Source of the DNA: Advenella kashmirensis W13003 | GTDB taxonomy: Bacteria > Pseudomonadota > Gammaproteobacteria > Burkholderiales > Burkholderiaceae_B | Direction: 5' to 3' | Assembly (NCBI RefSeq): GCF_000506985.1 | Contig: NZ_KI650979.1 | Location: forward strand, 1,302,710 to 1,366,709 | Length of the DNA: 64,000 bases | Shown: piece after piece, positions 1-64,000 of the stretch | Layout of the letters: each line of letters starts with the position of its first letter | Position numbering within the stretch: the first letter of the stretch is position 1 | Position numbers and translations under genes: made by a program | Notes under the pieces: model-generated | The model's database searches: none | Told to the model about the DNA's origin: nothing | The model's input: the letters and a program-made list of their open reading frames with translations, nothing else

Positions 1-1
1 T

Positions 2-598
2 GCAAATTATATCCGTGATAAGCATATTGTGACACCGTCGATCATCGGGCACTCTTTGGGCGGTGAAATCGCACTCATGCTTGGCGCACGCTATCCAGAG
101 CTGGCAGGGTCACTCACTATCGTCGATGCCCTGCCTTTTTATAGCTTGTTGTTTGATCCCCAGGCTACCCCCGAGACAGTGAAGCCTCGTGCCGAAATGA
201 TCCGAAATGCAATGATAGCGGCTCCATCAGATCAGGCACTTGCTGCACAAACCCAGGCGATTGCCAACCTCGTTAAAACCGAGGCGTCGCGTCCTGCGAT
301 TGTTAGATCAGCGATGCAGTCTGACCGTAAGACGGTTGCGAATGCAACCTATGAGTTAATGACAACGGATCTTAGATCGGAGCTTAAGCACATCCGCGCT
401 CCGGTAAAGGTTATCTATGCGTATGATGCTGCCTATGGTATCCCACCTGCTGCTGTGGACAGCATGTACAAGAACGCTTACCATTCAGTTTCCAAGGCTA
501 TATTCCAACGCATTGATGGCAGCTTTCATTTTATTATGCTCGACAAGCCTGACCAATTTGAGCGGGCGCTGACCGAATTCCTTAAACAGACCGGGTGA
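2..598 (+). CDS. alpha/beta hydrolase, 5' end cut by window edge
   Basis: The reading frame is open from the first bases, so the N-terminal part (first strands, oxyanion region) lies outside the window. The visible protein starts just before the nucleophile elbow GHSLGG (GxSxG), which marks a serine hydrolase of the alpha/beta fold. A late SFHFIMLDKP segment gives the expected catalytic histidine before the C-terminal helix. A GTG at position 29 is in frame but sits inside the core fold, four strands late, so it is not a credible start. A GST gene follows 25 bases downstream on the same strand. Substrate cannot be told from the sequence. Confidence 0.85.
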   Translation, partial: ANYIRDKHIVTPSIIGHSLGGEIALMLGARYPELAGSLTIVDALPFYSLLFDPQATPETVKPRAEMIRNAMIAAPSDQALAAQTQAIANLVKTEASRPAIVRSAMQSDRKTVANATYELMTTDLRSELKHIRAPVKVIYAYDAAYGIPPAAVDSMYKNAYHSVSKAIFQRIDGSFHFIMLDKPDQFERALTEFLKQTG

Positions 599-623
599 AG
601 TGCACACAACCCAGGAGTCTTCC

Positions 624-1271
624 ATGAGCGAACTGATCCTCACCACATACGACTGGGTTCCCAAGATGCCGCGTGGCTTTGTGCGGGATTTGCGGATACG
701 CTGGGCTTTGGAAGAGGCCGCTTTAGCCTATCGGGTCGAAAGCACATCGTTTCGAGATCGAGGGCCCGAACACTACGCGGCGCAGCCCTTCGGCCAGGTT
801 CCCTGGCTGACCGATGGCGATCTCACCATTTTCGAGAGCGGCGCGATCCTATTGCATCTCGGCGAGAAAAGCTCGGCACTTATACCAACAGACCCGCACG
901 GTCGAGCCGAGGTAGTGCAGTGGGTTATTGCAGCGCTCAACTCTGTCGACCTGCCCAGCCAACCGTGGGCGCTATTCCGGTTCATGGGCTTTCCTGGAGA
1001 AGCGCCAGAGGCCAGGTTCGTGGAAGACTTCATGAAGGCGAGGCTCGATCGGATGGAAGCGGTATTAAAACGCCGCGAGTGGCTCGTAGCTGGACGATTC
1101 ACAGTAGCCGACCTATTGATGGCGGACGTGCTCCGGCCGGTTAACCTGTTCGACGGGCTTGCAAATTACCCTGCTTGCAACGACTACGTCGCTCGCGCCA
1201 CAGCGCGACCCGCGTTCCTTAAAGCATACGATGACCAGATGGCTCACTTTGCTGCGGCAGATACAGCCTGA
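624..1271 (+). CDS. glutathione S-transferase family protein
   Basis: A 215-residue cytosolic GST. The N-terminal thioredoxin-like domain (about residues 1-80) shows the cis-proline in GQVPWL (Pro60) and the glutathione gamma-glutamyl binding pair Glu71-Ser72 in FESGAI. The all-helical C-terminal domain follows. An upstream in-frame GTG at 600 exists, but the ATG at 624 is preceded by AGGAG at 613-617 with good spacing, so 624 is chosen. It follows the partial hydrolase closely and may be cotranscribed with it. Class and electrophilic substrate are not recognisable; detoxification is inferred from family. Confidence 0.88.
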   Translation: MSELILTTYDWVPKMPRGFVRDLRIRWALEEAALAYRVESTSFRDRGPEHYAAQPFGQVPWLTDGDLTIFESGAILLHLGEKSSALIPTDPHGRAEVVQWVIAALNSVDLPSQPWALFRFMGFPGEAPEARFVEDFMKARLDRMEAVLKRREWLVAGRFTVADLLMADVLRPVNLFDGLANYPACNDYVARATARPAFLKAYDDQMAHFAAADTA

Positions 1272-1372
1272 TACCTAACCGCATTCCCGATGGCGTTCAT
1301 AGGGCCGCGTATCGCCTGTTCCATATGCAGGCGTTCAAAGCAAACCCTCCGGCGAAGTTTTTATATAGACCT

Positions 1373-4300
1373 TCATATCGGATTATCCAGCGGGGCATGT
1401 TGCGGATCATTGGCAAAGGTTGATTTGCCATGTTGAACCAGCTTGCGTCCGGACAGTTTACGCAAGGCAACGTAGAACACGGGGGTCAGAAACAGGCCGA
1501 ACAGAGTGACCCCCAACATGCCGGCGAACACCGTGACGCCAGTAGCGGCACGAACTTCTGCGCCGGCACCATGGGAGAACAGCAGCGGAACGGTGCCGGC
1601 GATAAAGGCGATGGAGGTCATGACGATCGGACGCAGACGCAGGTGGCAGGCTTCCAGCGCCGCCTCGATAATGCTGCGGCCCTGCATTTCCAGTTCGCGG
1701 GCGAACTCAACGATCAGGATCGCGTTCTTGCATGCCAGGCCCATCAGCACCACCAGACCGACCTGTACGAATACATTGTTGTCGCCACCGGTCAGCCACA
1801 CGCCGAACAGCGCAGACAACAGACACATTGGCACGATCAGGATCACGGCCATAGGTAGCGTCCAACTCTCGTATAACGCGGCCAGCACCAGAAACACCAG
1901 CAGCACGGCTAGCGGGAACACCACTAATGCCGCCTTGCCTTGCGTCGCCTGTTGGTAGCTAAGGTCCGTCCATTCGAATTGCATGCCAGGAGGTAGCACC
2001 CTCTGCGCCAATTCGGCGATTTTGCCCATCGCTTCATTCGAAGACAGCACGTGCGGATCAGCGCCGCCGGCCAGGTCGGCGGCCGGATAGCCATTGAAGC
2101 GCATCACCGGATCGGGGCCGAAGGTCTGTTTGATCTTCACGACGCTGCCGATCGGCACCATCTCGCCGCGGTCATTGCGGGTGCGCAGGTTGGCGATGTC
2201 TTCAACATCGTCGCGGAACTCGGCGTCAGCCTGTGCGATCACCTGCCAGGTGCGGCCGAACTGGTTAAAGTCATTGACGTAGGCCGACCCCAGATAGGTC
2301 TGTAATGTGTCGAATACATTGGTCAATGGCACACCCTGAGCCTTGGCCTTGACCCGGTCCACTTCTGCGTCAAACTGCGGCACGTTGGCCCGATAGCTGC
2401 TGGCCGGATAGGTCATGCCAGGCGTCTGCGAAATCGCACCTTGCAGCGCCCCCATAACATTTTGCAGTGCGCCGTATCCCATCCCTGCGCGATCTTCAAC
2501 GTACAGGGAATAGCCCGCGCCATTGCCAAGTCCCAGGATCGGCGGTGGCAAGATTGAGAACGTGATGCCTTCCTTCAATGCAGAAATCTTCTGGCTGATT
2601 TCAGCATTGATTTGGGCGGCACTGCGTTTGCGTTCAGAAAACGGCTTCAGGACAGGGAAAGTCACACCTGTATTCGGTGAATTCGTGTTCTGCAATGGGT
2701 TGAAGCCCGGAAATGTCACCGTATGCGTGACGCCCTCGGTCTGCATGGCGATGTCAACCACCTTTTTGAGCAGCGCGTCGGTGCGTTCGAGTGAGGCTCC
2801 TGGCGGCAAGATGACCCCGGTGACAAGATAGCCCTTGTCCTGGTCGGGCACGAAGCCGCCTGGCACCGCCTTGAACATCACACCGGTACCGAGCAACAGC
2901 AACGCATACACGACGAATACCGCGCCACGCTTGCCCAGCACGCGAGACACGGCGCCCTGATAATTCGCTGCACTTTTCTGAAAGAACCGGTTGAACGGAC
3001 GGAATAGCCAGCCGAACAAGCGATCGATCACGCGCGATGGGGCATCTTTTGGCGCATCGTGCGGCTTGAGCAATCGCGCAGCCAGGGCGGGAGACAGGGT
3101 CAGGGAGTTGACCGCCGAGATCAATGTGGAAATGGCGATGGTGGTGGCGAACTGCTTGTAGAACTCGCCGGTCACCCCAGAGAGGAACGCCATAGGTACG
3201 AATACGGCGCACAGCACCAGTGCAATGGCGACGATCGGACCGGATACCTCCGTCATCGCCTGATGCGCGGCGGCCATCGGGGTCAGCCCTTGCTCGATGT
3301 TGCGCTCGACGTTCTCGACCACGACAATGGCGTCGTCGACCACGATGCCGATCGCCAGCACCAGTCCGAACAGGCTCAGAGTGTTGATCGTGAAGCCCAA
3401 CAGGTACAGCCCCGCGAAGGTGCCAACGACCGACACCGGCACCGCGACCAACGGAATGATCGACGCGCGCCAGGTCTGCAGGAACAGGATAACCACCAGC
3501 ACGACCAGCAGCACCGCCTCCAGCAGTGTGCTGACGACTGCCTTGATCGAGTCGCGCACAAAAATGGTGGTGTCGTACACCGACGCATAGCTGACGCCGG
3601 GAGGGAAGCCCTTCTGGATCTCATCCATCGTGCTGATCACCTGGTTTCGGATGTCCAATACATTGGCGCCGGGCGTCTGGAATATTCCCAGCGCCACGGT
3701 GTTCTTGCCGTCCAGTTGTGAGCGCAAGCTGTAGTCGTTTGCGCCAAGCTCCAGACGGGCTACGTCGCGAAGGCGCACAATCTGGCCGTCGCGACCGCTC
3801 TTGAGCACAATATCGCCGAATTCCTCGACGGTGCTCAATCGTCCCTTCGCATTAATCAAGCTCAGAAATTGACTATTGGGCATCGGTTCAGCGCCAATCT
3901 GGCCGGCTGACACCTGCACGTTCTGCTCGCGCATTGCCGTGACGACGTCGCTTGCGGTCAGGTTGCGGGCGGCGATCTTTCCAGGATCGAGCCAGGCGCG
4001 CATGGCATAGTCGCCGCCGCCAAACACCCCAACGTCGCCGACACCCGGAATCCGTGCAAGCGCGTCCTTGACATGCAAGCGCGCGTAATTACGCAGATAC
4101 TGAGAATCGTAGCGGGCGTCCGGCGAGATGAGATTGACAACCATCATGAACGTCGGTGACTGCTTTTGTACAGTCACGCCCTGGCGGCGCACGTCTTCGG
4201 GCAGACGCGCCTGTGCCTGGGCAACGCGGTTCTGCACACGCACGGTGGCATCGTCGGCGTCAGTGCCAGGGCGAAACGTCACGGTCATCTGCAGCACGCC

Positions 4301-4561
4301 ATCGGAGCCGGCGACCGACTTGAAGTACATCATGCCTTCGACGCCGTTGATCGCTTCTTCCAGGGGCGCTGACACGGTCTCGGCAATGACCTTGGGATTG
4401 GCGCCCGGGTACACGGTGCGCACCACCACAGACGGTGGCACGACGTCAGGGTATTCGTTAGTCGGCAGGATCGGGATTGCAATCAGGCCGGCGGCGAAAA
4501 TCACGATAGACAGGACCGCAGCGAAGATCGGGCGGTCGATGAAAAACTTTGAAAAATCCAT
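1373..4561 (-). CDS. RND multidrug efflux pump, inner-membrane permease (MexF/OqxB-like)
   Basis: A 1062-residue HAE-1 RND transporter, full family length. It exports hydrophobic compounds by proton antiport in a trimeric complex with an adaptor and an outer-membrane channel. Visible marks: N-terminal FFIDRPIFA, TM4 proton-relay pair Asp409-Asp410 in GIVVDDAIVVVENVER, a lysine in TM10 (GLACKNAILIVEF), and two large periplasmic loops between TM1-2 and TM7-8. The start at 4561 follows GAGGAAA; a longer frame to 4630 overlaps the upstream gene and is rejected. It lies 13 bases after the adaptor gene. No outer-membrane factor gene is present next to it, so a TolC/OprM-type channel must come from elsewhere. 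MexF/OqxB similarity is a judgement by eye. Confidence 0.95.
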   Translation of the reverse strand: MDFSKFFIDRPIFAAVLSIVIFAAGLIAIPILPTNEYPDVVPPSVVVRTVYPGANPKVIAETVSAPLEEAINGVEGMMYFKSVAGSDGVLQMTVTFRPGTDADDATVRVQNRVAQAQARLPEDVRRQGVTVQKQSPTFMMVVNLISPDARYDSQYLRNYARLHVKDALARIPGVGDVGVFGGGDYAMRAWLDPGKIAARNLTASDVVTAMREQNVQVSAGQIGAEPMPNSQFLSLINAKGRLSTVEEFGDIVLKSGRDGQIVRLRDVARLELGANDYSLRSQLDGKNTVALGIFQTPGANVLDIRNQVISTMDEIQKGFPPGVSYASVYDTTIFVRDSIKAVVSTLLEAVLLVVLVVILFLQTWRASIIPLVAVPVSVVGTFAGLYLLGFTINTLSLFGLVLAIGIVVDDAIVVVENVERNIEQGLTPMAAAHQAMTEVSGPIVAIALVLCAVFVPMAFLSGVTGEFYKQFATTIAISTLISAVNSLTLSPALAARLLKPHDAPKDAPSRVIDRLFGWLFRPFNRFFQKSAANYQGAVSRVLGKRGAVFVVYALLLLGTGVMFKAVPGGFVPDQDKGYLVTGVILPPGASLERTDALLKKVVDIAMQTEGVTHTVTFPGFNPLQNTNSPNTGVTFPVLKPFSERKRSAAQINAEISQKISALKEGITFSILPPPILGLGNGAGYSLYVEDRAGMGYGALQNVMGALQGAISQTPGMTYPASSYRANVPQFDAEVDRVKAKAQGVPLTNVFDTLQTYLGSAYVNDFNQFGRTWQVIAQADAEFRDDVEDIANLRTRNDRGEMVPIGSVVKIKQTFGPDPVMRFNGYPAADLAGGADPHVLSSNEAMGKIAELAQRVLPPGMQFEWTDLSYQQATQGKAALVVFPLAVLLVFLVLAALYESWTLPMAVILIVPMCLLSALFGVWLTGGDNNVFVQVGLVVLMGLACKNAILIVEFARELEMQGRSIIEAALEACHLRLRPIVMTSIAFIAGTVPLLFSHGAGAEVRAATGVTVFAGMLGVTLFGLFLTPVFYVALRKLSGRKLVQHGKSTFANDPQHAPLDNPI

Positions 4562-4574
4562 AGCGCCGGTTTCC

Positions 4575-5765
4575 TCAGTTAGACGCGACGTTGGCTGCGT
4601 TCGGCTGCATCGGCACGGTTTTCGCATCAACCGGAAGGCCCGGCATGTACACTTTATCCACGCCGTCGACGATCACTTTGTCGCCAGGGGCGAGGCCGCT
4701 TTCGACAATGCGCAGGCCGTTGGCCTTGCGGCCAAGCTTGACGTCATGGCGCTGGGCCTTACCCTTCTCGTCAACAATCCACACGTACTTGCGATCCTGG
4801 TCGGTCAACACCGCCTTGTCGTTGATCAGCAGCGCATCGAACTGCGCGCTACCGAGCAGGCGCACGCGTGCAAACAGGCCTGGGGTGAACACCCCGTCTT
4901 TGTTGTCCAGTACGGCACGCATGCGAATGGTGCCGGTATTGCTGTCGATCTGGTTGTCAAGAAAGTCGACGGTACCGCGATGCGGGAATCCATCTTCGCC
5001 GGATAGGCCGACCTGCACGGGCAACTTGCCGTTCAGGTCGCTACCACGCCGACCATTGCGCGCCATTTCCGCATAGTGCAGGAACGCACTTTCATCGGCG
5101 TTGAAATACACATATACCTTTTCCTGCGAGACCAGCGTGGTCAGTACACTGCCTGCATCGTCGGCGTTGACCAGATTTCCGGCTGTGACTTCGGCCCTGC
5201 CTGCGAGACCCGAAATCGGTGCGCGCACTTGCGTCCACTCAACGTTCAGAAGCGCAGCATTCACGGCTGCCTCGGCCGCCTGCGCATCCGTTTGTGCGAC
5301 TGCGGCGGCAGTGCGTCGTTGTTCGTACATCTCGGTGGACACGGCCCGCTGAGCGACCAGCACCCGCGCTCGTTTGGCTTCGCTGGCGCTTTGGCCGGCA
5401 TGCGCGCGGGCGCGCGCCAGTTGGGCTTTGGCCTGTGCCAGGACAGTGCGGTAGCTGCTCGCATCAATGACGAACAGCACATCACCCCTGTGCACCTCGC
5501 TACCTTCGGTAAAGGCAACGCGCTCAATGTAGCCGGAGACGCGCGGGCGCAGTTTAACGGTTTCGACCGCATCAATACGGCCGTTGTAATCGTCCCACAG
5601 TCTGACGTCTTGCAGCGCTACTTGCGCGACGCTGACTGATGGAGGCGGCATGGACGCGGTTTTGGTCTGGTCACTGCAACCAGTCAGCATCATGACGGTC
5701 ATGGCACTGACAAGCCATGCGGCCAATATTGGTCGCTCGAAGTAAGACATAATGGAGGAGTACAT
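4575..5765 (-). CDS. RND efflux periplasmic adaptor, lipoprotein (MexE/AcrA family)
   Basis: A 396-residue membrane-fusion protein linking the RND pump to an outer-membrane channel. The N-terminus is a lipoprotein signal with lipobox LTGC (Cys30). The split biotinyl-lipoyl halves flank an alpha-helical hairpin rich in Ala/Gln/Arg, roughly residues 70-180, followed by beta-barrel and membrane-proximal domains, as in AcrA. It is first in the pump operon, with the permease 13 bases downstream, and is transcribed divergently from a LysR gene. Start is uncertain: ATG at 5765 or 5750; neither has a clear ribosome-binding site. Confidence 0.93.
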   Translation of the reverse strand: MYSSIMSYFERPILAAWLVSAMTVMMLTGCSDQTKTASMPPPSVSVAQVALQDVRLWDDYNGRIDAVETVKLRPRVSGYIERVAFTEGSEVHRGDVLFVIDASSYRTVLAQAKAQLARARAHAGQSASEAKRARVLVAQRAVSTEMYEQRRTAAAVAQTDAQAAEAAVNAALLNVEWTQVRAPISGLAGRAEVTAGNLVNADDAGSVLTTLVSQEKVYVYFNADESAFLHYAEMARNGRRGSDLNGKLPVQVGLSGEDGFPHRGTVDFLDNQIDSNTGTIRMRAVLDNKDGVFTPGLFARVRLLGSAQFDALLINDKAVLTDQDRKYVWIVDEKGKAQRHDVKLGRKANGLRIVESGLAPGDKVIVDGVDKVYMPGLPVDAKTVPMQPNAANVASN

Positions 5766-5893
5766 TGAAGGTGCTTCTGTTGAAAAAAAAGGAAAAAATC
5801 AAAACGGGGGTGCTGAATCACAACTGAAATTCAGTGTGTCGCCCGGCGCTGAGTGCGGAATTCGTTTCGGTCTGGCGAGGTCAAATGTCAATT

Positions 5894-5958
5894 GACTACA
5901 ATATAGTCTGAACAATGAAATAGATAAATAGTTGAAAATGAGATAGACTGTTGTCTAT
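5894..5958. promoter_or_regulatory. two palindromes in the divergent efflux-pump/LysR promoter region
   Basis: The intergenic region 5766-6054 is AT-rich and holds two perfect inverted repeats: GACTA-N5-TAGTC at 5894-5908 and ATAGAC-N4-GTCTAT at 5943-5958. They share a TAGAC/GTCTA-like half site and lie 35 bases apart, an arrangement typical of recognition and activation sites of a LysR regulator controlling a divergent operon. Binding by the adjacent regulator is inferred. Confidence 0.5.
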
Positions 5959-6054
5959 AAAGACAATAATTGCTGTGGATGTACTCAAGTCGTTCCAAAG
6001 GAACGGTTTCACCCCGGTCTGCTGGTTAATCCCTCAAGTTAAAAGCCACCTACT

Positions 6055-7005
6055 ATGTCTACGAACACATTAATAGATCTGCCAGAAATGAGATTATTCG
6101 CGGCGGTTGTAACCGATGGCTCCTTCACCGCGGCCGCGGATCGACTCGGCACGGATAAGGCGCGCGTCAGCCGTATCGTCCGACGTATGGAAGAAAAACT
6201 CGGCGCTCAGCTTCTTACCCGATCGACACGCCATCTCAGCGTCACCGAGGTTGGGCGTGATTACTTCGAACGCGCCATGTGCATCCTGACTGCTGCCGAG
6301 GCAGCCCAGGCTTCGGTAGCGCAACAGTCCAGAGAGCCAAAAGGACTGATCAAAATCACGGCGGGCGCTGAGTTCGGGACGCTGGTCGTGGACGAATGGA
6401 TCGCGGCGTTTTTGCGGCAGTCACCGAAGGTAACGGTCGAGGCGGAATACACGAGCCGCCAGGTTGACATCATTCATGAAGGGTTCGATGTCGCGATTCG
6501 TGTCGGTACGCTTGATGATTCAGGGCTTTCTGCGCGCAAGCTCGGCGAGATGGTGTTTGGGCTGTATGCAGCCCCTGATTATCTGAAGCGCGGTCCGGCG
6601 TTATCCACAGTCAGCGATCTGAAGCATCACGATCTGATCATGACGAGGACGCGTGGCCGCTCGAACTGGACTCTTGTCAATGGAGCACACACAGAGAGGG
6701 TTGCGGTGTCCCCACGCAGTGCAGTCAATAGTACGATCTCTGCCAGAAACCTGGCTCTTGCAGGACTTGGAATTGCGCAGTTGCCTCGTTTCATGGCTGA
6801 GCCATATGTGACCGATGGCACGTTGTCATGGGTACTTCCTGATTGGGCAGATGCCCCCGCTCCTGTTCATGCTGTATTCGCGTCAAGCCGGTATATGGAT
6901 CCCAAAGTGCGTAGTTTTGTAGATCTTATTTTGAGTACGTTTAAATGCGGTGACTGTCGTTCACGGGAAATGACGGACGACCGGCAGGAGCAGATTGCAG
7001 CTTAG
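6055..7005 (+). CDS. LysR-family transcriptional regulator, divergent from efflux pump
   Basis: A 316-residue LTTR. The N-terminal winged helix-turn-helix (about residues 8-67) reads FTAAADRLGTDKARVSRIVRRMEEKLGAQLL, here described by its key FTAAADRLG and RIVRRMEEKLG parts. The C-terminal effector-binding domain has the CrgA-type signature DVAIRVGTLDDSGLSARKLG. It faces the RND pump operon across a 289-base region with two palindromes, so it most likely controls the pump and itself. Effector unknown. Confidence 0.92.
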   Translation: MSTNTLIDLPEMRLFAAVVTDGSFTAAADRLGTDKARVSRIVRRMEEKLGAQLLTRSTRHLSVTEVGRDYFERAMCILTAAEAAQASVAQQSREPKGLIKITAGAEFGTLVVDEWIAAFLRQSPKVTVEAEYTSRQVDIIHEGFDVAIRVGTLDDSGLSARKLGEMVFGLYAAPDYLKRGPALSTVSDLKHHDLIMTRTRGRSNWTLVNGAHTERVAVSPRSAVNSTISARNLALAGLGIAQLPRFMAEPYVTDGTLSWVLPDWADAPAPVHAVFASSRYMDPKVRSFVDLILSTFKCGDCRSREMTDDRQEQIAA

Positions 7006-7032
7006 CCGGCCGTCGACGTTGAGCCGCAGAAC

Positions 7033-8097
7033 TTAACGTGATTTATGCACCACGTTGTCGCCAAAAATATTATTCTGCACCATTGGCCGCTGCAAAAATT
7101 CATGCGGAAACCCGGCCGCGACACGAGAGATGATGTTCAGGTGCTGTAAATGTTCTTCAGGCAGAACCAGTTCCAGGGCCTGCAGATTGTCCTCAAACTG
7201 ACTGAAGGTGCGAGCGCCGATAATCGGTGTCACGTTCGGGCCGCTCCGCTGAAGGATCCACGCTAATGAGACCTGCGCGGCAGAGACACCCAGTTCCTTC
7301 GCAATGGTCACCACATGATCGGCAATATCCAGGTTTTTATCGGAGAGTGAGCCCATGTCAGTGGCTACTTCCTGACGTGTGGCGTTTGCTGTGTGTGTGA
7401 CTGCCTCGCCTCCCAGGTGTTGACGATTGTATTTGCCGGTCAGTACACCGAAGCCCAGCGGTGACCAGCCCGTTACACCGATGCCAAGCGCGTCTGCCAT
7501 GGGAAGCAATTCGCTCTCAACGGTACGCTGAATCAGACTGTATTCGATCTGCATTGCAACGAACGGCGACCAGCCGCGCAGTTCTGCCATGGTTTGCATG
7601 CGCGATACTTGCCAGGCGGGCGTGTCGGAGATACCTGCGTAAACAACCTTGCCGGCCCGGACCAAATCGTCAAAGGCCCGCATAATTTCGTCGTCTGGCG
7701 TCAGTCCGTCCCAGGCGTGCAGGTAGAGTAAATCAATATAATCGGTGTTCAATCGCTTCAGGCTGGCTTCGACAGAGCGAATCATGTTCAGCCGATGGTT
7801 GCCGCCCATATTGGGATTGCCGTTTTGCATGTTCAGTGTGTACTTGGTAGCAAGCACAACGCGTTCACGCCGATCTTTCAGGAATTGTCCCAACAGTGTT
7901 TCCGAGGTGCCGTTGGTGTAGTAATTGGCGGTGTCGACAAAATTGCCGCCGCGCTCCAGGAAGGCATCAAATATACGTTGGGCTTCACCGGTGTCTGCAC
8001 CCCAGCCCCAGTCTGTTCCAAACGTCATTGTGCCCAGTGCAACGGGGCTGATGCGCAAACCGGAACGTCCCAGGGTTGTGTAGTGATTCAATTGCAT
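7033..8097 (-). CDS. aldo/keto reductase
   Basis: A 354-residue NAD(P)H-dependent oxidoreductase with the (beta/alpha)8 barrel of the AKR family. The catalytic tetrad is visible: Asp55 (FVDTANYY), Tyr60, Lys85 (ATKYTLN) and His127 (LLYLHAWD). The cofactor part ends with the usual ARTFSQFEDNL region. The start at 8097 has GGAG six to seven bases upstream. It is transcribed divergently from the LysR gene at 8317, which is its probable regulator, and converges with the LysR gene at 6055. Physiological aldehyde or ketone substrate is not evident. Confidence 0.93.
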   Translation of the reverse strand: MQLNHYTTLGRSGLRISPVALGTMTFGTDWGWGADTGEAQRIFDAFLERGGNFVDTANYYTNGTSETLLGQFLKDRRERVVLATKYTLNMQNGNPNMGGNHRLNMIRSVEASLKRLNTDYIDLLYLHAWDGLTPDDEIMRAFDDLVRAGKVVYAGISDTPAWQVSRMQTMAELRGWSPFVAMQIEYSLIQRTVESELLPMADALGIGVTGWSPLGFGVLTGKYNRQHLGGEAVTHTANATRQEVATDMGSLSDKNLDIADHVVTIAKELGVSAAQVSLAWILQRSGPNVTPIIGARTFSQFEDNLQALELVLPEEHLQHLNIISRVAAGFPHEFLQRPMVQNNIFGDNVVHKSR

Positions 8098-8273
8098 GTT
8101 CGCTCCATGAAGTAAATGATAAATGTGATTGCCTCAATCGATCTGAAGTAATCATTCCCTGGCACGCTTGATGGAACATCACGACCGGGCCTTGTTCGTC
8201 AACATTGCGCTCAGATCCGGTTCCGTCGCGAGGGGACAGCCATAGCATAATGGGTGGATTGCCCGTGAAAAAT

Positions 8274-8292
8274 AGGTAAAAATGAAATACCT
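8274..8292. promoter_or_regulatory. candidate LysR operator, AGGTA-N9-TACCT
   Basis: In the 219-base divergent region between the reductase and the LysR gene an inverted repeat AGGTA (8274-8278) and TACCT (8288-8292) with a 9-base spacer lies about 25 bases before the LysR start. The T-N11-A-like geometry suits an autoregulatory LTTR site. Arms are short, so chance cannot be excluded. Confidence 0.3.
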
Positions 8293-8316
8293 TATGAAGC
8301 TGTACTAACTAATTGG

Positions 8317-9261
8317 ATGGAAGGCATGAGCAATTTACCGGCTGAACTGATACCTGCGATTGCTGCATTTGCACGTGTTGCGCAGTGCGCCAGCTTTACC
8401 CAGGCAGCGGCACAGTTGGGCGTTTCGCCATCTGCGCTGTCCCAAAATGTGCGCACGCTGGAAAAGCGCCTGGGGGTACGGCTATTGCATCGCACAACAA
8501 GACATGTCGGGGTCACGGAACTGGGCCAGCAATTTCTGGATCAGGTCATGCCTGCTTTACAGCAACTGGATAGTGCAATTGCCGGGCTGGACGAGCGTAA
8601 AGATCAACCGGCGGGTCTGCTGCGAATCAATTTGTCTCATGTTGCTTGTGATCTACTTTTAAAGCCGCATATTGCCGGTTTTTTCGACGCTTATCCGGCG
8701 ATCACACTTGAATTTATCTGTGAGAACAGACTGGTTGATGTGATTGCGGAAGGATGTGACGCCGGCATTCGGCTGGGAGAGTCATTGGTGCAGGACATGA
8801 TTGCTGTACCGGTGGGTGGTACCCAGCGCATGGTCGTGTTTGCCTCGCCTGCGTATCTGGATAAATCTGATATACCGCGTAAACCGGAAGATCTGTTGCA
8901 GCATCAGTGTGTCAATATACGGCGCACAACTGGCCAGATATATCATTGGGAATTTCAGAATAAAAATCGTCACTTCGAGATGCGGGTCTCGGGCAATTTG
9001 ATCGGGAACGATAATACGTCGCTTATCGATATGGTACGTGAAGGCATGGGCATCGGCTATGCCTTCGAGCAGGAGGTGAGCGACGATTTTGATCGTGGCA
9101 CCCTGATGCCCCTGCTGGAATCGTACTGGCCTTCTTTTCCCGGCTTTTATCTGTACTACCCTTCGCGCCAGCATATGCCTCGCAAATTGCGGGTTTTCAT
9201 TGATTACCTGCAGGCAAAAAACAGGCCTCAGGCTGATGGAAAAGTAAAAAGAACGCGCTAG
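8317..9261 (+). CDS. LysR-family transcriptional regulator, divergent from aldo/keto reductase
   Basis: A 314-residue LTTR with N-terminal helix-turn-helix (FTQAAAQLGVSPSALSQ, about residues 28-44) followed by LEKRLGVRLLHRTTR. The effector domain contains DAGIRLGESLVQDMIAVPVG, the usual CrgA-type motif. The start could be ATG 8317 or ATG 8326; neither has an ideal ribosome-binding site. The head-to-head position implies control of the aldo/keto reductase. Confidence 0.92.
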   Translation: MEGMSNLPAELIPAIAAFARVAQCASFTQAAAQLGVSPSALSQNVRTLEKRLGVRLLHRTTRHVGVTELGQQFLDQVMPALQQLDSAIAGLDERKDQPAGLLRINLSHVACDLLLKPHIAGFFDAYPAITLEFICENRLVDVIAEGCDAGIRLGESLVQDMIAVPVGGTQRMVVFASPAYLDKSDIPRKPEDLLQHQCVNIRRTTGQIYHWEFQNKNRHFEMRVSGNLIGNDNTSLIDMVREGMGIGYAFEQEVSDDFDRGTLMPLLESYWPSFPGFYLYYPSRQHMPRKLRVFIDYLQAKNRPQADGKVKRTR

Positions 9262-9373
9262 CCGCACACCTGCAGTCAACTTTGCAAATGCAATAGAAAA
9301 GGGTGAAACACCGGCTGGTTCCGGCTCGTTCCAGGGACACGTGCCATTGAGTGAAGTGATTGAACGTTTTGGT

Positions 9374-9400
9374 TCCCATGGGCCTGCTCGACCCATGGGA
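9374..9400. terminator. hairpin between convergent genes
   Basis: A 9-bp perfect stem, TCCCATGGG at 9374-9382 and CCCATGGGA at 9392-9400, with a 9-base loop. It lies between the 3' ends of the LysR gene (9261) and the leftward Hint gene (9431). There is no T-run on either side, so it would be a non-canonical bidirectional terminator or an mRNA 3'-end stabiliser. Confidence 0.35.
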
Positions 9401-9430
9401 GATTGAACTCCTCGTTAAACGATGCCGTGA

Positions 9431-11059
9431 TCAGGCAGCGCGTACGGCTTTTTGACCTTCTGCTTCACTCCAGTAAGAATAGGTACGTAGCACGGTCAGT
9501 TCAAGCGTTGCCGCGTCCGATGTGCCGATCAAGGCAGCAGGGATAACGGCAGCGCCATTGGTCCACCGCATTGTCGTGCCCTTGACGTCCTGGGCAGCAT
9601 TCAGACCGGTCAAAGCGGTGTCTGCCAGATCGATCTGTTGACGGCCATATGCGGTTGACACAGCAATGCCAGACAGACCAACACCGATCTGGCGCACGTC
9701 ACGACGCGCCAGAGGGGTGACGTCACGAACGACGGCAGAGCGAGACAAAATGCGTACATCACCCGCATTGGCTGGCAGCGCGAAGTGATAAACGCCTTCT
9801 TTGCTGTACTCTGGAGTGGAGTACACGATAGTACCGTTCACTTCGATGCACAGGGCGGCGTCTGTGGTGCGAGAAGCGCCGGTCAGCACTTCTGCGCGGG
9901 CCAGCAGTTGTTTGCGAATGGCTTCGACAACAGGACCTTGTTGAACAACTTTGATGCCTTCAATTTGCGGGCGGCCTTCGGCAGGACCGAAATCGGGGTT
10001 CATTGCCACCTCTGCTGCATTCTGGAACATCGAACGATTACCGGTATCAACATACGACTCGGCAGGAACGCCTTCGGCGAGCATAATGTCAAATTGCTCC
10101 AGTTCGACGTGAAAGTATTCGAATACTTTTGTGTTGAACTGCTGAACGATGGTCTGACCGTTTACCAGCATCATCGCCGGCACCAATGTGCCGTCGAATG
10201 ACACATGGTGGCCAGGCGATAGTGTCAGGTCACGGTGTGGTACGTTGTCGGCAATGGAATCTTTCTTGAACAGCACAGGGAAGGCACGAACCGCGTCTTT
10301 GGCGGGAATGCGGCTTTTGTACAGGGTGCGATGGCCCAGCCATTTGACTGTGGCAACGCCGCCGGAAGCGGTCAGCACTTTGTCGCCAGCTTGCAGTGTT
10401 TCAACTTTAACTTCGCCTTCCGGTGTGGCGATGTGTGTACCTTTCAGGTAGCACGCATACGTCATAGAACCACCGTCGAAAACCAATTTGGAGGGATCCA
10501 GGCCATCGGCGTTAAAACGACCAACGGTCAAGCCAAGATCATTCTTGAAGACCAAATCGCCATTCACATAAGCACCGCTAGTGGCGCCGACTACCTGGAT
10601 CTGATCGCCAGCGGTTACGCCCGTGATTGTCGGATAATCGGATAGCTGAAGATTGATTCCGGTAGGATCGTAGATCAGTGTTGATGTCGCATCTTGTCCC
10701 AGGTCGATGTTAAAGGTGTTACCCACTCCCAGCGACAAAAAGCTGGATGTCATTTCGAGAGTCGAACCCTCTGATAGATTGTAGTTAAAAGTGGAGCCGA
10801 TATTGACGCCCGCCAGGCCGGACAGCTTGACGTGCGCATCCTCTCCCAAGTTAATTGTATTGGTTGAAAGCAGACCAACCGAGATCGTTTGCTTTAACTC
10901 CAGAACGTTATCACTACCCGTCGCATTATTGATATTTAACGTGGTATTGGGGCTTAATGCATTGACATTCAACAGCGTATCGCCATCGTATTGACCCTGA
11001 TCGACTGTCGCTGTTGTTGGCTGGAAAAGTCCGCCAATGTTTAAGTTCACTGTAGCCAT
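9431..11059 (-). CDS. Hint-domain protein with beta-repeat N-terminus
   Basis: A 542-residue protein. Residues about 38-136 contain four imperfect 23-27-residue repeats built on NT-(x)-N(I/L)...L, predicted to form a beta-solenoid. From Cys203 a Hint_2-type Hedgehog/intein domain follows: CYLKGTHIATPEGEV, HRDLTLSPGHHV and the YFHVEL...ILAEGVPAESYVDTGNR type region, the last reading FDIMLAEGVPAESYVDTGN here. This family is found at the C-terminus of secreted or surface proteins; the Cys could support autocatalytic cleavage or ester transfer. No Sec signal is visible; start 11059 has GGTGA upstream, while a longer frame to 11146 is judged spurious. Role in adhesion or processing is inferred only. 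Confidence 0.82.
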   Translation of the reverse strand: MATVNLNIGGLFQPTTATVDQGQYDGDTLLNVNALSPNTTLNINNATGSDNVLELKQTISVGLLSTNTINLGEDAHVKLSGLAGVNIGSTFNYNLSEGSTLEMTSSFLSLGVGNTFNIDLGQDATSTLIYDPTGINLQLSDYPTITGVTAGDQIQVVGATSGAYVNGDLVFKNDLGLTVGRFNADGLDPSKLVFDGGSMTYACYLKGTHIATPEGEVKVETLQAGDKVLTASGGVATVKWLGHRTLYKSRIPAKDAVRAFPVLFKKDSIADNVPHRDLTLSPGHHVSFDGTLVPAMMLVNGQTIVQQFNTKVFEYFHVELEQFDIMLAEGVPAESYVDTGNRSMFQNAAEVAMNPDFGPAEGRPQIEGIKVVQQGPVVEAIRKQLLARAEVLTGASRTTDAALCIEVNGTIVYSTPEYSKEGVYHFALPANAGDVRILSRSAVVRDVTPLARRDVRQIGVGLSGIAVSTAYGRQQIDLADTALTGLNAAQDVKGTTMRWTNGAAVIPAALIGTSDAATLELTVLRTYSYWSEAEGQKAVRAA

Positions 11060-11299
11060 TTCACCTATCCATATAAAGTTGAGTAATACCGCATCAAATA
11101 CAGCAGACGGTTTTTTTGATGGCCAGTCTTCTGCTAATGCAGGCATCCGTTGTTATTACAATATGTCGCATCAAGTAACATACTGGGCGGATAATATTGC
11201 AAAGCAATACGAGATGACCACATTCAAATGACGAATTAACATGCTGGCATGACGAACGGCATAACGCCTGCTAAGACCGGTGCCTGGAAGGCCGACGAT

Positions 11300-12214
11300 T
11301 CAGATTCCCATGCGCTCGCGCAAGAGCTTTCGGTATGAACGTGACACAGGCCAGGCGCTGGCCACAGACTGCATCCGGATCTGCCATCTGTCGATATTTC
11401 TTCGATCAACATCCTTCACTTGCAGCGCATTCACAATGGCCGTCCGGTGTATCCGGAAAAAAGTCGTTGCTGGCAACAGGGCGGCCCAAACGCCCAGCGC
11501 ACGCGAGTCAAGAATCATCGATCCGTCCTCGAGCCATACTTCGCTGTAGTTTCCGGCAGAACGCACGCCGGCGATAGAGGCAGGAGAGACACCCCGCGTG
11601 ATGCCACGTGTGCTAAGGTAAATAACCGGATTGGCGCTTTGGTGCTCCGTTCTTTCGTTCTGCTTATGGTCTTGCGAAAACTTGGCCTGCCCAATGAGAT
11701 TTGCGCAGCGATATAAAGCGCAGGCCTCGGCGGCAGACCATATTTTGTGCCTGATAGTAGTATCGAAACCGATGATCCCGTACAGGGTATTGTTATGACA
11801 TACCGGCACATTCAATACGCTTTTGTTTCCCTGACGAAGGAGCTCGAGCTGGATGTCCTTTGCGGTCCATGGAAGACTGTCGACATCGTGCATCAACACC
11901 GCCTGTCCTTTCATCATGTACCGGTGCAGCCAGGCCATCAGCGTGGTCGGCGCATCCTGAAGCTGCTGCACAAATGGCTCTGTTTGCCCTCGGCACCACT
12001 CATGAGTATTCCGGAACCGAAGCATATCAGGACGGTATTCAAGCATCCACGCCCTGTCGGCTCCGACCCGCTCGCCCATGAAAGCCAATTGTTCGGATAT
12101 CGCCTGGTCAGCAGGATATTTGAGCAAATTCATCGCGCACTGATAAGGCCAATCAGGAAGAGAATTGTCCGCATCGGTCGGGGTGTGAATTTCGTACTTG
12201 ACTGCGTTTTTCAC
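11300..12214 (-). CDS. transcriptional regulator with GAF-like sensor and LytTR DNA-binding domain
   Basis: A 304-residue protein. Residues about 25-185 resemble a GAF sensor fold (MGERVGADRAWMLEY, LNVPVCHNNTLYGIIGFD). The C-terminal ~100 residues are a LytTR domain: SIAGVRSAGNYSEVWLEDG, then FFRIHRTAIVNALQV and VSRSYRKLL. The start is GTG at 12214, which is preceded by the purine-rich AGGGGGGA at good distance; the longer frame to 12292 would add a hydrophobic stretch encoded by AT-rich promoter DNA and is rejected. It faces the NarL-type regulator across an AT-rich region with a palindrome. Likely regulator of the neighbouring Hint gene (inference). Confidence 0.85.
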   Translation of the reverse strand: MKNAVKYEIHTPTDADNSLPDWPYQCAMNLLKYPADQAISEQLAFMGERVGADRAWMLEYRPDMLRFRNTHEWCRGQTEPFVQQLQDAPTTLMAWLHRYMMKGQAVLMHDVDSLPWTAKDIQLELLRQGNKSVLNVPVCHNNTLYGIIGFDTTIRHKIWSAAEACALYRCANLIGQAKFSQDHKQNERTEHQSANPVIYLSTRGITRGVSPASIAGVRSAGNYSEVWLEDGSMILDSRALGVWAALLPATTFFRIHRTAIVNALQVKDVDRRNIDRWQIRMQSVASAWPVSRSYRKLLRERMGI

Positions 12215-12310
12215 GAATTCCCCCCTGTGCGTTGAGTTAAATAACCGAAAAGATATACAAAATGTTATTAAAAACAACAAAAATTTAATCATTTTTGTAA
12301 TTTTGTGAAC

Positions 12311-12328
12311 ATCACTAGAATTAGTGAT
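12311..12328. promoter_or_regulatory. 18-bp palindrome between LytTR gene and response regulator
   Basis: ATCACTA (12311-12317) and TAGTGAT (12322-12328) form perfect 7-bp arms around a 4-base spacer. It lies in the very AT-rich divergent region 12215-12428, about 100 bases from either start. A dimeric regulator, probably the LytTR protein or the NarL-type response regulator, may bind here. Confidence 0.45.
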
Positions 12329-12428
12329 TTTGAAAAACTGTTACATTTCGTACAATCAGTTCAAGCGCACTTCAGTCAAGCACTGAAACGGTAAAGAAGG
12401 AAAACAACAGAATCAAACGAGGCGATGC

Positions 12429-13109
12429 ATGGTTAACTTGATGGCTCCAGTGCTGATTGTTGAAGACGATAGCGTTATGCAGCAACGACTGCGTTCGATT
12501 CTTTTGGATATTGGCTATGCAGACGACGCTTTGCAATTTATGAGTTCTGTCGCTGAGGTACAAAGCCGGGTGGACTATTCTCAGATTGCCCTGGCACTGA
12601 TTGATCTGGGTCTACCCGACGGACATGGCATCCAGATTATTGAATCTCTAAGCCGTATTCGGACCTCTATTCCAATTTTGGTCATTTCTGCCTGGCGTAC
12701 CGAGGCGGTGATTATGAATGCTTTGCAGGCTGGCGCAACAGGCTATATTCTCAAGGAGCGCGACGATTTAGAACTCACTGTCTCTATCCGCAATGTTCTT
12801 AAAGGCGGGGCGCCCATTGATCCTTTTATCGCACGCCATATTTTGAGCCGGATTCCGTTGCAGGCTGAGGCACCGACAGAACTCCTACCGGACACAGAGA
12901 ATAACGAGCCACTGAGTGCCAATCTGACCGGGCGTGAACATCAAATTCTGAATCTTGTTGCATCGGGCTTAAGCAATCAGGAAATTGCAAACCAAATTTT
13001 CCTGTCGCGTCATACGGTCGAAACGCATATTCGGCACGTCTACCGTAAACTTGCAGTCACCAACCGTACCAAAGCCGTTAGTCGAGCACGTACAATCGGT
13101 TTACTCTAA
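12429..13109 (+). CDS. NarL/LuxR-family two-component response regulator
   Basis: A 226-residue regulator. The receiver domain (about 5-122) has the acidic pocket VEDD (residues 11-14), phospho-acceptor Asp59 in LIDLGLPDGHG, Ser87 (ILVISA) and Lys109 (YILKERDD). The C-terminal LuxR helix-turn-helix (about 165-225) reads LTGREHQILNLVASGLSNQE and LSRHTVETHIRHVYRKL. It is followed 22 bases later by its histidine kinase. Targets are unknown; the adjacent LytTR and Hint genes are candidates. Confidence 0.95.
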   Translation: MVNLMAPVLIVEDDSVMQQRLRSILLDIGYADDALQFMSSVAEVQSRVDYSQIALALIDLGLPDGHGIQIIESLSRIRTSIPILVISAWRTEAVIMNALQAGATGYILKERDDLELTVSIRNVLKGGAPIDPFIARHILSRIPLQAEAPTELLPDTENNEPLSANLTGREHQILNLVASGLSNQEIANQIFLSRHTVETHIRHVYRKLAVTNRTKAVSRARTIGLL

Positions 13110-13131
13110 GTGAGCAACAAGGGCCATTATC

Positions 13132-15066
13132 ATGCGCGCGGCAGGTAACACGTCACCATGGTTCATCGCTGGCTTCGTGCTGTTCTTCATGTGTTGCGTT
13201 TTTCAGAAAGAAATCTGGGCACAATCAAATAATCATATCTGCGCTCCAAGCCTGGATGACGCCTATGCAGTGCAATCAGATGCCGATTCGCCCGATTCAA
13301 TCGCATCGTCCAACTGGGCACGGGTCGCCATCCCGGACGACTGGACTACGCGCTGGCCAAGCTATAGTGGCGTCGTCTGGTACCGCGTAGACTGGCACGC
13401 ACATTGTTCCGGCGAGCGGGTACGCCCCCCTATCGCGGTATTGGTCAAGTCAATGAACATGGCAGGTCAAGTGTGGCTTAACGATCAGCTCTTATGGTCT
13501 GACGCCAATCTGAGCGAGCCTCTTTCACGCAGTTGGAATTCGCCCCTTGTCCTGAGTCTGCCCGGTCAGGCGGTGAATTACTCAGCGGCGAACCAGCTAT
13601 ATTTCCGCATCTCGGGAAATATCCTGAGTTCTCCTGGTTTGGGAGACATCAGTGTGGGTGATATGCAGACAGTCATTGCACAATATCACGATGCCGTCTG
13701 GAACCAGCGCACCGTTTTTTACCTGAGTATTCTTTTATCTTTTGCAACAGGCATGGTTTGCTGTTTTATCTGGCTATTTCGACGACAGGAGGCCGCATAT
13801 GGCTGGTGTGCTTTAGCAACGGTTTTCTGGGTATGTTTTGCTTCAACGTTAGTGATGACCGAAACTGCGCCGTTTGCCGATACGACCTCATTTACACAAT
13901 TTAATATTGCTTTTTTTACCCTTTATATATCCTGCTTTTGTATCTTCTCATGGCGTTTTTTGGATAGAACATTTCGGCGGAGTGAAAAAGTACTGTTTAC
14001 TTATACGTTCGTACTTTTGGCAAGTATCTGGCTGACACCTGCTGATTCTGTACCCGCTGCACTGCTGGGCATTTTACTTGCTTCAATCCTGCTATTCAGT
14101 CTTAACAGTGTGTTTGTTTCCTTTTTATGTTTTCGCACCAGGAAACTTGAGTTGTGGCTATTGGGCATGACGCTTATTGGTTGCCTCATTCTAAGCATCA
14201 TCGCATTTCTCTCACTTTTTCATGTGTTTGAGAACATCTCAAACGTGCTCCCTTACACTGCCTTGCTGTTTGCGATATTTCTAAGCGTTATTCTCGCTAT
14301 GCGGTTAAGTAAAAGTACGCACCGCATTGAGCATTTCAACGAAGAGTTGAATCAGAGAATTCTGGAGGCCGAGGAAAAATTAGAGTCTACTTTAAATGAT
14401 CGCCATACATTAACCGTAAAAAAACATCAGTTGGACGAGCGACTTAATCTGGCGCATGAACTGCACGATGGCCTGGGTAGTTCATTAGTCCGGGCCATGA
14501 CGCAGATTAGTTATGCGAAACAAACGCTGAGTAATAAACATACCTTGTCAATTTTAAGCATGCTGCGAAATGACTTAAGACAAATGATCGATAGCTTCTC
14601 GGAAACCCAAAGAAAAGTTCCAAGTAACCCCGTTTACTGGCTGGCTCCATTACGCAATCGGTTTGTGCATATTTTTGACGACATGAATATTCACATGCAA
14701 TGGAAAGTCGATCCTGAATGGCTCTCCCCGCCCAGCGCTATGCAATGCTTAACGCTGTATCGGGTAGCCGAAGAATCATTGACCAATGTTATCAAGCATA
14801 GCCAGGCAAGCGAAGTTCGCTTTCGTTGTCTGGTAAATGCCGACAATATTGAGTTGCAGATTCTCGACAATGGTATCGGCTTTAATATTGTCGATATTGG
14901 TCGCTCTGGTATCGGTGTAGGAATGAATAGCATGCGAACGAGAATTGAACGGCTTTCCGGGATACTGGAGATTCAGTCTAAGGCGGGTGAAACGTCTATC
15001 GTCGTGCGCGTACCTTATGAGCGTTCGACAGAAGTCGGTTTCACAGTTGATGAAAAAAGCTTTTAA
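13132..15066 (+). CDS. membrane sensor histidine kinase of the HPK7 (NarX/DegS-like) type
   Basis: A 644-residue kinase with 7TMR-DISM-like layout: signal/anchor at residues 10-30, a periplasmic beta-jelly-roll-like domain (about 35-200, with WYRVDWHAHC and NMAGQVWLND), seven or so membrane helices (about 205-420), a coiled segment, then HisKA_3 with ELHDGLGSSLVRAM (His445 the likely phosphosite) and a HATPase with EESLTNVIKHS and DNGIGF. The partner is the NarL-type regulator 22 bases upstream. The jelly-roll domain suggests sensing of a sugar or similar small ligand in the periplasm, but the ligand is unknown. Confidence 0.92.
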   Translation: MRAAGNTSPWFIAGFVLFFMCCVFQKEIWAQSNNHICAPSLDDAYAVQSDADSPDSIASSNWARVAIPDDWTTRWPSYSGVVWYRVDWHAHCSGERVRPPIAVLVKSMNMAGQVWLNDQLLWSDANLSEPLSRSWNSPLVLSLPGQAVNYSAANQLYFRISGNILSSPGLGDISVGDMQTVIAQYHDAVWNQRTVFYLSILLSFATGMVCCFIWLFRRQEAAYGWCALATVFWVCFASTLVMTETAPFADTTSFTQFNIAFFTLYISCFCIFSWRFLDRTFRRSEKVLFTYTFVLLASIWLTPADSVPAALLGILLASILLFSLNSVFVSFLCFRTRKLELWLLGMTLIGCLILSIIAFLSLFHVFENISNVLPYTALLFAIFLSVILAMRLSKSTHRIEHFNEELNQRILEAEEKLESTLNDRHTLTVKKHQLDERLNLAHELHDGLGSSLVRAMTQISYAKQTLSNKHTLSILSMLRNDLRQMIDSFSETQRKVPSNPVYWLAPLRNRFVHIFDDMNIHMQWKVDPEWLSPPSAMQCLTLYRVAEESLTNVIKHSQASEVRFRCLVNADNIELQILDNGIGFNIVDIGRSGIGVGMNSMRTRIERLSGILEIQSKAGETSIVVRVPYERSTEVGFTVDEKSF

Positions 15067-15151
15067 AATATACCAATCTATTTTCACTGATTTCGAACTC
15101 GACAGCTGCCGTGCTGACAGACGCTAAATCAAATTATTTGCTGGAGTTTCC

Positions 15152-16069
15152 ATGAGTACCGTCAGTTTTACAACGGTCGACGTCTTCACCTCTACCCGCT
15201 TCGAGGGCAATCCACTGGCCGTCATAACCGATGCACGGGGTTTGAGTGATGTCGAGATGCAGAAAATCGCCGCAGAATTCGGCTATTCCGAAATCACGTT
15301 CGTGCTGCCCCCGGACAACCCCGAGAATACGGCGCGGGTCCGTATCTTCACCCCGACAACGGAGATCCCTTTTGCCGGGCACCCGAATGTGGGAACGGCC
15401 TTTGTGCTTGGCCAACAGTCCGAGGTTTTCGGAAAACCGGTGGGCAGCACGCTACGCTTTGAAGAACAGGCTGGGCTCGTTTGCGTGAATCTGAAGCGTG
15501 ACGGCAACCATGTTTTGTCCGCATCTGTTCGGGCACCGCAGCCCTTCATGACCGGCAGAACAATCCATCCGGAAACCGTCGCGCGTTGTATTTCAATCCC
15601 GACAGAGGCCGTGCGCACGACCACGCATAGTCCATTGGTTGTCTCTGTGGGATTAAGCTTTGTCGTGGCTGAGCTGGCCGATCTGCCGACGCTCGCGCTT
15701 GCACGACCGGACTTGGCCGGTTTCAAAGCGGCCGCCGGCCCAACGCTGGAGGGCAGCCACGACTTCTCACTCTTTGTTTATGTACGTTCTCCCGACTCAC
15801 CCTGGGATATTCGTGCCCGCATGTTCGCACCGCTGGACAATGTCACTGAAGATCCGGCGACCGGCAGTGCGTCGGCGGCGCTTGGCGCCTATCTGGTATC
15901 ACTGGAGCCAGAACCTGCCATCACCCGCTCGCTTACCATTGAGCAGGGCGTGGAAATGGGGCGACGTAGTTTAATCGGCATTGAGGTGATAAAGGACGAA
16001 GGTAGCGTTACCGACGTGACCATTGCGGGCTCTTGCGTGCCTGTGATGAAGGGAGAAATTGCATACTAG
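15152..16069 (+). CDS. PhzF-family isomerase-like protein
   Basis: A 305-residue protein with the two-lobed diaminopimelate-epimerase fold of the PhzF family. Family marks: FTTVDVFTSTRFEGNPLAV at the N-terminus, catalytic-type Glu47 in YSEITFV, TEIPFAGHPNVGTA (His77), and EDPATGSASAALGAYL. A GGAG sits eight bases before the ATG. Members isomerise or epimerise small carboxylates; no phenazine genes are nearby, so phenazine synthesis is unlikely. It stands alone between the kinase and a GST gene. Confidence 0.93.
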   Translation: MSTVSFTTVDVFTSTRFEGNPLAVITDARGLSDVEMQKIAAEFGYSEITFVLPPDNPENTARVRIFTPTTEIPFAGHPNVGTAFVLGQQSEVFGKPVGSTLRFEEQAGLVCVNLKRDGNHVLSASVRAPQPFMTGRTIHPETVARCISIPTEAVRTTTHSPLVVSVGLSFVVAELADLPTLALARPDLAGFKAAAGPTLEGSHDFSLFVYVRSPDSPWDIRARMFAPLDNVTEDPATGSASAALGAYLVSLEPEPAITRSLTIEQGVEMGRRSLIGIEVIKDEGSVTDVTIAGSCVPVMKGEIAY

Positions 16070-16212
16070 TTTTACTGGTCTGCCAAGGCCGTGATTAAGA
16101 ATGCGATCGTTTCGGAATGTGAACGGCGAGCGTATTGCCCTCCAACATCGATGGAGGGTGAAAAAGCGGTTAAGATAGCTCCATTACTGACGTCAAAACA
16201 AGGCTGAAGATC

Positions 16213-16932
16213 ATGGACTTTGAGCAATTCATTAACCGTCTTAATCCCGACATTATTAAAAAGTGGCCGATACAGGATCCCAAGGTCCTGCAGCTATATT
16301 CATTGCCTACGCCCAATGGCGTCAAAGTTTCCATTGCTCTGGAGGAAATCGGCCTGCCTTATGAACCTCATCGCGTATCGTTCGATACGAACGACCAGAA
16401 TTCCGCCGCTTTTCTGGCGATGAATCCGAATAACAAGATCCCGGCGATAATTGATCCCAATGGCCCTGAGGGAGAACCCATTGTTCTGTTCGAATCGGGC
16501 GCTATCCTGGTGTACCTGGCGGGCAAAACAGGCAAACTGATGCCGCAGAGCGTCGCGGCACGCTATGAAACCTTGCAATGGGTAATGTTCCAGATGGGCG
16601 GGATTGGGCCGATGTTCGGTCAGCTCGGCTTTTTCCATAAATTCGCGGGAAAGGACTTTGAAGACAAGCGTCCACGTGATCGCTATGTTGCCGAATCAAG
16701 AAGACTGCTGTGTGTGTTGAATAAGCACCTGACAAACCGCGACTGGATAATGGGCCAGGAATATAGTATTGCGGATATTGCCATTTTCCCATGGGTGCGC
16801 AACCTGATCGGCTTTTACGAGGCGCGGGACCTTGTTGGTTTCGACGATTTTCCTGAAGTGCAGCGGGTGCTGGATGTCTTTGTTGCGCGTCCCGCCGTCA
16901 AGAGGGGGCTGGAGATACCTTCGGCTTCTTAG
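16213..16932 (+). CDS. glutathione S-transferase, YfcG/YghU (Nu) type
   Basis: A 239-residue GST with an N-terminal extension of about 24 residues before the thioredoxin fold. The active-site loop reads YSLPTPNGVKVSIALEE, where the TPNG segment matches the Nu-class proteins that bind two glutathiones or glutathione disulfide and act as disulfide-bond reductases. NPNNKIPAI supplies the cis-proline and FESGAILVYLA the glutathione-binding Glu-Ser. The helical C-terminal domain ends with WVRNLIGFYEARDL and a RPAVKRGL motif. Class assignment is by motif only. Confidence 0.9.
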   Translation: MDFEQFINRLNPDIIKKWPIQDPKVLQLYSLPTPNGVKVSIALEEIGLPYEPHRVSFDTNDQNSAAFLAMNPNNKIPAIIDPNGPEGEPIVLFESGAILVYLAGKTGKLMPQSVAARYETLQWVMFQMGGIGPMFGQLGFFHKFAGKDFEDKRPRDRYVAESRRLLCVLNKHLTNRDWIMGQEYSIADIAIFPWVRNLIGFYEARDLVGFDDFPEVQRVLDVFVARPAVKRGLEIPSAS

Positions 16933-17090
16933 GTTGAGAAGGAATAGCGATTAATCGCCGTCGCTCTTTTGCGATCGTTCTTCGGGCCTCTCTTGTGCGC
17001 GGCCCGGAGCCCGGCGATTACCAGGCCTGTGGCTGCTAGGGTCATGACCGCTTGCCCAATTTTCAGATCCATCCGGACCGACTGGCATGC

Positions 17091-17528
17091 TTATTTTTCT
17101 CGTGTCAGAATTCCCGCATCTTCAGTCGCATTGAGTGGTCGTTCCAGAACATTTAATTTATCCTCATCCACCGCCTGCAATGTGTCTTTTGATCTCACAC
17201 CAAACAGCCAGTTGCCGCCTTGACTACGGGACGAAAGACGTAAAAGCGTGTGCCTGCCATTCTTTTCAATAGTCCAGGTGCCATGGACCGGCTTTTCTAC
17301 AGCACCACCGCTGAGCGAATATTTGCCGCGATTATCCAGTATCAGAAGGATGTCGTCACCACCGAAAGTTCCCGCTGGAAACATGATTCCAGCCTTCGGC
17401 CCAGCAGTTGTCGCTGTGTTATTCACGGGCTGCACTGACGGTGCACCGACGTTCTCGGCAAAGACTTGAGATCCGAAGATGCCGATAGAGCTTAAACAGA
17501 TCGTTTTTATAAAGAGGCGAAAATTCAT
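17091..17528 (-). CDS. small secreted protein of unknown function
   Basis: A 145-residue protein with a typical Sec signal peptide (KTICLSSIGIFGSQVFA, cleavage near residue 24). The mature part is polar and glycine-rich with a beta pattern: ILLILDNRGKYSLSGGAVE, then GTWTIEKNGRHTLLRLSS, reminiscent of lipocalin-like or META-type small beta proteins that start with a Gly-x-Trp. No cysteine in the mature part. I do not recognise the family. It is alone, convergent with the GST gene. Confidence 0.65.
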   Translation of the reverse strand: MNFRLFIKTICLSSIGIFGSQVFAENVGAPSVQPVNNTATTAGPKAGIMFPAGTFGGDDILLILDNRGKYSLSGGAVEKPVHGTWTIEKNGRHTLLRLSSRSQGGNWLFGVRSKDTLQAVDEDKLNVLERPLNATEDAGILTREK

Positions 17529-17604
17529 TATTTGAGCGCTCCAAATGGTTGGAATTCATATCGTAGCGGATCATCACAATACCTGTTGCTCGTCTGGAGG
17601 TATT

Positions 17605-17825
17605 GTGACGATAGACAGTTTCTTTCTTTCACACCTGTACGGCCTGATTTTCTACTGCGCACTGCTTCCCTTTTTTGCCTTGCTGAGTGTTGGATTGTCA
17701 TCGGCTCGGCGGTGTTGACGCTGATATCGGTACTGGCATATAGAGAAACACAGGGTAAGGACTTCATGTTATTGGTGTTGCACGCGGCCGCCGTGCCCGT
17801 GCATACAAACGGCACGCTCAGGTAA
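17605..17825 (+). pseudogene. possible frameshifted small membrane-protein gene
   Basis: GGAGG at 17596-17600 precedes GTG 17605, which opens a 37-codon frame (to 17718) encoding a hydrophobic helix (SHLYGLIFYCALLPFFALL). One base over, a second frame continues with another hydrophobic helix (IVIGSAVLTLISVLAYRE) to a stop at 17825. Together they look like one two-helix membrane protein of about 70 residues split by a single frameshift near 17690. It could also be chance hydrophobic reading; no family is recognised. Its end overlaps the 3' end of the LysR gene by 8 bases. Confidence 0.25.
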
Positions 17826-18729
17826 TGGCCCAGTCTTGCTCTCGTATCGCCTGTATCAAATGATCCACAAACGAGGATACCCGGGCGGCCAACGCCGTTT
17901 GTCTATAGTACACGGCCTGTATCGGGCGCGTATCGCCGGTGTTCTGCTGCGCCAGTATCTCCACCAGATTGCCGCTTGCCAGATCCTGGCCCGTCATGAA
18001 GTCCGCGAGGCATATAATGCCGTGGCCTGCCAATGACAATTGTCTTAGTACTTCGCCGCTGCTGGCTGCAATATCCGGCTGGATGTGAAGAGTGTCCCCG
18101 TCGTCGTTGTGTAGCGGCCAGCTGTTCAGACTGTCGCGTGTAAAGCCCAGCAGTGTGTGCTGCTTCAGGTCTGCCACCGTCGCAGGCATCCCGTGATCAC
18201 GAATGTACTGGGGTGAGGCCAGTATGCGTATTCGCGTGCGGCAAATCAGGCGACTGTGCAGACTGGAGTCCTTCATTTCGCCGATACGCAGGGCGAGGTC
18301 TACGCGAGACTCCAATAGATCCACAAAATCCTCATTGCTGGTCAGGATCAGGTCAACCAGGGGGTACTGTCTGCGGTAGTCGGCCAGCAGCGGGATCAGC
18401 GTGTGCAGCACGAACGGCGTAGCGGCGTCTACACGCAAGGGGCCGGAGGGTTGGCCCTGACGCAGTAGCACGCGTTCTTGCGCTGATTCGATCGAATTGA
18501 TGATTTCGCGGGCATCTTTCAGGAAACTGCAGCCTTCGTCTGTTAAGTCCAGCCGTCTCGTGGTTCTGCGCAGCAATGTCGTTTGCAATTTATCTTCCAG
18601 GCGGGCAAGAAAACGGCTGGTCGTAGAGACGGGCTGGTTGAGCCGCTGGGACGCTGCGCTCAATGAACCGGCATCGACCACAGCCAGGAAGACTTCTATC
18701 TCGCGAAAGGTGATGCCGGATTTTTCCAT
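17818..18729 (-). CDS. LysR-family transcriptional regulator, divergent from MFS exporter
   Basis: A 303-residue LTTR with helix-turn-helix LSAASQRLNQPVSTTSRFLA followed by LEDKLQTTLLRRTTRRLDLT. The effector domain carries DLALRIGEMKDSSLHSRLI. ATG 18729 is chosen over TTG 18738. It is head to head with the MFS gene at 18841 across a 111-base region that contains an LTTR-like inverted repeat, so it probably controls that exporter. Confidence 0.92.
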   Translation of the reverse strand: MEKSGITFREIEVFLAVVDAGSLSAASQRLNQPVSTTSRFLARLEDKLQTTLLRRTTRRLDLTDEGCSFLKDAREIINSIESAQERVLLRQGQPSGPLRVDAATPFVLHTLIPLLADYRRQYPLVDLILTSNEDFVDLLESRVDLALRIGEMKDSSLHSRLICRTRIRILASPQYIRDHGMPATVADLKQHTLLGFTRDSLNSWPLHNDDGDTLHIQPDIAASSGEVLRQLSLAGHGIICLADFMTGQDLASGNLVEILAQQNTGDTRPIQAVYYRQTALAARVSSFVDHLIQAIREQDWAIT

Positions 18730-18758
18730 TTGAAGCAAAGGTATTTTATTTTTATACC

Positions 18759-18780
18759 TGTTTATCGTTAAAAATAAACA
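18759..18780. promoter_or_regulatory. LysR-type operator candidate TGTTTAT-N8-ATAAACA
   Basis: Perfect 7-bp inverted arms at 18759-18765 and 18774-18780 in the divergent promoter region. The T-N11-A core and the location 30 bases before the LysR ATG fit an autoregulatory LTTR box that would also control the MFS gene. Confidence 0.5.
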
Positions 18781-18840
18781 TTTTAGAATGTGCTCCTTCT
18801 AATGTCCCGTTTTATTGTCAGGGACCCAAAAGGATTACAT

Positions 18841-20043
18841 ATGTCATCTGCTGCACATTCAAACAGCAACCAGGCCACCTGGCCGCTAATTGCACTTGCA
18901 ATTGGAGCTTTCGGCATCGGCACCACAGAATTCGGCCCCATGGGCATGCTCCCCGCGATTGCCAATGGGGTTGATGTTTCTATTCCCACAGCGGGCTTGC
19001 TGGTTTCCGCCTATGCGCTTGGGGTCATGATCGGTGCGCCGATTATGACTTTGTTGCTGGCCAGACGCCCGCGCCGCCAGGCGTTGATCATGCTGATGGC
19101 GATTTTCACTCTTGGCAATCTGCTGTCGGCGTTTGCTCCCGGCTTCAATAGTCTTGTCGGTGCGCGCTTTATTACGAGTCTGAACCATGGCGCGTTTTTC
19201 GGTGTGGGCTCGCTGGTGGCGGCGAGCCTGGTACCTCGTGAAAAACAGGCCAGTGCAGTCGCGGCCATGTTTCTTGGGCTGACCATTGCCAATATAGGAG
19301 GCGTGCCTGCTGCCGCCTGGCTGGGCACGACGATCGGCTGGCGCGCATCGTTTGCATCCATTTCCGTGCTGGGTGTGCTGGCCATGCTCGCTTTACGCTT
19401 TGCGCTGCCCAAAGGTGAAAAGGGCCAGGTGCCGGAGGTCCGTGCCGAATTGCGGGTATTGACCCGCCCGAATGTGCTGATTGCCATGATGACGACTGTA
19501 TTGGGCGCAGGCGCCATGTTTACCCTGTATACCTATATCAATCCGACATTGGAAATGCTGACCCATGCTTCGCCTCAATTCATTACCGGCATGCTGGTCC
19601 TGGTGGGCATCGGTTTTACCATCGGCAATACCCTGGGTGGCAAGCTGGCCGATCGGTCTTTGCAGGGGGCGTTGGTTCTGTTTCTGTCTTTGATCGCAGT
19701 CAGTATGCTTGCCTTCCCGTTCCTGGCCTCTTCCCGCATCGGCGTCGCGCTTGCTCTGGTGGTGTGGGGTACAGCCACCTTCGCGATTGTCCCGCCCTTG
19801 CAAACCTGGGTCATGCGTGAGGCCACCGGCGCGCCCGGACTGGCCTCGTCGGTCAATGTCGGTGCATTTAATCTTGGCAATGCCGTGGGGGCGGCACTGG
19901 GCGGGCTTGTCCTGCGCTCAGGTCTGGGCTATCAGGTAGTGCCGGTGGCGGGCGCCGGGCTGGCGATCCTGAGTTTGCTGCTTGTTCTGCTGCAGTTCAG
20001 AACTGTGCGTCGACAGATGGCAATATCGGCGCAAACCTGCTGA
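18841..20043 (+). CDS. MFS transporter, DHA1 family (AraJ/YdhP-like exporter)
   Basis: A 400-residue, 12-helix major facilitator of the drug:H+ antiporter-1 type. Visible: FGIGTTEFGPMGMLPAIA in TM1, the loop 2-3 arginine pair RRPRRQALI, and GARFITSLNHGAFFGVG. Start 18841 has AAGGA seven bases upstream; a longer frame from 18790 is rejected. Substrate is unknown; homologues export arabinose-like sugars or drugs. The LysR gene upstream is the probable regulator, and a paralogous MFS gene follows 149 bases downstream. Confidence 0.92.
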   Translation: MSSAAHSNSNQATWPLIALAIGAFGIGTTEFGPMGMLPAIANGVDVSIPTAGLLVSAYALGVMIGAPIMTLLLARRPRRQALIMLMAIFTLGNLLSAFAPGFNSLVGARFITSLNHGAFFGVGSLVAASLVPREKQASAVAAMFLGLTIANIGGVPAAAWLGTTIGWRASFASISVLGVLAMLALRFALPKGEKGQVPEVRAELRVLTRPNVLIAMMTTVLGAGAMFTLYTYINPTLEMLTHASPQFITGMLVLVGIGFTIGNTLGGKLADRSLQGALVLFLSLIAVSMLAFPFLASSRIGVALALVVWGTATFAIVPPLQTWVMREATGAPGLASSVNVGAFNLGNAVGAALGGLVLRSGLGYQVVPVAGAGLAILSLLLVLLQFRTVRRQMAISAQTC

Positions 20044-20084
20044 GCTTATTTTCAATCGAAATAATGCTGCATTGCAAAATGCGC

Positions 20085-20192
20085 TATACTGACCCCGATA
20101 GCGTAACGTTGCGTTCTCCACGCGCGGCGCCGCCTCTTACGAGGCAATAACACAAAACCGGCCTCCTTGAGGTCGGTTCTCTTTTTCTCTTC
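20085..20192 (+). promoter_or_regulatory. promoter and structured leader of second MFS gene, possible attenuator
   Basis: TATACT at 20085-20090 is a good -10 box though no clear -35 precedes it. The leader then contains a hairpin GCCTC-TTAC-GAGGC (20132-20145) and a terminator-like hairpin (20156-20178). The GAGGC strand of the first hairpin can instead pair with GGCCTC of the second (20160-20165), which would break the terminator. This mutually exclusive folding is how attenuators and riboswitches work. No known riboswitch class is recognised. Confidence 0.4.
20156..20190 (+). terminator. rho-independent terminator just before the second MFS start
   Basis: Stem AACCGGCCTC (20156-20165) with GAGGTCGGTT (20169-20178), one G-T pair, 3-base loop, followed by the T-rich stretch 20177-20190. 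It ends only two bases before ATG 20193. It may end transcription of the first MFS gene 110 bases upstream, or act as an attenuator of the second. Confidence 0.65.
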
Positions 20193-21413
20193 ATGAACAC
20201 ATCTACTTCATCTGGTCAATCCGCAAGCGCCACCGGCGTTGCGTCTTCTGCCCATTCCTTTCTAAAAGCCGTATTTGCACTGGGTATGGGCGGCTTCAGT
20301 ATCGGCATCGGTGAGTTTGTCATCATGGGCTTGTTACCCGATGCGGCCGCCGATCTGGGCGTTTCGATTCCGACTGCCGGCCACCTGATCAGCGCCTATG
20401 CTATTGGCGTGGTGGTCGGTGCTCCAGTGCTGGCGGTTCTGTGCGCCCGCGTGCCGCGGCGCACGTTGCTGATGCTGTTGATGCTGATCTACGCGCTGGG
20501 CAACTTCGTCAGCGCGATCGCACCGGCCTATGGATCGATGATGCTGATGCGATTTTTCAGTGGCCTGCCGCACGGCACGTATTTCGGTGTGGCGGCACTG
20601 GTGGCTGCGCATCTGGCGCCGCCCGGCAAACGGGCGCAGGCCGTGGGGCTGGTCATGCTGGGGCTGACCACGGCAACGTTGGTAGGCGTGCCGATTGCTG
20701 CCGGGCTGGGGCAGTGGCTGGGCTGGCGCGCCGCGTTCGTGCTGGTGGGACTTATCGCGCTTGTTGCAGTGGGCCTGGTTCGAGTGTGGATCCCGAATTT
20801 GCGGGCAAGTGAAGGCGCCAGCCCATGGCGGGAATTAAGTGCCCTCAAGCGCAAACAAGTATGGTTGACGCTGGGCATTGCGGGCATCGGGTTTGGCGGC
20901 ATGTTTTCCGTCTTCAGTTACGTCAAGCCGACGCTGATGAATCTGGCCGGTTTGCCTGAGGCAGGGGTGCCTATCGTGCTGGCGCTATTTGGCCTGGGCA
21001 TGGTCGCGGGAAATCTGGTCGGTGCACGATTGGCAGATCGCGCCCTTATGCCGTCCATCGGCGGCCTGCTGGTGTGGTCAGGCGCTGTGCTGGCCGTTTT
21101 CTGTTTCACGGCGCACAATATCTGGCTGGGGTCTTTCAATGTCTTGCTGGTTGGCACCGCTGTGGCTCTGGGCCCTGCGCTGCAGATCCGCTTGATGGAT
21201 GTCGCTGGTGAAGCCCAGACACTGGCTGCAGCCTTGAACCATTCGGCCTTTAATCTGGCCAACGCCCTGGGCGCATGGCTTGGCGGGATCACCATTTCGA
21301 TGGGATTCGGATGGGAATCCACAGGCTGGGTCGGAATGCTGCTGGCGCTTGGCGGCTTGCTGATATTTTTCTGGGCCTGTGTGGATATGCGTCGGAATAT
21401 GCGCCATTCGTAA
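20193..21413 (+). CDS. MFS transporter, DHA1 family (paralogue of preceding gene)
   Basis: A 406-residue, 12-helix transporter resembling the gene just upstream: FSIGIGEFVIMGLLPDAAADLGV and VPRRTLLMLLMLIY correspond to the same positions in that protein, seen here as FSIGIGEFVIMGLLP and RVPRRTLLML. The pair probably arose by duplication. No ribosome-binding site precedes ATG 20193 except GAGG buried in the terminator hairpin, so translation may depend on leader folding. Substrate unknown. Confidence 0.9.
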   Translation: MNTSTSSGQSASATGVASSAHSFLKAVFALGMGGFSIGIGEFVIMGLLPDAAADLGVSIPTAGHLISAYAIGVVVGAPVLAVLCARVPRRTLLMLLMLIYALGNFVSAIAPAYGSMMLMRFFSGLPHGTYFGVAALVAAHLAPPGKRAQAVGLVMLGLTTATLVGVPIAAGLGQWLGWRAAFVLVGLIALVAVGLVRVWIPNLRASEGASPWRELSALKRKQVWLTLGIAGIGFGGMFSVFSYVKPTLMNLAGLPEAGVPIVLALFGLGMVAGNLVGARLADRALMPSIGGLLVWSGAVLAVFCFTAHNIWLGSFNVLLVGTAVALGPALQIRLMDVAGEAQTLAAALNHSAFNLANALGAWLGGITISMGFGWESTGWVGMLLALGGLLIFFWACVDMRRNMRHS

Positions 21414-21449
21414 CACGTATGTGATATTTTCTATTGATTAAATAATATC

Positions 21450-21468
21450 TATAATGATAACCATTATT
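21450..21468. promoter_or_regulatory. Fur box upstream of siderophore receptor
   Basis: TATAATGATAACCATTATT matches 16 of 19 positions of the classical Fur consensus and has the paired 7-1-7 motif. It lies about 48 bases before the receptor start in AT-rich promoter DNA. This implies repression by Fe2+-Fur in iron-replete cells. Confidence 0.85.
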
Positions 21469-21515
21469 ATTACGTTATAATCCCCCGTTTCAAAACTCAC
21501 GAATACGGGCAGATA

Positions 21516-23735
21516 ATGAACTCCAGGCGCTCGCAGATAGCTCAGCCGACACGACAATCGACTATCAAACGGGCAGGGGGCAGTCCCAGGTCATTCGTGT
21601 GTCGTTTTGCGAACAGTTTGGGCGCGTTGCCTCTTACTCTTATTGTCAGCGCGCCAATCGCCTATGCGCAAACCGATGTGGCGCAGCTAACGCCGATTTT
21701 GGTCTCGGGAGTGGACGCTACACTGGCGGCACCTTACGCAGGCGGCCAGGTGGCGCGGGGTGGTGGCCTGGGTGTACTTGGCACCACAGATGTCATGAGC
21801 ACCCCGTTCAGTACAAGCAATTACACCGAACAGTTGATCAGGGATACACAGGCGCGCACGCTGGCTGATGTGGTATCCAATGAAGCCTCGGTACGAAACA
21901 CGACATCGACAGGCAGCTTCAGTGAGGATTTCCAGATACGCGGTTTCACCGTCAACAGCGGCGATGTGGGCCTCAATGGTCTTTATGGGTTGACGTCCTC
22001 CAGCAGGATACCTACGGCAATCATGGAACGTGTCGAGGTGCTCAAAGGCCCGGGTACGCTCATGTACGGCATCAGCCCGAACGGTACCATTGGCGGTAAT
22101 ATCAATATCGTGACCAAACGGGCAGAAGATGAACCATTAACACGCCTGACCACCAGTTACGAGAGTAAATCGGTGCTGGGTGCGCATCTGGATATGGGCC
22201 GCCGTTTTGGCGATAACAAGCAATGGGGCATCCGGTTCAACGGCGTTTATAAAAACGGTAACACCAGCCTGGACGGTGGTTCGCAAAAACTGGGCCTGGG
22301 CGCATTAGCGCTGGATTACCGCTCTTCCAATCTGCGCTGGACGCTGGATGCGTATTCACAACGCGAGACGGTGCAAAATTTTCGCTCGCAGAACGGTTTT
22401 CATCCCGATATATCCTATATTCCATCCGCTCCGTCCGGTCACCGGGTTATCTATGACGGCGCCGATTTGCTGATCCGTGATTCTGCGGTCGCCACACGCC
22501 TGGAGTATGACATCTCCGATAATCTGATGGTCTATGGGGCGGTCGGCTATCGTTATGGTGCGACCGAGCAGGATTTCCCGTCTGCACGTACAGTGGATGG
22601 CGTGGATGAGTCCGGCAATTTCCGTGTGACCAATTCCTGGTATGACGCCTATTCGCGTAACAAAACCGGTGAAGTTGGCGCACGAGCCAAGTTCAATACA
22701 TTTGGCATCAAACATCTGCTGACCGTATCGGGGTCGGTCCTGAAGTCTGAAGCGGGCAGTTTCTACCTTTCAGATCCAAGCGGACGAGTCGTCGATTCGA
22801 ATATCTATGATCCGGTACCCATTAATCCTATGACAGGAAGCCGGCAGTCGCCGACCAAAACATCCGAAAACACATTTACCAGTCTGTCGCTGACGGATAC
22901 CCTGTCGTTTGCGGACGACAGGATTTTGGTGACCGGCGGGCTGCGTAGACAGCAGGTTAAAACAGATAATTTCAACAGTCATGGTGGCGTGACCTCTTCC
23001 TATGACGAAAGCGCGGTCTCCCCGCTATTTGGGATTGTGGTCAAGCCCATGGAGAATGTTTCCATATACGGCAACTTTACTTCAGGTCTGACAACCGGCG
23101 GCACCGCACCCATGACGGCTGCAAACGCAGGCGAAGTGTTTCCACCCTACAAGTCAAAGCAATATGAAGCGGGTGTGAAGGTGGATTGGGGGCGCGTTAT
23201 TACCACGCTTTCCGCTTTCCAGATAGACCGTCCGAATGCCATTACGGATCCGGAAACGAACGTCTATAGTTTCGATGGCGAACAACGTAACCGCGGTATT
23301 GAGTTGTCCGCCGTGGGTGAACTGCAGCCAGGCTTGCGCATGATGGCAAGCGCGACCTTCTATAATGCCAAACAGCGCCGTACGCAGGGCGGTATCAACG
23401 AAGGGAACCGGGCCAGTGGCGTGCCCAAAAGCGCGTTCAACCTGGCCGCCGATTGGGATGTCCCCTGGGTGCCGAACCTGAGCGTGGGCGGTCGCATGAT
23501 ACATACCTCTTCGATGCCTTATGACGCGGAGAATAAACTGACCTTGCCGTCCTGGACCAGGTTTGATGTGAGTGCGCGCTATAGGACGAATGTGATGGGA
23601 AGGGCCGTCACGTTACGGGCCAGTGTAGAGAACGTACTTAACAAACGATACTGGCTGTCCAGCAGTGCCAAGCTGACGGTCGTGACCGCAGCGGCACCGC
23701 GCACCTTCCTGCTGTCGGCTGAAATGGAGTTTTGA
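21516..23735 (+). CDS. TonB-dependent siderophore receptor
   Basis: A 739-residue outer-membrane receptor. A long signal peptide ends near AYA-QTDV (about residue 52). The plug domain follows, with LADVVSNEASVRN, FQIRGFTVN and VEVLKGPGTLMYG, then a 22-strand barrel ending in the typical C-terminal aromatic (LSAEMEF). There is no STN signalling domain, so unlike the second receptor it does not signal to a sigma factor. A Fur box precedes it. ENVLNKRYW near the C-terminus is the TonB-receptor family motif. Ferric hydroxamate or similar siderophores are plausible substrates but the specificity is not readable. Confidence 0.95.
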   Translation: MNSRRSQIAQPTRQSTIKRAGGSPRSFVCRFANSLGALPLTLIVSAPIAYAQTDVAQLTPILVSGVDATLAAPYAGGQVARGGGLGVLGTTDVMSTPFSTSNYTEQLIRDTQARTLADVVSNEASVRNTTSTGSFSEDFQIRGFTVNSGDVGLNGLYGLTSSSRIPTAIMERVEVLKGPGTLMYGISPNGTIGGNINIVTKRAEDEPLTRLTTSYESKSVLGAHLDMGRRFGDNKQWGIRFNGVYKNGNTSLDGGSQKLGLGALALDYRSSNLRWTLDAYSQRETVQNFRSQNGFHPDISYIPSAPSGHRVIYDGADLLIRDSAVATRLEYDISDNLMVYGAVGYRYGATEQDFPSARTVDGVDESGNFRVTNSWYDAYSRNKTGEVGARAKFNTFGIKHLLTVSGSVLKSEAGSFYLSDPSGRVVDSNIYDPVPINPMTGSRQSPTKTSENTFTSLSLTDTLSFADDRILVTGGLRRQQVKTDNFNSHGGVTSSYDESAVSPLFGIVVKPMENVSIYGNFTSGLTTGGTAPMTAANAGEVFPPYKSKQYEAGVKVDWGRVITTLSAFQIDRPNAITDPETNVYSFDGEQRNRGIELSAVGELQPGLRMMASATFYNAKQRRTQGGINEGNRASGVPKSAFNLAADWDVPWVPNLSVGGRMIHTSSMPYDAENKLTLPSWTRFDVSARYRTNVMGRAVTLRASVENVLNKRYWLSSSAKLTVVTAAAPRTFLLSAEMEF

Positions 23736-23828
23736 GGGTAAATCGTGCGCCGTGGCGGTACGGCCCGATTCAAACTCGCAATGCCCATCAATGCGTTTCG
23801 GGGGGCAGCGGTTGTAAAGAGTCCAGAA

Positions 23829-24680
23829 TTATTTTTCTTTTGAACGAAGCAATGGGCAAACAGTGCAATATTCTGGTGGCCGTGTTGCCCTGAAGTAAAA
23901 GCAGCAGGTGCGTCGAAAGCGCACTGGCTTGCCTGCCTGGGGAGTAAATGGCAAATGAAATCGCGTCAACGGATTGCGGGATAATCCAAATATCTCGCCC
24001 GGGGCGCGCCTGACAATATAATCGAAATCGTCTTCGATGCGCGCTCTTTCGATGTCGGTGGTCGCCAGGGTGTGCATACGGCGCTCGTACAGTGAAAAAA
24101 TGCGTACAGCGAGGTTTTCCCACAAGACATTCGATGACACGCCACTGCTGGCCCTGAGCGCATCCCACACTATTGATAGATTTCCCGCAAAAAGCCGGTG
24201 CAGCATGCGTTCACGCCAGGCATCACGGTCCTGCGGTTGTTGCACAATGTTGAACGGTTCCGTTTGTAGCCGCAGCAATGGCAATCGTGATTGCCACATT
24301 TGATCGTGGCGAAACTCCAGAATTACATTTTCCACGCTAAGGTCCAGCGCCTGGTTAAAGAGGGTCATGGCAACAAGCGGGCCTGCCGTAAATAGAAAAG
24401 CCAGACGCTTGCTTAAAAGGGATGCGGTGATTTTTGCATTTGGTGCTCCCAGAGGGACAGCAAGTTCATCAAGAAAGGTAGTGCAAAATCCGGGGTCAAG
24501 CAGCTGGGTCAGCGGGGCCGAAAACTGCTTGTCGCGTTCAAAAGCGGGAATAAGCAGAAATTTGTCTCGCAGCACTTGCCATTGCTGCCCGGTCAACCCA
24601 AAGTTGACATAGCCAGTCGGCTCCAGGCGTGCAGGCTCTATCCCTGATGACGCAGTACTGTTAATCTTGTCACTGCCCAT
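23829..24680 (-). CDS. FhuF-type ferric siderophore reductase
   Basis: A 283-residue cytoplasmic protein whose C-terminus has the FhuF-type [2Fe-2S] cysteine cluster, RRTCCFYFR...YCTVCPLL, i.e. CC-x11-C-x2-C. Such proteins reduce Fe3+ in imported siderophores to release iron. The ATG at 24680 overlaps the last codons of the ATPase gene by 11 bases and has AAAAGG upstream; the longer frame to 24758 is rejected. It is the last gene of the Fec-like operon, matching its role after uptake. Confidence 0.85.
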   Translation of the reverse strand: MGSDKINSTASSGIEPARLEPTGYVNFGLTGQQWQVLRDKFLLIPAFERDKQFSAPLTQLLDPGFCTTFLDELAVPLGAPNAKITASLLSKRLAFLFTAGPLVAMTLFNQALDLSVENVILEFRHDQMWQSRLPLLRLQTEPFNIVQQPQDRDAWRERMLHRLFAGNLSIVWDALRASSGVSSNVLWENLAVRIFSLYERRMHTLATTDIERARIEDDFDYIVRRAPGEIFGLSRNPLTRFHLPFTPQAGKPVRFRRTCCFYFRATRPPEYCTVCPLLRSKEK

Positions 24681-25494
24681 ACGTTCGACCTTTTCCCATC
24701 GGAATACACATGGGTGAGCCGTAAAGAGGGTCGGCAACAATCTGGCAGCCCAGGCCAAATACAGCCTTGACCATTGGCGCGTTCATGATCTGCTCTGGTG
24801 CGCCTTGCGCATAGACCGATCCATTGTTCAGGGCGATGATGTGATGGGCATATCGGCACGCAAGATTCAAGTCGTGCAATACCATCACAATGGTTTTGTT
24901 TTGTTGAATATTCAAATCATAAAGCAAATCCAGCACATCGATTTGATGTGCCAGGTCCAGGTATGTGGTCGGTTCGTCCAGTAGCAGCGTGTTGGTATCC
25001 TGCGCCAGGGTCATCGCGATCCACGCGCGCTGGCGCTGGCCGCCTGATAATGAATCGACCCGTCTATTTTTCAGTTGCGTCAATTGTGTTTGCTGCAGAG
25101 CCCGGTCGACGGCGGCTTCGTCTTCGCGGGTCCATTGTTGCCACCAACTCTGGTGTGGGTAACGCCCCAGACATGCCAGCTGAAATACGGTCACCCCTTC
25201 GGGAACGATCGGGGTCTGTGGCAGCACGGCGACCTCATGGGCGACCTTTGCATTGGGATAGCGCTGAATATCCTTTCCATTAAGCAGGACCTGCCCGGAA
25301 GCCGGGGTCAATAGACGGCCAAAAGCTTTAAGCATTGTGCTTTTACCGCAGCCATTGCTTCCAATCAGAACAGTGATTTTGCCGCGGGGAATGTCAACTG
25401 AAATCGAATCAATAACGACATGACTGTCATATTTCAGTGTGACGTTCTGCGCTTGCAGGGTGTTCATCGCGCAGGGGATTTCGTTCATTTCCAT
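24670..25494 (-). CDS. iron-siderophore ABC transporter ATP-binding protein (FecE/FhuC-like)
   Basis: A 274-residue ATPase. Walker A is GSNGCGKST, the signature motif LSGGQRQRAWIAMTLAQD, Walker B NTLLLDEPTTYLDLAHQ with switch histidine in VLHDLNLACRYA, all in order. ATG 25494 starts 5 bases after the permease stop and has AGGAA upstream; the frame reaching 25668 overlaps the permease and is rejected. It powers import of ferric siderophore with the two permeases and binding protein of the same operon. Confidence 0.95.
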   Translation of the reverse strand: MEMNEIPCAMNTLQAQNVTLKYDSHVVIDSISVDIPRGKITVLIGSNGCGKSTMLKAFGRLLTPASGQVLLNGKDIQRYPNAKVAHEVAVLPQTPIVPEGVTVFQLACLGRYPHQSWWQQWTREDEAAVDRALQQTQLTQLKNRRVDSLSGGQRQRAWIAMTLAQDTNTLLLDEPTTYLDLAHQIDVLDLLYDLNIQQNKTIVMVLHDLNLACRYAHHIIALNNGSVYAQGAPEQIMNAPMVKAVFGLGCQIVADPLYGSPMCIPMGKGRTYGQ

Positions 25495-25499
25495 CGTGA

Positions 25500-26546
25500 T
25501 CAATTCCTGGACCCGTACGACCTTGCGGTGAGCAACAGGTACAGGAAGTATGGGGCACCGATGCCGGAGACAAAAATGCCGGCCGGCAAATCCATGGGAA
25601 GAAAAAGCGTGCGCGCCACCAGGTCTGCCAGGGCAACCAATATGGCACCTGTTGCCGCTGCCGCCCATAACCGGGCAGCCCCGGGGCGATTGACCAGCTT
25701 GCGTGCAATGTGTGGCGCCAGCAATCCGACAAAGCCGAGGGCGCCGGTATAGGCGACAGCGATGGCGGCCAGGTATATGCTTAGCCCCAGGAGCAATATG
25801 CGGCGTCGCTGCCAGCGCAGCCCCAGGCTTGCCATCAGGCCGGCATCCAGTTCGAATAAAGGCAGGCAGCGCACATTGCAGGCGAGGATGATGAGGGCAG
25901 GTACCAGCCAGCAGGCCAGGGTTGCGATTTCATGCCAGCGTGCCGCGTATACGCTGCCGGTCAGCCAGACATAGGCATTCAGCGTAGAGGCGATAGGGCT
26001 GAAAACCAGCAAGGTACTGGTAAGCGCGCCGCATATGGCTGCTACTCCGATACCTACAAGGATAAGCCGGGTCGGAGAAAGTCCCGTACGCCATGCCACT
26101 CCATAGACGATCCCTGCTGCGAGAAAACCGCCTGCCATCGACACCAGCGGCAACCACTGAACGCTCACTGTGCCGCTCCAGAATGACAGGCATGCTACTG
26201 TCGCCACGGATGCTCCTCCTGTTACCCCCACAATATCGGGGGAAGCCAGCGGGTTGCGCACCAGTGTTTGCAGCAAAAGACCTGCCAGGGCCAGCGAGGC
26301 ACCGGCCATGATCGCCAGCACAAGCCGGGGCAAGCGCAACCACGTCAGGATGAAGGCGTTGGCCGGATGATCGGGCGTCGTCCACGCTTGCCAGATTTGT
26401 GAAACAGATAAGGTATATTTTCCGGATATCAGCGACCAGACCGTTACCAGGCACAGCAGTAGCAGCAGAATGCCGACCGTCGCATGTGCCCGCCGCGAAA
26501 GCAGCCTGGAGAGGTGTTCGGTACGAATCACGAGGACGTCACGCAT
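25500..26546 (-). CDS. FecCD-family iron-siderophore ABC permease (second subunit)
   Basis: A 348-residue inner-membrane permease with about nine or ten helices. Family motifs: LRLPRLVLAIMAGASLALAG, LVRNPLASPDIVGVTGGAS and GFVGLLAPHIARKLV (the coupling-helix region that meets the ATPase). Its start overlaps the 3' end of the other permease by 8 bases, so the two are translationally coupled and form a heterodimeric channel. Confidence 0.95.
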   Translation of the reverse strand: MRDVLVIRTEHLSRLLSRRAHATVGILLLLLCLVTVWSLISGKYTLSVSQIWQAWTTPDHPANAFILTWLRLPRLVLAIMAGASLALAGLLLQTLVRNPLASPDIVGVTGGASVATVACLSFWSGTVSVQWLPLVSMAGGFLAAGIVYGVAWRTGLSPTRLILVGIGVAAICGALTSTLLVFSPIASTLNAYVWLTGSVYAARWHEIATLACWLVPALIILACNVRCLPLFELDAGLMASLGLRWQRRRILLLGLSIYLAAIAVAYTGALGFVGLLAPHIARKLVNRPGAARLWAAAATGAILVALADLVARTLFLPMDLPAGIFVSGIGAPYFLYLLLTARSYGSRN

Positions 26547-27549
26547 GTTGGCCGCTCCGGCGAGTCAGATAGATAAAGTACGGAGCCCCAATCAGGGCCG
26601 TCATCGCACCGACCGGAATCTCTTCGGGAGGCAGAACAATCCGTCCCAGCAGATCGGCCAACAACAACAGTAAGGCGCCGAAGAGAGCGTAACCAGGCAG
26701 CAGCCAGCGAAAATCATTTGGAAACAGTCGACGTACAATATGCGGAACCACAAGGCCAACGAAGCCCACTGTACCTGCCAGAGACACCGCCGTGCCCGCC
26801 AGCAGAATCACGCAGACGCTAAGCAGCAGCCGCAGGCGGCCCACGTTCTGCCCCAGGCCCCGCGCAATCGCTTCGCCAGCCACGAGGATATTCAGGTGCC
26901 GCGCCAGCGCCGCGCTGCCCAGAAGCCCCAGCACAATGGGGGCCCAGGCCAGGCGCACCTCATTCATCCCGCGTCCGGCCGTTGAACCTGCAAGCCAAAA
27001 CAGAATACTGTCCAGCCCATCCTGATTGATTACCAGGGCCGCCTGGGTAAAAGAGAACAGCAGGGAACTGATGGCCGCGCCTGCCAGAACGAGTCTGGCC
27101 TGGTCCGAGCGGGCGGGCCCGCGCATGCCCACGGCGTAAACCAGCGCACCGGTTGCACCCGCTCCAACGAACGCCAGCAACATGAAGTGGGAAAATGATA
27201 CCGCGCCAATCACGGGCGCAATCAACACCACTGCAAACATGGCGCCCGCATTTATACCGAAAAGACCGGGCGAGGCTAGCGGATTTAGTGTCAATGCCTG
27301 CATTAGACCGCCTGCTACGGCAAGACTTGCTCCCACCAATACTGCAACGACAACCCTTGCCAGGCGACTGGTCTGGACCACGGCGTGATCCATATTGTGC
27401 GGATCAGGCTGGGTCAACGCCCGCCACACTTCCTGTAAGGAAATAGGTTCCTGTCCCACCGTGAGCGCGATCATCCCGCAGAGTATGGTAACTACGCTTG
27501 CAATCGCCAGCAGCGCTGCAGGTGAAGACGGAATAAACGCCGCTTTCAT
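26539..27549 (-). CDS. FecCD-family iron-siderophore ABC permease (first subunit)
   Basis: A 336-residue permease with SRLARVVVAVLVGASLAVAG, LTLNPLASPGLFGINAGA and GFVGLVVPHIVRRLF motifs, paralogous to the next gene. ATG 27549 overlaps the stop of the binding-protein gene (ATGA); the longer frame to 27705 lies inside that gene and is rejected. It is part of the ferri-siderophore importer. Confidence 0.95.
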   Translation of the reverse strand: MKAAFIPSSPAALLAIASVVTILCGMIALTVGQEPISLQEVWRALTQPDPHNMDHAVVQTSRLARVVVAVLVGASLAVAGGLMQALTLNPLASPGLFGINAGAMFAVVLIAPVIGAVSFSHFMLLAFVGAGATGALVYAVGMRGPARSDQARLVLAGAAISSLLFSFTQAALVINQDGLDSILFWLAGSTAGRGMNEVRLAWAPIVLGLLGSAALARHLNILVAGEAIARGLGQNVGRLRLLLSVCVILLAGTAVSLAGTVGFVGLVVPHIVRRLFPNDFRWLLPGYALFGALLLLLADLLGRIVLPPEEIPVGAMTALIGAPYFIYLTRRSGQHA

Positions 27550-28538
27550 GAGGATATCTCGCTGAACATCTTCGCCTGTAGTTCGTCCAGCATCAGGAAC
27601 GCGCTCTGAATGCCTCCCGCCAGACTCCAGTACACGTTGTTGACATGGTGCACGCGCCCATTCCTCACTGCTTGAAGTTGTTGCCATAGCGGGTGGCCCG
27701 ACCACGCCAGGTAGTTATTCCGGACCACCGCGCTATCAGAACGCAAGAGTACAAAAAAAACATCGGCATCCGTGACCGGAATACGTTCTTTGCTGGTCAG
27801 TTTGATTATGGAGCGTGACCCGTCACGCCACTGGGAGGGCCATGCAAATCCCAATGCACTGAGCAACGCACCGGCAAAGCTGTCGGCCAGATAAAGCCTT
27901 ATGTGGTCGCTGCGGACATCGAGCACGGATACGGTCAAGGGCCAGGCCGGGCCAAACTTCTGTTTCAGTTTGGCGCGCAATGCTGCAACTCGTTGGTTCA
28001 ATTGCGCAAGCAACCGGGCAGCCTGTGCTTCACGGTGCAGCGCAGCGCCAATCAGTCGAGTGTTCGACTCAAACGAATAGACGTCCTGCGCCAGAACAGT
28101 AGGTGCGATTTTCGAGAGCAGATCGAACGCTCTTTCATTCCTGAACTTTGAACCGATGATCAGATCCGGTTGCAGTTGTGCAATGTCTTCCAGACTGGGC
28201 TGCGTTTCCAGTCCAACCGACTGTGCGTCCCCCATTTGGGTACGCAAATATCGATACACGGGCTTTTCAGTCCAGGAATCCACTGTGGCAACAGGCCTTA
28301 CCCCTAATGCAAGTGCAATATCCGTGGCTCCCTGAAATAACGTGATAACCCGCGCGGGCCGCATTGGCACCTGAGTGCGTCCCATGGCATGTTCCACCAG
28401 AACGGCTCCTGCCGGATAGGGCAGCAGGGCAAGGGCGGCGGGCAAACCCAACAGGCACAGGCAAAACGCTCGTCGATCGTTCCGTGCGCGATTGGCAACG
28501 GGCCATGCTTGTACCCTTGCCCTGTCCATACGATGCAT
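27546..28538 (-). CDS. periplasmic iron-siderophore binding protein (FecB/FhuD-like)
   Basis: A 330-residue class III binding protein. The N-terminus has a basic stretch followed by a hydrophobic signal (FCLCLLGLPAALALLPYPAGA). Two lobes joined by a long helix are expected; VITLFQGATDIALALGVRPV and LEDIAQLQPDLIIGSKFRNE are family hallmarks. The ATG shares one base with the receptor stop (TGATG). It delivers the siderophore from the receptor to the permeases. Confidence 0.93.
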   Translation of the reverse strand: MHRMDRARVQAWPVANRARNDRRAFCLCLLGLPAALALLPYPAGAVLVEHAMGRTQVPMRPARVITLFQGATDIALALGVRPVATVDSWTEKPVYRYLRTQMGDAQSVGLETQPSLEDIAQLQPDLIIGSKFRNERAFDLLSKIAPTVLAQDVYSFESNTRLIGAALHREAQAARLLAQLNQRVAALRAKLKQKFGPAWPLTVSVLDVRSDHIRLYLADSFAGALLSALGFAWPSQWRDGSRSIIKLTSKERIPVTDADVFFVLLRSDSAVVRNNYLAWSGHPLWQQLQAVRNGRVHHVNNVYWSLAGGIQSAFLMLDELQAKMFSEISS

Positions 28539-30994
28539 CAGAAGTTGACCGAGTAGCCCAGGGTCACGGTGCGCCCACGGCCCGCAAAGTATCTCAGGGG
28601 CTCAACCAACGCACTTTGCGAATAATAGGTGATGTATTTTTTATTCAGCAAGTTCGATGCAGACAGACTGACTGTTCCCTTGGGTAATTTATAGTTCAAT
28701 GCCAGATCAACCAGGGCATAGCCATTGAAGTTGGAATCCTTTTCTTCAAACTTCTGGCTGAACGCATAGTTAACCTGTAAGAATGAGCTGAATTTGTCCG
28801 TCCATTTGGCAGACCAACTGGCTACGATACGATTGGGTGCGACATTAAGCGCCCCGAGTTTTGCGTCCAGGCTGCCATCATCATCACTGTCGTATTTCCC
28901 GCGCATATAGGAATAACCGATGCGCGCATGATGTTTGTCATTAATCTGGACGCCAAGGCCCGCTTCAAGTCCCTGGATCCGGGTTTTCTGGCGGGCAAGC
29001 TGGAACTGCCCGTTGACGGGGACAACACGATTGCCATATTTCGAATTCGATTGATACAGGCTCAGGTCCATGTCGAATCGGTCATTCCGATAGCGCATGC
29101 CAACTTCATAATTGTCCGTCAGGATGGGTTTGAGCGCCTGGAAATTCTCAATGGATTGGCCCTCTGAGTTGATCGAACGCAATGCACGTCCGACATCAGG
29201 CATATCAAAGCCCTGGGAAAAACTGCCAAAGAAGGTCAGGTTATCCAGCGGCTTGTATACCAGCCCGCCGCTGAACAGCCCTTCGTTGAATTTGAGCTTG
29301 CCCCCCTGGACGGCAGCATTGTTATACGCAGCCAGGGTTCGGTAGGAGGTTACATCCAGCTGACCCATTTCGTAGCGGTAGCCGGCCGACAGCATCAAAT
29401 TGTCCAGTAATTTGAACTCTGCCATGACAAACGGCGCATAACTGGTGTACTTGGACTCGGGCACATAGGTGCGGCCAGTTAAGTAAAGATCCTGCTTGCC
29501 CTTGTCCATCAGAGTGTCGAAGCCTGCAGTCAGTTTGAGCCTGCCGTCAAACAGATCGTCTTTGGTCAGACTCAGTTTGGTTCCCCATTTGTCTGCAGTC
29601 GCACGCGATTGATCATACAGCTGGCCGACAGGCGCAATCGAGGGATCCTGGAAGGTCTTGGAATTATCGGCGCCAAACAGCCCTTCGAAGCGCTGGTTGA
29701 ACACCATGGCGTCCAGCTTGATGCCCGTATCCGCGAGATTGCTGTTCTCATATTTCAGTGCAGAGGTCCAGACTTCGTTGTGCGGGGCGAGCCCTTCCGG
29801 GTCTCCTCGCTCAGATGTTGTCGGAATGCCGGCTTCGCGATCGCCTGCAATACCGATATAATCCATCCGTCCTTTGATTTTGTAATGATTCACGCTCAAC
29901 TGCAATTTCTGGTTATCATCAATCCAGTAACCCAGTTTCGCAAGAATGTTATAGGCGCGTGAGCTCATCAGGTCGCCCTGGGTGTTATCTGCCCCCACAG
30001 GATTATTCCATCCGTCAAGCGCCAGGCCCTGGCTTTCAAAGCTGCCGGCCAGCAGGTATTCCCATGGCCCTTCGCGTCCATTGACGCCATAATCGGTTTT
30101 GTAGCTCATGGTTTCGGATTTGAGCTGTGATGTCGGTGTGGTGGCCTGGATGCCAAAATGCTGATTGAGCGTGCCGGGCTCCGGGCTTTTGGTAATAATA
30201 TTGATGACGCCGCCTGTTCCACCTATCCCATTGGATGCACTCGCTCCATTAATGACTTCGATATGATCGACCATCGAATAGTCAATGGTGTGCACTTCAC
30301 GGCCAGTCGGGCGCAAGGGGTTGGACTGAGGCACGCCGTCAATCATGATCAGCGGAGTGCGGCCGCGCAGCGTTTCACCGCTGCCGTTCATCTTGTCCCG
30401 GCTGGGGGTGTAGGCAGGCAGCATATTGCTTAGCACGTTCGAAGAATTACTCGAAATGGCCAACTGCTGTTCGATTTGTTCCGGCTCAATAATGATAATT
30501 TTCTGCGGGGCATTCTCGGGTTCGATATCGCTGCGCGACGCCGTCGCTACGATAGGTGCCAGTACTTGCGCATCCTTGGGGGCTGCGTTTACGCGCGGTT
30601 CCGGGCGCCTGAGCAGTACCACGTTGCGCCCGCTGATTCGATAGGAAATAGGCGTGTTCGCCAGCACGCGCTGCAAAGCTTGCTCGACAGACAGATTGCC
30701 TGAAACATTCGATGATCGTAGGCCGCGCACCAGATCAGGGGAATAGGCCAATTCAAGAGAGTAACGATGCGCCACGGCAATCAACGCTTCGCCTAGCGGT
30801 TGGGCGGGGATGCTGATCTGGATGGCGCTGTCTTGTGCATAAACAGCTTGCGGCGCCGCAAGCCACGATGCGGACAGGCATAGTGACCAGGATGCGATCA
30901 TGGATTTCATTTTCCGCGCAGAGCGGCCGTGTCCGGCATACCAGAATGGATGTGAAGCGGGGGTTTCGGGCTCGGCAGTATTTTTTCTTGACAC
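28538..30994 (-). CDS. TonB-dependent transducer receptor with STN domain (FecA-like)
   Basis: An 818-residue outer-membrane receptor. After the signal peptide (ending AVYA near residue 53) comes a secretin/TonB short N-terminal domain (about 58-110, IQISIPAQPLGEALIAVAHR), which in FecA-type receptors contacts FecR. A TonB box-like IVATASR region, the plug (LRGRTPLIMIDGVP, IEVINGASASNGIGGTGG) and a barrel ending YSVNF follow. The start may be GTG 30994 (GGAAA upstream) or ATG 30910 for a shorter signal. Together with the upstream fecI/fecR-type genes it forms a surface-signalling system. Siderophore unknown. Confidence 0.94.
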   Translation of the reverse strand: MSRKNTAEPETPASHPFWYAGHGRSARKMKSMIASWSLCLSASWLAAPQAVYAQDSAIQISIPAQPLGEALIAVAHRYSLELAYSPDLVRGLRSSNVSGNLSVEQALQRVLANTPISYRISGRNVVLLRRPEPRVNAAPKDAQVLAPIVATASRSDIEPENAPQKIIIIEPEQIEQQLAISSNSSNVLSNMLPAYTPSRDKMNGSGETLRGRTPLIMIDGVPQSNPLRPTGREVHTIDYSMVDHIEVINGASASNGIGGTGGVINIITKSPEPGTLNQHFGIQATTPTSQLKSETMSYKTDYGVNGREGPWEYLLAGSFESQGLALDGWNNPVGADNTQGDLMSSRAYNILAKLGYWIDDNQKLQLSVNHYKIKGRMDYIGIAGDREAGIPTTSERGDPEGLAPHNEVWTSALKYENSNLADTGIKLDAMVFNQRFEGLFGADNSKTFQDPSIAPVGQLYDQSRATADKWGTKLSLTKDDLFDGRLKLTAGFDTLMDKGKQDLYLTGRTYVPESKYTSYAPFVMAEFKLLDNLMLSAGYRYEMGQLDVTSYRTLAAYNNAAVQGGKLKFNEGLFSGGLVYKPLDNLTFFGSFSQGFDMPDVGRALRSINSEGQSIENFQALKPILTDNYEVGMRYRNDRFDMDLSLYQSNSKYGNRVVPVNGQFQLARQKTRIQGLEAGLGVQINDKHHARIGYSYMRGKYDSDDDGSLDAKLGALNVAPNRIVASWSAKWTDKFSSFLQVNYAFSQKFEEKDSNFNGYALVDLALNYKLPKGTVSLSASNLLNKKYITYYSQSALVEPLRYFAGRGRTVTLGYSVNF

Positions 30995-31099
30995 TTGTCA
31001 TTTCCAGAAAGCTGGACAGGAGAGCGAAAGCGACCCAGGCTGGCTATCGCTGCCTTGCAGGGTCGTTCGTTTCACAACTGTATGGGGTTGATTCAGGGT

Positions 31100-31123
31100 G
31101 GTCGCTCACCTGCTGGAGCGACC
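31100..31123 (-). other. stem-loop at the predicted 5' end of the receptor mRNA
   Basis: GGTCGCTC (31100-31107) pairs perfectly with GAGCGACC (31116-31123), 8-base loop. It lies directly downstream of the candidate promoter element at 31132-31169, so it would form the very 5' end of the receptor transcript and could protect it from decay. Confidence 0.45.
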
Positions 31124-31131
31124 GGTTCAGC

Positions 31132-31169
31132 CATAAAGACAACTGCCGGCGTGAAATACCGGATAATTT
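31132..31169 (-). promoter_or_regulatory. candidate FecI-type promoter of receptor gene (copy B)
   Basis: Read on the minus strand, AATTATCCGGTATT...GCCGGCA..TTGTCTTTATG. The same element occurs at 32360-32399 before fecR. TTGTCTTT resembles the -10 region of E. coli fecA as I remember it, and the receptor start lies ~140 bases downstream. Recognition by the local ECF sigma factor is inferred. Confidence 0.45.
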
Positions 31170-31215
31170 GTCCTGAGAAATGTGTAATTATTTATTTCAA
31201 AGCAAGTCTGTGATT

Positions 31216-32310
31216 TTATTTACGAACGATCACGGCTGATCCATTCGCCAGTCGCTGCACGGCGACAGGAGCAATATCAGGAAGAAGTTCAAGAAAGCCG
31301 TTGATGTTGCGGGTGCTATACGTGCCTGCGATACGGATTGAATTGGCATTCGCAATATTGAGGCGTATAGGCTGGCTGGCGTAGCGATTGATCTCATTGA
31401 CGGCGCTGGCCAATGGTGTATCACGGAAGACCACACGCCCTTGCCGCCAAGCGAGGACGGAGTCTGTGTCCTGGGCACTCAGGACGGTGAAGTGATTGCC
31501 AGTGCCCGGTGCGAGCGTTTGCCCAGCCCGCAAGTCTGCCTGCTCCCGGCTCCACCACGGTCCCTGCCTGACCTGCACGGCTCCAGATAGCACAGCAATA
31601 CTGGCCGCCTGTGCCTGTCGGCGAACGCCAAAGCGCGTGCCGGTGACCCTGACTGAGGTGTCGCCTGCTTCGACGAAGAAAGGCCGTTCTGCATCGGGTG
31701 ACACTGTAAAGGCCGCTTCACCTTCCTGCAGAATAACTTCCCTGCGGTCTGGATAATAATTCACCGAAAGCCGCGTTCCCGTATTGAGCTCAATAATCGA
31801 ATCATCCGGAAGGGTAACCTGGCGGTACTGTCCCACAGCAGATGCCACCTGCAGGCTATATGACGGCTGTGATGGGTTTACATAAACGCTGATTCCCACG
31901 GCAGCGGTACAGGCAAGGCCAAAACCGAATGCAAAACGACGACGACTGAAACCTGGTCTGATAGAACGTGATCGGTCGGAGTAAATGCTGGATGATGAAT
32001 CAGAAGAAGCATAACTGCGGGCCCGGGACTCTTTTGGCGTTTCATTCATCAGCGCCTGCAACCGTTCTGCGGGCACCAGGCGCGCGGCATTCCAGATCCC
32101 CCGGGCACGCTCGTACTCCAGGACGTGGTCTGCCGAGGCCCGCAACCATGCATCGCGTCGCATGCGTTGCTCTGCAGTCATGCGGCCAGACCTCTCGCGT
32201 GCGAACCAGTACGCCGCAACACTGGCGGTATCGGGCAATGAATCGGGGTCAACAGGCTGGGCAGAATCAGTCATAACCAATGGTGCAATCTCTTTTGGAA
32301 CAAAACCCAT
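31216..32310 (-). CDS. FecR-family sigma regulator
   Basis: A 364-residue single-pass inner-membrane protein. The cytoplasmic N-terminus (about 30-75, AAYWFARERSGRMTAEQRMRRDAWL shortened here to its AAYWFARERSG core) is the DUF4880/FecR N domain that binds the sigma factor. A membrane helix near residues 128-145 (FAFGFGLACTAAVGISVYV) follows, then the periplasmic FecR domain (VTLPDDSIIELNTGTRLSV, GEAAFTVSPDAERPFFVEAG). Start may be 32310 or ATG 32274. It relays receptor occupancy to the sigma factor encoded just upstream. Confidence 0.93.
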   Translation of the reverse strand: MGFVPKEIAPLVMTDSAQPVDPDSLPDTASVAAYWFARERSGRMTAEQRMRRDAWLRASADHVLEYERARGIWNAARLVPAERLQALMNETPKESRARSYASSDSSSSIYSDRSRSIRPGFSRRRFAFGFGLACTAAVGISVYVNPSQPSYSLQVASAVGQYRQVTLPDDSIIELNTGTRLSVNYYPDRREVILQEGEAAFTVSPDAERPFFVEAGDTSVRVTGTRFGVRRQAQAASIAVLSGAVQVRQGPWWSREQADLRAGQTLAPGTGNHFTVLSAQDTDSVLAWRQGRVVFRDTPLASAVNEINRYASQPIRLNIANANSIRIAGTYSTRNINGFLELLPDIAPVAVQRLANGSAVIVRK

Positions 32311-32359
32311 GCCGGAACAGGCGGTGGACTTGGAGTACTGGGGACGGGACAGGCGTCAT

Positions 32360-32399
32360 CATAAAGACAAAAATGCCGGCACAATACCGGATCAATTTT
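32360..32399 (-). promoter_or_regulatory. candidate FecI-type promoter of fecR-like gene (copy A)
   Basis: A near copy of the element at 31132-31169: minus strand reads AATTGATCCGGTATT...GCCGGCA..TTGTCTTTATG. It overlaps the last codons of the sigma gene and ends about 50 bases before the FecR start. Its CCGG...CCGG arms plus T-rich tail could also be a weak terminator after the sigma gene. Confidence 0.45.
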
Positions 32400-32898
32400 C
32401 GCAGAAATTTTGTAACTTTTCGCGAATATGACGGGTCGCATCCATGACGTACCGTTCCACCGTATTCAGACTAATGCCCATCTTGGCGGCGATTTCGGGA
32501 TGCGTGTACCCTTCAAGGCGATGATAAACGAAGACCTGCCGTTTCTTAAGGGGCAGTTGTTGCAGGGCGGCTTCAAGCGCATTTACCAATTGACGCGCGC
32601 GGACAGGGGCTTCCGGATCAGAAAGCAGCGGGTGGTCGTCTTGCGCAAGCGCTTCCAGGGACGTGACGGGCTGCCTCGCCTGGCGCTTGGCTTCATTGAT
32701 TAAATGATTGCGGGTCGCGCGAAACAGGTAGGCATTGGGATCGAGCACCGCCTCCTGGCTTTGGCCCAGCATCTTCAGGGCGGAATTCTGAACAGCATCT
32801 TCCGCGTCGGGAGAGCGGGAATTGTTTTTTGCCCAGGATCCGATCAGCCCGCGATAGTACACGAGCCAACCCTTGGACGAAGAAGGCGAATCAGACAT
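32392..32898 (-). CDS. FecI-like ECF sigma factor
   Basis: A 168-residue iron-starvation group sigma factor. Region 2 includes DAEDAVQNSALKML and NAYLFRATRNHLINEAKR; region 4 includes LPLKKRQVFVYHRLEGYTHP and IAAKMGISLNTVERYVMDA, matching FecI. ATG 32898 is preferred; the longer frame from TTG 32940 would begin inside the Fur box. It should direct transcription of fecR and the receptor operon when the receptor is occupied. Confidence 0.93.
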   Translation of the reverse strand: MSDSPSSSKGWLVYYRGLIGSWAKNNSRSPDAEDAVQNSALKMLGQSQEAVLDPNAYLFRATRNHLINEAKRQARQPVTSLEALAQDDHPLLSDPEAPVRARQLVNALEAALQQLPLKKRQVFVYHRLEGYTHPEIAAKMGISLNTVERYVMDATRHIREKLQNFCEN

Positions 32899-32933
32899 GC
32901 CGGCCTGGTGAGTAAATGATAGATGCTCGTATG

Positions 32934-32952
32934 ATAACAATAATTCTCATTA
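32934..32952. promoter_or_regulatory. Fur box upstream of FecI-like gene
   Basis: On the minus strand TGAGAAT-T-ATTGTTA forms a 7-1-7 Fur motif, 36 bases before the sigma gene ATG. It makes the whole signalling cascade iron-repressed. Confidence 0.75.
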
Positions 32953-32980
32953 CCGTTTAGAATCTTCCACGCTCAGGCTA

Positions 32981-33006
32981 AAGAGGGCAACCAGGACTGC
33001 CCTCTT
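32981..33006. other. 9-bp inverted repeat in divergent fecI/ABC-F region
   Basis: AAGAGGGCA (32981-32989) and TGCCCTCTT (32998-33006) around an 8-base loop. No T-run follows, so it is not a standard terminator; an operator or RNA stem are possible. The rest of 32899-33266 holds the Fur box and the ABC-F leader structures. Confidence 0.35.
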
Positions 33007-33139
33007 GCGGGCTCAGAACGGGTTTCTCAGGCAAAAAAAGCTTTCCGGCAATAGCATATCGGCGCCGTTGTCAATTGAGTGACAACATGCTGAAGCATCT
33101 GGAAGGAATTTCTACTGCTACAATTCACCTTCCTTTACG

Positions 33140-33239
33140 CGGCTGTCTGTCGTTATCTTGCCTTCAATAAGATAGCCGGCGGGCGCGTCACTCCATCACC
33201 CCGGATAAAACCTGCGCCGACTTCGGCCGGGGTTTTGTT
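33140..33239 (+). promoter_or_regulatory. structured leader with terminator before ABC-F gene
   Basis: A bulged stem joins CGGCT (33140-33144) and ATCTT (33155-33159) with AAGATAGCCG (33169-33178). It is followed by a hairpin with outer arms AAAACC (33207-33212) and GGTTTT (33231-33236), inner stem GCCG/CGGC, and the tail TTTTGTT, a rho-independent terminator 27 bases before the ATG. No gene ends on this strand upstream, so the terminator would act on the ABC-F leader itself or on a small RNA. Confidence 0.5.
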
Positions 33240-33266
33240 CTACCGAAAAATGAAGATTTACCCTCA

Positions 33267-34940
33267 ATGATTATCCTGAAAAACGTGACCTTGCGTCGCG
33301 GCAGCAAAGTATTGCTTGAAAACACCTCAGTCACGCTCAATCCCGGAGAAAAGGTGGGGCTGGTCGGGCGTAATGGTGCGGGCAAGTCTTCATTATTTGC
33401 GGTGCTCAACGGCACGCTTCAGGAAGACAGCGGGGAGTTTTCGATACCGGCGCAGTGGCGTATGTCGCAAGTGGCGCAGGATATGCCGGAAACAGAGCAG
33501 AGCGCGACAGACTTTGTGGTGGAAGGCGACACCGTCTTGCTGGCAGCGCAAGCCGAAGTTGCGGCAGCCGAGGCCAGCGATGATGGCATGCGCATGGCGC
33601 ATGCCTATATGGCATTGCACGACGCCGGCGCGCACGATGCAGCGTCTCGTGCGCAGGCGCTTATTTTGGGATTGGGTTTCAGCGTGGTCGAGCTGGACCG
33701 GCCGGTCAACAGTTTTTCGGGCGGATGGCGCATGCGTCTTCAATTGGCGCGCGCGCTGATGTGTCCGTCGGATTTACTGCTGCTCGATGAGCCGACCAAT
33801 CACCTGGACCTGGATGCACTCGTGTGGCTGGAGGCCTGGCTCAAAAATTATGCCGGAACCATGGTCGTGATCAGTCATGATCGTGAGTTTCTGGACGCGA
33901 TCACCAATGTTACGCTGCATATTGACCACGGAACACTGGTGCGCTACGGCGGCAATTACAGCAAGTTCGAAGACATGCGAGCCGAGCAAATGTTGCTGCA
34001 ACAGGCGGCACACGCCAGGCAGCAGGAAAAGATGGCCCATTTGCAAAAATTTATTGACCGCTTCAAGGCAAAAGCCAGCAAGGCCAAGCAGGCACAGAGT
34101 CGTGTCAAGGCGCTGGAGCGCATGGAAAAAATTGCACCCGTTCTGGCCGATGCCGAGTTCCAGTTCGAATTCAAAGAGCCGCTCAGCATGCCCAACCCCA
34201 TGCTGGCGATGACTGAGGTCAGCTGTGGCTATCCACCGCCAGATGACGCCGCGATCCAGCCGGGGCCGACTGTTATTGTGAAAAATGTGAACCGTACTGT
34301 GCTGGCGGGGCAGCGGATCGGTATTCTTGGCGCCAACGGCCAGGGCAAGTCGACACTGGTTAAAACCATTGCCGGCGCGCTGGAGGCGATCGGGGGTGAG
34401 ATTATTACCGGAAAAGGCCTGAGTATCGGATACTTTTCGCAGCAGGAATTGGATGTCTTGCGGCCGGCAGACACACCACTGGAGCATATGATACGACTGG
34501 TGCGCGATACACCGGCAAGCCTGCGTCCGGGCGCCATGGATTGCCGCGAACAGGGGCTGCGCAATTTCCTGGGTACGTTTAATTTCAGTGGTGATATGGT
34601 CAAGCAACCGGTAGGCAGCATGAGCGGCGGTGAGAAAGCGCGGCTGGTGTTGTGCATGATCGTCTGGCAGCGCCCCAATTTCCTGCTGCTTGATGAACCG
34701 ACCAACCATCTGGATCTGGCGACCCGCGAGGCGCTGAGCGTTGCCTTGAATGAGTTCGAAGGCTCGGCCATGCTGGTCAGTCATGATCGCGCGTTATTGC
34801 GTTCCGTTTGCGATGAGTTCTGGCTGGTGTCGCGCGGGGGCATTACGGACTTCGAGGGTGATCTGGATGATTACCAGGTGTATTTGCTGGAAGAGGCCAA
34901 GCGCCAGCGGGAGACGGCTACGTCACGGACTGCGGCGTGA
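33267..34940 (+). CDS. ABC-F family ATPase (YheS-like)
   Basis: A 557-residue soluble protein with two ABC domains and no membrane segments. First Walker A GRNGAGKSS (residues 34-42), signature FSGGWRMRLQLARAL; second Walker A GANGQGKST, signature MSGGEKARLVL, both with LLLDEPTNHLDL Walker B. The charged linker between them (about 240-290, rich in Lys/Gln/Arg) is the P-site tRNA interaction motif. ABC-F proteins bind the ribosomal E site and relieve stalled translation. It is shorter than E. coli YheS, lacking most of the C-terminal extension. Its 3' end overlaps the convergent TetR gene by 18 bases. Confidence 0.93.
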   Translation: MIILKNVTLRRGSKVLLENTSVTLNPGEKVGLVGRNGAGKSSLFAVLNGTLQEDSGEFSIPAQWRMSQVAQDMPETEQSATDFVVEGDTVLLAAQAEVAAAEASDDGMRMAHAYMALHDAGAHDAASRAQALILGLGFSVVELDRPVNSFSGGWRMRLQLARALMCPSDLLLLDEPTNHLDLDALVWLEAWLKNYAGTMVVISHDREFLDAITNVTLHIDHGTLVRYGGNYSKFEDMRAEQMLLQQAAHARQQEKMAHLQKFIDRFKAKASKAKQAQSRVKALERMEKIAPVLADAEFQFEFKEPLSMPNPMLAMTEVSCGYPPPDDAAIQPGPTVIVKNVNRTVLAGQRIGILGANGQGKSTLVKTIAGALEAIGGEIITGKGLSIGYFSQQELDVLRPADTPLEHMIRLVRDTPASLRPGAMDCREQGLRNFLGTFNFSGDMVKQPVGSMSGGEKARLVLCMIVWQRPNFLLLDEPTNHLDLATREALSVALNEFEGSAMLVSHDRALLRSVCDEFWLVSRGGITDFEGDLDDYQVYLLEEAKRQRETATSRTAA

Positions 34941-35561
34941 TGATCGTCGGGCGGGGTTACGCGTGGACGGCGTCCGGGCTCGAACCCCGTCCAGGTAGGT
35001 ATCGAGATAAATATCAATAATCTGGGTCGCGCTATATTTGCCGCCGCTTCGGTACCATTTGGGCAATTGATTGACAATCGATAGCAGGAATTTGCTGGAC
35101 AGCTTGACTTCAATGTCCTGTCTGAACACACCGGCGTCGATGCCATCCTGGATGATTTGCTTCAACAGGTTTTCATAGGCGTCGCGCACTTCCAGAATCT
35201 GGGCGCGTGCTTCTTCCGAGGCTGCGGTCCAGAAAATGGCCGATCCCGACATCCAGCTGTCCTGGTTTCTCTCATATTGCTGCACAGAGGCATGCATGTA
35301 GGCACGTAAACGGTCTTCAGCCGTGCCTTTTTCAGCGGAGATGGCGCGGGTAACCTCGTAAAGCAGTTCGTCCATGCCGGTTGTGGAGCTGGCGCGATAG
35401 ATGGCTTCCTTGTTTGGGAAGTGGTGGTACAGCGCGGCCTTGGTCAGACCCGTTTCGGCAGCGATCATGCTGATGGAGGCGCCGCTGTAGCCATATCGCG
35501 CAAACAGACGTCGCGACGCTTCGATGATTTTTCGTCTTCGGTCCGGGTCTCTGGATGCCAT
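34923..35561 (-). CDS. TetR-family regulator of the acyl-CoA operon
   Basis: A 212-residue repressor. The N-terminal helix-turn-helix (about 10-55) reads IIEASRRLFARYGYSGASIS then GLTKAALYHHFPNKEAIYRA. The C-terminal ligand domain resembles TetR_C regulators of fatty-acid genes. It lies 45 bases downstream of the acyl-CoA ligase on the same strand, so it is probably the last gene of that operon and represses it, with an acyl-CoA as inducer. Candidate operator: palindrome at 42890-42907. The C-terminal tail is Arg/Ser-rich where it overlaps the ABC-F gene. Confidence 0.88.
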   Translation of the reverse strand: MASRDPDRRRKIIEASRRLFARYGYSGASISMIAAETGLTKAALYHHFPNKEAIYRASSTTGMDELLYEVTRAISAEKGTAEDRLRAYMHASVQQYERNQDSWMSGSAIFWTAASEEARAQILEVRDAYENLLKQIIQDGIDAGVFRQDIEVKLSSKFLLSIVNQLPKWYRSGGKYSATQIIDIYLDTYLDGVRARTPSTRNPARRSSRRSP

Positions 35562-35606
35562 GCAATAGCCTCAGTAAAGGTTCAGGCGTGATTATAGCGA
35601 TTTTTT

Positions 35607-37718
35607 TCATCTGACCGAGATGACAGCATCCAGGCAAGCCGTGCCCGACTCCATGACGACGAATGGATTGATATCCACACCTTCCAGCACATCGGACCAG
35701 TCTTCTGCAAATGCCGACAGTCCCAGCAGTGCACCTTTCAGTTGCTCCAGATCGACCGCTTTCTGGCCACGCCAGCCTGTCAGCAGCTTCGAGGCGCGGA
35801 CCGAATGGATCAATTGCTCTGCTCGTTCTGCAGTGAGGGGCACCGAGGCGAACGCCACGTCATTGTAGAGTTCCACGGCAACGCCGCCCAGTCCAAACAT
35901 GACCATCGAACCAAAGATGGGATCGTGATGTACCCCCAGGATCGTTTCGATTCCACCCTTGATCATCGGCGCGATCAGGACACCCTGGATCAGCGGATTG
36001 CCATCCTGCTTTGCGGCGGCATTCATCAGTGCAGCGAAAGCGGCCTCTACCTGTCCGCAGTTTTGCAAATTCAGTTGCACGCCCCCGAAGTCGCTTTTGT
36101 GCAGAATGTCCGGCGAGACAATCTTGGCGACTACCGGATAGCCGATGGCATCGGCAGCGTCGACGGCTTCACTTGCGGTTGTGCATAATGTTTCAGCCGG
36201 GACGGCCAGACCATATCGTGCAAGCAGGCGTTTGGCCTGCAGTTCATTCAGCGTCCGGCTGTCTTCGTCGGGTTTGGATTTGCCGGGCCGGGAGGTATTG
36301 GGCAGTCCCGGATGCAGGGACTGCCAGCGGCGCTTGATGGCGCATAATGCGGCCACGGCACGCACAGCCCGGCCAGGGTCGGAAAAAATCACCAAATCCT
36401 GTTGCTCAAGTAGCGCGCGCATGCGTTCGTCCGATGGTCCGACCAGGACAATCAGGCGTTCAGGATACTGTTTTCTGAATCTGGTCAAATCTTCCAGCAA
36501 TGGAAGGAATCGGCCCGGATCGCACGGAATTTGGGCCAGGTAGACAAAGTGAATCGCATAATCGGTGTCCTGGATCACAAGGTCGAGCACCTTCTGAAAG
36601 CCTTTCTCGATGACCCCGATCTGCGCCGTCGTGTCCAGCGGGTTGACGCCCACCAAAAACGGTACGACCTCATGTATTTTTCGCTGCAGGTCAGGGGAAA
36701 CCGGCGCAATGGTGATGCCGAAACGCTCGGCGTCATCTGCCATCAATACACCGATTCCCCCCGAAACGGTAGTAATGCTCGCCCGATCGTTTGTCGGCAG
36801 TGGCAATTGGGTGCATACGTAGGCGATGTCCAGCATCTCTTCGATTGACATGGCCCGCCAGGCACCGCATTCCTGGCACACGACGTCGAATATTCTGTCG
36901 TTGCCGGCGATGGCACCCGTATGGGTCGCGACAGCCTGTTGCCCGGTCTCGGAGGTGCCGACTTTCATAAGGATGACAGGCTTGTTTGCCGCGGCCGCTT
37001 TCAGAAGGGCCCGGCGCAGGCGGTTGCCGTCCCTGCATCCCTCAATGGCGGCACAGATCACGCGTGTTTGCGGATCGGACGCCAGAAAGTCAATGCATTC
37101 GGTGACGTCGATATCGGCTTCATTGCCGGTCGCGACGATACGGGCAATGCCCAGACCGCGCTGGATGGCCTGGGCGTAGGCGCAGGAGCCGAACGCGCCG
37201 CTTTGGGTTGCAAAGCTGATCCCGCCCGGCTGCGGCGTCAGGGCTTCCAGGGCAGTTGAAAAGGTCGCAAAATAGCGGTTGCGGACGCTGACAATACCCA
37301 GGCAATTGGGGCCCAGCAAGCGTACGCCGTGTTGCGCTGCCAATTCAACCAGTGCCTGCTGCCTGGCGAGACCCTCGGCATTTTCTTCGGAAAAGCCCGA
37401 GCTGAGGATCTGGACCATTTTGATGTTCTTTGCAATGCATTCCTGCAAGGCTGCCAACGCCGCCGGAGCCGGGACAATGATAATGGCCTGGTCCACTTTG
37501 CCCGGGATGTCGGCCAGAGACGGATAGGCCTTCAGTCCCTGAACCGTATCGGCCCGCTTGTTGATCGGATAAATGGCGCCTTCGTAGCCGGCTTCAAGCA
37601 GGAATCGGATGGGCCGGCCGCCCAGTTTGCCTGGATCTGACGACGCGCCGATAATTGCAACAGAATCGGGATTGAAAAGATGATTCAAAGGATGGACATC
37701 CATCTGTACGTGACTCAT
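35607..37718 (-). CDS. ADP-forming acyl-CoA synthetase (acetate-CoA ligase family)
   Basis: A 703-residue fused alpha-beta enzyme. Domain order: CoA-binding Rossmann (about 12-105, SVAIIGASSDPGKLGG), succinyl-CoA-ligase-like flavodoxin domains with phosphohistidine motif VATHTGAIAG (near residue 270), and C-terminal ATP-grasp (about 485-700, YPVVAKIVSPDILHKSDFGG). It makes acyl-CoA plus ADP and phosphate from acid, ATP and CoA. ATG overlaps the stop of the acyl-CoA dehydrogenase (ATGA). It likely activates the acid imported by the operon's Bug receptors. Confidence 0.92.
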   Translation of the reverse strand: MSHVQMDVHPLNHLFNPDSVAIIGASSDPGKLGGRPIRFLLEAGYEGAIYPINKRADTVQGLKAYPSLADIPGKVDQAIIIVPAPAALAALQECIAKNIKMVQILSSGFSEENAEGLARQQALVELAAQHGVRLLGPNCLGIVSVRNRYFATFSTALEALTPQPGGISFATQSGAFGSCAYAQAIQRGLGIARIVATGNEADIDVTECIDFLASDPQTRVICAAIEGCRDGNRLRRALLKAAAANKPVILMKVGTSETGQQAVATHTGAIAGNDRIFDVVCQECGAWRAMSIEEMLDIAYVCTQLPLPTNDRASITTVSGGIGVLMADDAERFGITIAPVSPDLQRKIHEVVPFLVGVNPLDTTAQIGVIEKGFQKVLDLVIQDTDYAIHFVYLAQIPCDPGRFLPLLEDLTRFRKQYPERLIVLVGPSDERMRALLEQQDLVIFSDPGRAVRAVAALCAIKRRWQSLHPGLPNTSRPGKSKPDEDSRTLNELQAKRLLARYGLAVPAETLCTTASEAVDAADAIGYPVVAKIVSPDILHKSDFGGVQLNLQNCGQVEAAFAALMNAAAKQDGNPLIQGVLIAPMIKGGIETILGVHHDPIFGSMVMFGLGGVAVELYNDVAFASVPLTAERAEQLIHSVRASKLLTGWRGQKAVDLEQLKGALLGLSAFAEDWSDVLEGVDINPFVVMESGTACLDAVISVR

Positions 37719-38812
37719 TGTTGACTGCCATTTTGAAATTCAGACAATGCCCTGGTATGGGCATACGCATCTCCATACCGGAATGCGAGGCCGATCAGCC
37801 GGGACGCCATTCTTGCGGCCAGTGTTTCGCGGGTCATGCCCATGCCGCCGTGTAACTGGATAACCGATTGCGCGAACTCGACGGCCTGTTCGCGCATATA
37901 CAGGCCCAGCAGATCAAAAGCGGCCAGGCATTGATCATCGAAACCGCCGGCGTCCAGCGAACGCAGTGATGACATCAGCAGGTTCTTGCAGGTTTCAAAG
38001 TCGACATAGAGCCGGGCTACATCGTGCCTGAGCACCTGAAATTGCGCCAGCGGCTGGCCAAATTGCTTGCGGTCCTGCAAATAGCGGATGGTTTCGGCCA
38101 GCATGTTGTTCATGGTGCACACCATGTCGGCGGCGATCGCCGCCTGCGCGAGCGCCCATCCGGCCCGGCTCATTGCCTGGGCGCTGTCACCGTCGGCCAG
38201 CACGGCACTGCTGTCAAGTTTGAGGTCGGGCAAGTCAATCTGTTTGACCTGGCGCCGTTCCACGGTCGAAAATGCGGTCGACGGTTCCGGCAACTGTGTT
38301 GTCTCCAGGATAATCACGCAGGGTGTGTTATCGACGGTATTGCGCGCGCAGAACAGCAGATGCGTGCAATCTGCAGTCCACTCGACTGCGTCGAGCGTGC
38401 CTGTCAGGCGCCAGCCACCGCCTGTCGGAGAAAGCCGGGGGACAGCGGCATCGTCGTACCGGTTGAGCGGACCCGCCAGTTCCACGCAGATCGCGCCTTC
38501 TGCAATGCGCGACAGGCAGGTACGGATGGCTTCTGTTTCAGTTGCGGCCATCAGCATGCCCGGCACGATACAACAGCGCGTCATAACGGGCAGGTTGGTT
38601 GCACGCGAGGCCAGGCCTTCAAGCACGGCGCCGATATCGTTGAAGCTGCCGCCATAGCCGCCGTGTTTTTCGGCGATAAGCGTGCTGCTCCAGCCCATGT
38701 CCCGAATGATCGATGCCGGCAGGGGGGCACTATTAGCACTAGTGTCCCTGGCAAGGCGTTCTGCGCCTTCAAGCAGTTCGCCCGGAAAGATTGTGATTGG
38801 TTCGAATCCCAT
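37715..38812 (-). CDS. acyl-CoA dehydrogenase family protein (second subunit)
   Basis: A 365-residue flavoprotein of the acyl-CoA dehydrogenase fold: helical N-domain (IIRDMGWSSTLIAEKHGGYG), beta domain (GAICVELAGPLNRYDDAAV, WRLTGTLDAVEWTADCTHLL) and C-terminal helices with QFGQPLAQFQVLRHDVARL and QLHGGMGMTRE. ATG 38812 lies 4 bases after the first dehydrogenase. It is divergent in the substrate-binding region, and paired genes of this kind often form heterotetramers, as in the pimeloyl-CoA and steroid side-chain dehydrogenases. Confidence 0.9.
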   Translation of the reverse strand: MGFEPITIFPGELLEGAERLARDTSANSAPLPASIIRDMGWSSTLIAEKHGGYGGSFNDIGAVLEGLASRATNLPVMTRCCIVPGMLMAATETEAIRTCLSRIAEGAICVELAGPLNRYDDAAVPRLSPTGGGWRLTGTLDAVEWTADCTHLLFCARNTVDNTPCVIILETTQLPEPSTAFSTVERRQVKQIDLPDLKLDSSAVLADGDSAQAMSRAGWALAQAAIAADMVCTMNNMLAETIRYLQDRKQFGQPLAQFQVLRHDVARLYVDFETCKNLLMSSLRSLDAGGFDDQCLAAFDLLGLYMREQAVEFAQSVIQLHGGMGMTRETLAARMASRLIGLAFRYGDAYAHTRALSEFQNGSQQ

Positions 38813-38816
38813 CTGC

Positions 38817-40031
38817 TTATGCTCCAAACAGTTCGCGTGCAACAACGTTTCGCTGGACTTCTGTGGTGCCGCCGGCAATGGTTTTTGAGCGGGAATACAG
38901 ATAGTTCTGCAGCCAGATGCCCTCTTCGGTCGAGGTTGCCGCGTCAGTCAGGAACTGCTGACTGCCCGCGGGCCCGGTCAGTCGCAGCGCCACTTCGCTC
39001 AGCGCCTGTGCAATCTGACTGCACAACAGTTTCAAGGCCGAGGGCTTGGCGCCCAGGGGCTTTTTTTCCATCATGTCGTCAATGGCATCGGCCAGCATTG
39101 CGCGTGCACCTTTGATCTTTGCCGCCAGTATGAACATTTTCCGGTCCAGCGCGGCATAGTCGTGACTGGTCTGCCTGGCCTGCCGGTTTTCCCATAGCAG
39201 ATGCGTTACCCTGCGCCACTGCCGCACAAGCTGCCCGACACTGGCCGGCGGTACGCGTTCCCTTTCCAGCAGATACTTGGCGCATTGCCATCCGCGACCC
39301 TCCTCTGCGACCCGTCGCTCGACCGGAATACGGACGTTCTCGAAAAACACTTCATTGACATGGTGCCAGCCATCGATGGTTTCGATGGGCTTGATGGTAA
39401 TGCCCGGGGTGTTCAAATCCACAAGCAGAAGGGAAATACCTTCCTGCTTCCGGGCTTCGTGTGAAGTGCGCACCAGCAGATAGATCATGTCGGCTTCGTG
39501 CGCGTGCGAGGTCCAGATTTTCTGGCCATTGACCACATAATGATCGCCGTCGCGTTCAGCACGTGTCTGCAATGAGGCGAGGTCTGAGCCCGAGTTCGGC
39601 TCAGAATAGCCCTGGCACCACCAGTCGGATGTATCCAGGATCCGTGGCAAATAGGTTTGCTTTTGCTCGGGTGTGCCAAATTGCATGATCACAGGACCGA
39701 TATGACCCAGTCCGTGATGATAAAGCGGCGGACAATCGTGATCGGCGATCACTTCCTCGAAGATCATGCGCTGGCGCAGGTCCCAGCCGGTACCGCCGTA
39801 CTCGGTCGGCCAGCCGGGCGCGGCCCAGCCCTGCTTGTGAAGAATGTGTTGCCAGCGGCTGTATATCACGCGCGTGATTTTTTCTCCGCTTCTCACTTTT
39901 TCCCGGATATCCGCCGGGCAATGCTGTCGCACGAAATCGCGGATTTCATCGCGGAAGGCCTGGTAGCGTGCGTCTTCATCGTCTGCACCTGCGGGCAAGG
40001 CAAGGTAATGCTCGTTCAAAGCTTGCTGCAT
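38817..40031 (-). CDS. acyl-CoA dehydrogenase (first subunit)
   Basis: A 404-residue acyl-CoA dehydrogenase. Family marks: WAAPGWPTEYGGTGWD, CQGYSEPNSGSDLASLQTRA, YVVNGQKIWTSHAHEAD (flavin-contact strand), ERERVPPASVGQL and the C-terminal AGGTTEVQRNVVARELFG. ATG 40031 has AAGG upstream and lies one base after the hydratase stop; the longer frame to 40262 is an overlap artefact. It introduces the alpha-beta double bond ahead of the enoyl-CoA hydratase. Confidence 0.93.
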   Translation of the reverse strand: MQQALNEHYLALPAGADDEDARYQAFRDEIRDFVRQHCPADIREKVRSGEKITRVIYSRWQHILHKQGWAAPGWPTEYGGTGWDLRQRMIFEEVIADHDCPPLYHHGLGHIGPVIMQFGTPEQKQTYLPRILDTSDWWCQGYSEPNSGSDLASLQTRAERDGDHYVVNGQKIWTSHAHEADMIYLLVRTSHEARKQEGISLLLVDLNTPGITIKPIETIDGWHHVNEVFFENVRIPVERRVAEEGRGWQCAKYLLERERVPPASVGQLVRQWRRVTHLLWENRQARQTSHDYAALDRKMFILAAKIKGARAMLADAIDDMMEKKPLGAKPSALKLLCSQIAQALSEVALRLTGPAGSQQFLTDAATSTEEGIWLQNYLYSRSKTIAGGTTEVQRNVVARELFGA

Positions 40032-40032
40032 G

Positions 40033-40824
40033 TTACCTTCCCTTGTATTGCGGTACGCGTTTTTCGAGGAATGCCTGCTGCGCTTCTCTGGCGTCTTCTG
40101 TATCTGACAGGGCCACAGTAATATTCTGTTCGAAACGATAGCCCTCGCGTTGCGGCATATTGAGCGTGACCTGCGCGGCCTGCTTTGCATATTGCAAGGC
40201 CAGGGGGGCTTTGCCGGCGATTTCTTCTGCAAGCGCCAGGGCATAGGGCATAAGCTGATCACGCGGCAGGCTCGCTTCGATCAGCCCCAGCCGATAAAGC
40301 TCGTCGGCGGTCACTTTCATGCCGGTGTAGAACATGCGCCGCGCGCGGGATTTGCCAAAAATACGCTGCAGCAATGCGGTGCCACCGGCCAGCCCGACAT
40401 TGATTTCGGGCATGGCAATATAGGCATTGTCAGAAGCAATCCAGATATCGCACGCCGCCATCAGGCCGAAACCGGCTCCCAGCGCTGGCCCGTTTACCGC
40501 TGCGATCACCGGCTTGCTGCAGTCAGAGATCGCAAGCGCCGATTCGCGCACCAGACGGTTGTGATTCCAGTAGGCGCCAGGACCGCGTGTCTTGATTGCC
40601 GGCCGTTCCGAAATATCGGCTCCTGCAGAGAAGATATCTCCGTGCGCGGTGAGTACAACACAGCGCACATTATCATCGTCGTTGAATGTATCGAATACGC
40701 TGATCAGTTCGGCGCGCAGATCGGCATGTTGCGCGTTGACGGGAGGGCGATTCAGGTAAACGATTGCCACGCCGTTTTGATGTTCGACTTCAATAAACTT
40801 CAGGGTCATCTGTTTAGTATCCAT
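40033..40824 (-). CDS. enoyl-CoA hydratase/isomerase
   Basis: A 263-residue crotonase-fold enzyme. The oxyanion-hole segments are FSAGADIS and GPALGAGFGLMAACD; the catalytic glutamate is in MPEINVGLAGGTALLQ. The trailing LALAEEIAGKAPLALQYAKQ helix is typical. It hydrates the enoyl-CoA formed by the adjacent dehydrogenases. Bug receptor genes lie 7 bases upstream and the dehydrogenase one base downstream. Confidence 0.93.
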   Translation of the reverse strand: MDTKQMTLKFIEVEHQNGVAIVYLNRPPVNAQHADLRAELISVFDTFNDDDNVRCVVLTAHGDIFSAGADISERPAIKTRGPGAYWNHNRLVRESALAISDCSKPVIAAVNGPALGAGFGLMAACDIWIASDNAYIAMPEINVGLAGGTALLQRIFGKSRARRMFYTGMKVTADELYRLGLIEASLPRDQLMPYALALAEEIAGKAPLALQYAKQAAQVTLNMPQREGYRFEQNITVALSDTEDAREAQQAFLEKRVPQYKGR

Positions 40825-40830
40825 GGTTAG

Positions 40831-41811
40831 TTATTTAACAAGAAGTTTCACGCCACTATCGACCAAACCCTGCAAGCGGTTTGATTCGTGGTCCAGAAAC
40901 GAGGCGAATTCTTCGGGTGTGCCGCCGACGATAAACAGGCCTGCAGCATCAAGTACAGCCTTCACTTTCGGATCCGAAAGTGATTTGTTCAATCCGTCGT
41001 TGATTTTTTGAATGACGGGTTTGGGTGTTCCGGCGGGTGCCAGGAAACCGAACCAGCTGCCAAAGACCAGGTCAATACCCTGCTCCTTGAAAGTGGGAAC
41101 CTCAGGTGCGGCAGGATGTCGGGTTTCACTTGCAATACCGAGCGCGCGCAGGCGACCTGCGTGTACATTGGCGATCGAACTGGGACCGTCGAAGATGCCG
41201 TCGACCAGTCCGCCGAACAGATCGTTCATGGCCGGCCCCGTGCCTTTGTAGGGAATGTGGGTGATGCTCACGCCGACTTCTTTGGCCCATAATTCAGCTG
41301 CAATATGCGGGCTCGATGCATTGCCGGATGAGGCAAATTTCAGATTGCCAGGTGCTTTTTTCCCTTTGGCGATCACATCTTTCAGGGTATGCAGATCACT
41401 CTTGCTGGAAACAACCAGCATACTGCGACTGCTGCCCAGCAGCATGACCGGCGTTAATGAAGCGGGATCGTAGGGCAGGTCTTTTCTGAGGATAGGGTTG
41501 GATGTGTAGGCGTAGCTGGTCAGCAGCAAGGTATAGCCGTCGGGCTTGGCGCGGCTGACGTGCTGGGTGCCGATGATGGTCCCGGCACCCCCTTTGTTCT
41601 CGACAATGACCTGCGTGTTCCACAAGCGCCCCAGATAGTCGCCGATGGAGCGGGCGTAGGCGTCGGTCACGCCGCTGGGAGAATACGGCACAATAAGTGT
41701 GATGGGACGGTCCGGATATGCCTGTGCCTCTGCCAGTGCTTGTGCCGGAAGGGCACTTGCGGCCAATAGTACTGCAAACGCGAGTTTTATCCTGATAAGC
41801 TGTTTTCTCAT
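40831..41811 (-). CDS. Bug-family tripartite tricarboxylate transporter receptor
   Basis: A 326-residue periplasmic solute-binding protein. The signal peptide (LAFAVLLAASALPAQALA) is followed by YPDRPITLIVPYSPSGVTDAYAR and ENKGGAGTIIGTQ, THIPYKGTGPAMNDLFGG and SWFGFLAPAGTPKPVI, the Bug hallmarks. It binds a carboxylate ligand. Within an acyl-CoA catabolic operon, the ligand is probably the acid that is then activated. No TctA/TctB membrane genes are present, as is common for Bug receptors. Confidence 0.93.
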   Translation of the reverse strand: MRKQLIRIKLAFAVLLAASALPAQALAEAQAYPDRPITLIVPYSPSGVTDAYARSIGDYLGRLWNTQVIVENKGGAGTIIGTQHVSRAKPDGYTLLLTSYAYTSNPILRKDLPYDPASLTPVMLLGSSRSMLVVSSKSDLHTLKDVIAKGKKAPGNLKFASSGNASSPHIAAELWAKEVGVSITHIPYKGTGPAMNDLFGGLVDGIFDGPSSIANVHAGRLRALGIASETRHPAAPEVPTFKEQGIDLVFGSWFGFLAPAGTPKPVIQKINDGLNKSLSDPKVKAVLDAAGLFIVGGTPEEFASFLDHESNRLQGLVDSGVKLLVK

Positions 41812-41839
41812 GCTGGGTGGTCCGATAAAAGGGTTACGT

Positions 41840-42844
41840 TCAATTGTTTTTGCGCGTCACGGCAATGCCTGCACTGTCGATGACTTCTTTCCAGCGCTTC
41901 TGCTCGCTGCGTACGAGCGCTTCCATTTCCTGTGGTGTATCTCCGCCCAGGATTGAACCGGTAGAGGCGAATGCCGCCTGCAGTTTTTTGTCGGATGCCA
42001 CCGCATTGATCAGTCTGTTCAGTTGGCTGATCACGGCATCCGGCGTCGCGCCGGGGGCGGTTATATAGTTGACGGGCGAGGCATCGAATCCCTTGAGCGC
42101 ATCGGCAATGGGCCTGATCTCTGGCGCAATGGGGTTGGGCTCGGGGGTAGATACGCCCAGCGCTTTGACTTTGCCTGATCGGATATAGGGCAGGTAGACG
42201 CTCAGGGTATCAATGGACATTTGGACCCGGCCGGCAACCACATCCGAAGCAGCAACCGAGGATCCTTTGTACGGTACATGAACGATGTCAATACCGGCCA
42301 TTTTCTTGAACAGTTCGCCCGCCAGATGACTGGTTGAGCCGATGCCTGAACTGGCGAAATTCACTTTTCCGGGGTGGCTTTTTGCGTAGGCGATCAATGC
42401 CTGGATGGAAGACGCCGGGAAGTCTTTGCCCACCACCAGCACGTTGACACCGGCAGTCAGCTTGCTGACGGCGCGCAGGTCCTTTAGCGGATCATACGGC
42501 AGGTTTGCAATCAGATAGGGCGCGGTCATCTGCTGGCCTGGTGTCGTGTAAAGCAGTGTATAGCCGTCGGGGGCGGCATGGGCAACCCGGGCGGCACCCA
42601 GCGTGCCCCCTGCGCCCGGGACATTCTCCACGATCACGCTTTGACCGATTTTTTCCGCGAACGCCTGCGCAAATCTGCGCGCGCCGGTGTCCGCCCCGCC
42701 GCCTGGTGCAAATGGCACGATCAGCCGGATTGCCTTGTCAGCGAAGCCGGAATCCGCACCCAGGGCAGACAGCTGCGGCCCGGCAGACAGCTGCGGCCCA
42801 ACTGATGCCGCTAATGCAGCAAATACAAGCATCCATTTTTTCAT
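41840..42844 (-). CDS. Bug-family receptor with duplicated signal-peptide segment
   Basis: A 334-residue Bug receptor, first gene of the acyl-CoA operon. Signal peptide (MKKWMLVFAALAASVGPQLS) contains an exact repeat of GPQLSA caused by an 18-bp tandem duplication. Mature motifs: IRLIVPFAPGGGADTGAR, ENVPGAGGTLGAARV, VHVPYKGSSVAASDVVAG. It lies 28 bases upstream of the second Bug gene. A TetR-type palindrome lies 46 bases before its start. Confidence 0.93.
   Translation of the reverse strand: MKKWMLVFAALAASVGPQLSAGPQLSALGADSGFADKAIRLIVPFAPGGGADTGARRFAQAFAEKIGQSVIVENVPGAGGTLGAARVAHAAPDGYTLLYTTPGQQMTAPYLIANLPYDPLKDLRAVSKLTAGVNVLVVGKDFPASSIQALIAYAKSHPGKVNFASSGIGSTSHLAGELFKKMAGIDIVHVPYKGSSVAASDVVAGRVQMSIDTLSVYLPYIRSGKVKALGVSTPEPNPIAPEIRPIADALKGFDASPVNYITAPGATPDAVISQLNRLINAVASDKKLQAAFASTGSILGGDTPQEMEALVRSEQKRWKEVIDSAGIAVTRKNN
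42764..42799. repeat. 18-bp perfect tandem duplication
   Basis: GGCAGACAGCTGCGGCCC occurs twice in direct tandem (42764-42781, 42782-42799) inside the signal-peptide coding part of the Bug gene. It adds six residues in frame, so the reading frame survives. Confidence 0.9.
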
Positions 42845-42889
42845 TCTGTCTCCTGAATGAGAAAAGTACCGCTTATTGAATTTGAAGTT

Positions 42890-42907
42890 ACCGAACGATC
42901 GTTTAGT
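42890..42907. promoter_or_regulatory. TetR-type operator candidate before acyl-CoA operon
   Basis: ACCGAACGATCGTTTAGT is an 18-bp inverted repeat with perfect 10-bp core AACGATCGTT and outer AC/GT. The sequence and length suit TetR regulators of acyl-CoA catabolism. It lies 46 bases before the first gene of the operon that ends in a TetR gene. The remaining gap to 43238 is described with the site at 43029. Confidence 0.6.
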
Positions 42908-43028
42908 TATTTTTGTAAGACTATACAGATGGGAAAAAGGGGATCAAATTGGTAATAACCCGGATTCAGATTCGCAACGGGAGTTAACGCATCGGGGGGC
43001 TCGACACCAACGGCAACGCAAGGTCATG

Positions 43029-43046
43029 TTGTCGTCGAAACGACAA
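43029..43046. promoter_or_regulatory. inverted repeat TTGTCG-N6-CGACAA
   Basis: Perfect 6-bp arms with a 6-base spacer, about 190 bases before the Bug gene at 43239. The stretch 42908-43238 contains no gene: the first half is GC-rich, the last 150 bases very AT-rich promoter-like DNA. A regulator not encoded nearby may bind here. Confidence 0.4.
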
Positions 43047-43238
43047 ATTGATCAGACGTGATATTTAAAATATATCTTTAACAAGTGAAAATATTTTTGC
43101 TTTTACTTTGCATTATCTTTAAATAATAATAAACAGCATCAAAAGGTGGCAGCACGACCGTCCATGTTTGAAAAGACAGTGCCTTTTGCTTTGGATCCGG
43201 ATTGATTTATTCAAAAATAATTCAGGGAGAAGGCAAAG

Positions 43239-44231
43239 ATGTGCAAAGTAATCCGATTTTTTAAGCGACTTGTTTGTCTTGGTATCTTCGCCTGTACAAG
43301 CTCGCTGCTGATTTGTGTACCAGCCCTGGCAAGCGACTGGCCTGTTCAGCCGGTACGCCTCATCTCTCCTTTCCCCGCAGGCGGGACAGCTGATATTCTG
43401 TCCCGTGTGTTGAGCCAGGAGCTCAGTGAACAATGGAATCAGACGATCGTCGTGGAAAACAGGGTGGGCGCAGGCGGGGCCGTTGCAGCCTTACAGGTAG
43501 CTCGCGCCAGGCCGGATGGATACACGATGTTAATGGTTTCCGGCAGCATGCTGACAGTCAATCCCAATTTATATAAAAATCTTCCATATCATGTAAGCGA
43601 TTTCAAGAATGTCAGCATTGTTTCCACCGGTCCGTTTGTTGTGGCGGTAAACAAAAAAATCCCTGCCAATAATCTCGCAGAGCTACTCTCTTATATCCGG
43701 ACAAAAAAATCAGCTGTCAATTTCGGTTCGTCTGGTGTTGGTAGTCAGACGCATATGGCATCTGAAATGCTGATGCACATGACCGATATTAAGATGACGC
43801 ACATCCCCTATGGTGGCGAAACATTGGCGTTAACGGACTTGATTGCCGGTCAAATCCAGGTCGTTACGGGAAACCTGGCTGCGCTGTTGCCATTTATCCA
43901 ATCCGGTGACGTAAAAACCATTGCCGTTACCAGTAGTGAGCGTTCGCCTGCGCTTCCTGATGTGCCAACAGTCAAAGAACAACTTCATAAAGAATTCGAT
44001 TCCCAGGGATGGTTTGGCGTGGTTGTTCCGAAAGGCACGCCAGATAACATTGTGAGAAAAATGGAACAGGGCATTAACACGGCAATGTCCTCGGAACGGA
44101 TGCAGAAAAAATTTAAGGATCTTGGATTGACCACAGCAACGCAGGGACACGGTTTTATGACGAAGAAGGTCATCAGCGAGTCTGCATCCTGGAAGACAAT
44201 AATCGAGGATCAAAATATAAATCCAATGTGA
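43239..44231 (+). CDS. Bug-family tripartite tricarboxylate transporter receptor
   Basis: A 330-residue periplasmic binding protein with signal peptide (CLGIFACTSSLLICVPALA) and the motifs WPVQPVRLISPFPAGGTADI, ENRVGAGGAVAALQVARARP and THIPYGGETLALTDLIAGQ. GGGAGAAGG precedes the ATG. First of three rightward genes with the ThDP enzyme and FAD oxidoreductase, suggesting it captures their substrate. Confidence 0.93.
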   Translation: MCKVIRFFKRLVCLGIFACTSSLLICVPALASDWPVQPVRLISPFPAGGTADILSRVLSQELSEQWNQTIVVENRVGAGGAVAALQVARARPDGYTMLMVSGSMLTVNPNLYKNLPYHVSDFKNVSIVSTGPFVVAVNKKIPANNLAELLSYIRTKKSAVNFGSSGVGSQTHMASEMLMHMTDIKMTHIPYGGETLALTDLIAGQIQVVTGNLAALLPFIQSGDVKTIAVTSSERSPALPDVPTVKEQLHKEFDSQGWFGVVVPKGTPDNIVRKMEQGINTAMSSERMQKKFKDLGLTTATQGHGFMTKKVISESASWKTIIEDQNINPM

Positions 44232-44322
44232 TATGTTAGATTAAAACATTCATTCAGGTGTTCGGGAGCTTTATGATGTCAGTTCATGTCGGGCAGACAT
44301 CGTTTATTTATTCAAGGTAAAT

Positions 44323-45933
44323 GTGTTTATGCTGGGTGCTCATCGTGTTACTGACGCGCTGCAACGCGCGGGTGTTAAAACAATCTTCAGTCTGTCGGGC
44401 AACCAGATTATGCCCATTTACGACGCTTGTATCGATGCGAATATCCGTATCGTTCATGTCCGGCACGAAGCGGCTGCCGTTTATATGGCGGATGCGTGGG
44501 CACAATTGACCGGCCAGATTGGTGTTGCATTGGTCACTGCAGCACCGGGTATTACCAATTGTCTGTCACCGGTGTTTTCTGCGCGGCTTGCAGAGAGTCC
44601 GATTTTGCTGCTTTCAGGCGATTCACCCATTTCTCAGGACGGCATGGGGGCGTTTCAGGAACTGGACCAGATTGGGGTGACAGAAAAGCTAGTAAAAAAA
44701 TCCTTGCGCCTGAGCCGTTCCGAAGAGATCGATCAAGACATCACATCTGCAATTACACTGGCGCTATCCGGCAGGCCCGGACCCGTTCACATCGCCATGC
44801 CGTTTGATCTGCTGCAGGAAAAAGTGGATATCGGCAAAGTAAAGCGAAGGCAAAAACCTTGCCGGGTTGTTCAGTCTCTTTTACAGGCCGATGCCCAGGA
44901 AATCACAGCGCGAATATCGAGGGCAGAACGACCATTGGTACTGCTGGGACCGATGAATAATGCAAGTCGATCGCCTGACTTAAGAAAGCAGGTATCAGAG
45001 CGCTTGCAAGCCCCACTTATTTGCATGGAAAGCCCACGCGGCCTGAAGGACCCGTCTCTTGGACATTTCCCGGAGGTACTGAAGAAAGCCGACCTGATCG
45101 TTCTGGTTGGAAAAACACTGGACTTCACTCTGGGTTTTGGTCGACCGGCGGGGATGAGTCCGGATGCAGAGATCATAGTCATCGATCCCGATGAAACAAT
45201 GATCGAACGCGCCAGGAACCTGTTGGGGACACGTTTGTATAAGCATGCGGTCGCAGATTCAGATGAAACATTGCGCAGTCTGGCTGATCTTGCATCTTCG
45301 CAGAATCGTCAGGCATGGCTGGATGAGGTGGATCGTGCCATTTCAAACAGGACACTGAAATCTTCGCCTGAAGATAATAGTGATAATCCCGGACCCGAAT
45401 CCATATGCCAGGCGGTTCAAAAAATATTGAATGATGCAGCAGACCCTATCCTGATATGCGATGGCGGAGAGTTCGGCCAATGGGCGCAGGCATTGTGCCA
45501 GGCGCCAACGCGTATTATCAACGGATTGTCTGGTGCTATTGGCGGCGCTTTATGTTATGCGGTCGCAGCCAGCATCGCTCGGCCCGAAGCGACGATTGTT
45601 GCCATGATGGGCGACGGCACGGCGGGATTTCATAGTACAGAGTTTGAAACCGCCGCAAGGGAAAAAGCCCGATTTATTGCCGTTGTCGGAAATGATTCCC
45701 GCTGGAACGCAGAGTATATGATCCAGATGCGAGAGTATGGTTCTGATCGATTGTATGGATGTACTTTGAGCGAAGAGGCTCGATACGATCAGCTGGCTTC
45801 TGCGCTTGGCGCTCAGGGTGCGTTTGTGGAGCGCGTGGATCAGCTGGACGAGATATTCGACAGCGCGGCCGGTAATCGTAGCGCGACGTGCATTAATATA
45901 AGGATGGAGGGAAAAGCAGCACCTGTTTTTTGA
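44323..45933 (+). CDS. thiamine-diphosphate-dependent enzyme (acetolactate synthase-like)
   Basis: A 536-residue ThDP enzyme with three domains: N-terminal PYR domain with cofactor-activating Glu49 in VRHEAAAVYMADAWA, central domain (about 190-320), and C-terminal PP domain with the Mg-ThDP motif MGDGTAGFHSTEFETAA ending in VGNDSRWN. Family members are acetolactate synthase, oxalyl-CoA decarboxylase, benzoylformate decarboxylase and similar. No acetolactate regulatory subunit is present, so a catabolic 2-oxoacid or 2-hydroxyacyl-CoA substrate is more likely than branched-chain synthesis. The start may be GTG 44323 (AAGG five bases upstream) or ATG 44329. Confidence 0.88.
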   Translation: MFMLGAHRVTDALQRAGVKTIFSLSGNQIMPIYDACIDANIRIVHVRHEAAAVYMADAWAQLTGQIGVALVTAAPGITNCLSPVFSARLAESPILLLSGDSPISQDGMGAFQELDQIGVTEKLVKKSLRLSRSEEIDQDITSAITLALSGRPGPVHIAMPFDLLQEKVDIGKVKRRQKPCRVVQSLLQADAQEITARISRAERPLVLLGPMNNASRSPDLRKQVSERLQAPLICMESPRGLKDPSLGHFPEVLKKADLIVLVGKTLDFTLGFGRPAGMSPDAEIIVIDPDETMIERARNLLGTRLYKHAVADSDETLRSLADLASSQNRQAWLDEVDRAISNRTLKSSPEDNSDNPGPESICQAVQKILNDAADPILICDGGEFGQWAQALCQAPTRIINGLSGAIGGALCYAVAASIARPEATIVAMMGDGTAGFHSTEFETAAREKARFIAVVGNDSRWNAEYMIQMREYGSDRLYGCTLSEEARYDQLASALGAQGAFVERVDQLDEIFDSAAGNRSATCINIRMEGKAAPVF

Positions 45934-46078
45934 ACATGAGGTGGCATATAGAACGTATCCGGGGATTTGAGCGTTTGCAGGAGCGCTATAATTGCATGAG
46001 TGTATCGGGGCTTTCTATGCGTACTCTATCTATCAAGCAGGAAAGTCGGCCATCTGCAATCAATATGAAAGTCCACAC

Positions 46079-47425
46079 GTGAACGCATTCCCTTTTTCTG
46101 AAAACGACCCCATTGTTTATGCCGCTCCGCCGCCGAAATCGTCGGATGTCGTGATTATTGGCGGCGGCATTATCGGGATAACAACGGCACTTTATCTTGC
46201 ACAGCATAACCAGTCGGTCACGGTGCTGGAGAAAGGCCGGGTTGCGGCCGAGCAGTCTTCACGGAACTGGGGGTGGATTCGCAAGCAGGGCAGAGATGAA
46301 GACGAATTGCCCATCATGATCGAAGCAGCCCGCCTATGGCCGCAATTGGCACAGGAATGTGGAGAAGAGATCGGCCTTCGGCAAACAGGCGTGACCTACC
46401 TGGCAAGCTCTGACAAGGAAATGGCCGAGTTTGAAGCATTCATGCAGATTGCTGCTGTGCATGATTTGGACACCCGGATTCTGAATCCTGGCGACGTTTC
46501 GAAGCAGATAAAAAACATGACGGGCACGTTCAAAGGCGCAATGATAACGCCATCAGATATGCGTGCAGAGCCGTCTCTGGCTGTTCCTGCCCTGGCCAGG
46601 CTGGCTCGCAGCAAAGGAGTAAGAATTATAGAGAACTGCGCGGCGAGGATGCTGGACATTGCAGCAGGACGAACCGCTGGCGTCTGGAGTGAGCAGGGGC
46701 ATATCGCAACGTCGGCCGTTGTTCTGGCAGGGGGCGCCTGGTCTTCACTCTTTTTGAGAAAGCACGATATTACCATTCCCCAACTGTCGGTTAAAGCGAC
46801 TGTCGCGGCAACACAGCCCATGCCGGAGTTTCATGACGGCGCCGCCGTCGAAAAGCATATTGCTTTTCGGCGCAGACTCGATGGGGGCTACACGCTGGCG
46901 CCCGCAGGTAGCCACCGGCTTTATCTGGGGCCGGACGCCTTTCGGCATGCAGCAAAATATTTTCCGGCTCTCAGAGCCGATCCGCTGGGAACCCGTTATG
47001 CATTTCGGGCGCCCCCCGGGTATCCCGACGGCTGGACGACGCCACGGGACTGGACGCCAGATGTGCCAGGTCCGTTTGAGAAAATGCGCGTACTTAACCC
47101 CGCTCCCGATGTGTCTGACCTCAAATCAATCGCGCATGGGTTTCAGCGACTTTTTCCACAAGCCGGGGAAGTTCGTTTTCAAAAATGCTGGGCCGGGATG
47201 ATTGATATCATGCCCGATACTGTCCCTATCGTTGATTGGGTACCCACGCATCCCGGTCTACTTGTTGCGACAGGGATGAGTGGCCATGGATTCGGTATCG
47301 GTCCGGGAATGGGTCGCGTTATTTCAAACCTGATCCTGGGAAACGAAACAGGGTACAACCTTCATCGCTTTCGCTTTTCCCGTTTTACTGATGGGAGTGC
47401 CATCCGGCTGGGGACGTCGCTTTGA
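46079..47425 (+). CDS. FAD-dependent oxidoreductase, DAO family
   Basis: A 448-residue D-amino-acid-oxidase/glycine-oxidase-like flavoprotein. The dinucleotide motif GGGIIG (residues 28-33) follows DVVIIGGG, with GRVAAEQSSRNWGWIRKQGRDE next, in which SSRNWG is the family-typical FAD contact. C-terminal FAD closure is TGMSGHGFGIGPGMGRV. The GTG at 46079 overlaps the stop of a 28-codon frame and gives a normal N-terminus; TTG 45992, behind a CAGGAG site, would add 29 residues. It may oxidise an amine or 2-hydroxy acid related to the neighbouring ThDP enzyme. Confidence 0.87.
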   Translation: MNAFPFSENDPIVYAAPPPKSSDVVIIGGGIIGITTALYLAQHNQSVTVLEKGRVAAEQSSRNWGWIRKQGRDEDELPIMIEAARLWPQLAQECGEEIGLRQTGVTYLASSDKEMAEFEAFMQIAAVHDLDTRILNPGDVSKQIKNMTGTFKGAMITPSDMRAEPSLAVPALARLARSKGVRIIENCAARMLDIAAGRTAGVWSEQGHIATSAVVLAGGAWSSLFLRKHDITIPQLSVKATVAATQPMPEFHDGAAVEKHIAFRRRLDGGYTLAPAGSHRLYLGPDAFRHAAKYFPALRADPLGTRYAFRAPPGYPDGWTTPRDWTPDVPGPFEKMRVLNPAPDVSDLKSIAHGFQRLFPQAGEVRFQKCWAGMIDIMPDTVPIVDWVPTHPGLLVATGMSGHGFGIGPGMGRVISNLILGNETGYNLHRFRFSRFTDGSAIRLGTSL

Positions 47426-47487
47426 ATACAAGGTCAGTAGGTGTGGCGTAAGACAACTGCCCTGGTCATGTAGCCTTCTCATCTGTC

Positions 47488-48459
47488 TCAATTGGCCTTA
47501 ATGCCGCTCTCCTTAATGAGCGTGGCCCATTTCTTCATGTCGTCGGCCAGCAATTTGCGGGCGCCGTCGATGCTCGAAGGTGCGGGGTCAAACGCCTCTC
47601 GGGTCATGCGTGCCTTCAGTTCCGGTTGATTCAGGCTGGCATTGAGCGTGCTGTTTAACTTTTCCAGAATGGGTTGCGGCGTGCCGGCGGGAGCAAATAC
47701 CATGAACCAGGTCTCAAAACGATAGTCCGGCAATCCCGACTCCGCGATTGTGGGAACCTCCGGCATGAGTGCAGAGCGTGCCGGGCCTGTTACTCCCAGT
47801 GCCCGCAATTTCCCGCCCTGCACCTGTGGCAGGGCGGCCGACAGGACGGGGAAACTCAACTCGACATGCCCGCCGACCGTATCTAACAGCGCCGGACCAC
47901 CGCCCCGATAGGGAATATGGGTGATGTCTGTTTTCGATATGGATTTGAATAATTCGGCCGCCATATGAAAGGTGCTTCCGGTGCCTGCCGAGCCATACTG
48001 AATTTTCCCCGGAGAGGCCTTGGCGTCGCGAATCAGCTCGCTGACGTTTTTGGCTGGCAGATCGTTGTTGACAACAAGCACATGCTGGGATGTCGCCACC
48101 ATGCCGATGGGAGCAAGATCGGCAAGCGTATCGTAGGGCATGTTCGGATATAGAGCGGGATTGATCGCCAGGGAGACCGTTTGCAGGCCTATGGTATATC
48201 CATCAGGTTTTGCCTTGCTGACCAGATCGACGCCGATGTTGCCGCCTGCGCCAGCCTTGTTTTCAATCACCAATGGCTGACCCAGAGCTTTTGCCCAATC
48301 ATCGGATATCAATCGGGCCGCTATATCCGCGCTTCCTCCCGGCGCATAGGGTACGACCAGTTTGACAGCGCGATCAGGAAAAGACTGCGCGTAACAGGTC
48401 AAGGGTAAAATCAGTGCAGTGGCTAACAGGAAGCGGCGCAGGCAGGATGGGTTATTCAT
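47488..48459 (-). CDS. Bug-family tripartite tricarboxylate transporter receptor
   Basis: A 323-residue receptor with signal peptide (FLLATALILPLTCYAQS), SFPDRAVKLVVPYAPGGSADIAAR, ENKAGAGGNIGVDLVSKAK, THIPYRGGGPALLDTVGG and FETWFMVFAPAGTPQPIL. Fourth Bug gene in the window, convergent with the FAD oxidoreductase and not linked to an operon. Its ligand is unknown. Confidence 0.93.
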   Translation of the reverse strand: MNNPSCLRRFLLATALILPLTCYAQSFPDRAVKLVVPYAPGGSADIAARLISDDWAKALGQPLVIENKAGAGGNIGVDLVSKAKPDGYTIGLQTVSLAINPALYPNMPYDTLADLAPIGMVATSQHVLVVNNDLPAKNVSELIRDAKASPGKIQYGSAGTGSTFHMAAELFKSISKTDITHIPYRGGGPALLDTVGGHVELSFPVLSAALPQVQGGKLRALGVTGPARSALMPEVPTIAESGLPDYRFETWFMVFAPAGTPQPILEKLNSTLNASLNQPELKARMTREAFDPAPSSIDGARKLLADDMKKWATLIKESGIKAN

Positions 48460-48485
48460 TGTGTTGTCTCCGTAAAATTATTCTA

Positions 48486-48561
48486 ATGTCATTAAATGGC
48501 TGGGTAATCCGCAAGCTTGTTCATTCTAGTTCGATTTCACAGGGACATCATGTCATTAAAT
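48486..48561. repeat. 12-bp direct repeat ATGTCATTAAAT
   Basis: Two exact copies (48486-48497, 48550-48561), 64 bases apart, lie in the 278-base gap between the Bug gene and the GST gene. Their placement, 27 and 91 bases before the leftward Bug ATG, would suit binding sites for a regulator; AT richness allows chance. Confidence 0.3.
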
Positions 48562-48737
48562 TTAATTCATTGTTTCCTGAATGGATGCAATGGATCACTT
48601 GCGGAGGATCGCATTATTCCACCTGAAACAATAAAGAAGTGTCCACAACGGCTATTCCGCTAAAAAGCGTTCGGTTCCATACTGTCGGCAAGGGCCGGGC
48701 ATGAGCCCGACCAACCAGTAGAAACAGGAACCGAGCC

Positions 48738-49355
48738 ATGAAAATCCATCATCACCCACTGTCCGGCCATTGTCACCGAGTGGTCCTTTTTGCTTCGCTG
48801 CTTGGCGTGGCGTACGAGCTGGTTGAAGTCGATCTGAAGTCGGGCGCCCACAAAACGCCCGGCTTTCTTGCCCTTAATCCATTCGGCCAGGTGCCGGTAT
48901 TGGAGGATGATGGTATCGCTATCGCGGACTCCAATGCCATCCTCGTCTACCTCGCCAAAAAAACAGGCCGGACTGACTGGTTGCCGGACGATGCGCTGGG
49001 GGCGGCAGCCGTGCAGCGCTGGCTGTCGGTCGCTGCCGGTGAGATCGCGTATGGACCGGCAGCGGCGCGATTGGTGACGGTATTTGGCGCAGGCTTTAAT
49101 GCAGACGAGGTCATCGCACGCGCGCATGTCATCCTCGACAGGCTGGAACGTCACCTGACAGCACGTGACTGGCTGGTTGCGGATCACCCGACCATTGCCG
49201 ATGTGGCTATTTATAGCTATGTCGCCCGGGCACCCGAGGGTAATGTCGACCTTTCTGTGTACGGTGCTGTCAGGGGATTCCTCGATCGCGTCGAATCCCT
49301 GCCCGGTTTTGTTCCTTTCGTGCAGACACCTGCAGGATTGTCCGCGAGCGCATGA
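48738..49355 (+). CDS. glutathione S-transferase family protein
   Basis: A 205-residue GST. N-terminal domain: [18 protein letters not shown], cis-proline in [12 protein letters not shown], and [13 protein letters not shown] for the glutamyl site. The C-terminal helical domain contains [19 protein letters not shown], the N-capping box motif. An AGGA lies upstream of the ATG. It is followed at 55 bases by a flavin-binding oxidase-like gene, suggesting a two-gene unit. Confidence 0.9.
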
Positions 49356-49410
49356 ACGTTGCTCACGCGTACAAGTTTTTCTGCTGTGCTATCTACGAAG
49401 CGAGGCAAAC

Positions 49411-50355
49411 ATGAACAGAAAAAGGATGCCGCTACCCGCCTGGCATGAGGGCGAGAAGCGGATGCAGGAAATGGTCGGTGCGGCAGAAAAAATGGCCGTA
49501 GTCGGCCAACGTGTCATGCGCGATTTCATGCCGGATCAGCATCGCGATTTCTTTGCCCGGCTTCCGTTTGTCGTGCTGGGAAGCGTGGACAGCACGGGCG
49601 AGGCCTGGGCAACGTTTCTGGAAGGCCGGTCAGGGTTTATGTCATCACCAACACCAACGACGCTGGATATCGCGACACGTCCGAATCCTGTGGATCCTGC
49701 TGGCAAGGGACTGGCCGACGGCGCGCCCGTCGGACTGCTGGGTATCGAGCTGCATACCCGCCGTCGTAATCGCATGAATGGAGTCATGACAAATGTGAAT
49801 TCGGGGTTGCGCATTGAAGTTGATCAGAGTTTCGGCAATTGTCCCCGATATATACAATTGCGTGATTATGCATTCTCTCGGGATCCCGCTGTCGCGCCTG
49901 CCGAGCGGGCCGAAACACTTGCCAAGATTGACCCGGCGGCGCGGGCGCTGATCGAGGGCGCTGACACGTTTTTCGTTGCATCGTATGTTGATCGCGAAGA
50001 CCGTCGCCAGGTGGATGTGTCTCATCGCGGTGGCAGGCCCGGATTCGTGCGTGTTGCAAAAGACGGGACGCTGACGATTCCAGATTTCAATGGTAATCTG
50101 TTCTTCGCCACTCTTGGCAACATCTTGCTCAATGGCAAGGCAGGCCTGCTTTTTGTTGATTTTGAAACGGGCGGGATGCTGCAGATGACGGGTGATGCCC
50201 GAGTGCTTTTCGACTCGACCGACATTGCTGCGTTTCAGGGCGCGGAACGACTCTGGTCATTTCGGCCGCGCAAGATTGTTCGCCGACCAGCCGGACTCGC
50301 CTTGCGATGGCGTATGATGTTCAACAACATGTCCCCGGGGGAGTCGCCGGCCTGA
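49411..50355 (+). CDS. pyridoxamine-5'-phosphate-oxidase-like flavin-binding protein
   Basis: A 314-residue protein with the split-barrel FMN-binding fold of the PNPOx-like family: FFARLPFVVLGSVDSTGEAW, FFVASYVDREDRRQVDVSHRGG shown here by its VASYVDREDRRQVDVSHRGG core, PGFVRVAKDGTLTIPDFNG, and GNILLNGKAGLLFVDFETGG. GAGG precedes ATG 49411; the longer frame to 49165 overlaps the GST gene. Homologues are often fused to ferredoxin reductase domains; this one is not. Function is unknown. Confidence 0.8.
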   Translation: MNRKRMPLPAWHEGEKRMQEMVGAAEKMAVVGQRVMRDFMPDQHRDFFARLPFVVLGSVDSTGEAWATFLEGRSGFMSSPTPTTLDIATRPNPVDPAGKGLADGAPVGLLGIELHTRRRNRMNGVMTNVNSGLRIEVDQSFGNCPRYIQLRDYAFSRDPAVAPAERAETLAKIDPAARALIEGADTFFVASYVDREDRRQVDVSHRGGRPGFVRVAKDGTLTIPDFNGNLFFATLGNILLNGKAGLLFVDFETGGMLQMTGDARVLFDSTDIAAFQGAERLWSFRPRKIVRRPAGLALRWRMMFNNMSPGESPA

Positions 50356-50446
50356 TGATTATCCAGGCCTGACGAGTTCGGATTCTGGCCGGTGTCCCGG
50401 ACGTCGCCGGTCACATGAACAGCCCTGGCTCTATACGGAGAAAGCA

Positions 50447-51388
50447 ATGGATCGTTGGCAGGCGATGCGCATTTTTGTGAAGGTGGCGGAAACGCAAAGC
50501 TTCGCCAAAGCAGCCAGACAAATGCATATGAGCGCACCTGCAGTAACTCGCAGCATAGCGGCGCTTGAAGAACTGATCGGTGCGCGCCTGTTCGTGCGCA
50601 CGACCCGTTCTGTCAGGACCACTGAAGCCGGCAACCGCTACCTGGATGATTGTCGCCGAATCCTGAATGACATCGCCGAAGCGGAGGCCGCTGCTGCCGG
50701 GCATTATGCGAGACCGTCGGGAACCTTGACGATTACTGCTGCAGTCATGTTCGGACAGATGTATGTGCTTCCTGTTGTCACGGAGTATCTCGATGCTTAC
50801 CCTGGCATGCGCGCGCGTACCTTCTTTGTCGACCGGCCGGTCAATATCGTAGAGGAGGGTATTGACGTTGCCGTACGCATCGGCCATTTGCCCGACTCGG
50901 GTTTCACCGCGATTAATGTTGGTTCTGTGCGCCATGTGATCTGCGGATCGCCGGCATATCTGGAAGAGCACGGCATACCCGCAACGCCCGCAGATCTGAA
51001 GCACCACCGCCTGGTGACTTCCAACAGCGCCTGGGTGTCTCCGGAATGGCACTTTGCGGGCGGCGAGCAGGCAACCGTAGAGTCTGTCCTGCAGTGCAAT
51101 ACCAATGAGGCTGCGATCGCCACCGCAAAGGCGGGCTGGGGTTTGACACGGGTGCTGCACTACCAGATGCTACCCGCATTACGGGAAGGCGAGCTGCAAA
51201 TTGTACTGAGTGAGTTTGAGGAACCGCCGCTACCCATCCATGTGCTGTATCCCGAAGGCAGGCAGGCGCCGGCAAAAGTGCGGGCTTTCGTGGATTTGGC
51301 GGTGTCACGATTGCGTGAGCGTACGGCAGGGTTTCAGGCTACTGAATACGAAGCGTCACCGGTCAGCAAAAACAGAAAAAGCAAATAA
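50447..51388 (+). CDS. LysR-family transcriptional regulator
   Basis: A 313-residue LTTR with helix-turn-helix FAKAARQMHMSAPAVTRSIA followed by LEELIGARLFVRTTRSVRTT. The effector domain carries DVAVRIGHLPDSGFTAINVG. GGAG lies before the ATG. It is downstream of the GST and PNPOx-like genes on the same strand, which makes them likely targets, although the usual divergent layout is absent. Confidence 0.92.
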   Translation: MDRWQAMRIFVKVAETQSFAKAARQMHMSAPAVTRSIAALEELIGARLFVRTTRSVRTTEAGNRYLDDCRRILNDIAEAEAAAAGHYARPSGTLTITAAVMFGQMYVLPVVTEYLDAYPGMRARTFFVDRPVNIVEEGIDVAVRIGHLPDSGFTAINVGSVRHVICGSPAYLEEHGIPATPADLKHHRLVTSNSAWVSPEWHFAGGEQATVESVLQCNTNEAAIATAKAGWGLTRVLHYQMLPALREGELQIVLSEFEEPPLPIHVLYPEGRQAPAKVRAFVDLAVSRLRERTAGFQATEYEASPVSKNRKSK

Positions 51389-51393
51389 CAACG

Positions 51394-51864
51394 TTATCCC
51401 TGATTTTTGACAAACGCGGCAAGCTGATCAATCGTCGCCCCCCAGCCTTCCTGAAATCCCATGTCTTCGTGCTTGCGACTGTCGGCCGCATTTTTATGCA
51501 GCACCCGAGCAGAATACCGGGTACCCTGTCGCTCGGGTTCAAATGTAATAACTGCGGTCAGCGCCAGCCACGGTTCGATCGGCGCCCAGCCTTCCGCCAG
51601 CACGGTGGTGAACACAAGGCGCTTCTCGGGTTCGATCTCCAGAAAGCACCCTTCGAGATGCGGCTTGAACGGGCCGTCATCTTCGCGCATCTGTGTTTCA
51701 AAGCCGCCACCGGGCCGCAAGTCCAGTTTGATGACTTTGCATTCGATGGGGGAAGGGATCCACCATTTTTCCAGTTGCTTCGCCTCGCTCCAGGCCTTCC
51801 AGATGGTGGAAGCAGGTGCGGCAATGTAGCGGGAGATGGTCAGTTCAGGGATTTCAGTCGTCAT
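51394..51864 (-). CDS. SRPBCC/AHSA1-family protein
   Basis: A 156-residue START-like fold protein: ISRYIAAPASTIWKAWSEAK, LEKWWIPSPIECKVIKLDLR, RPGGGFETQM, and a closing GFQEGWGATIDQLAAFV. This is the Aha1 C-like/activator family that binds hydrophobic ligands; it is a common bacterial stress or regulator-linked protein. It is convergent with the LysR gene, ending 5 bases from it. Confidence 0.9.
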   Translation of the reverse strand: MTTEIPELTISRYIAAPASTIWKAWSEAKQLEKWWIPSPIECKVIKLDLRPGGGFETQMREDDGPFKPHLEGCFLEIEPEKRLVFTTVLAEGWAPIEPWLALTAVITFEPERQGTRYSARVLHKNAADSRKHEDMGFQEGWGATIDQLAAFVKNQG

Positions 51865-52144
51865 TTGGCTTGCCCTTAAATGTTTCGGCTTAATCCGCCT
51901 GATTGTAATCGTGAATGTTTTTAATAAAATCGTATATTTACAAATTTTTCAATTAAATCAGATGCTTCCGCGTGTACTGCTTGCTGAATCTGCATATAAA
52001 GGCTAATAATATGGCTTATTGACATAATGGACAAAGCACATTAGCATGTGTGACCAAATACTGGTAACGCATGCCTGCTTTTCCTGGCGCGAAGAACAGG
52101 AAAAACGCGCAGAGAAGATACTTAAATAGACCAAGGGGACAGAA

Positions 52145-52996
52145 ATGAAAAATACGTTTCGGAATGCAGCCATGGCCGTCGCGGCGACGGCACTCTGTTG
52201 TATGAACACGGCGGGGGCGGAAGAGCCCAGCCTGAAGTCGGTGCAGAACGGCACCGCAACAATCAGCTACTACGCACAGGGGAAGGGGCCGTTGGTACTG
52301 TTTATCGCATCAACAGGACGGGGCACTGAAGAGTTCGGGCCGCTGGCCGAGCGACTTGCTGAACGGGGTTATCGTGTATTGAGACCGGAACCGCGTGGCA
52401 TCGGCAAGAGTCAGGGGCCCATGGAAGGGGTGTCTTTCCATGACTTTGCAAAAGATTTCGCCGCGGTCATCAAAAATGAAGGAGATAAGGCTATCCTCGC
52501 GGGTCACGCGTACGGCAACTGGATCGCCCGCACGATCGCTTCGGACTTTCCTGAACTGGCCCGCGGCGTTGTGCTTGTCGCAGCAGGAGGCAAGAGCTGG
52601 CCAAAAGAACTGAGCGAGGCCATTACGATGATCAATGACCCGGCATCGACACGAGAGCAGCGCTTGGCAGGGTTAAGACTGGCGTTTTTCACTGAAGGCA
52701 GTGATCCGACACCATGGTTGGAGGGCTGGTATCAGCCGGTGACGAAAAGCCAGCGCGCCGCTCGCAAGCTGACGAATCGCGATGACTGGTGGGCAGGTGG
52801 TACAGTGCCCATGCTTGACCTGCAAGGCGGCGCCGATCCGTTTCGCTCTGCCGCGTCGCGAAATGAACTCAAGGATGAATTCGGAGATCGGGTCACCGTT
52901 AAAGTGATCGATCATGCAAGCCATGCCCTGCCGGCAGAAAAGCCTGTTGAGACGGCTGATGCCATCGCAGACTGGGCAGACAAGCTGAAAAAATAG
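52145..52996 (+). CDS. secreted alpha/beta hydrolase-fold protein lacking the serine nucleophile
   Basis: A 283-residue protein with a Sec signal peptide (AVAATALCCMNTAGA, cleavage near residue 25). The fold shows LVLFIASTGRGTEEFGPLAE, then the nucleophile elbow AGHAYGNW, where the usual serine is alanine (codon GCG). Asp (LQGGADPFRS) and His (DHASHALPAEKP) are in place. AAGGGGA precedes the ATG. The loss of the nucleophile suggests a non-hydrolytic role, or use of another residue, as in some GHAxGN-type relatives. No neighbours suggest a pathway. Confidence 0.85.
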   Translation: MKNTFRNAAMAVAATALCCMNTAGAEEPSLKSVQNGTATISYYAQGKGPLVLFIASTGRGTEEFGPLAERLAERGYRVLRPEPRGIGKSQGPMEGVSFHDFAKDFAAVIKNEGDKAILAGHAYGNWIARTIASDFPELARGVVLVAAGGKSWPKELSEAITMINDPASTREQRLAGLRLAFFTEGSDPTPWLEGWYQPVTKSQRAARKLTNRDDWWAGGTVPMLDLQGGADPFRSAASRNELKDEFGDRVTVKVIDHASHALPAEKPVETADAIADWADKLKK

Positions 52997-53015
52997 CGCG
53001 CATCCAGGCCAAGTA

Positions 53016-54521
53016 TCAGGGTTGTTCGTCTACGGGCGTGGCCTGGCGTACCGCATGCTCCCACTGCTGCATCAACGCCTCGGCACGTTCGCGACCCATG
53101 GTCGGATGAAAGCGCCTTTCGGCACGCCAGAGCTGCGAGATCTCGTCTGTGCCTCTGTAGATGCCGCTGGAGAGCCCTGCCAAATAGGCCGCTCCCAGCG
53201 CCGTGGTCTCAACGCACTCGGGACGTACAACCGGAACGCCAAGCAGATCAGCCTGAAATTGCATCAGCAAATCGTTCACGCAGGCACCGCCATCGACCCG
53301 CAGTTCATCGACCGATCGACCACCCGCTTCCGAGGCGTCCCGGCTCATCGCTGTCAGCAAGGCTGCACTTTGGTAGGCGATAGATTCGAGCGCGGCCCTT
53401 GCGATATGCGCCAGTGTGGTGCCGCGCGTGATACCGGTGATGGTGCCACGCGCATCGGGTTTCCAGTAGGGAGCGCCCAGGCCGGTGAAGGCGGGCACCA
53501 TCATGACGCCGCCCGAGTCGGGGACGCTTTCGGCCAGTTGTTGCACCTGGCCGCTATTTTCGATGGCGCTCAGCCCGTCGCGCAGCCACTGCACCACGGC
53601 CCCGCCGACAAATACGCTGCCTTCAAGAGCGTATTCGGGCGTAGCGTGGGGCTGGGCGGCGCTGGTGGTCAGCAATCCATTATGAGAGGTCTGGAAGTTG
53701 CGGCCGGTATGCATCAGCATGAAGCAACCGGTGCCATAGGTATTTTTGGCCATCCCCGCCGAAAAGCAGGCCTGGCCGAACAGGGCGCTTTGCTGATCGC
53801 CGGCAACGCCGCCAATGGCAATTGCGCCACCCAGTATGTCGGCGTCAGTACGACCGAAGTCGCTGCTGGAGGGCAGCACTTCGGGCATCAGCGCTCGTGG
53901 AATGTTCATTAACCCGAGCAAGTCGTCATCCCACTGGTTGGTATGTACGTTAAAAAGCATGGTGCGGCTGGCGTTGCTCACATCGGTTACATGGCGCCGG
54001 CCGCCGGTCAGTTGCCAGATCAGCCAGGTGTCTACTGTACCGAAGGCCAGTTCGCCGCGTTCAGCTGCCTGGCGCGCGCCAGGAACATTGTCGAGCAGCC
54101 ACTGTAATTTGGTACCCGAAAAATACGCATCAACCAGCAGACCGGTTTTTTCCTGGATGGCGGCGGCATGGCCCTGCTCGCGCAATTGCGCGCAGGCTGG
54201 TTCAGCACGACGATCCTGCCAGACAATCGCGTTGTGCACGGGCTCGCCGGTGGTGCGGTTCCATAGCACCGTGGTTTCGCGTTGATTGGTGATGCCCAGT
54301 GCGCGCACTTCGCTTGCGCTGAGGCCGGCCCTGGCCAGGGCTTCGCGCGCGGTGGTCAGCTGGGTACGCCAGATTTCCCGCGGATCATGTTCGACACAGC
54401 CGGGCCGCGAGTATATCTGCGGCAGTTCCAGCTGGGCCTGGGCGACGGCGTGACCCTGAGAGTCGAAGACAATGCTACGCGAGCTGGAAGTGCCCTGGTC
54501 CAGGGCGAGCAGATAGGTCAT
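53016..54521 (-). CDS. glpK: glycerol kinase
   Basis: A 501-residue FGGY-family kinase that makes glycerol 3-phosphate from glycerol and ATP in the cytoplasm. Motifs: [18 protein letters not shown] (phosphate loop), [58 protein letters not shown], and [13 protein letters not shown] with the C-terminal [15 protein letters not shown]. Full length and collinear with E. coli GlpK. No glpF, glpD or glpR is adjacent. A terminator hairpin sits 13 bases upstream of its start, inside its leader. Confidence 0.97.
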
Positions 54522-54533
54522 GTGTGATCTCTG

Positions 54534-54555
54534 AAAAAAAGCGCTGGGGGCGCTT
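54534..54555 (-). terminator. rho-independent terminator ending the buf operon
   Basis: On the minus strand AAGCGC (54555-54550) and GCGCTT (54544-54539) form a 6-bp stem with a 5-base loop, followed by seven T (54540-54534). It lies 86 bases after the last buf-operon gene and 13 bases before glpK, so the glpK transcript must start within or past this hairpin, or read through it. Confidence 0.75.
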
Positions 54556-54640
54556 ATGAATGCCTAATGTTTATATTAAAGCATCCTGTGCAAAAATCGT
54601 GACCTGGAAGGAAAGTTGTCCCTGACTGGCAGGTGGTTCA

Positions 54641-55282
54641 TCACCAGCGCAGCAACCGAGGCCCCAGCAGCGCTCCGATCCCTGCCGGCACAAGCAGTCC
54701 GGCCACATACCACACGGCCCAGAACGCGACTTCCATTTCCGGGCAATGAAAGCTATAGACTATCGTTGCAAGGGCACTGGCCAGCAGTCCGGCAGCGGCG
54801 CCCGCCAGGCGCGGACGGGTCGGCGCCATCCCCTTCATCGCCCAGAATATGGCGACAAAACCCGGTACCGCCAGATACAGGATGTTGAAGAGACAGGTCC
54901 GCCAGGAAATACCCAATACCATATTCAGGCGATCTGACACAGGTGCCAATCCAAGGGTGACCAGTGCGGCGATCCATACGGCGACGATCGGGACAACAAT
55001 AATGATCCAGCGTTGCCCTGTCCGGATGCCCGGTCGCGCCAGGCGCCTGGCGATCAAAAATGCGCCGATTGCGATGATCAGGGGAAACGCCAGCTTGATC
55101 CAGAACAGGGGCGTACCCAGCATGGTCATGATGTCCGGCCTGACACCCAGAAAGGCCAGCATCAACAGCACGGCGCCAACTGCGGCGACCAGCAGTGCAA
55201 CGCCGTAGCGCCGGGTCGGCAGGCTGTGGTCAATCGGACCTGCATTACTGGCCAGCAATGCAGCCAAATCATTTGTTTTCAT
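54641..55282 (-). CDS. NrsF-family (DUF1109) anti-sigma factor, downstream copy
   Basis: A 213-residue protein with six membrane helices and a short cytoplasmic N-terminus ([20 protein letters not shown]). Helices begin near [20 protein letters not shown] and end at [19 protein letters not shown]. NrsF proteins hold SigF-type ECF factors at the membrane until released. ATG overlaps the sigma-factor stop by four bases. A second, different NrsF copy lies upstream of the sigma gene. A conserved cysteine lies in [11 protein letters not shown], matching NrsF cysteines. Confidence 0.88.
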
Positions 55283-55860
55283 AGTGTGCCTCTTATTTTG
55301 GCAGCCAATGCCTTGATTCCCCTGTGGATACCCACCTTGACCGCCGACTCCGACAAGCCGGTCAATTGGGCCGCTTCGGCCACGGACAGCCCCTGCAGCT
55401 TGACATACATGATCGGCAGGCGATGGCGGTCAGGCAGTTGGGCCAGCAGTTTGTCAACGTCCCGTCGCGCCTGGGCGGCTTCTTCGTCGGATTCGGCAAA
55501 CAATTCCTGTTGCTGGTCTTCCAGGGATTCGTTCCAGGCATCGTAGCGGTAGCGGCCGCGCAGATAGTCGGTCATCTTATAGCGTGCGATGGCATAGGTC
55601 CAGGCAGTCAGCGGCTGGTCCGGCTCATAGGTATGCCGGCCGTTATGCACGGCGATCAGGATTTCCTGGACGATATCTTCTATATCGCTGCAGGCATAGC
55701 TCAGTCGCTTGCGCAGGAACGCGCGCAGATTACCGCCCAGCGCCTGCAGAAACGACTGATAGGCCTGTGTGTCGCCCTCCAGCCCGGCCAGGAACAATCC
55801 CCTGAGCTGCCGTTCAGTGGCCCGGGCTTTGGCAATCGGGGTATTGTCGGATTCGCTCAT
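55279..55860 (-). CDS. ECF sigma factor, SigF type
   Basis: A 193-residue sigma factor. Region 2: [20 protein letters not shown] then [16 protein letters not shown] and [20 protein letters not shown]; region 4: [40 protein letters not shown] with the helix-turn-helix [14 protein letters not shown] 55860 has GAGG upstream; the longer frame reaching 56136 lies in the NrsF gene. It should drive the buf operon from a promoter like that at 59132-59157, creating positive autoregulation. Flanked by two anti-sigma genes. Confidence 0.92.
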
Positions 55861-55871
55861 CAGCCAGGACC

Positions 55872-56516
55872 TCACCACCGTAAATAGCCAGGGCCGAGCG
55901 CGGCGCCGATAGCCGTTGTCATGAAAATGGCCAGCACATGCAGAATACCCCAATAAGGCACCGGCATGGACGGACAATACAGTGCGTAAATGAGCACGCC
56001 TTGCGCGCCTGCCAGCAAGCCGGCGCCTGCGCCGGAAAGCGCCAGACGGGTGGGCGCCAGTCGTCTCATCGCCTGGATCATCGCGATCAGCGAGGGCAGC
56101 GAGAGCAGGATCGTATTGGCAATCGTCGTACCCCACATCGTACCACTGGGCACCAGATTCAGACGAAATTCGGCCGGGGTGGCCAGAATGAAACCGAGTG
56201 CCCCCAGCATCATGGCGGCGATGGGCAGCAGGGTGATCAACCAGGCGAATTTCACGGATGCTCCGGGCCTGGCCAGGCGTTGTACCAGTTGAAGTGCCGC
56301 GGCAATGACCACGAGCGGGAAGGCCAGCCGGATCCAGAACCGCGAGCTGAGCATTTGCTCAGGCATGCTACTGCTGACGCCAAAGACAACAACCAGCAGC
56401 ATGGTGCCGCCTGCCATTCCCAGCAGCAGTGCCCTGTTCAGCCGTTTGCTGATGGCGTCCCGCTCTATCGGCGCGAGTTCATGCGCCAGTCGGGACACCA
56501 GATCGTGAGTGCGCAT
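55872..56516 (-). CDS. NrsF-family (DUF1109) anti-sigma factor, upstream copy
   Basis: A 214-residue six-helix membrane protein, same length as and related to the downstream NrsF copy: N-terminus [14 protein letters not shown] compares with [13 protein letters not shown] of the other. Helices include [18 protein letters not shown] and [21 protein letters not shown] cysteine in [11 protein letters not shown] aligns with that in the other copy. ATG 56516 is preferred over 56522 on homology. It lies 14 bases after the DoxX-like gene and 11 bases before the sigma gene. Confidence 0.88.
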
Positions 56517-56529
56517 AGGCATGATGTGA

Positions 56530-57036
56530 TCAGGACCGTGGATACCGGTCTCCAAGCCAATAATCGAGGGATACGCGGCCGGGCCCCCAGGCGGCAATGC
56601 CCAGCGCCATGGCGATCCAGGTCAGGTGTACCGGCCATCCATCCGGCACGGTCAGCTGGATGATCAGCGTCATCAATACGATTCCCAACGCGGCAAATCG
56701 CGCGCCAATACCTGCGATCAGCAGTACTGGCAGCACCACTTCGCCGCAGCCGGACAGAAAGGCGAACAGTGCCGGCGCAGGAAACGGGTAAGGTCCACCG
56801 GGCAGGTGCAGCCGGAATTCATCCGTAAACAGATAAATAGCGGTGTCGTTAAGCATCAAAAAGCCCTGCCATTTCAACAGGCCGGATTTCAGGAAAGGAA
56901 CGGCCAGCGCTACGCGCAACAGTAATTGAACCAGCCACGGCCGGGCGATCCATTGCACACCCGCTCTGGCGCTTGCAGCCAGGCCGGCTATTTTCCACTG
57001 GCCGGAGATGGATGCCTGGTCTTGGTTTAGTATCAT
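56530..57036 (-). CDS. DoxX-family membrane protein of the bufferin operon
   Basis: A 168-residue integral membrane protein with four helices of DoxX type: LLLRVALAVPFLKSGLLKWQ, ALFAFLSGCGEVVLPVLLIA, LGIVLMTLIIQLTVPDG. In bufferin operons a DoxX protein (BufD) is often present and may shuttle electrons to a respiratory quinone. ATG 57036 has GGAG upstream and lies two bases after bufC; the TTG at 57042 is rejected. Confidence 0.85.
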   Translation of the reverse strand: MILNQDQASISGQWKIAGLAASARAGVQWIARPWLVQLLLRVALAVPFLKSGLLKWQGFLMLNDTAIYLFTDEFRLHLPGGPYPFPAPALFAFLSGCGEVVLPVLLIAGIGARFAALGIVLMTLIIQLTVPDGWPVHLTWIAMALGIAAWGPGRVSLDYWLGDRYPRS

Positions 57037-57038
57037 GG

Positions 57039-57803
57039 TCAACTCTCCATTTGAATCGTGGTGAACGCGCCCGCCGTGATCATGGCAGCCAGGCTGGCCG
57101 ACAGATCGAAATCGGGCGCGGTATCGAATGCGGTGGCGGCCGCGTCTCCCAGGGTCAGGCCGTCAAGCAGTGCGCAGAGAAAGGCCGCAGCAGCTGCGGA
57201 CAGGTTCGAGACGATCACATCCTCATCTGGGCGCGTGACGAGTGCGTTCTGGGCCTCGCTTGATGTCAGGGTGCTCACCGGGCCATCCTGTTTGTTCATG
57301 GCGAAGATGGCCACGGCAGGATAGGGCGACTGTACGAGGCGGGTAGCCGGATGCGCGTGCAGGCGTAGCCCGTTCAATGCCGGCTCCGGCACCCGGACCA
57401 GATCCTGGGCCTGCAGAACGGGTGCGTCGGCCGCATGATAGGCATCCAGCCAGGCGCGTTCGATACGTGCCGTGTCGGCAAGCCAGGGCAGGTTCTGTGC
57501 ATAGAGGTAAGACTCGATAAAAGCCGGAAAATCACGTCCGTAATCGAATAGCAGTGGCGACGAGGGTGGGCAGGCCCGTACATGAAACCGTGCCATGGCC
57601 CGGAAAAATTCAACACCCGTGATGCGCTGCACGGCAGGATAAATCGCTGCCAGCGCATCGATCAGGCTGACCGTGACATTATTGCGGTAAACGTTGTAGC
57701 GTGTTTGTGGGTTCTGTCCAGGATGAGCTACGACGTCAGTCGGCAAGGCGCGGTTCGGGTTGAGCAGACCGGCGCAGAATGTCGGTGCGTACTCATCATT
57801 CAT
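57039..57803 (-). CDS. bufC: bufferin maturation partner protein, DUF2063
   Basis: A 254-residue DUF2063/HvfC-type protein with a recognition-domain-like N-terminus and no membrane helix: FCAGLLNPNRALPTDVVAHP, RYNVYRNNVTVSLIDALAA and YPAVQRITGVEFFRAMAR are its family marks. It is the partner that brings the precursor to the BufB iron enzyme. ATG overlaps bufB by 8 bases and its stop lies 2 bases before the DoxX gene, so the genes are translated as a unit. Confidence 0.88.
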   Translation of the reverse strand: MNDEYAPTFCAGLLNPNRALPTDVVAHPGQNPQTRYNVYRNNVTVSLIDALAAIYPAVQRITGVEFFRAMARFHVRACPPSSPLLFDYGRDFPAFIESYLYAQNLPWLADTARIERAWLDAYHAADAPVLQAQDLVRVPEPALNGLRLHAHPATRLVQSPYPAVAIFAMNKQDGPVSTLTSSEAQNALVTRPDEDVIVSNLSAAAAAFLCALLDGLTLGDAAATAFDTAPDFDLSASLAAMITAGAFTTIQMES

Positions 57804-58740
57804 GGCAGACCTCGGCCAGTACGTTTTGTCCCTGCCGGCTCACGGCCGCATTCAGGTATTGTCTTGCACGTAACGCCTGTGCTTTCAGAATCGGCCAGGC
57901 GGGCACATTGCTGTCCCATTCGATCAGCGTGGGGAAGGGACCGGCCCGGTCAATCACGTTTTCGTAGAGTCGCCATACGGCAGCGGCCACTGCCCGGTCA
58001 TGGCTGTCGATGAGCAGTCGCTGCGTCGTGTCAGCATTCTCTTCGCTGTGCCCGGCCAGATGAATTTCGCCTACCCGGTTCAATGGAAAACCTGCGAGAT
58101 AGGCTTCTGCACTGAGCCCATGATTGATTGCACTGACGTAGACATTGTTGATATCCAGCAGCAGACCACAGCCTGTGCGGCGTGCGATTTCATGCAGAAA
58201 GTCCGTTTCCTGCATGTCAGATGACGCAAACTGAATATAGGTCGACGGATTCTCCAGCAATAAGGGACGCGAGATCGCCATCTGTACCTGGTCGATATGA
58301 TCGCACACGGTTTGCAAGGTGGTCCGGGTATAGGGCAGGGGCAATAGATCGTTGTAAAACGTATTGTTGTGCGAAGACCAGGCCAGGTGCTCCGACACCA
58401 GGACCGGTTCATAGCGTTTGACGAGCTGCGCGAAGCGTTCAAGGTGTACGGTGTTCAACGGTTCCGGGCCGCCGATCGACATGCAGACACCATGAATGGA
58501 CAGTGGATACTGCTCTCGAATCGCCGTCAGGGTCCGATGTGGCGGACCGCCTGCGCCCATATAGTTTTCTGCATGTACTTCGAAGAATGCATCAGTCCAG
58601 CTGTCTGCCAGGATGGTTGCCAGGTGTTCATGCTTGAAGCTGGTTCCCGTCAGCCGTTGCCGGCGCGGATTCACATCGGATCCCGCGCAAAAGGGGCGGC
58701 CGTTCACGTCGCCGGATGTGAGTATGGTGCTGTCGTACAC
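57796..58740 (-). CDS. bufB: multinuclear non-heme iron oxidase (MNIO, DUF692) for bufferin modification
   Basis: A 314-residue TIM-barrel enzyme of the DUF692/MNIO family. Likely metal ligands: FEVHAENY (Glu54, His56, Glu58), LSIHGVCMSIGG (His83), SEHLAW (Glu117, His118), ENPSTY (Glu163), LLLDINNVYV (Asp196), EIHLAGH (His227, His231), DSHDRA (Asp246, His248) and IEWDSN (Glu274). MNIOs oxidise precursor cysteines, in bufferins to thiooxazole. Start is GTG 58740, preceded by AGGAAA, 26 bases after bufA; the longer frame to 58947 overlaps bufA. Confidence 0.9.
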   Translation of the reverse strand: MYDSTILTSGDVNGRPFCAGSDVNPRRQRLTGTSFKHEHLATILADSWTDAFFEVHAENYMGAGGPPHRTLTAIREQYPLSIHGVCMSIGGPEPLNTVHLERFAQLVKRYEPVLVSEHLAWSSHNNTFYNDLLPLPYTRTTLQTVCDHIDQVQMAISRPLLLENPSTYIQFASSDMQETDFLHEIARRTGCGLLLDINNVYVSAINHGLSAEAYLAGFPLNRVGEIHLAGHSEENADTTQRLLIDSHDRAVAAAVWRLYENVIDRAGPFPTLIEWDSNVPAWPILKAQALRARQYLNAAVSRQGQNVLAEVCHE

Positions 58741-58766
58741 GGCCGTTTCCTGTCTGATTACACCGA

Positions 58767-59078
58767 TCAGGCTTTGACAGGGGTCAATGAGCCATGACCG
58801 CCGCCGGGTACCTGAATGTTTTCGCATGTGCCTGCCTGGACAAACTTCCATGCATTGCCCTGGAAGTCCTTGGTGGAGGTGCCCTGGCAGGTCGTGCCGG
58901 GACCGGCTGCGCAGTCGTTCTGTCCCTTGAGCGCAACGCCGTAGCATTTGACCTTTTTGGCAGAGACGGCGGCGTCGGCTTCTGCCTTTGTCAAAGGGCC
59001 GGCATGGGCGACCGACGCCATCACGCCGGCGATGGCACTCGCGAGCAGAGCGGAACTGACCATTGATTTAGCTGACAT
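58767..59078 (-). CDS. bufA: bufferin precursor peptide, DUF2282 family
   Basis: A 103-residue protein with a Sec signal peptide ending AHA-GP (about residue 26), unusual for a RiPP precursor but normal for bufferins. The mature part holds four cysteines: Cys45 (KVKCYGVA), Cys56 (NDCAAG), Cys64 (TTCQGT) and Cys85 (AGTCEN), in the DUF2282 arrangement [18 protein letters not shown]. Some would be modified to copper-binding thiooxazoles. GGAG precedes the ATG. It is first in a seven-gene operon with maturation enzymes and a sigma/anti-sigma set. Confidence 0.92.
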
Positions 59079-59131
59079 ACATTTCTCCAGTAATTGACAA
59101 TCGATGCATCCGGAATGGATACATAAGAGAG

Positions 59132-59157
59132 TTCGCCCGGAATCAGAAATGGGTTAC
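59132..59157 (-). promoter_or_regulatory. SigF-like promoter of the buf operon, GTAACC-N16-CGAA
   Basis: On the minus strand GTAACC (59157-59152), a 16-base spacer, then CGAA (59135-59132). This equals the SigF promoter consensus of Caulobacter as I remember it. The -10 lies 54 bases before the bufA ATG. It links the operon's own sigma factor to the precursor gene. Confidence 0.7.
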
Positions 59158-59247
59158 AGCCTGGGTGGATTTTTTATGAAAATTAATGAGAACCGCAATA
59201 ACGATGCAGGTTTCCAGAATAATTATGTTTGCAATAAAATAAGTAGC

Positions 59248-60159
59248 TTATCCGTCAGCCCGGGCCAGTTCACGCATTGCCAAAATATCGCGTTTGGGCG
59301 GCGCGCCAAACAGACGGCTGTATTCCCGACTGAACTGCGATGGGCTCTCATAGCCCACCCTGAAGGCGGCAGTGGCCGCATCCAGGTGCTCGTTGAGCAT
59401 CAGGTGTTTCGCCTCGTTCAGGCGCAGCCATTTCTGATATTGCAGCGGACTCATGGCCGTCAGTTGCCGAAAATGATGGTGAAAGGTCGGCGTGCTCATC
59501 TGTACACTGGATGCCAGCTCTTCCACCCGCAGCGGCGTGGCAAAGTTTTGTTTGAGCCAGTCGATCGTGCGCGCAATACGGTAACTGTGGCCGTCGACCG
59601 AGGCGATCTGGCGCAGCCTGGCGGCCTGATCGCTCTTCAATAAACGGTAATGGATTTCGCGTTCAAAAAGCGGCGCCAGGGTGTCAATCGCTTCGGGCTC
59701 ATTTAGCAGGTTCACCAGCCGCCTGAACGGGTCCAGTATGTCAGATGTGATGTTACCCAGGCCGATGCTGCCCGCAGACGGTCGCTCGCGTGGGATAGGC
59801 ACGTCGCCGTGGGCAATCAGTTCCGCCAGCGTGCGCAAATTCAGACTCAGGGTCAGCCCCAGGCAGGGCGTTTGGGGGCTGGCGGTCATGACCTGGGACG
59901 TTGCGGGCAGATCGACAGAGGTAATCAGAAAGCGCGACACATCGTAGGGATAGGCTTGTTCTCCGACCCACATTCTTTTGGCGCCCTGAACCACCAGGAC
60001 GATGCTGGGGTTGACAATGCAGTAGCGTGGCGGAGTTGGCGCTTCACGGCGGAAAAAATTCAGGCCGGCAATAGGAGTCGGGCAATCTTCTGTGCCTGCG
60101 CTCCATTTATCAATCATGCGTGCCAGCGATTCGCGTAGGGGATGGCTGCCGTTTTCCAT
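59248..60159 (-). CDS. AraC-family regulator (YqhC-like)
   Basis: A 303-residue regulator. N-terminal AraC_N domain (PRYCIVNPSIVLVVQGAKRM, YDVSRFLITSVDLPATSQVM) and C-terminal double helix-turn-helix (LRVEELASSVQMSTPTFHHH, AAFRVGYESPSQFSREYSRL). YqhC activates an aldehyde/alcohol dehydrogenase gene in E. coli; here the divergent gene at 60389 is a zinc alcohol dehydrogenase, so the same arrangement is inferred. Its 3' end lies 90 bases before the buf promoter. Confidence 0.92.
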   Translation of the reverse strand: MENGSHPLRESLARMIDKWSAGTEDCPTPIAGLNFFRREAPTPPRYCIVNPSIVLVVQGAKRMWVGEQAYPYDVSRFLITSVDLPATSQVMTASPQTPCLGLTLSLNLRTLAELIAHGDVPIPRERPSAGSIGLGNITSDILDPFRRLVNLLNEPEAIDTLAPLFEREIHYRLLKSDQAARLRQIASVDGHSYRIARTIDWLKQNFATPLRVEELASSVQMSTPTFHHHFRQLTAMSPLQYQKWLRLNEAKHLMLNEHLDAATAAFRVGYESPSQFSREYSRLFGAPPKRDILAMRELARADG

Positions 60160-60388
60160 TTTTTAAGTCAATTTAGGAGTCGGATAAGGGAGAGTCCGGG
60201 AAAAAGATACTTTACCCAGTTTCTGCACACAATGCCACAAAACGCTGTCGATTCATCGTAATAGGCAAGAAAATGAGATCATTGTGATACCAGTTCGGCA
60301 TGGGGGTCGCCGAAAATATAAATCTCTTTCAGTGAGGCCGGCATGCCGGTTTTTTCTGTTTTCGATGGTTTTATATCAAGGAAATACC

Positions 60389-61438
60389 ATGTCTATCCAC
60401 GCATACGGCGCCCACGCAGGCGATCAACCGCTAGAGTCCATGACGATTACCCGGCGTGCACCCGGCCCTCATGACATCCAGATCGACATTGCCTATTGTG
60501 GTGTGTGCCACTCCGACCTGCACCAAGTGCGTTCGGAATGGGCCGGTACGCTTTATCCTTGCGTGCCAGGGCACGAAATCGTAGGCCGGGTATCGGCTGT
60601 CGGCGATCATGTATCAGGTTTCAAATCAGGCGATCTGGTGGGTGTAGGTTGCATTGTCGATAGCTGCCAGCATTGCGAAGAGTGCGATGCCGGGCTGGAA
60701 AACTACTGCGACGGAATGGTCGGAACCTATAACGGAGCGACTGCCGATGAGCCCGGGCACACGCTGGGTGGCTATTCCCAGCAGATTGTGGTGCATGAGC
60801 GCTATGTATTGCGAATCCGCCATCCCGAGGCGCAACTGGCTGCCGTGGCCCCGTTGCTGTGCGCAGGGATTACGACGTATTCGCCTTTGCGGCATTGGGG
60901 GGTGTCGACCGGGAAGAAGGTCGGCGTGGTGGGTATTGGTGGCCTGGGGCACATGGGCATCAAGCTGGCAGCCGCGATGGGCGCGCATGTGGTGGCGTTT
61001 ACCACATCGGAATCCAAACGCGATGCGGCCCGGGCATTGGGGGCGCACGAAGTGGTGGTTTCGCGTAATGAAGACGAAATGGCGGCCCATGCCAAAAGCC
61101 TGGATTTCATTCTGAATACGGTCGCTGCGCCACACGATCTGGACCCTTTCTTTGCGCTGCTCAAGCGGGATGGCACAATGACGCTGGTTGGTGCGCCCGC
61201 CACCCCGCATCCGTCGCCTGATGTGTTCAATCTCATTACCAAACGCCGCAGTCTGGCAGGTTCTATGATTGGTGGAATTCCTGAAACACAGGAAATGCTG
61301 GATTTTTGTGCCGATCATGACATCGTGGCCGATATTGAAATGATCCGCGCCGATCAGATCAACGATGCTTATGAGCGCATGCTCAAGGGCGATGTGAAGT
61401 ATCGCTTCGTCATGGATATTACGTCTATGGCGACGTAA
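60389..61438 (+). CDS. zinc-dependent alcohol dehydrogenase, cinnamyl-alcohol/YahK type
   Basis: A 349-residue medium-chain dehydrogenase. Catalytic zinc: Cys in YCGVCHSDLHQV and His in PGHEIVGRVSAVGDH; structural zinc: CQHCEECDAGLENYC. NADP-binding Rossmann motif VGIGGLGHMGIKLA follows. AAGGA lies before ATG 60389; the longer frame from 60284 is rejected. It reduces aldehydes (or oxidises alcohols) with NADPH. Divergent from the YqhC-like AraC regulator, 229 bases apart. Confidence 0.93.
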   Translation: MSIHAYGAHAGDQPLESMTITRRAPGPHDIQIDIAYCGVCHSDLHQVRSEWAGTLYPCVPGHEIVGRVSAVGDHVSGFKSGDLVGVGCIVDSCQHCEECDAGLENYCDGMVGTYNGATADEPGHTLGGYSQQIVVHERYVLRIRHPEAQLAAVAPLLCAGITTYSPLRHWGVSTGKKVGVVGIGGLGHMGIKLAAAMGAHVVAFTTSESKRDAARALGAHEVVVSRNEDEMAAHAKSLDFILNTVAAPHDLDPFFALLKRDGTMTLVGAPATPHPSPDVFNLITKRRSLAGSMIGGIPETQEMLDFCADHDIVADIEMIRADQINDAYERMLKGDVKYRFVMDITSMAT

Positions 61439-61533
61439 GCTGCGATTTCGTCAGAACGAACACCCGACACGAGTAACAAAGACGTCACGAAGACGTTGCG
61501 CAAACGTTACTAATGAGCTACGAATGGCTCGCC

Positions 61534-63066
61534 TCACAGCAGCCATTCGATCGGCAGTACCGACAGGAACCGGACGAAGCCGCGCTTGAAAAAGCCGGTT
61601 TCAGGCTCGGTGTCGTAGCGGATCTGTTCACCGTCACGGCGTTCGATCCAATACAGATCGCCCGTGTCCGACAGTCGCACTTCATACGAATTTTCAGGGA
61701 TGCCCTGGTCAAACATTTTAGCGATCTGGCGAGCCATAGTCGGACTTTCAATGACAAAACCCAGTTCCGTGTTCAGGTGAGCTGAGCGCGGATCAAAGTT
61801 GAACGAACCGACGAAAACACGTTTGTCATCAACCGCGAACGTCTTGGCATGCAGACTGGATCCGGAACTGCCAAAAGGACCAGCGCTGTTGGTGCTTTTT
61901 CCCATGGCCGACATGCGCCGCAATTCAAACAGCGTGATGCCGGCAGAAAGCAGGTCTTTACGCCGTTTGGCGTAGCCGGCATGCACTGCCGGCACATCCG
62001 TCGCGTCCAGTGAGTTGGTCAGCACACGCAGTTTGATGCCGTTTTTGGCCATTTTGGTAAACACATCTACGCCCGCCGCCGTCGGTACGAAATATGGGGA
62101 GATAAGATCGACCGTGTGGGTGGGGCGCCCTAGCATCTCGCCCAGCTGGTGAATCAGCAGTCCATTCGAAGCCGCTTTGCCCAGACCCTTGGCCGGATCG
62201 TCGCTGACCATTCGCGTGTCAGCCCATTCGACGGCCAGCTCCCCTTTCAGCAACTGGGGAATGAAAGCGGAAGTCCGGATCGCCTGGGTATACTCGGCAG
62301 CGGCCGCAGATTGTGCCAGGGTTTGCGCAGTCGCCTGTATCTGCTGCATATCGCTTGCATTGACTTTTGGCAGAATCAGATCAACCGGATAAGACGACCC
62401 GCTTTGCCAGTAGCGATCGAAATCGCTGGACACATCGCCCACAACCTTGCCAACCGCCAGCACATCGAGATCGGCAAACTGCACCGCCTCGCCCGCGCCG
62501 AAATATTCGTCGCCGATATTACGCCCGCCTACAATGGTCGCCTGATTATCGGCCGTAAATGATTTGTTGTGCATGCGACGATTGGCGCGCATAAAGTCGG
62601 TCACAAAGCCAACCGACTTGGGCCAGCGAACAATAAACGGATTGAACAGGCGTATCTCAATGTTCGGATGGCTGTCCAGCGCGGCCAGTGTCTTGTCCAG
62701 GCCATTGGTACCATTATCGTCCAGAAGCAGGCGGACACGCACACCCCTGTTTGCGGCGGCCCTGAGTTCGTCAAGGAGCAGGGTGCCGGTGATATCTCCA
62801 TGCCAAATATAATATTGCACGTCCAGCGATTTTTGTGCAGCGCGCGCCAGTAGCATACGGGCCGCGAAAGCGTCATGGGCGTCTGCCAGTGCAGTAATAC
62901 CGCTTTTTCCAGGATGCGCCTGAACCCGGGGCGCGATGGCACGGCCCAGAGCCGTGGTTTCGGATTCTGTGATGCCCAGCGCCCTGCTGTTTGTTCTGTT
63001 GTCCAGTGCAGGCAGCGAGCAGCCTGCCAGCAGGGCGCTCACCAGGCAAAGAACAGCAAGCCTCAT
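61534..63066 (-). CDS. phospholipase-D family lipoprotein, cardiolipin-synthase ClsC-like
   Basis: A protein of about 510 residues with lipobox LLAGC at the end of MRLAVLCLVSALLAGC. Two HKD motifs mark the PLD superfamily: MHNKSFTADNQATIVGGRN and LHAKTFAVDDKRVFVGSFNFD. ClsC enzymes make cardiolipin from phosphatidylglycerol and phosphatidylethanolamine. The upstream frame is open to 63174 with further ATGs at 63135 and 63111; no clear ribosome-binding site decides, and 63066 is chosen because it starts a standard lipoprotein signal. Confidence 0.85.
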   Translation of the reverse strand: MRLAVLCLVSALLAGCSLPALDNRTNSRALGITESETTALGRAIAPRVQAHPGKSGITALADAHDAFAARMLLARAAQKSLDVQYYIWHGDITGTLLLDELRAAANRGVRVRLLLDDNGTNGLDKTLAALDSHPNIEIRLFNPFIVRWPKSVGFVTDFMRANRRMHNKSFTADNQATIVGGRNIGDEYFGAGEAVQFADLDVLAVGKVVGDVSSDFDRYWQSGSSYPVDLILPKVNASDMQQIQATAQTLAQSAAAAEYTQAIRTSAFIPQLLKGELAVEWADTRMVSDDPAKGLGKAASNGLLIHQLGEMLGRPTHTVDLISPYFVPTAAGVDVFTKMAKNGIKLRVLTNSLDATDVPAVHAGYAKRRKDLLSAGITLFELRRMSAMGKSTNSAGPFGSSGSSLHAKTFAVDDKRVFVGSFNFDPRSAHLNTELGFVIESPTMARQIAKMFDQGIPENSYEVRLSDTGDLYWIERRDGEQIRYDTEPETGFFKRGFVRFLSVLPIEWLL

Positions 63067-63288
63067 CAGTAATAAGGCATCGATTCTGAGGCTTAGGGTA
63101 GAGAAGGACATGGAACGGCTCGGACGGGATGGCATGCGAATGACCGATTGTGCCTGATCCGAGCCCGCGTGCACAAGTCATCTGGCGTATTGCTTCCATA
63201 TAAGACGTGCCGGTTCGCGTGGTAGGGACGCCTTGGCTCCAATGCCGGTTAAAATATTGGCCTGCATTGGAGTGACCGATTGACCGTC

Positions 63289-63906
63289 TCAGGCGGACAC
63301 GGTATCGGCAGGCACCTTAGAGAGCACGTCGTCGACAAAGTCCATTCTGTCCTTGCCCCAGAACATTTCATTGTTGGCAATAATCATGGGTACACCGAAG
63401 ACCTCGCGCTCAATGCCCCTGTCGGTACTGGCGGCCAGTTCTGCCGCGATTTCATCGCTTGCGCTCAAGCGCTCGAACTCGTCAGGATCCACACCCAGCT
63501 CGGCGGCAATCGGCCGCAGACCGGCGTATTCTGCAATGGTGGCGTCTCCCTGTTCCCAGTAGCGGTCCATTACCCTCTCGACGAACTCAAGCTCTTTGCC
63601 GTAGCGTCTCATGGCCAGAGAGCCACGCAGTACACGGCTTGACTTGATCGGAAACTGGCGCGGAATCTGAAAGGGCAGGTTGTATTTTTTTGCCCAGCGC
63701 ATCAGGTCCTGCTTGCGATTCCTGAGCTTGGCTTTGGGCTCTTTCATCAACTCATAATTATTAGTGCGAAATACATAGCCCAGATTGAACGGATGCAGGA
63801 TCAGCTCGCAGTCATGGCGCGCCAGGATCGGTTTAATCAGTTTCAGGGCAAAGTAGGTGTTGGTGCTGCCGACATCCCAATACATTTCAATTTTCTGTTT
63901 AGACAT
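63289..63906 (-). CDS. 2-hydroxychromene-2-carboxylate isomerase/DsbA-family thioredoxin-fold protein
   Basis: A 205-residue kappa-GST/HCCA-isomerase-like protein: MYWDVGSTNTYFALKLIKPI with serine in place of the DsbA cysteines, YGKELEFVERVMDRYWEQGD and FGVPMIIANNEMFWGKDRMD. Such enzymes use glutathione to isomerise naphthalene-pathway intermediates, but no other degradation gene is near. GGAG precedes the ATG. Confidence 0.85.
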   Translation of the reverse strand: MSKQKIEMYWDVGSTNTYFALKLIKPILARHDCELILHPFNLGYVFRTNNYELMKEPKAKLRNRKQDLMRWAKKYNLPFQIPRQFPIKSSRVLRGSLAMRRYGKELEFVERVMDRYWEQGDATIAEYAGLRPIAAELGVDPDEFERLSASDEIAAELAASTDRGIEREVFGVPMIIANNEMFWGKDRMDFVDDVLSKVPADTVSA

Positions 63907-64000
63907 GTTTATTACTCCGACAATAAAATAGTTACTTCAAATAGGCAGATGATTGTTCTATCAATGGCGCCCACAAGCTGATCTGGCTGTGCAAGTGCTG

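Follow-up and report, generated by a model that had tools for sequence, protein, structure and literature searches.

A predicted Buf1-type bufferin operon with an in-line SigF-type sigma factor flanked by two NrsF paralogs

The 64,000-nucleotide stretch of Advenella kashmirensis W13003 DNA analysed here (the window) appears to hold a complete Buf1-type bufferin operon that is controlled by its own SigF-type sigma factor and forms an autoregulated copper-stress unit, with NrsFa, one of two NrsF paralogs encoded in line, possibly serving as a modified feedback regulator; we put the probability of this reading at roughly 0.8. It is carried by the gene content and layout of the operon, by a promoter that is conserved at related loci, by the paralogy of the two NrsF proteins and the cysteine loss in one of them, and by signs of purifying selection. 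The bufferin operon itself is one more member of a large known class, and clusters that combine bufferin genes with DoxX, SigF and NrsF are already published for Caulobacter, Cupriavidus (gig) and Sinorhizobium. The paired NrsF proteins provide a natural test of the roles of the two NrsF cysteines, one having been changed in evolution and the other mostly kept, and this in a protein whose gene moves together with the output genes.

Results

An earlier note, made from the sequence alone, had described seven coupled genes here, and all seven were found on the minus strand between 54641 and 59078 (Table 1). Spacings re-read from the sequence bore out the close coupling: bufA and bufB are separated by 26 nt, bufC and doxX by 2, doxX and nrsFa by 13 and nrsFa and sigF by 11, and the overlaps amount to 8 nt between bufB and bufC and 4 nt between sigF and nrsFb. 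The sigF gene lies inside the output operon, with an NrsF paralog on either side. Pfam recovered every family that had been named for these genes, namely DUF2282 (1.5e-22), MNIO (4.2e-105), DUF2063 (1.9e-24), DoxX (4.9e-16), NrsF in two proteins (6.8e-51 and 2e-72) and sigma-70 regions 2 and 4.

Table 1. Features of the predicted bufferin operon (positions within the window).
Feature	Position	Strand	Description
bufA	58767..59078	-	DUF2282 precursor, 103 aa; PF10048 79.8 bits
bufB	57796..58740	-	MNIO (DUF692), 314 aa, GTG start; PF05114 351.2 bits
bufC	57039..57803	-	DUF2063 partner protein, 254 aa; PF09836 86.1 bits
doxX	56530..57036	-	DoxX-family membrane protein, GigT-like, 168 aa; PF07681 59.6 bits
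nrsFa	55872..56516	-	NrsF paralog; PF06532 173.4 bits; alternative start 56522
sigF	55279..55860	-	193-aa ECF sigma factor; above cut-off with PF08281 and PF04542
nrsFb	54641..55282	-	canonical NrsF anti-sigma factor; PF06532 243.8 bits
SigF/ECF16-type promoter TGTAACC-N16-CGAA	59132..59158	-	upstream of bufA
terminator-like hairpin then T tract	54539..54555	-	just before FGGY-kinase (glycerol-kinase-like) gene

The description of BufA as a four-cysteine DUF2282 precursor likewise held, since the PF10048 score lies well above the cut-off of 22.4 bits and the four cysteines, C45, C56, C64 and C85, are invariant in all 18 aligned sequences, the window's included. By eye, its N terminus resembles a signal peptide, with a basic start, a hydrophobic stretch and an AHA-like end. 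Against the NCBIfam BufA2 model the protein reached 29.3 of the required 60 bits, and because this is below the cut-off the precursor was not filed as BufA2. BufB exceeded the curated cut-off of NF050167 MNIO_BufB (378.2 bits; cut-off 310) and matches solved MNIO structures, for example 3BWW and MbnB. The partner protein of Buf1-type clusters combines DUF2063 with an RRE-type domain, and the DUF2063 part was recovered in BufC. The protein scored 34 of 142 bits with the NCBIfam HvfC model, which is below its cut-off; among solved structures it had no relatives at E 0.1, and BufA gave a single unconvincing match (E 0.14). The gene set as a whole corresponds to the core plus regulators of Buf1-type clusters as set out in PMC12452194, which supports the bufferin reading made previously.

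For the cysteine chemistry of BufA and a copper response in this organism we infer the following: the Buf1-type bufferin would act as a captophorin, BufB together with BufC would oxidise two central BufA cysteines to thiooxazoles, and the peptide, once exported by Sec, would soak up excess copper in the periplasm. Very unlikely, in our view, is that the main job of the operon lies with another metal or with thiol or oxidant stress (gold, silver, chromate or cadmium) instead of copper. The gig cluster is induced by gold and silver as well as copper (PMC8224329), Caulobacter SigF genes are induced by chromate and cadmium (PMC3511200), and the contribution of Gig to copper resistance in C. metallidurans is small (PMC10304878) or, in earlier work cited in PMC8224329, absent. 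However, the Caulobacter SigF regulon is copper-induced (PMC8224329), the sigF mutant is sensitive to copper and not to chromate or cadmium (PMC3511200, PMC8224329), and bufferins are reported as copper chelators (PMC12452194). Two points count against our own reading: the small or absent contribution of Gig to copper resistance, and the lack of a response of Sinorhizobium RpoE7 fusions to H2O2, Cd or chromate (PMC6180224).

SigF scored 286.6 bits with NF009188 (cut-off 250), and as an ECF factor with an adjacent NrsF (PF06532) protein it matches the SigF/ECF16 module; the group name ECF16 is probable. NrsFb carries both conserved cysteines, Cys130 and Cys180, which we paired with Caulobacter C131 and C181 on the basis of their positions. 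Both NrsFb (155.5 bits) and NrsFa (82.4 bits) stayed below the cut-off of 300 bits set for the NCBIfam NrsF equivalog.

The SigF-like promoter that had been proposed is present as a promoter-like site upstream of bufA, and its form matches the one printed for an ECF16 sigma factor (PMC6180224). The exact pattern has its sole match in the 4.85-Mb genome at this site, compared with four matches of a reversed control pattern, and we accordingly rejected motif enrichment as proof of a promoter. Because the genome count is not above chance, the weight of the promoter rests on its conservation: of the 13 family loci that have bufA, the window's among them, 12 show a SigF-type site 5' of this gene. 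In the remaining one, G135, the pattern found a single site, which was assigned to sigF, so that this locus speaks against our reading. A looser motif gave four genome matches versus eight for its control, with one extra site within an ORF (L149), one within an opposite-strand ORF (L150) and one with no ORF of at least 110 aa overlapping it or closely 3' of it (L151); given these counts and contexts, we do not claim a second SigF target in the genome.

If the promoter before bufA serves the whole operon, sigF would be autoregulated. Alternatively, sigF and nrsFb could be expressed mainly from a separate internal promoter, without strong autoregulation of the operon. Basal SigF does need some source, Caulobacter sigF is reported not to be strongly autoregulated under metal stress (PMC3511200), and rpoQ-rsqA of C. 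metallidurans is RpoD-dependent (PMC10304878). Yet consensus scans detected neither a SigF motif nor an operon-strand sigma-70-like site inside the operon, and no second SigF motif was found before nrsFa or sigF in any of the eight in-line loci, the window's among them. Moreover, Sinorhizobium RpoE7 appears autoregulated (PMC6180224), autoregulation is reported for Bradyrhizobium EcfF (PMC3420878), and in one medium a rise of about 20-fold was seen for Caulobacter sigF under copper (PMC8224329); we regard a dominant internal promoter as unlikely.

At the other end of the operon, the hairpin that had been taken for a terminator was found at 54555-54539. Terminator-like sites number 16 on both strands, compared with a mean of 3.6 in shuffles, and because there are 16 of them a single hairpin says little about termination.

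The two NrsF proteins differ at the first conserved cysteine, a difference on which the earlier note was silent. NrsFa has Thr131 at this position (counting the Met at 56516 as 1) and keeps the second cysteine as Cys181. By position and order, the missing residue is likely the equivalent of OsrA C129 and Caulobacter C131; a two-hybrid test of OsrA showed that C129 is needed for the interaction with its sigma factor, while C179 is needed for the signal (PMC3420878). The first cysteine is present in none of nine intact NrsFa sequences and in 43 of 43 NrsFb or single NrsF proteins, both early-branching paralogs and the one distant row; the NrsFa copies of two genomes (G068 and G584) are without both cysteines. 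In the tree, NrsFa sequences form one clade (support 100/99), and the lack of the first cysteine maps to one change (100/100) although that column was excluded from tree building. NrsFa and NrsFb share 38% identity over their full length, and this value, together with the fact that NrsFa clusters with copies found in two further families of the order, led us to reject a recent in-genus duplication. Judged by these comparisons, NrsFa is an old paralog of NrsF which belongs to the Pfam NrsF family, yet the label of a standard NrsF anti-sigma factor does not suit it.

Since the cysteine linked to sigma interaction is lost, NrsFa may not bind SigF. One reading, which we find doubtful, is that it no longer contacts the sigma factor and now assists the bufferin pathway itself as an accessory membrane protein, together with DoxX or BufA. 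Apart from the lost cysteine, this would fit two family genomes in which nrsFa follows buf-doxX without sigF alongside: in G586 a distance of 2.9 Mb on the contig separates it from sigF-nrsFb, and in G592 (77% complete) the genes occupy a 7.9-kb contig and no sigF was found. By contrast, nrsFa directly adjoins sigF in eight family genomes, among them that of the window. All nine intact NrsFa proteins retain the MxTxDL N terminus, and NrsFa also keeps most positions conserved in other NrsF as well as its full-length similarity to NrsFb. These findings argue against an accessory role.

It is quite unlikely that NrsFa is a redundant duplicate that has no separate role and is being lost. The copies devoid of both cysteines would be in line with such decay, as would the interrupted gene in G134, the 74-residue piece in G120 and the failure to find nrsFa beside the buf-sigF-nrsF genes of G103; the G134 and G120 cases show that some genomes can dispense with NrsFa. 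On the other hand, the frame is intact in nine of the ten family genomes with near-full copies, and dN/dS between the window and G071 is about 0.15 for NrsFa, similar to about 0.18 for NrsFb, both values being rough as dS is above 1. These are signs of purifying selection on NrsFa. The structure model is confident (pLDDT 91.5) and predicts that NrsFa keeps its fold; a comparison with solved structures yielded nothing that reached E 0.001, the lowest value being 0.41.

Discussion

In the model that we favour, NrsFb would keep the ECF16-like SigF bound to the inner membrane, and metal or thiol stress would release it by acting on the two NrsFb cysteines. Freed SigF would then transcribe the whole operon, sigF and both nrsF genes included, from the single promoter before bufA, and the outcome would be a positive feedback loop that encodes two brakes of its own. 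NrsFa, a member of the output operon minus the cysteine tied in related work to sigma interaction, would most likely regulate by feedback and be gated differently, whether as an anti-sigma factor that is weak or has shifted to another signal, or as a partner of NrsFb. That NrsFa has some regulatory role on SigF is, in our estimate, a little short of an even chance. Still more tentatively, it could be a pseudo-anti-sigma factor under SigF control which has kept the cysteine linked to stress sensing and lost the one linked to sigma interaction. By joining NrsFb in mixed complexes, or as a second, weaker brake, it would then determine at what threshold and with what gain the bufferin response runs, or how it is shut off. 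We found no description of such a dual-anti-sigma feedback circuit for this sigma group in the literature searched. With two natural paralogs in one cell, NrsF metal sensing and sigma-factor release become testable, and a comparison of NrsFa with NrsFb would further reveal by what means a peptide system for copper buffering keeps its expression in check; the second brake gene may let the operon tune itself.

The presence of DoxX and regulatory genes beside the bufferin genes, which had been pointed out before, is confirmed, but it is not special to the window, as Caulobacter CC3252-CC3257 and C. metallidurans gigPABT/rpoQ-rsqA share it. In the published examples sigF-nrsF stands apart from the output genes and includes a single anti-sigma gene, whereas here sigF is in line and accompanied by two NrsF genes. 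Advenella incenata shares this layout. Caulobacter CC3254-CC3257 has the same DUF2282-DUF692-DUF2063-DoxX order, a SigF-dependent promoter and an ECF factor with NrsF, but its sigF-nrsF pair (CC3253-CC3252) has its own promoter and a single NrsF. C. metallidurans has the corresponding four output genes and a neighbouring ECF/anti-sigma pair; unlike here, they are described as a divergon with one anti-sigma gene, and control by RpoQ is putative. No evidence of RpoQ transcribing gig was obtained, and rpoQ deletion raised gig expression (PMC10304878), which counts against our model. Sinorhizobium meliloti SMb20530-20527 and rpoE7-ecfR7 (ECF16) share the DUF692 and DUF2063 genes, the ECF16 factor and promoters of the form TGTAAC-N17-CGAA (PMC6180224), but are divergent and have one anti-sigma gene. 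Bradyrhizobium EcfF-OsrA is similar in that an ECF factor of group 16 is paired with an anti-sigma factor of the DUF1109 (NrsF) family, which has the two conserved cysteines; it differs in being reported for the H2O2 response and in that OsrA has both cysteines, the first of which NrsFa lacks.

Adjacent NrsF pairs are rare in genome samples, and we therefore rejected paired NrsF as a common arrangement: with the best 7 or 8 candidates per genome scored, and bearing in mind that draft contigs can hide pairs, the order sample (399 genomes) contained 3 genomes with such a pair, the phylum sample (398) contained 2 and the class sample (369) contained 1, and each of these counts includes the genome studied here. 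In this genome as a whole, one MNIO, one DUF2282 protein and two NrsF genes were found.

The seven-gene operon and its published relatives

Seven closely packed genes occupy the minus strand (Table), with spacings from bufA to nrsFb of 26, -8, 2, 13, 11 and -4 nt. The Pfam families that the earlier note had named were recovered for all seven encoded proteins, each above its curated cut-off, and BufB passed the NCBIfam bufferin-maturase model with a score of 378.2 (cut-off 310); matches to the NCBIfam equivalogs BufA2, HvfC, HvfX and NrsF all stayed below the respective cut-offs. Genome-wide family searches returned one MNIO, one DUF2282 and two NrsF genes, every one of them inside this operon. 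Upstream of it lies a gene for an AraC-type regulator, and downstream one for an FGGY kinase (glycerol-kinase-like).

Table. Features of the operon, its surroundings and selected loci of relatives
Feature	Coordinates	Strand	Transcription order	Description
Operon	window 54641-59078	minus		seven genes
bufA		minus	1	DUF2282, 103 aa
bufB		minus	2	MNIO, 314 aa, GTG start
bufC		minus	3	DUF2063, 254 aa
doxX		minus	4	168 aa
nrsFa		minus	5	about 214 aa
sigF		minus	6	193 aa
nrsFb		minus	7	213 aa
Putative promoter	window 59132-59158			TGTAACC-N16-CGAA
Hairpin + T tract	window 54555-54539			terminator-like
AraC-type gene	window 59248-60159	minus		AraC_N + HTH
BufA residue 43	window 58950-58952	minus		Val
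nrsFa, locus L066 (G134)	about 6269-7002			two overlapping open pieces
nrsFa piece, locus L070 (G120)	2280-2501			74 residues
sigF and two NrsF genes, locus L084 (G266)	5004-6967			tandem NrsF

Bufferin clusters of such make-up are already known from the literature. Caulobacter CC3254-CC3257 (DUF2282, DUF692, DUF2063, DoxX) are reported to be SigF-dependent (PMC3511200); the SigF regulon is induced by copper, to which a sigF mutant is sensitive (PMC8224329). In C. metallidurans, gigPABT is described as induced by copper and gold and as forming a divergon with rpoQ-rsqA; control of gig by RpoQ was not shown, deletion of rpoQ led to higher gig expression, and Gig contributed little to copper resistance (PMC10304878). 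An MNIO survey lists DUF2282, DUF2063, DoxX, sigma-70 and NrsF among bufferin cluster genes and reports that in Buf1 the central cysteines are modified and the outer two joined as a disulphide (PMC12452194); 5-thiooxazole products are discussed in PMC12668002. Because these Caulobacter, C. metallidurans and survey clusters match the gene set, the earlier note was right to file the operon under bufferins, an assignment that we hold with high confidence. Of note, residue 43 of the window's BufA, two residues ahead of the first conserved Cys, is Val, in contrast to Glu in all 17 other sequences aligned.

A conserved putative SigF-type promoter upstream of bufA

The motif upstream of bufA is the sole exact match in the genome and corresponds in form to the motif published for Sinorhizobium RpoE7. 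This genome count proves nothing because a reversed control pattern gives four matches, and the weight of the putative promoter comes from comparison among relatives: the motif precedes bufA in 12 of the 13 family loci having this gene (the window and relatives' genomes G071, G095, G134, G047, G068, G139, G584, G586, G592, G103 and G120), and in the thirteenth, G135, no motif was assigned to bufA, the only site found there being assigned to sigF. The eight loci with buf-nrsFa-sigF-nrsFb in line (window included) showed no additional motif ahead of nrsFa or sigF. All seven genes are therefore probably transcribed from a single SigF promoter, and autoregulation from it appears likely. The earlier note had bounded the transcript by a SigF-like promoter and a terminator; the former is supported by conservation among relatives, and the hairpin with its T tract is present but is one of 16 terminator-like sites across the two strands, where 3.6 would be expected. 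The AraC-type gene ends about 90 bases upstream of the promoter.

Layout among relatives

Genes were labelled by profile search in 46 stretches fetched around NrsF genes, which represent part of all matches. Seven carry buf-doxX-nrsFa-sigF-nrsFb in line as in the window (nrsFa being interrupted in G134), one has buf-doxX-sigF-nrsF in line (G103), two have buf-doxX-nrsFa without adjoining sigF (G586, G592), and in ten sigF-nrsF diverges from the buf genes, two of these (L095, L102) having an incomplete buf set by the profiles used; the remaining 26 contain no bufABC genes within the stretch. All eight buf-bearing loci outside the window's family are divergent, and by named matches the in-line layout occurs in Advenella, Achromobacter aloeverae and Bordetella ansorpii, which makes Advenella the probable source of the window.

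Among 268 family genomes, 10 encode a protein sharing at least 52% identity with NrsFa, one copy being interrupted (G134), and an eleventh genome, G120, retains a 74-residue piece; decay of NrsFa in these lineages is likely. G134 belongs to the window's genus, and its locus has open frames for the operon's other six genes. In G120 the piece follows doxX and sigF-nrsFb diverges from the buf genes, as if in-line and divergent layouts had been exchanged.

NrsF exceeded the cut-off in 4 of 10 genomes of the genus. Of 399 genomes in the order sample, 3 had adjacent NrsF pairs, as did 2 of 398 in the phylum sample and 1 of 369 in the class sample, each count including the own genome. Paired NrsF genes were not mentioned in the passages of running text searched among open-licence papers. 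In G266, sigF is followed by two tandem NrsF genes, each with both cysteines, and no bufferin genes were found within that 13-kb stretch.

NrsFa is a distinct NrsF paralog with a possible role in SigF control

Within the window, NrsFa and NrsFb share 38% identity. A tree of 50 NrsF sequences groups the NrsFa proteins in one clade (100/99) that takes in copies from two other families (G323, G266); all 11 NrsFb rows fall outside it, and support is weak (83/23) for the fork that joins these rows to one single NrsF. Conserved cysteines were counted in 55 sequences, after removal of duplicate named copies (L104-L109) and of rows scoring no more than 170 bits. All 43 NrsFb or single NrsF proteins have the first, as do both early-branching paralogs and the one distant row, but none of nine intact family NrsFa proteins does (six Thr, two Gly, one Ala); among the low-scoring rows left out, the G134 piece has Thr and locus L103 has Cys. 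When that column is omitted from tree building, the loss maps to a single event (100/100). Seven of nine NrsFa proteins retain the second cysteine, as do both early-branching paralogs and 42 of the 43 NrsFb or single NrsF proteins; the distant row lacks it. Other conserved NrsF positions are mostly kept in NrsFa, and the N-terminal MxTxDL motif is present in 9 of 9. Comparison with G071 gives dN/dS values near 0.15 (NrsFa) and 0.18 (NrsFb), which are rough because dS exceeds 1. The predicted NrsFa model, a confident one (pLDDT 91.5, pTM 0.87), is helical, with six long and three short helices, and gave no good match to solved structures.

In Bradyrhizobium OsrA, sigma-factor interaction depended on cysteine 129 in a two-hybrid test, and the stress response depended on cysteine 179 (PMC3420878); Caulobacter NrsF (CC3252) restrains SigF, less so after replacement of cysteines 131 and 181, and single cysteine changes raise basal expression with induction retained (PMC3511200). 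We paired these residues with cysteines 130/180 of NrsFb by position and order; on this match, NrsFa would lack the residue associated with sigma interaction and would mostly keep the one linked to sensing. The nrsFa gene also stays in the SigF-type output operon of genomes in which sigF is not adjacent: in G586 sigF is 2.9 Mb distant on the contig, and the 7.9-kb contig of G592 (genome 77% complete) yielded no sigF. Some regulatory role of NrsFa on SigF is conceivable, at a probability of roughly 0.45: NrsFb would be the main brake, and NrsFa, produced mainly while SigF is active, might adjust the response, either by partnering NrsFb or by acting as a brake that is weak or signal-shifted. A serious rival is that NrsFa no longer takes any part in sigma control and works in the membrane for the bufferin pathway. 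NrsFa of two Bordetella ansorpii loci (L068, L146) differs from the other family copies compared in being devoid of both conserved cysteines; these genes keep a full-length frame and adjoin sigF.
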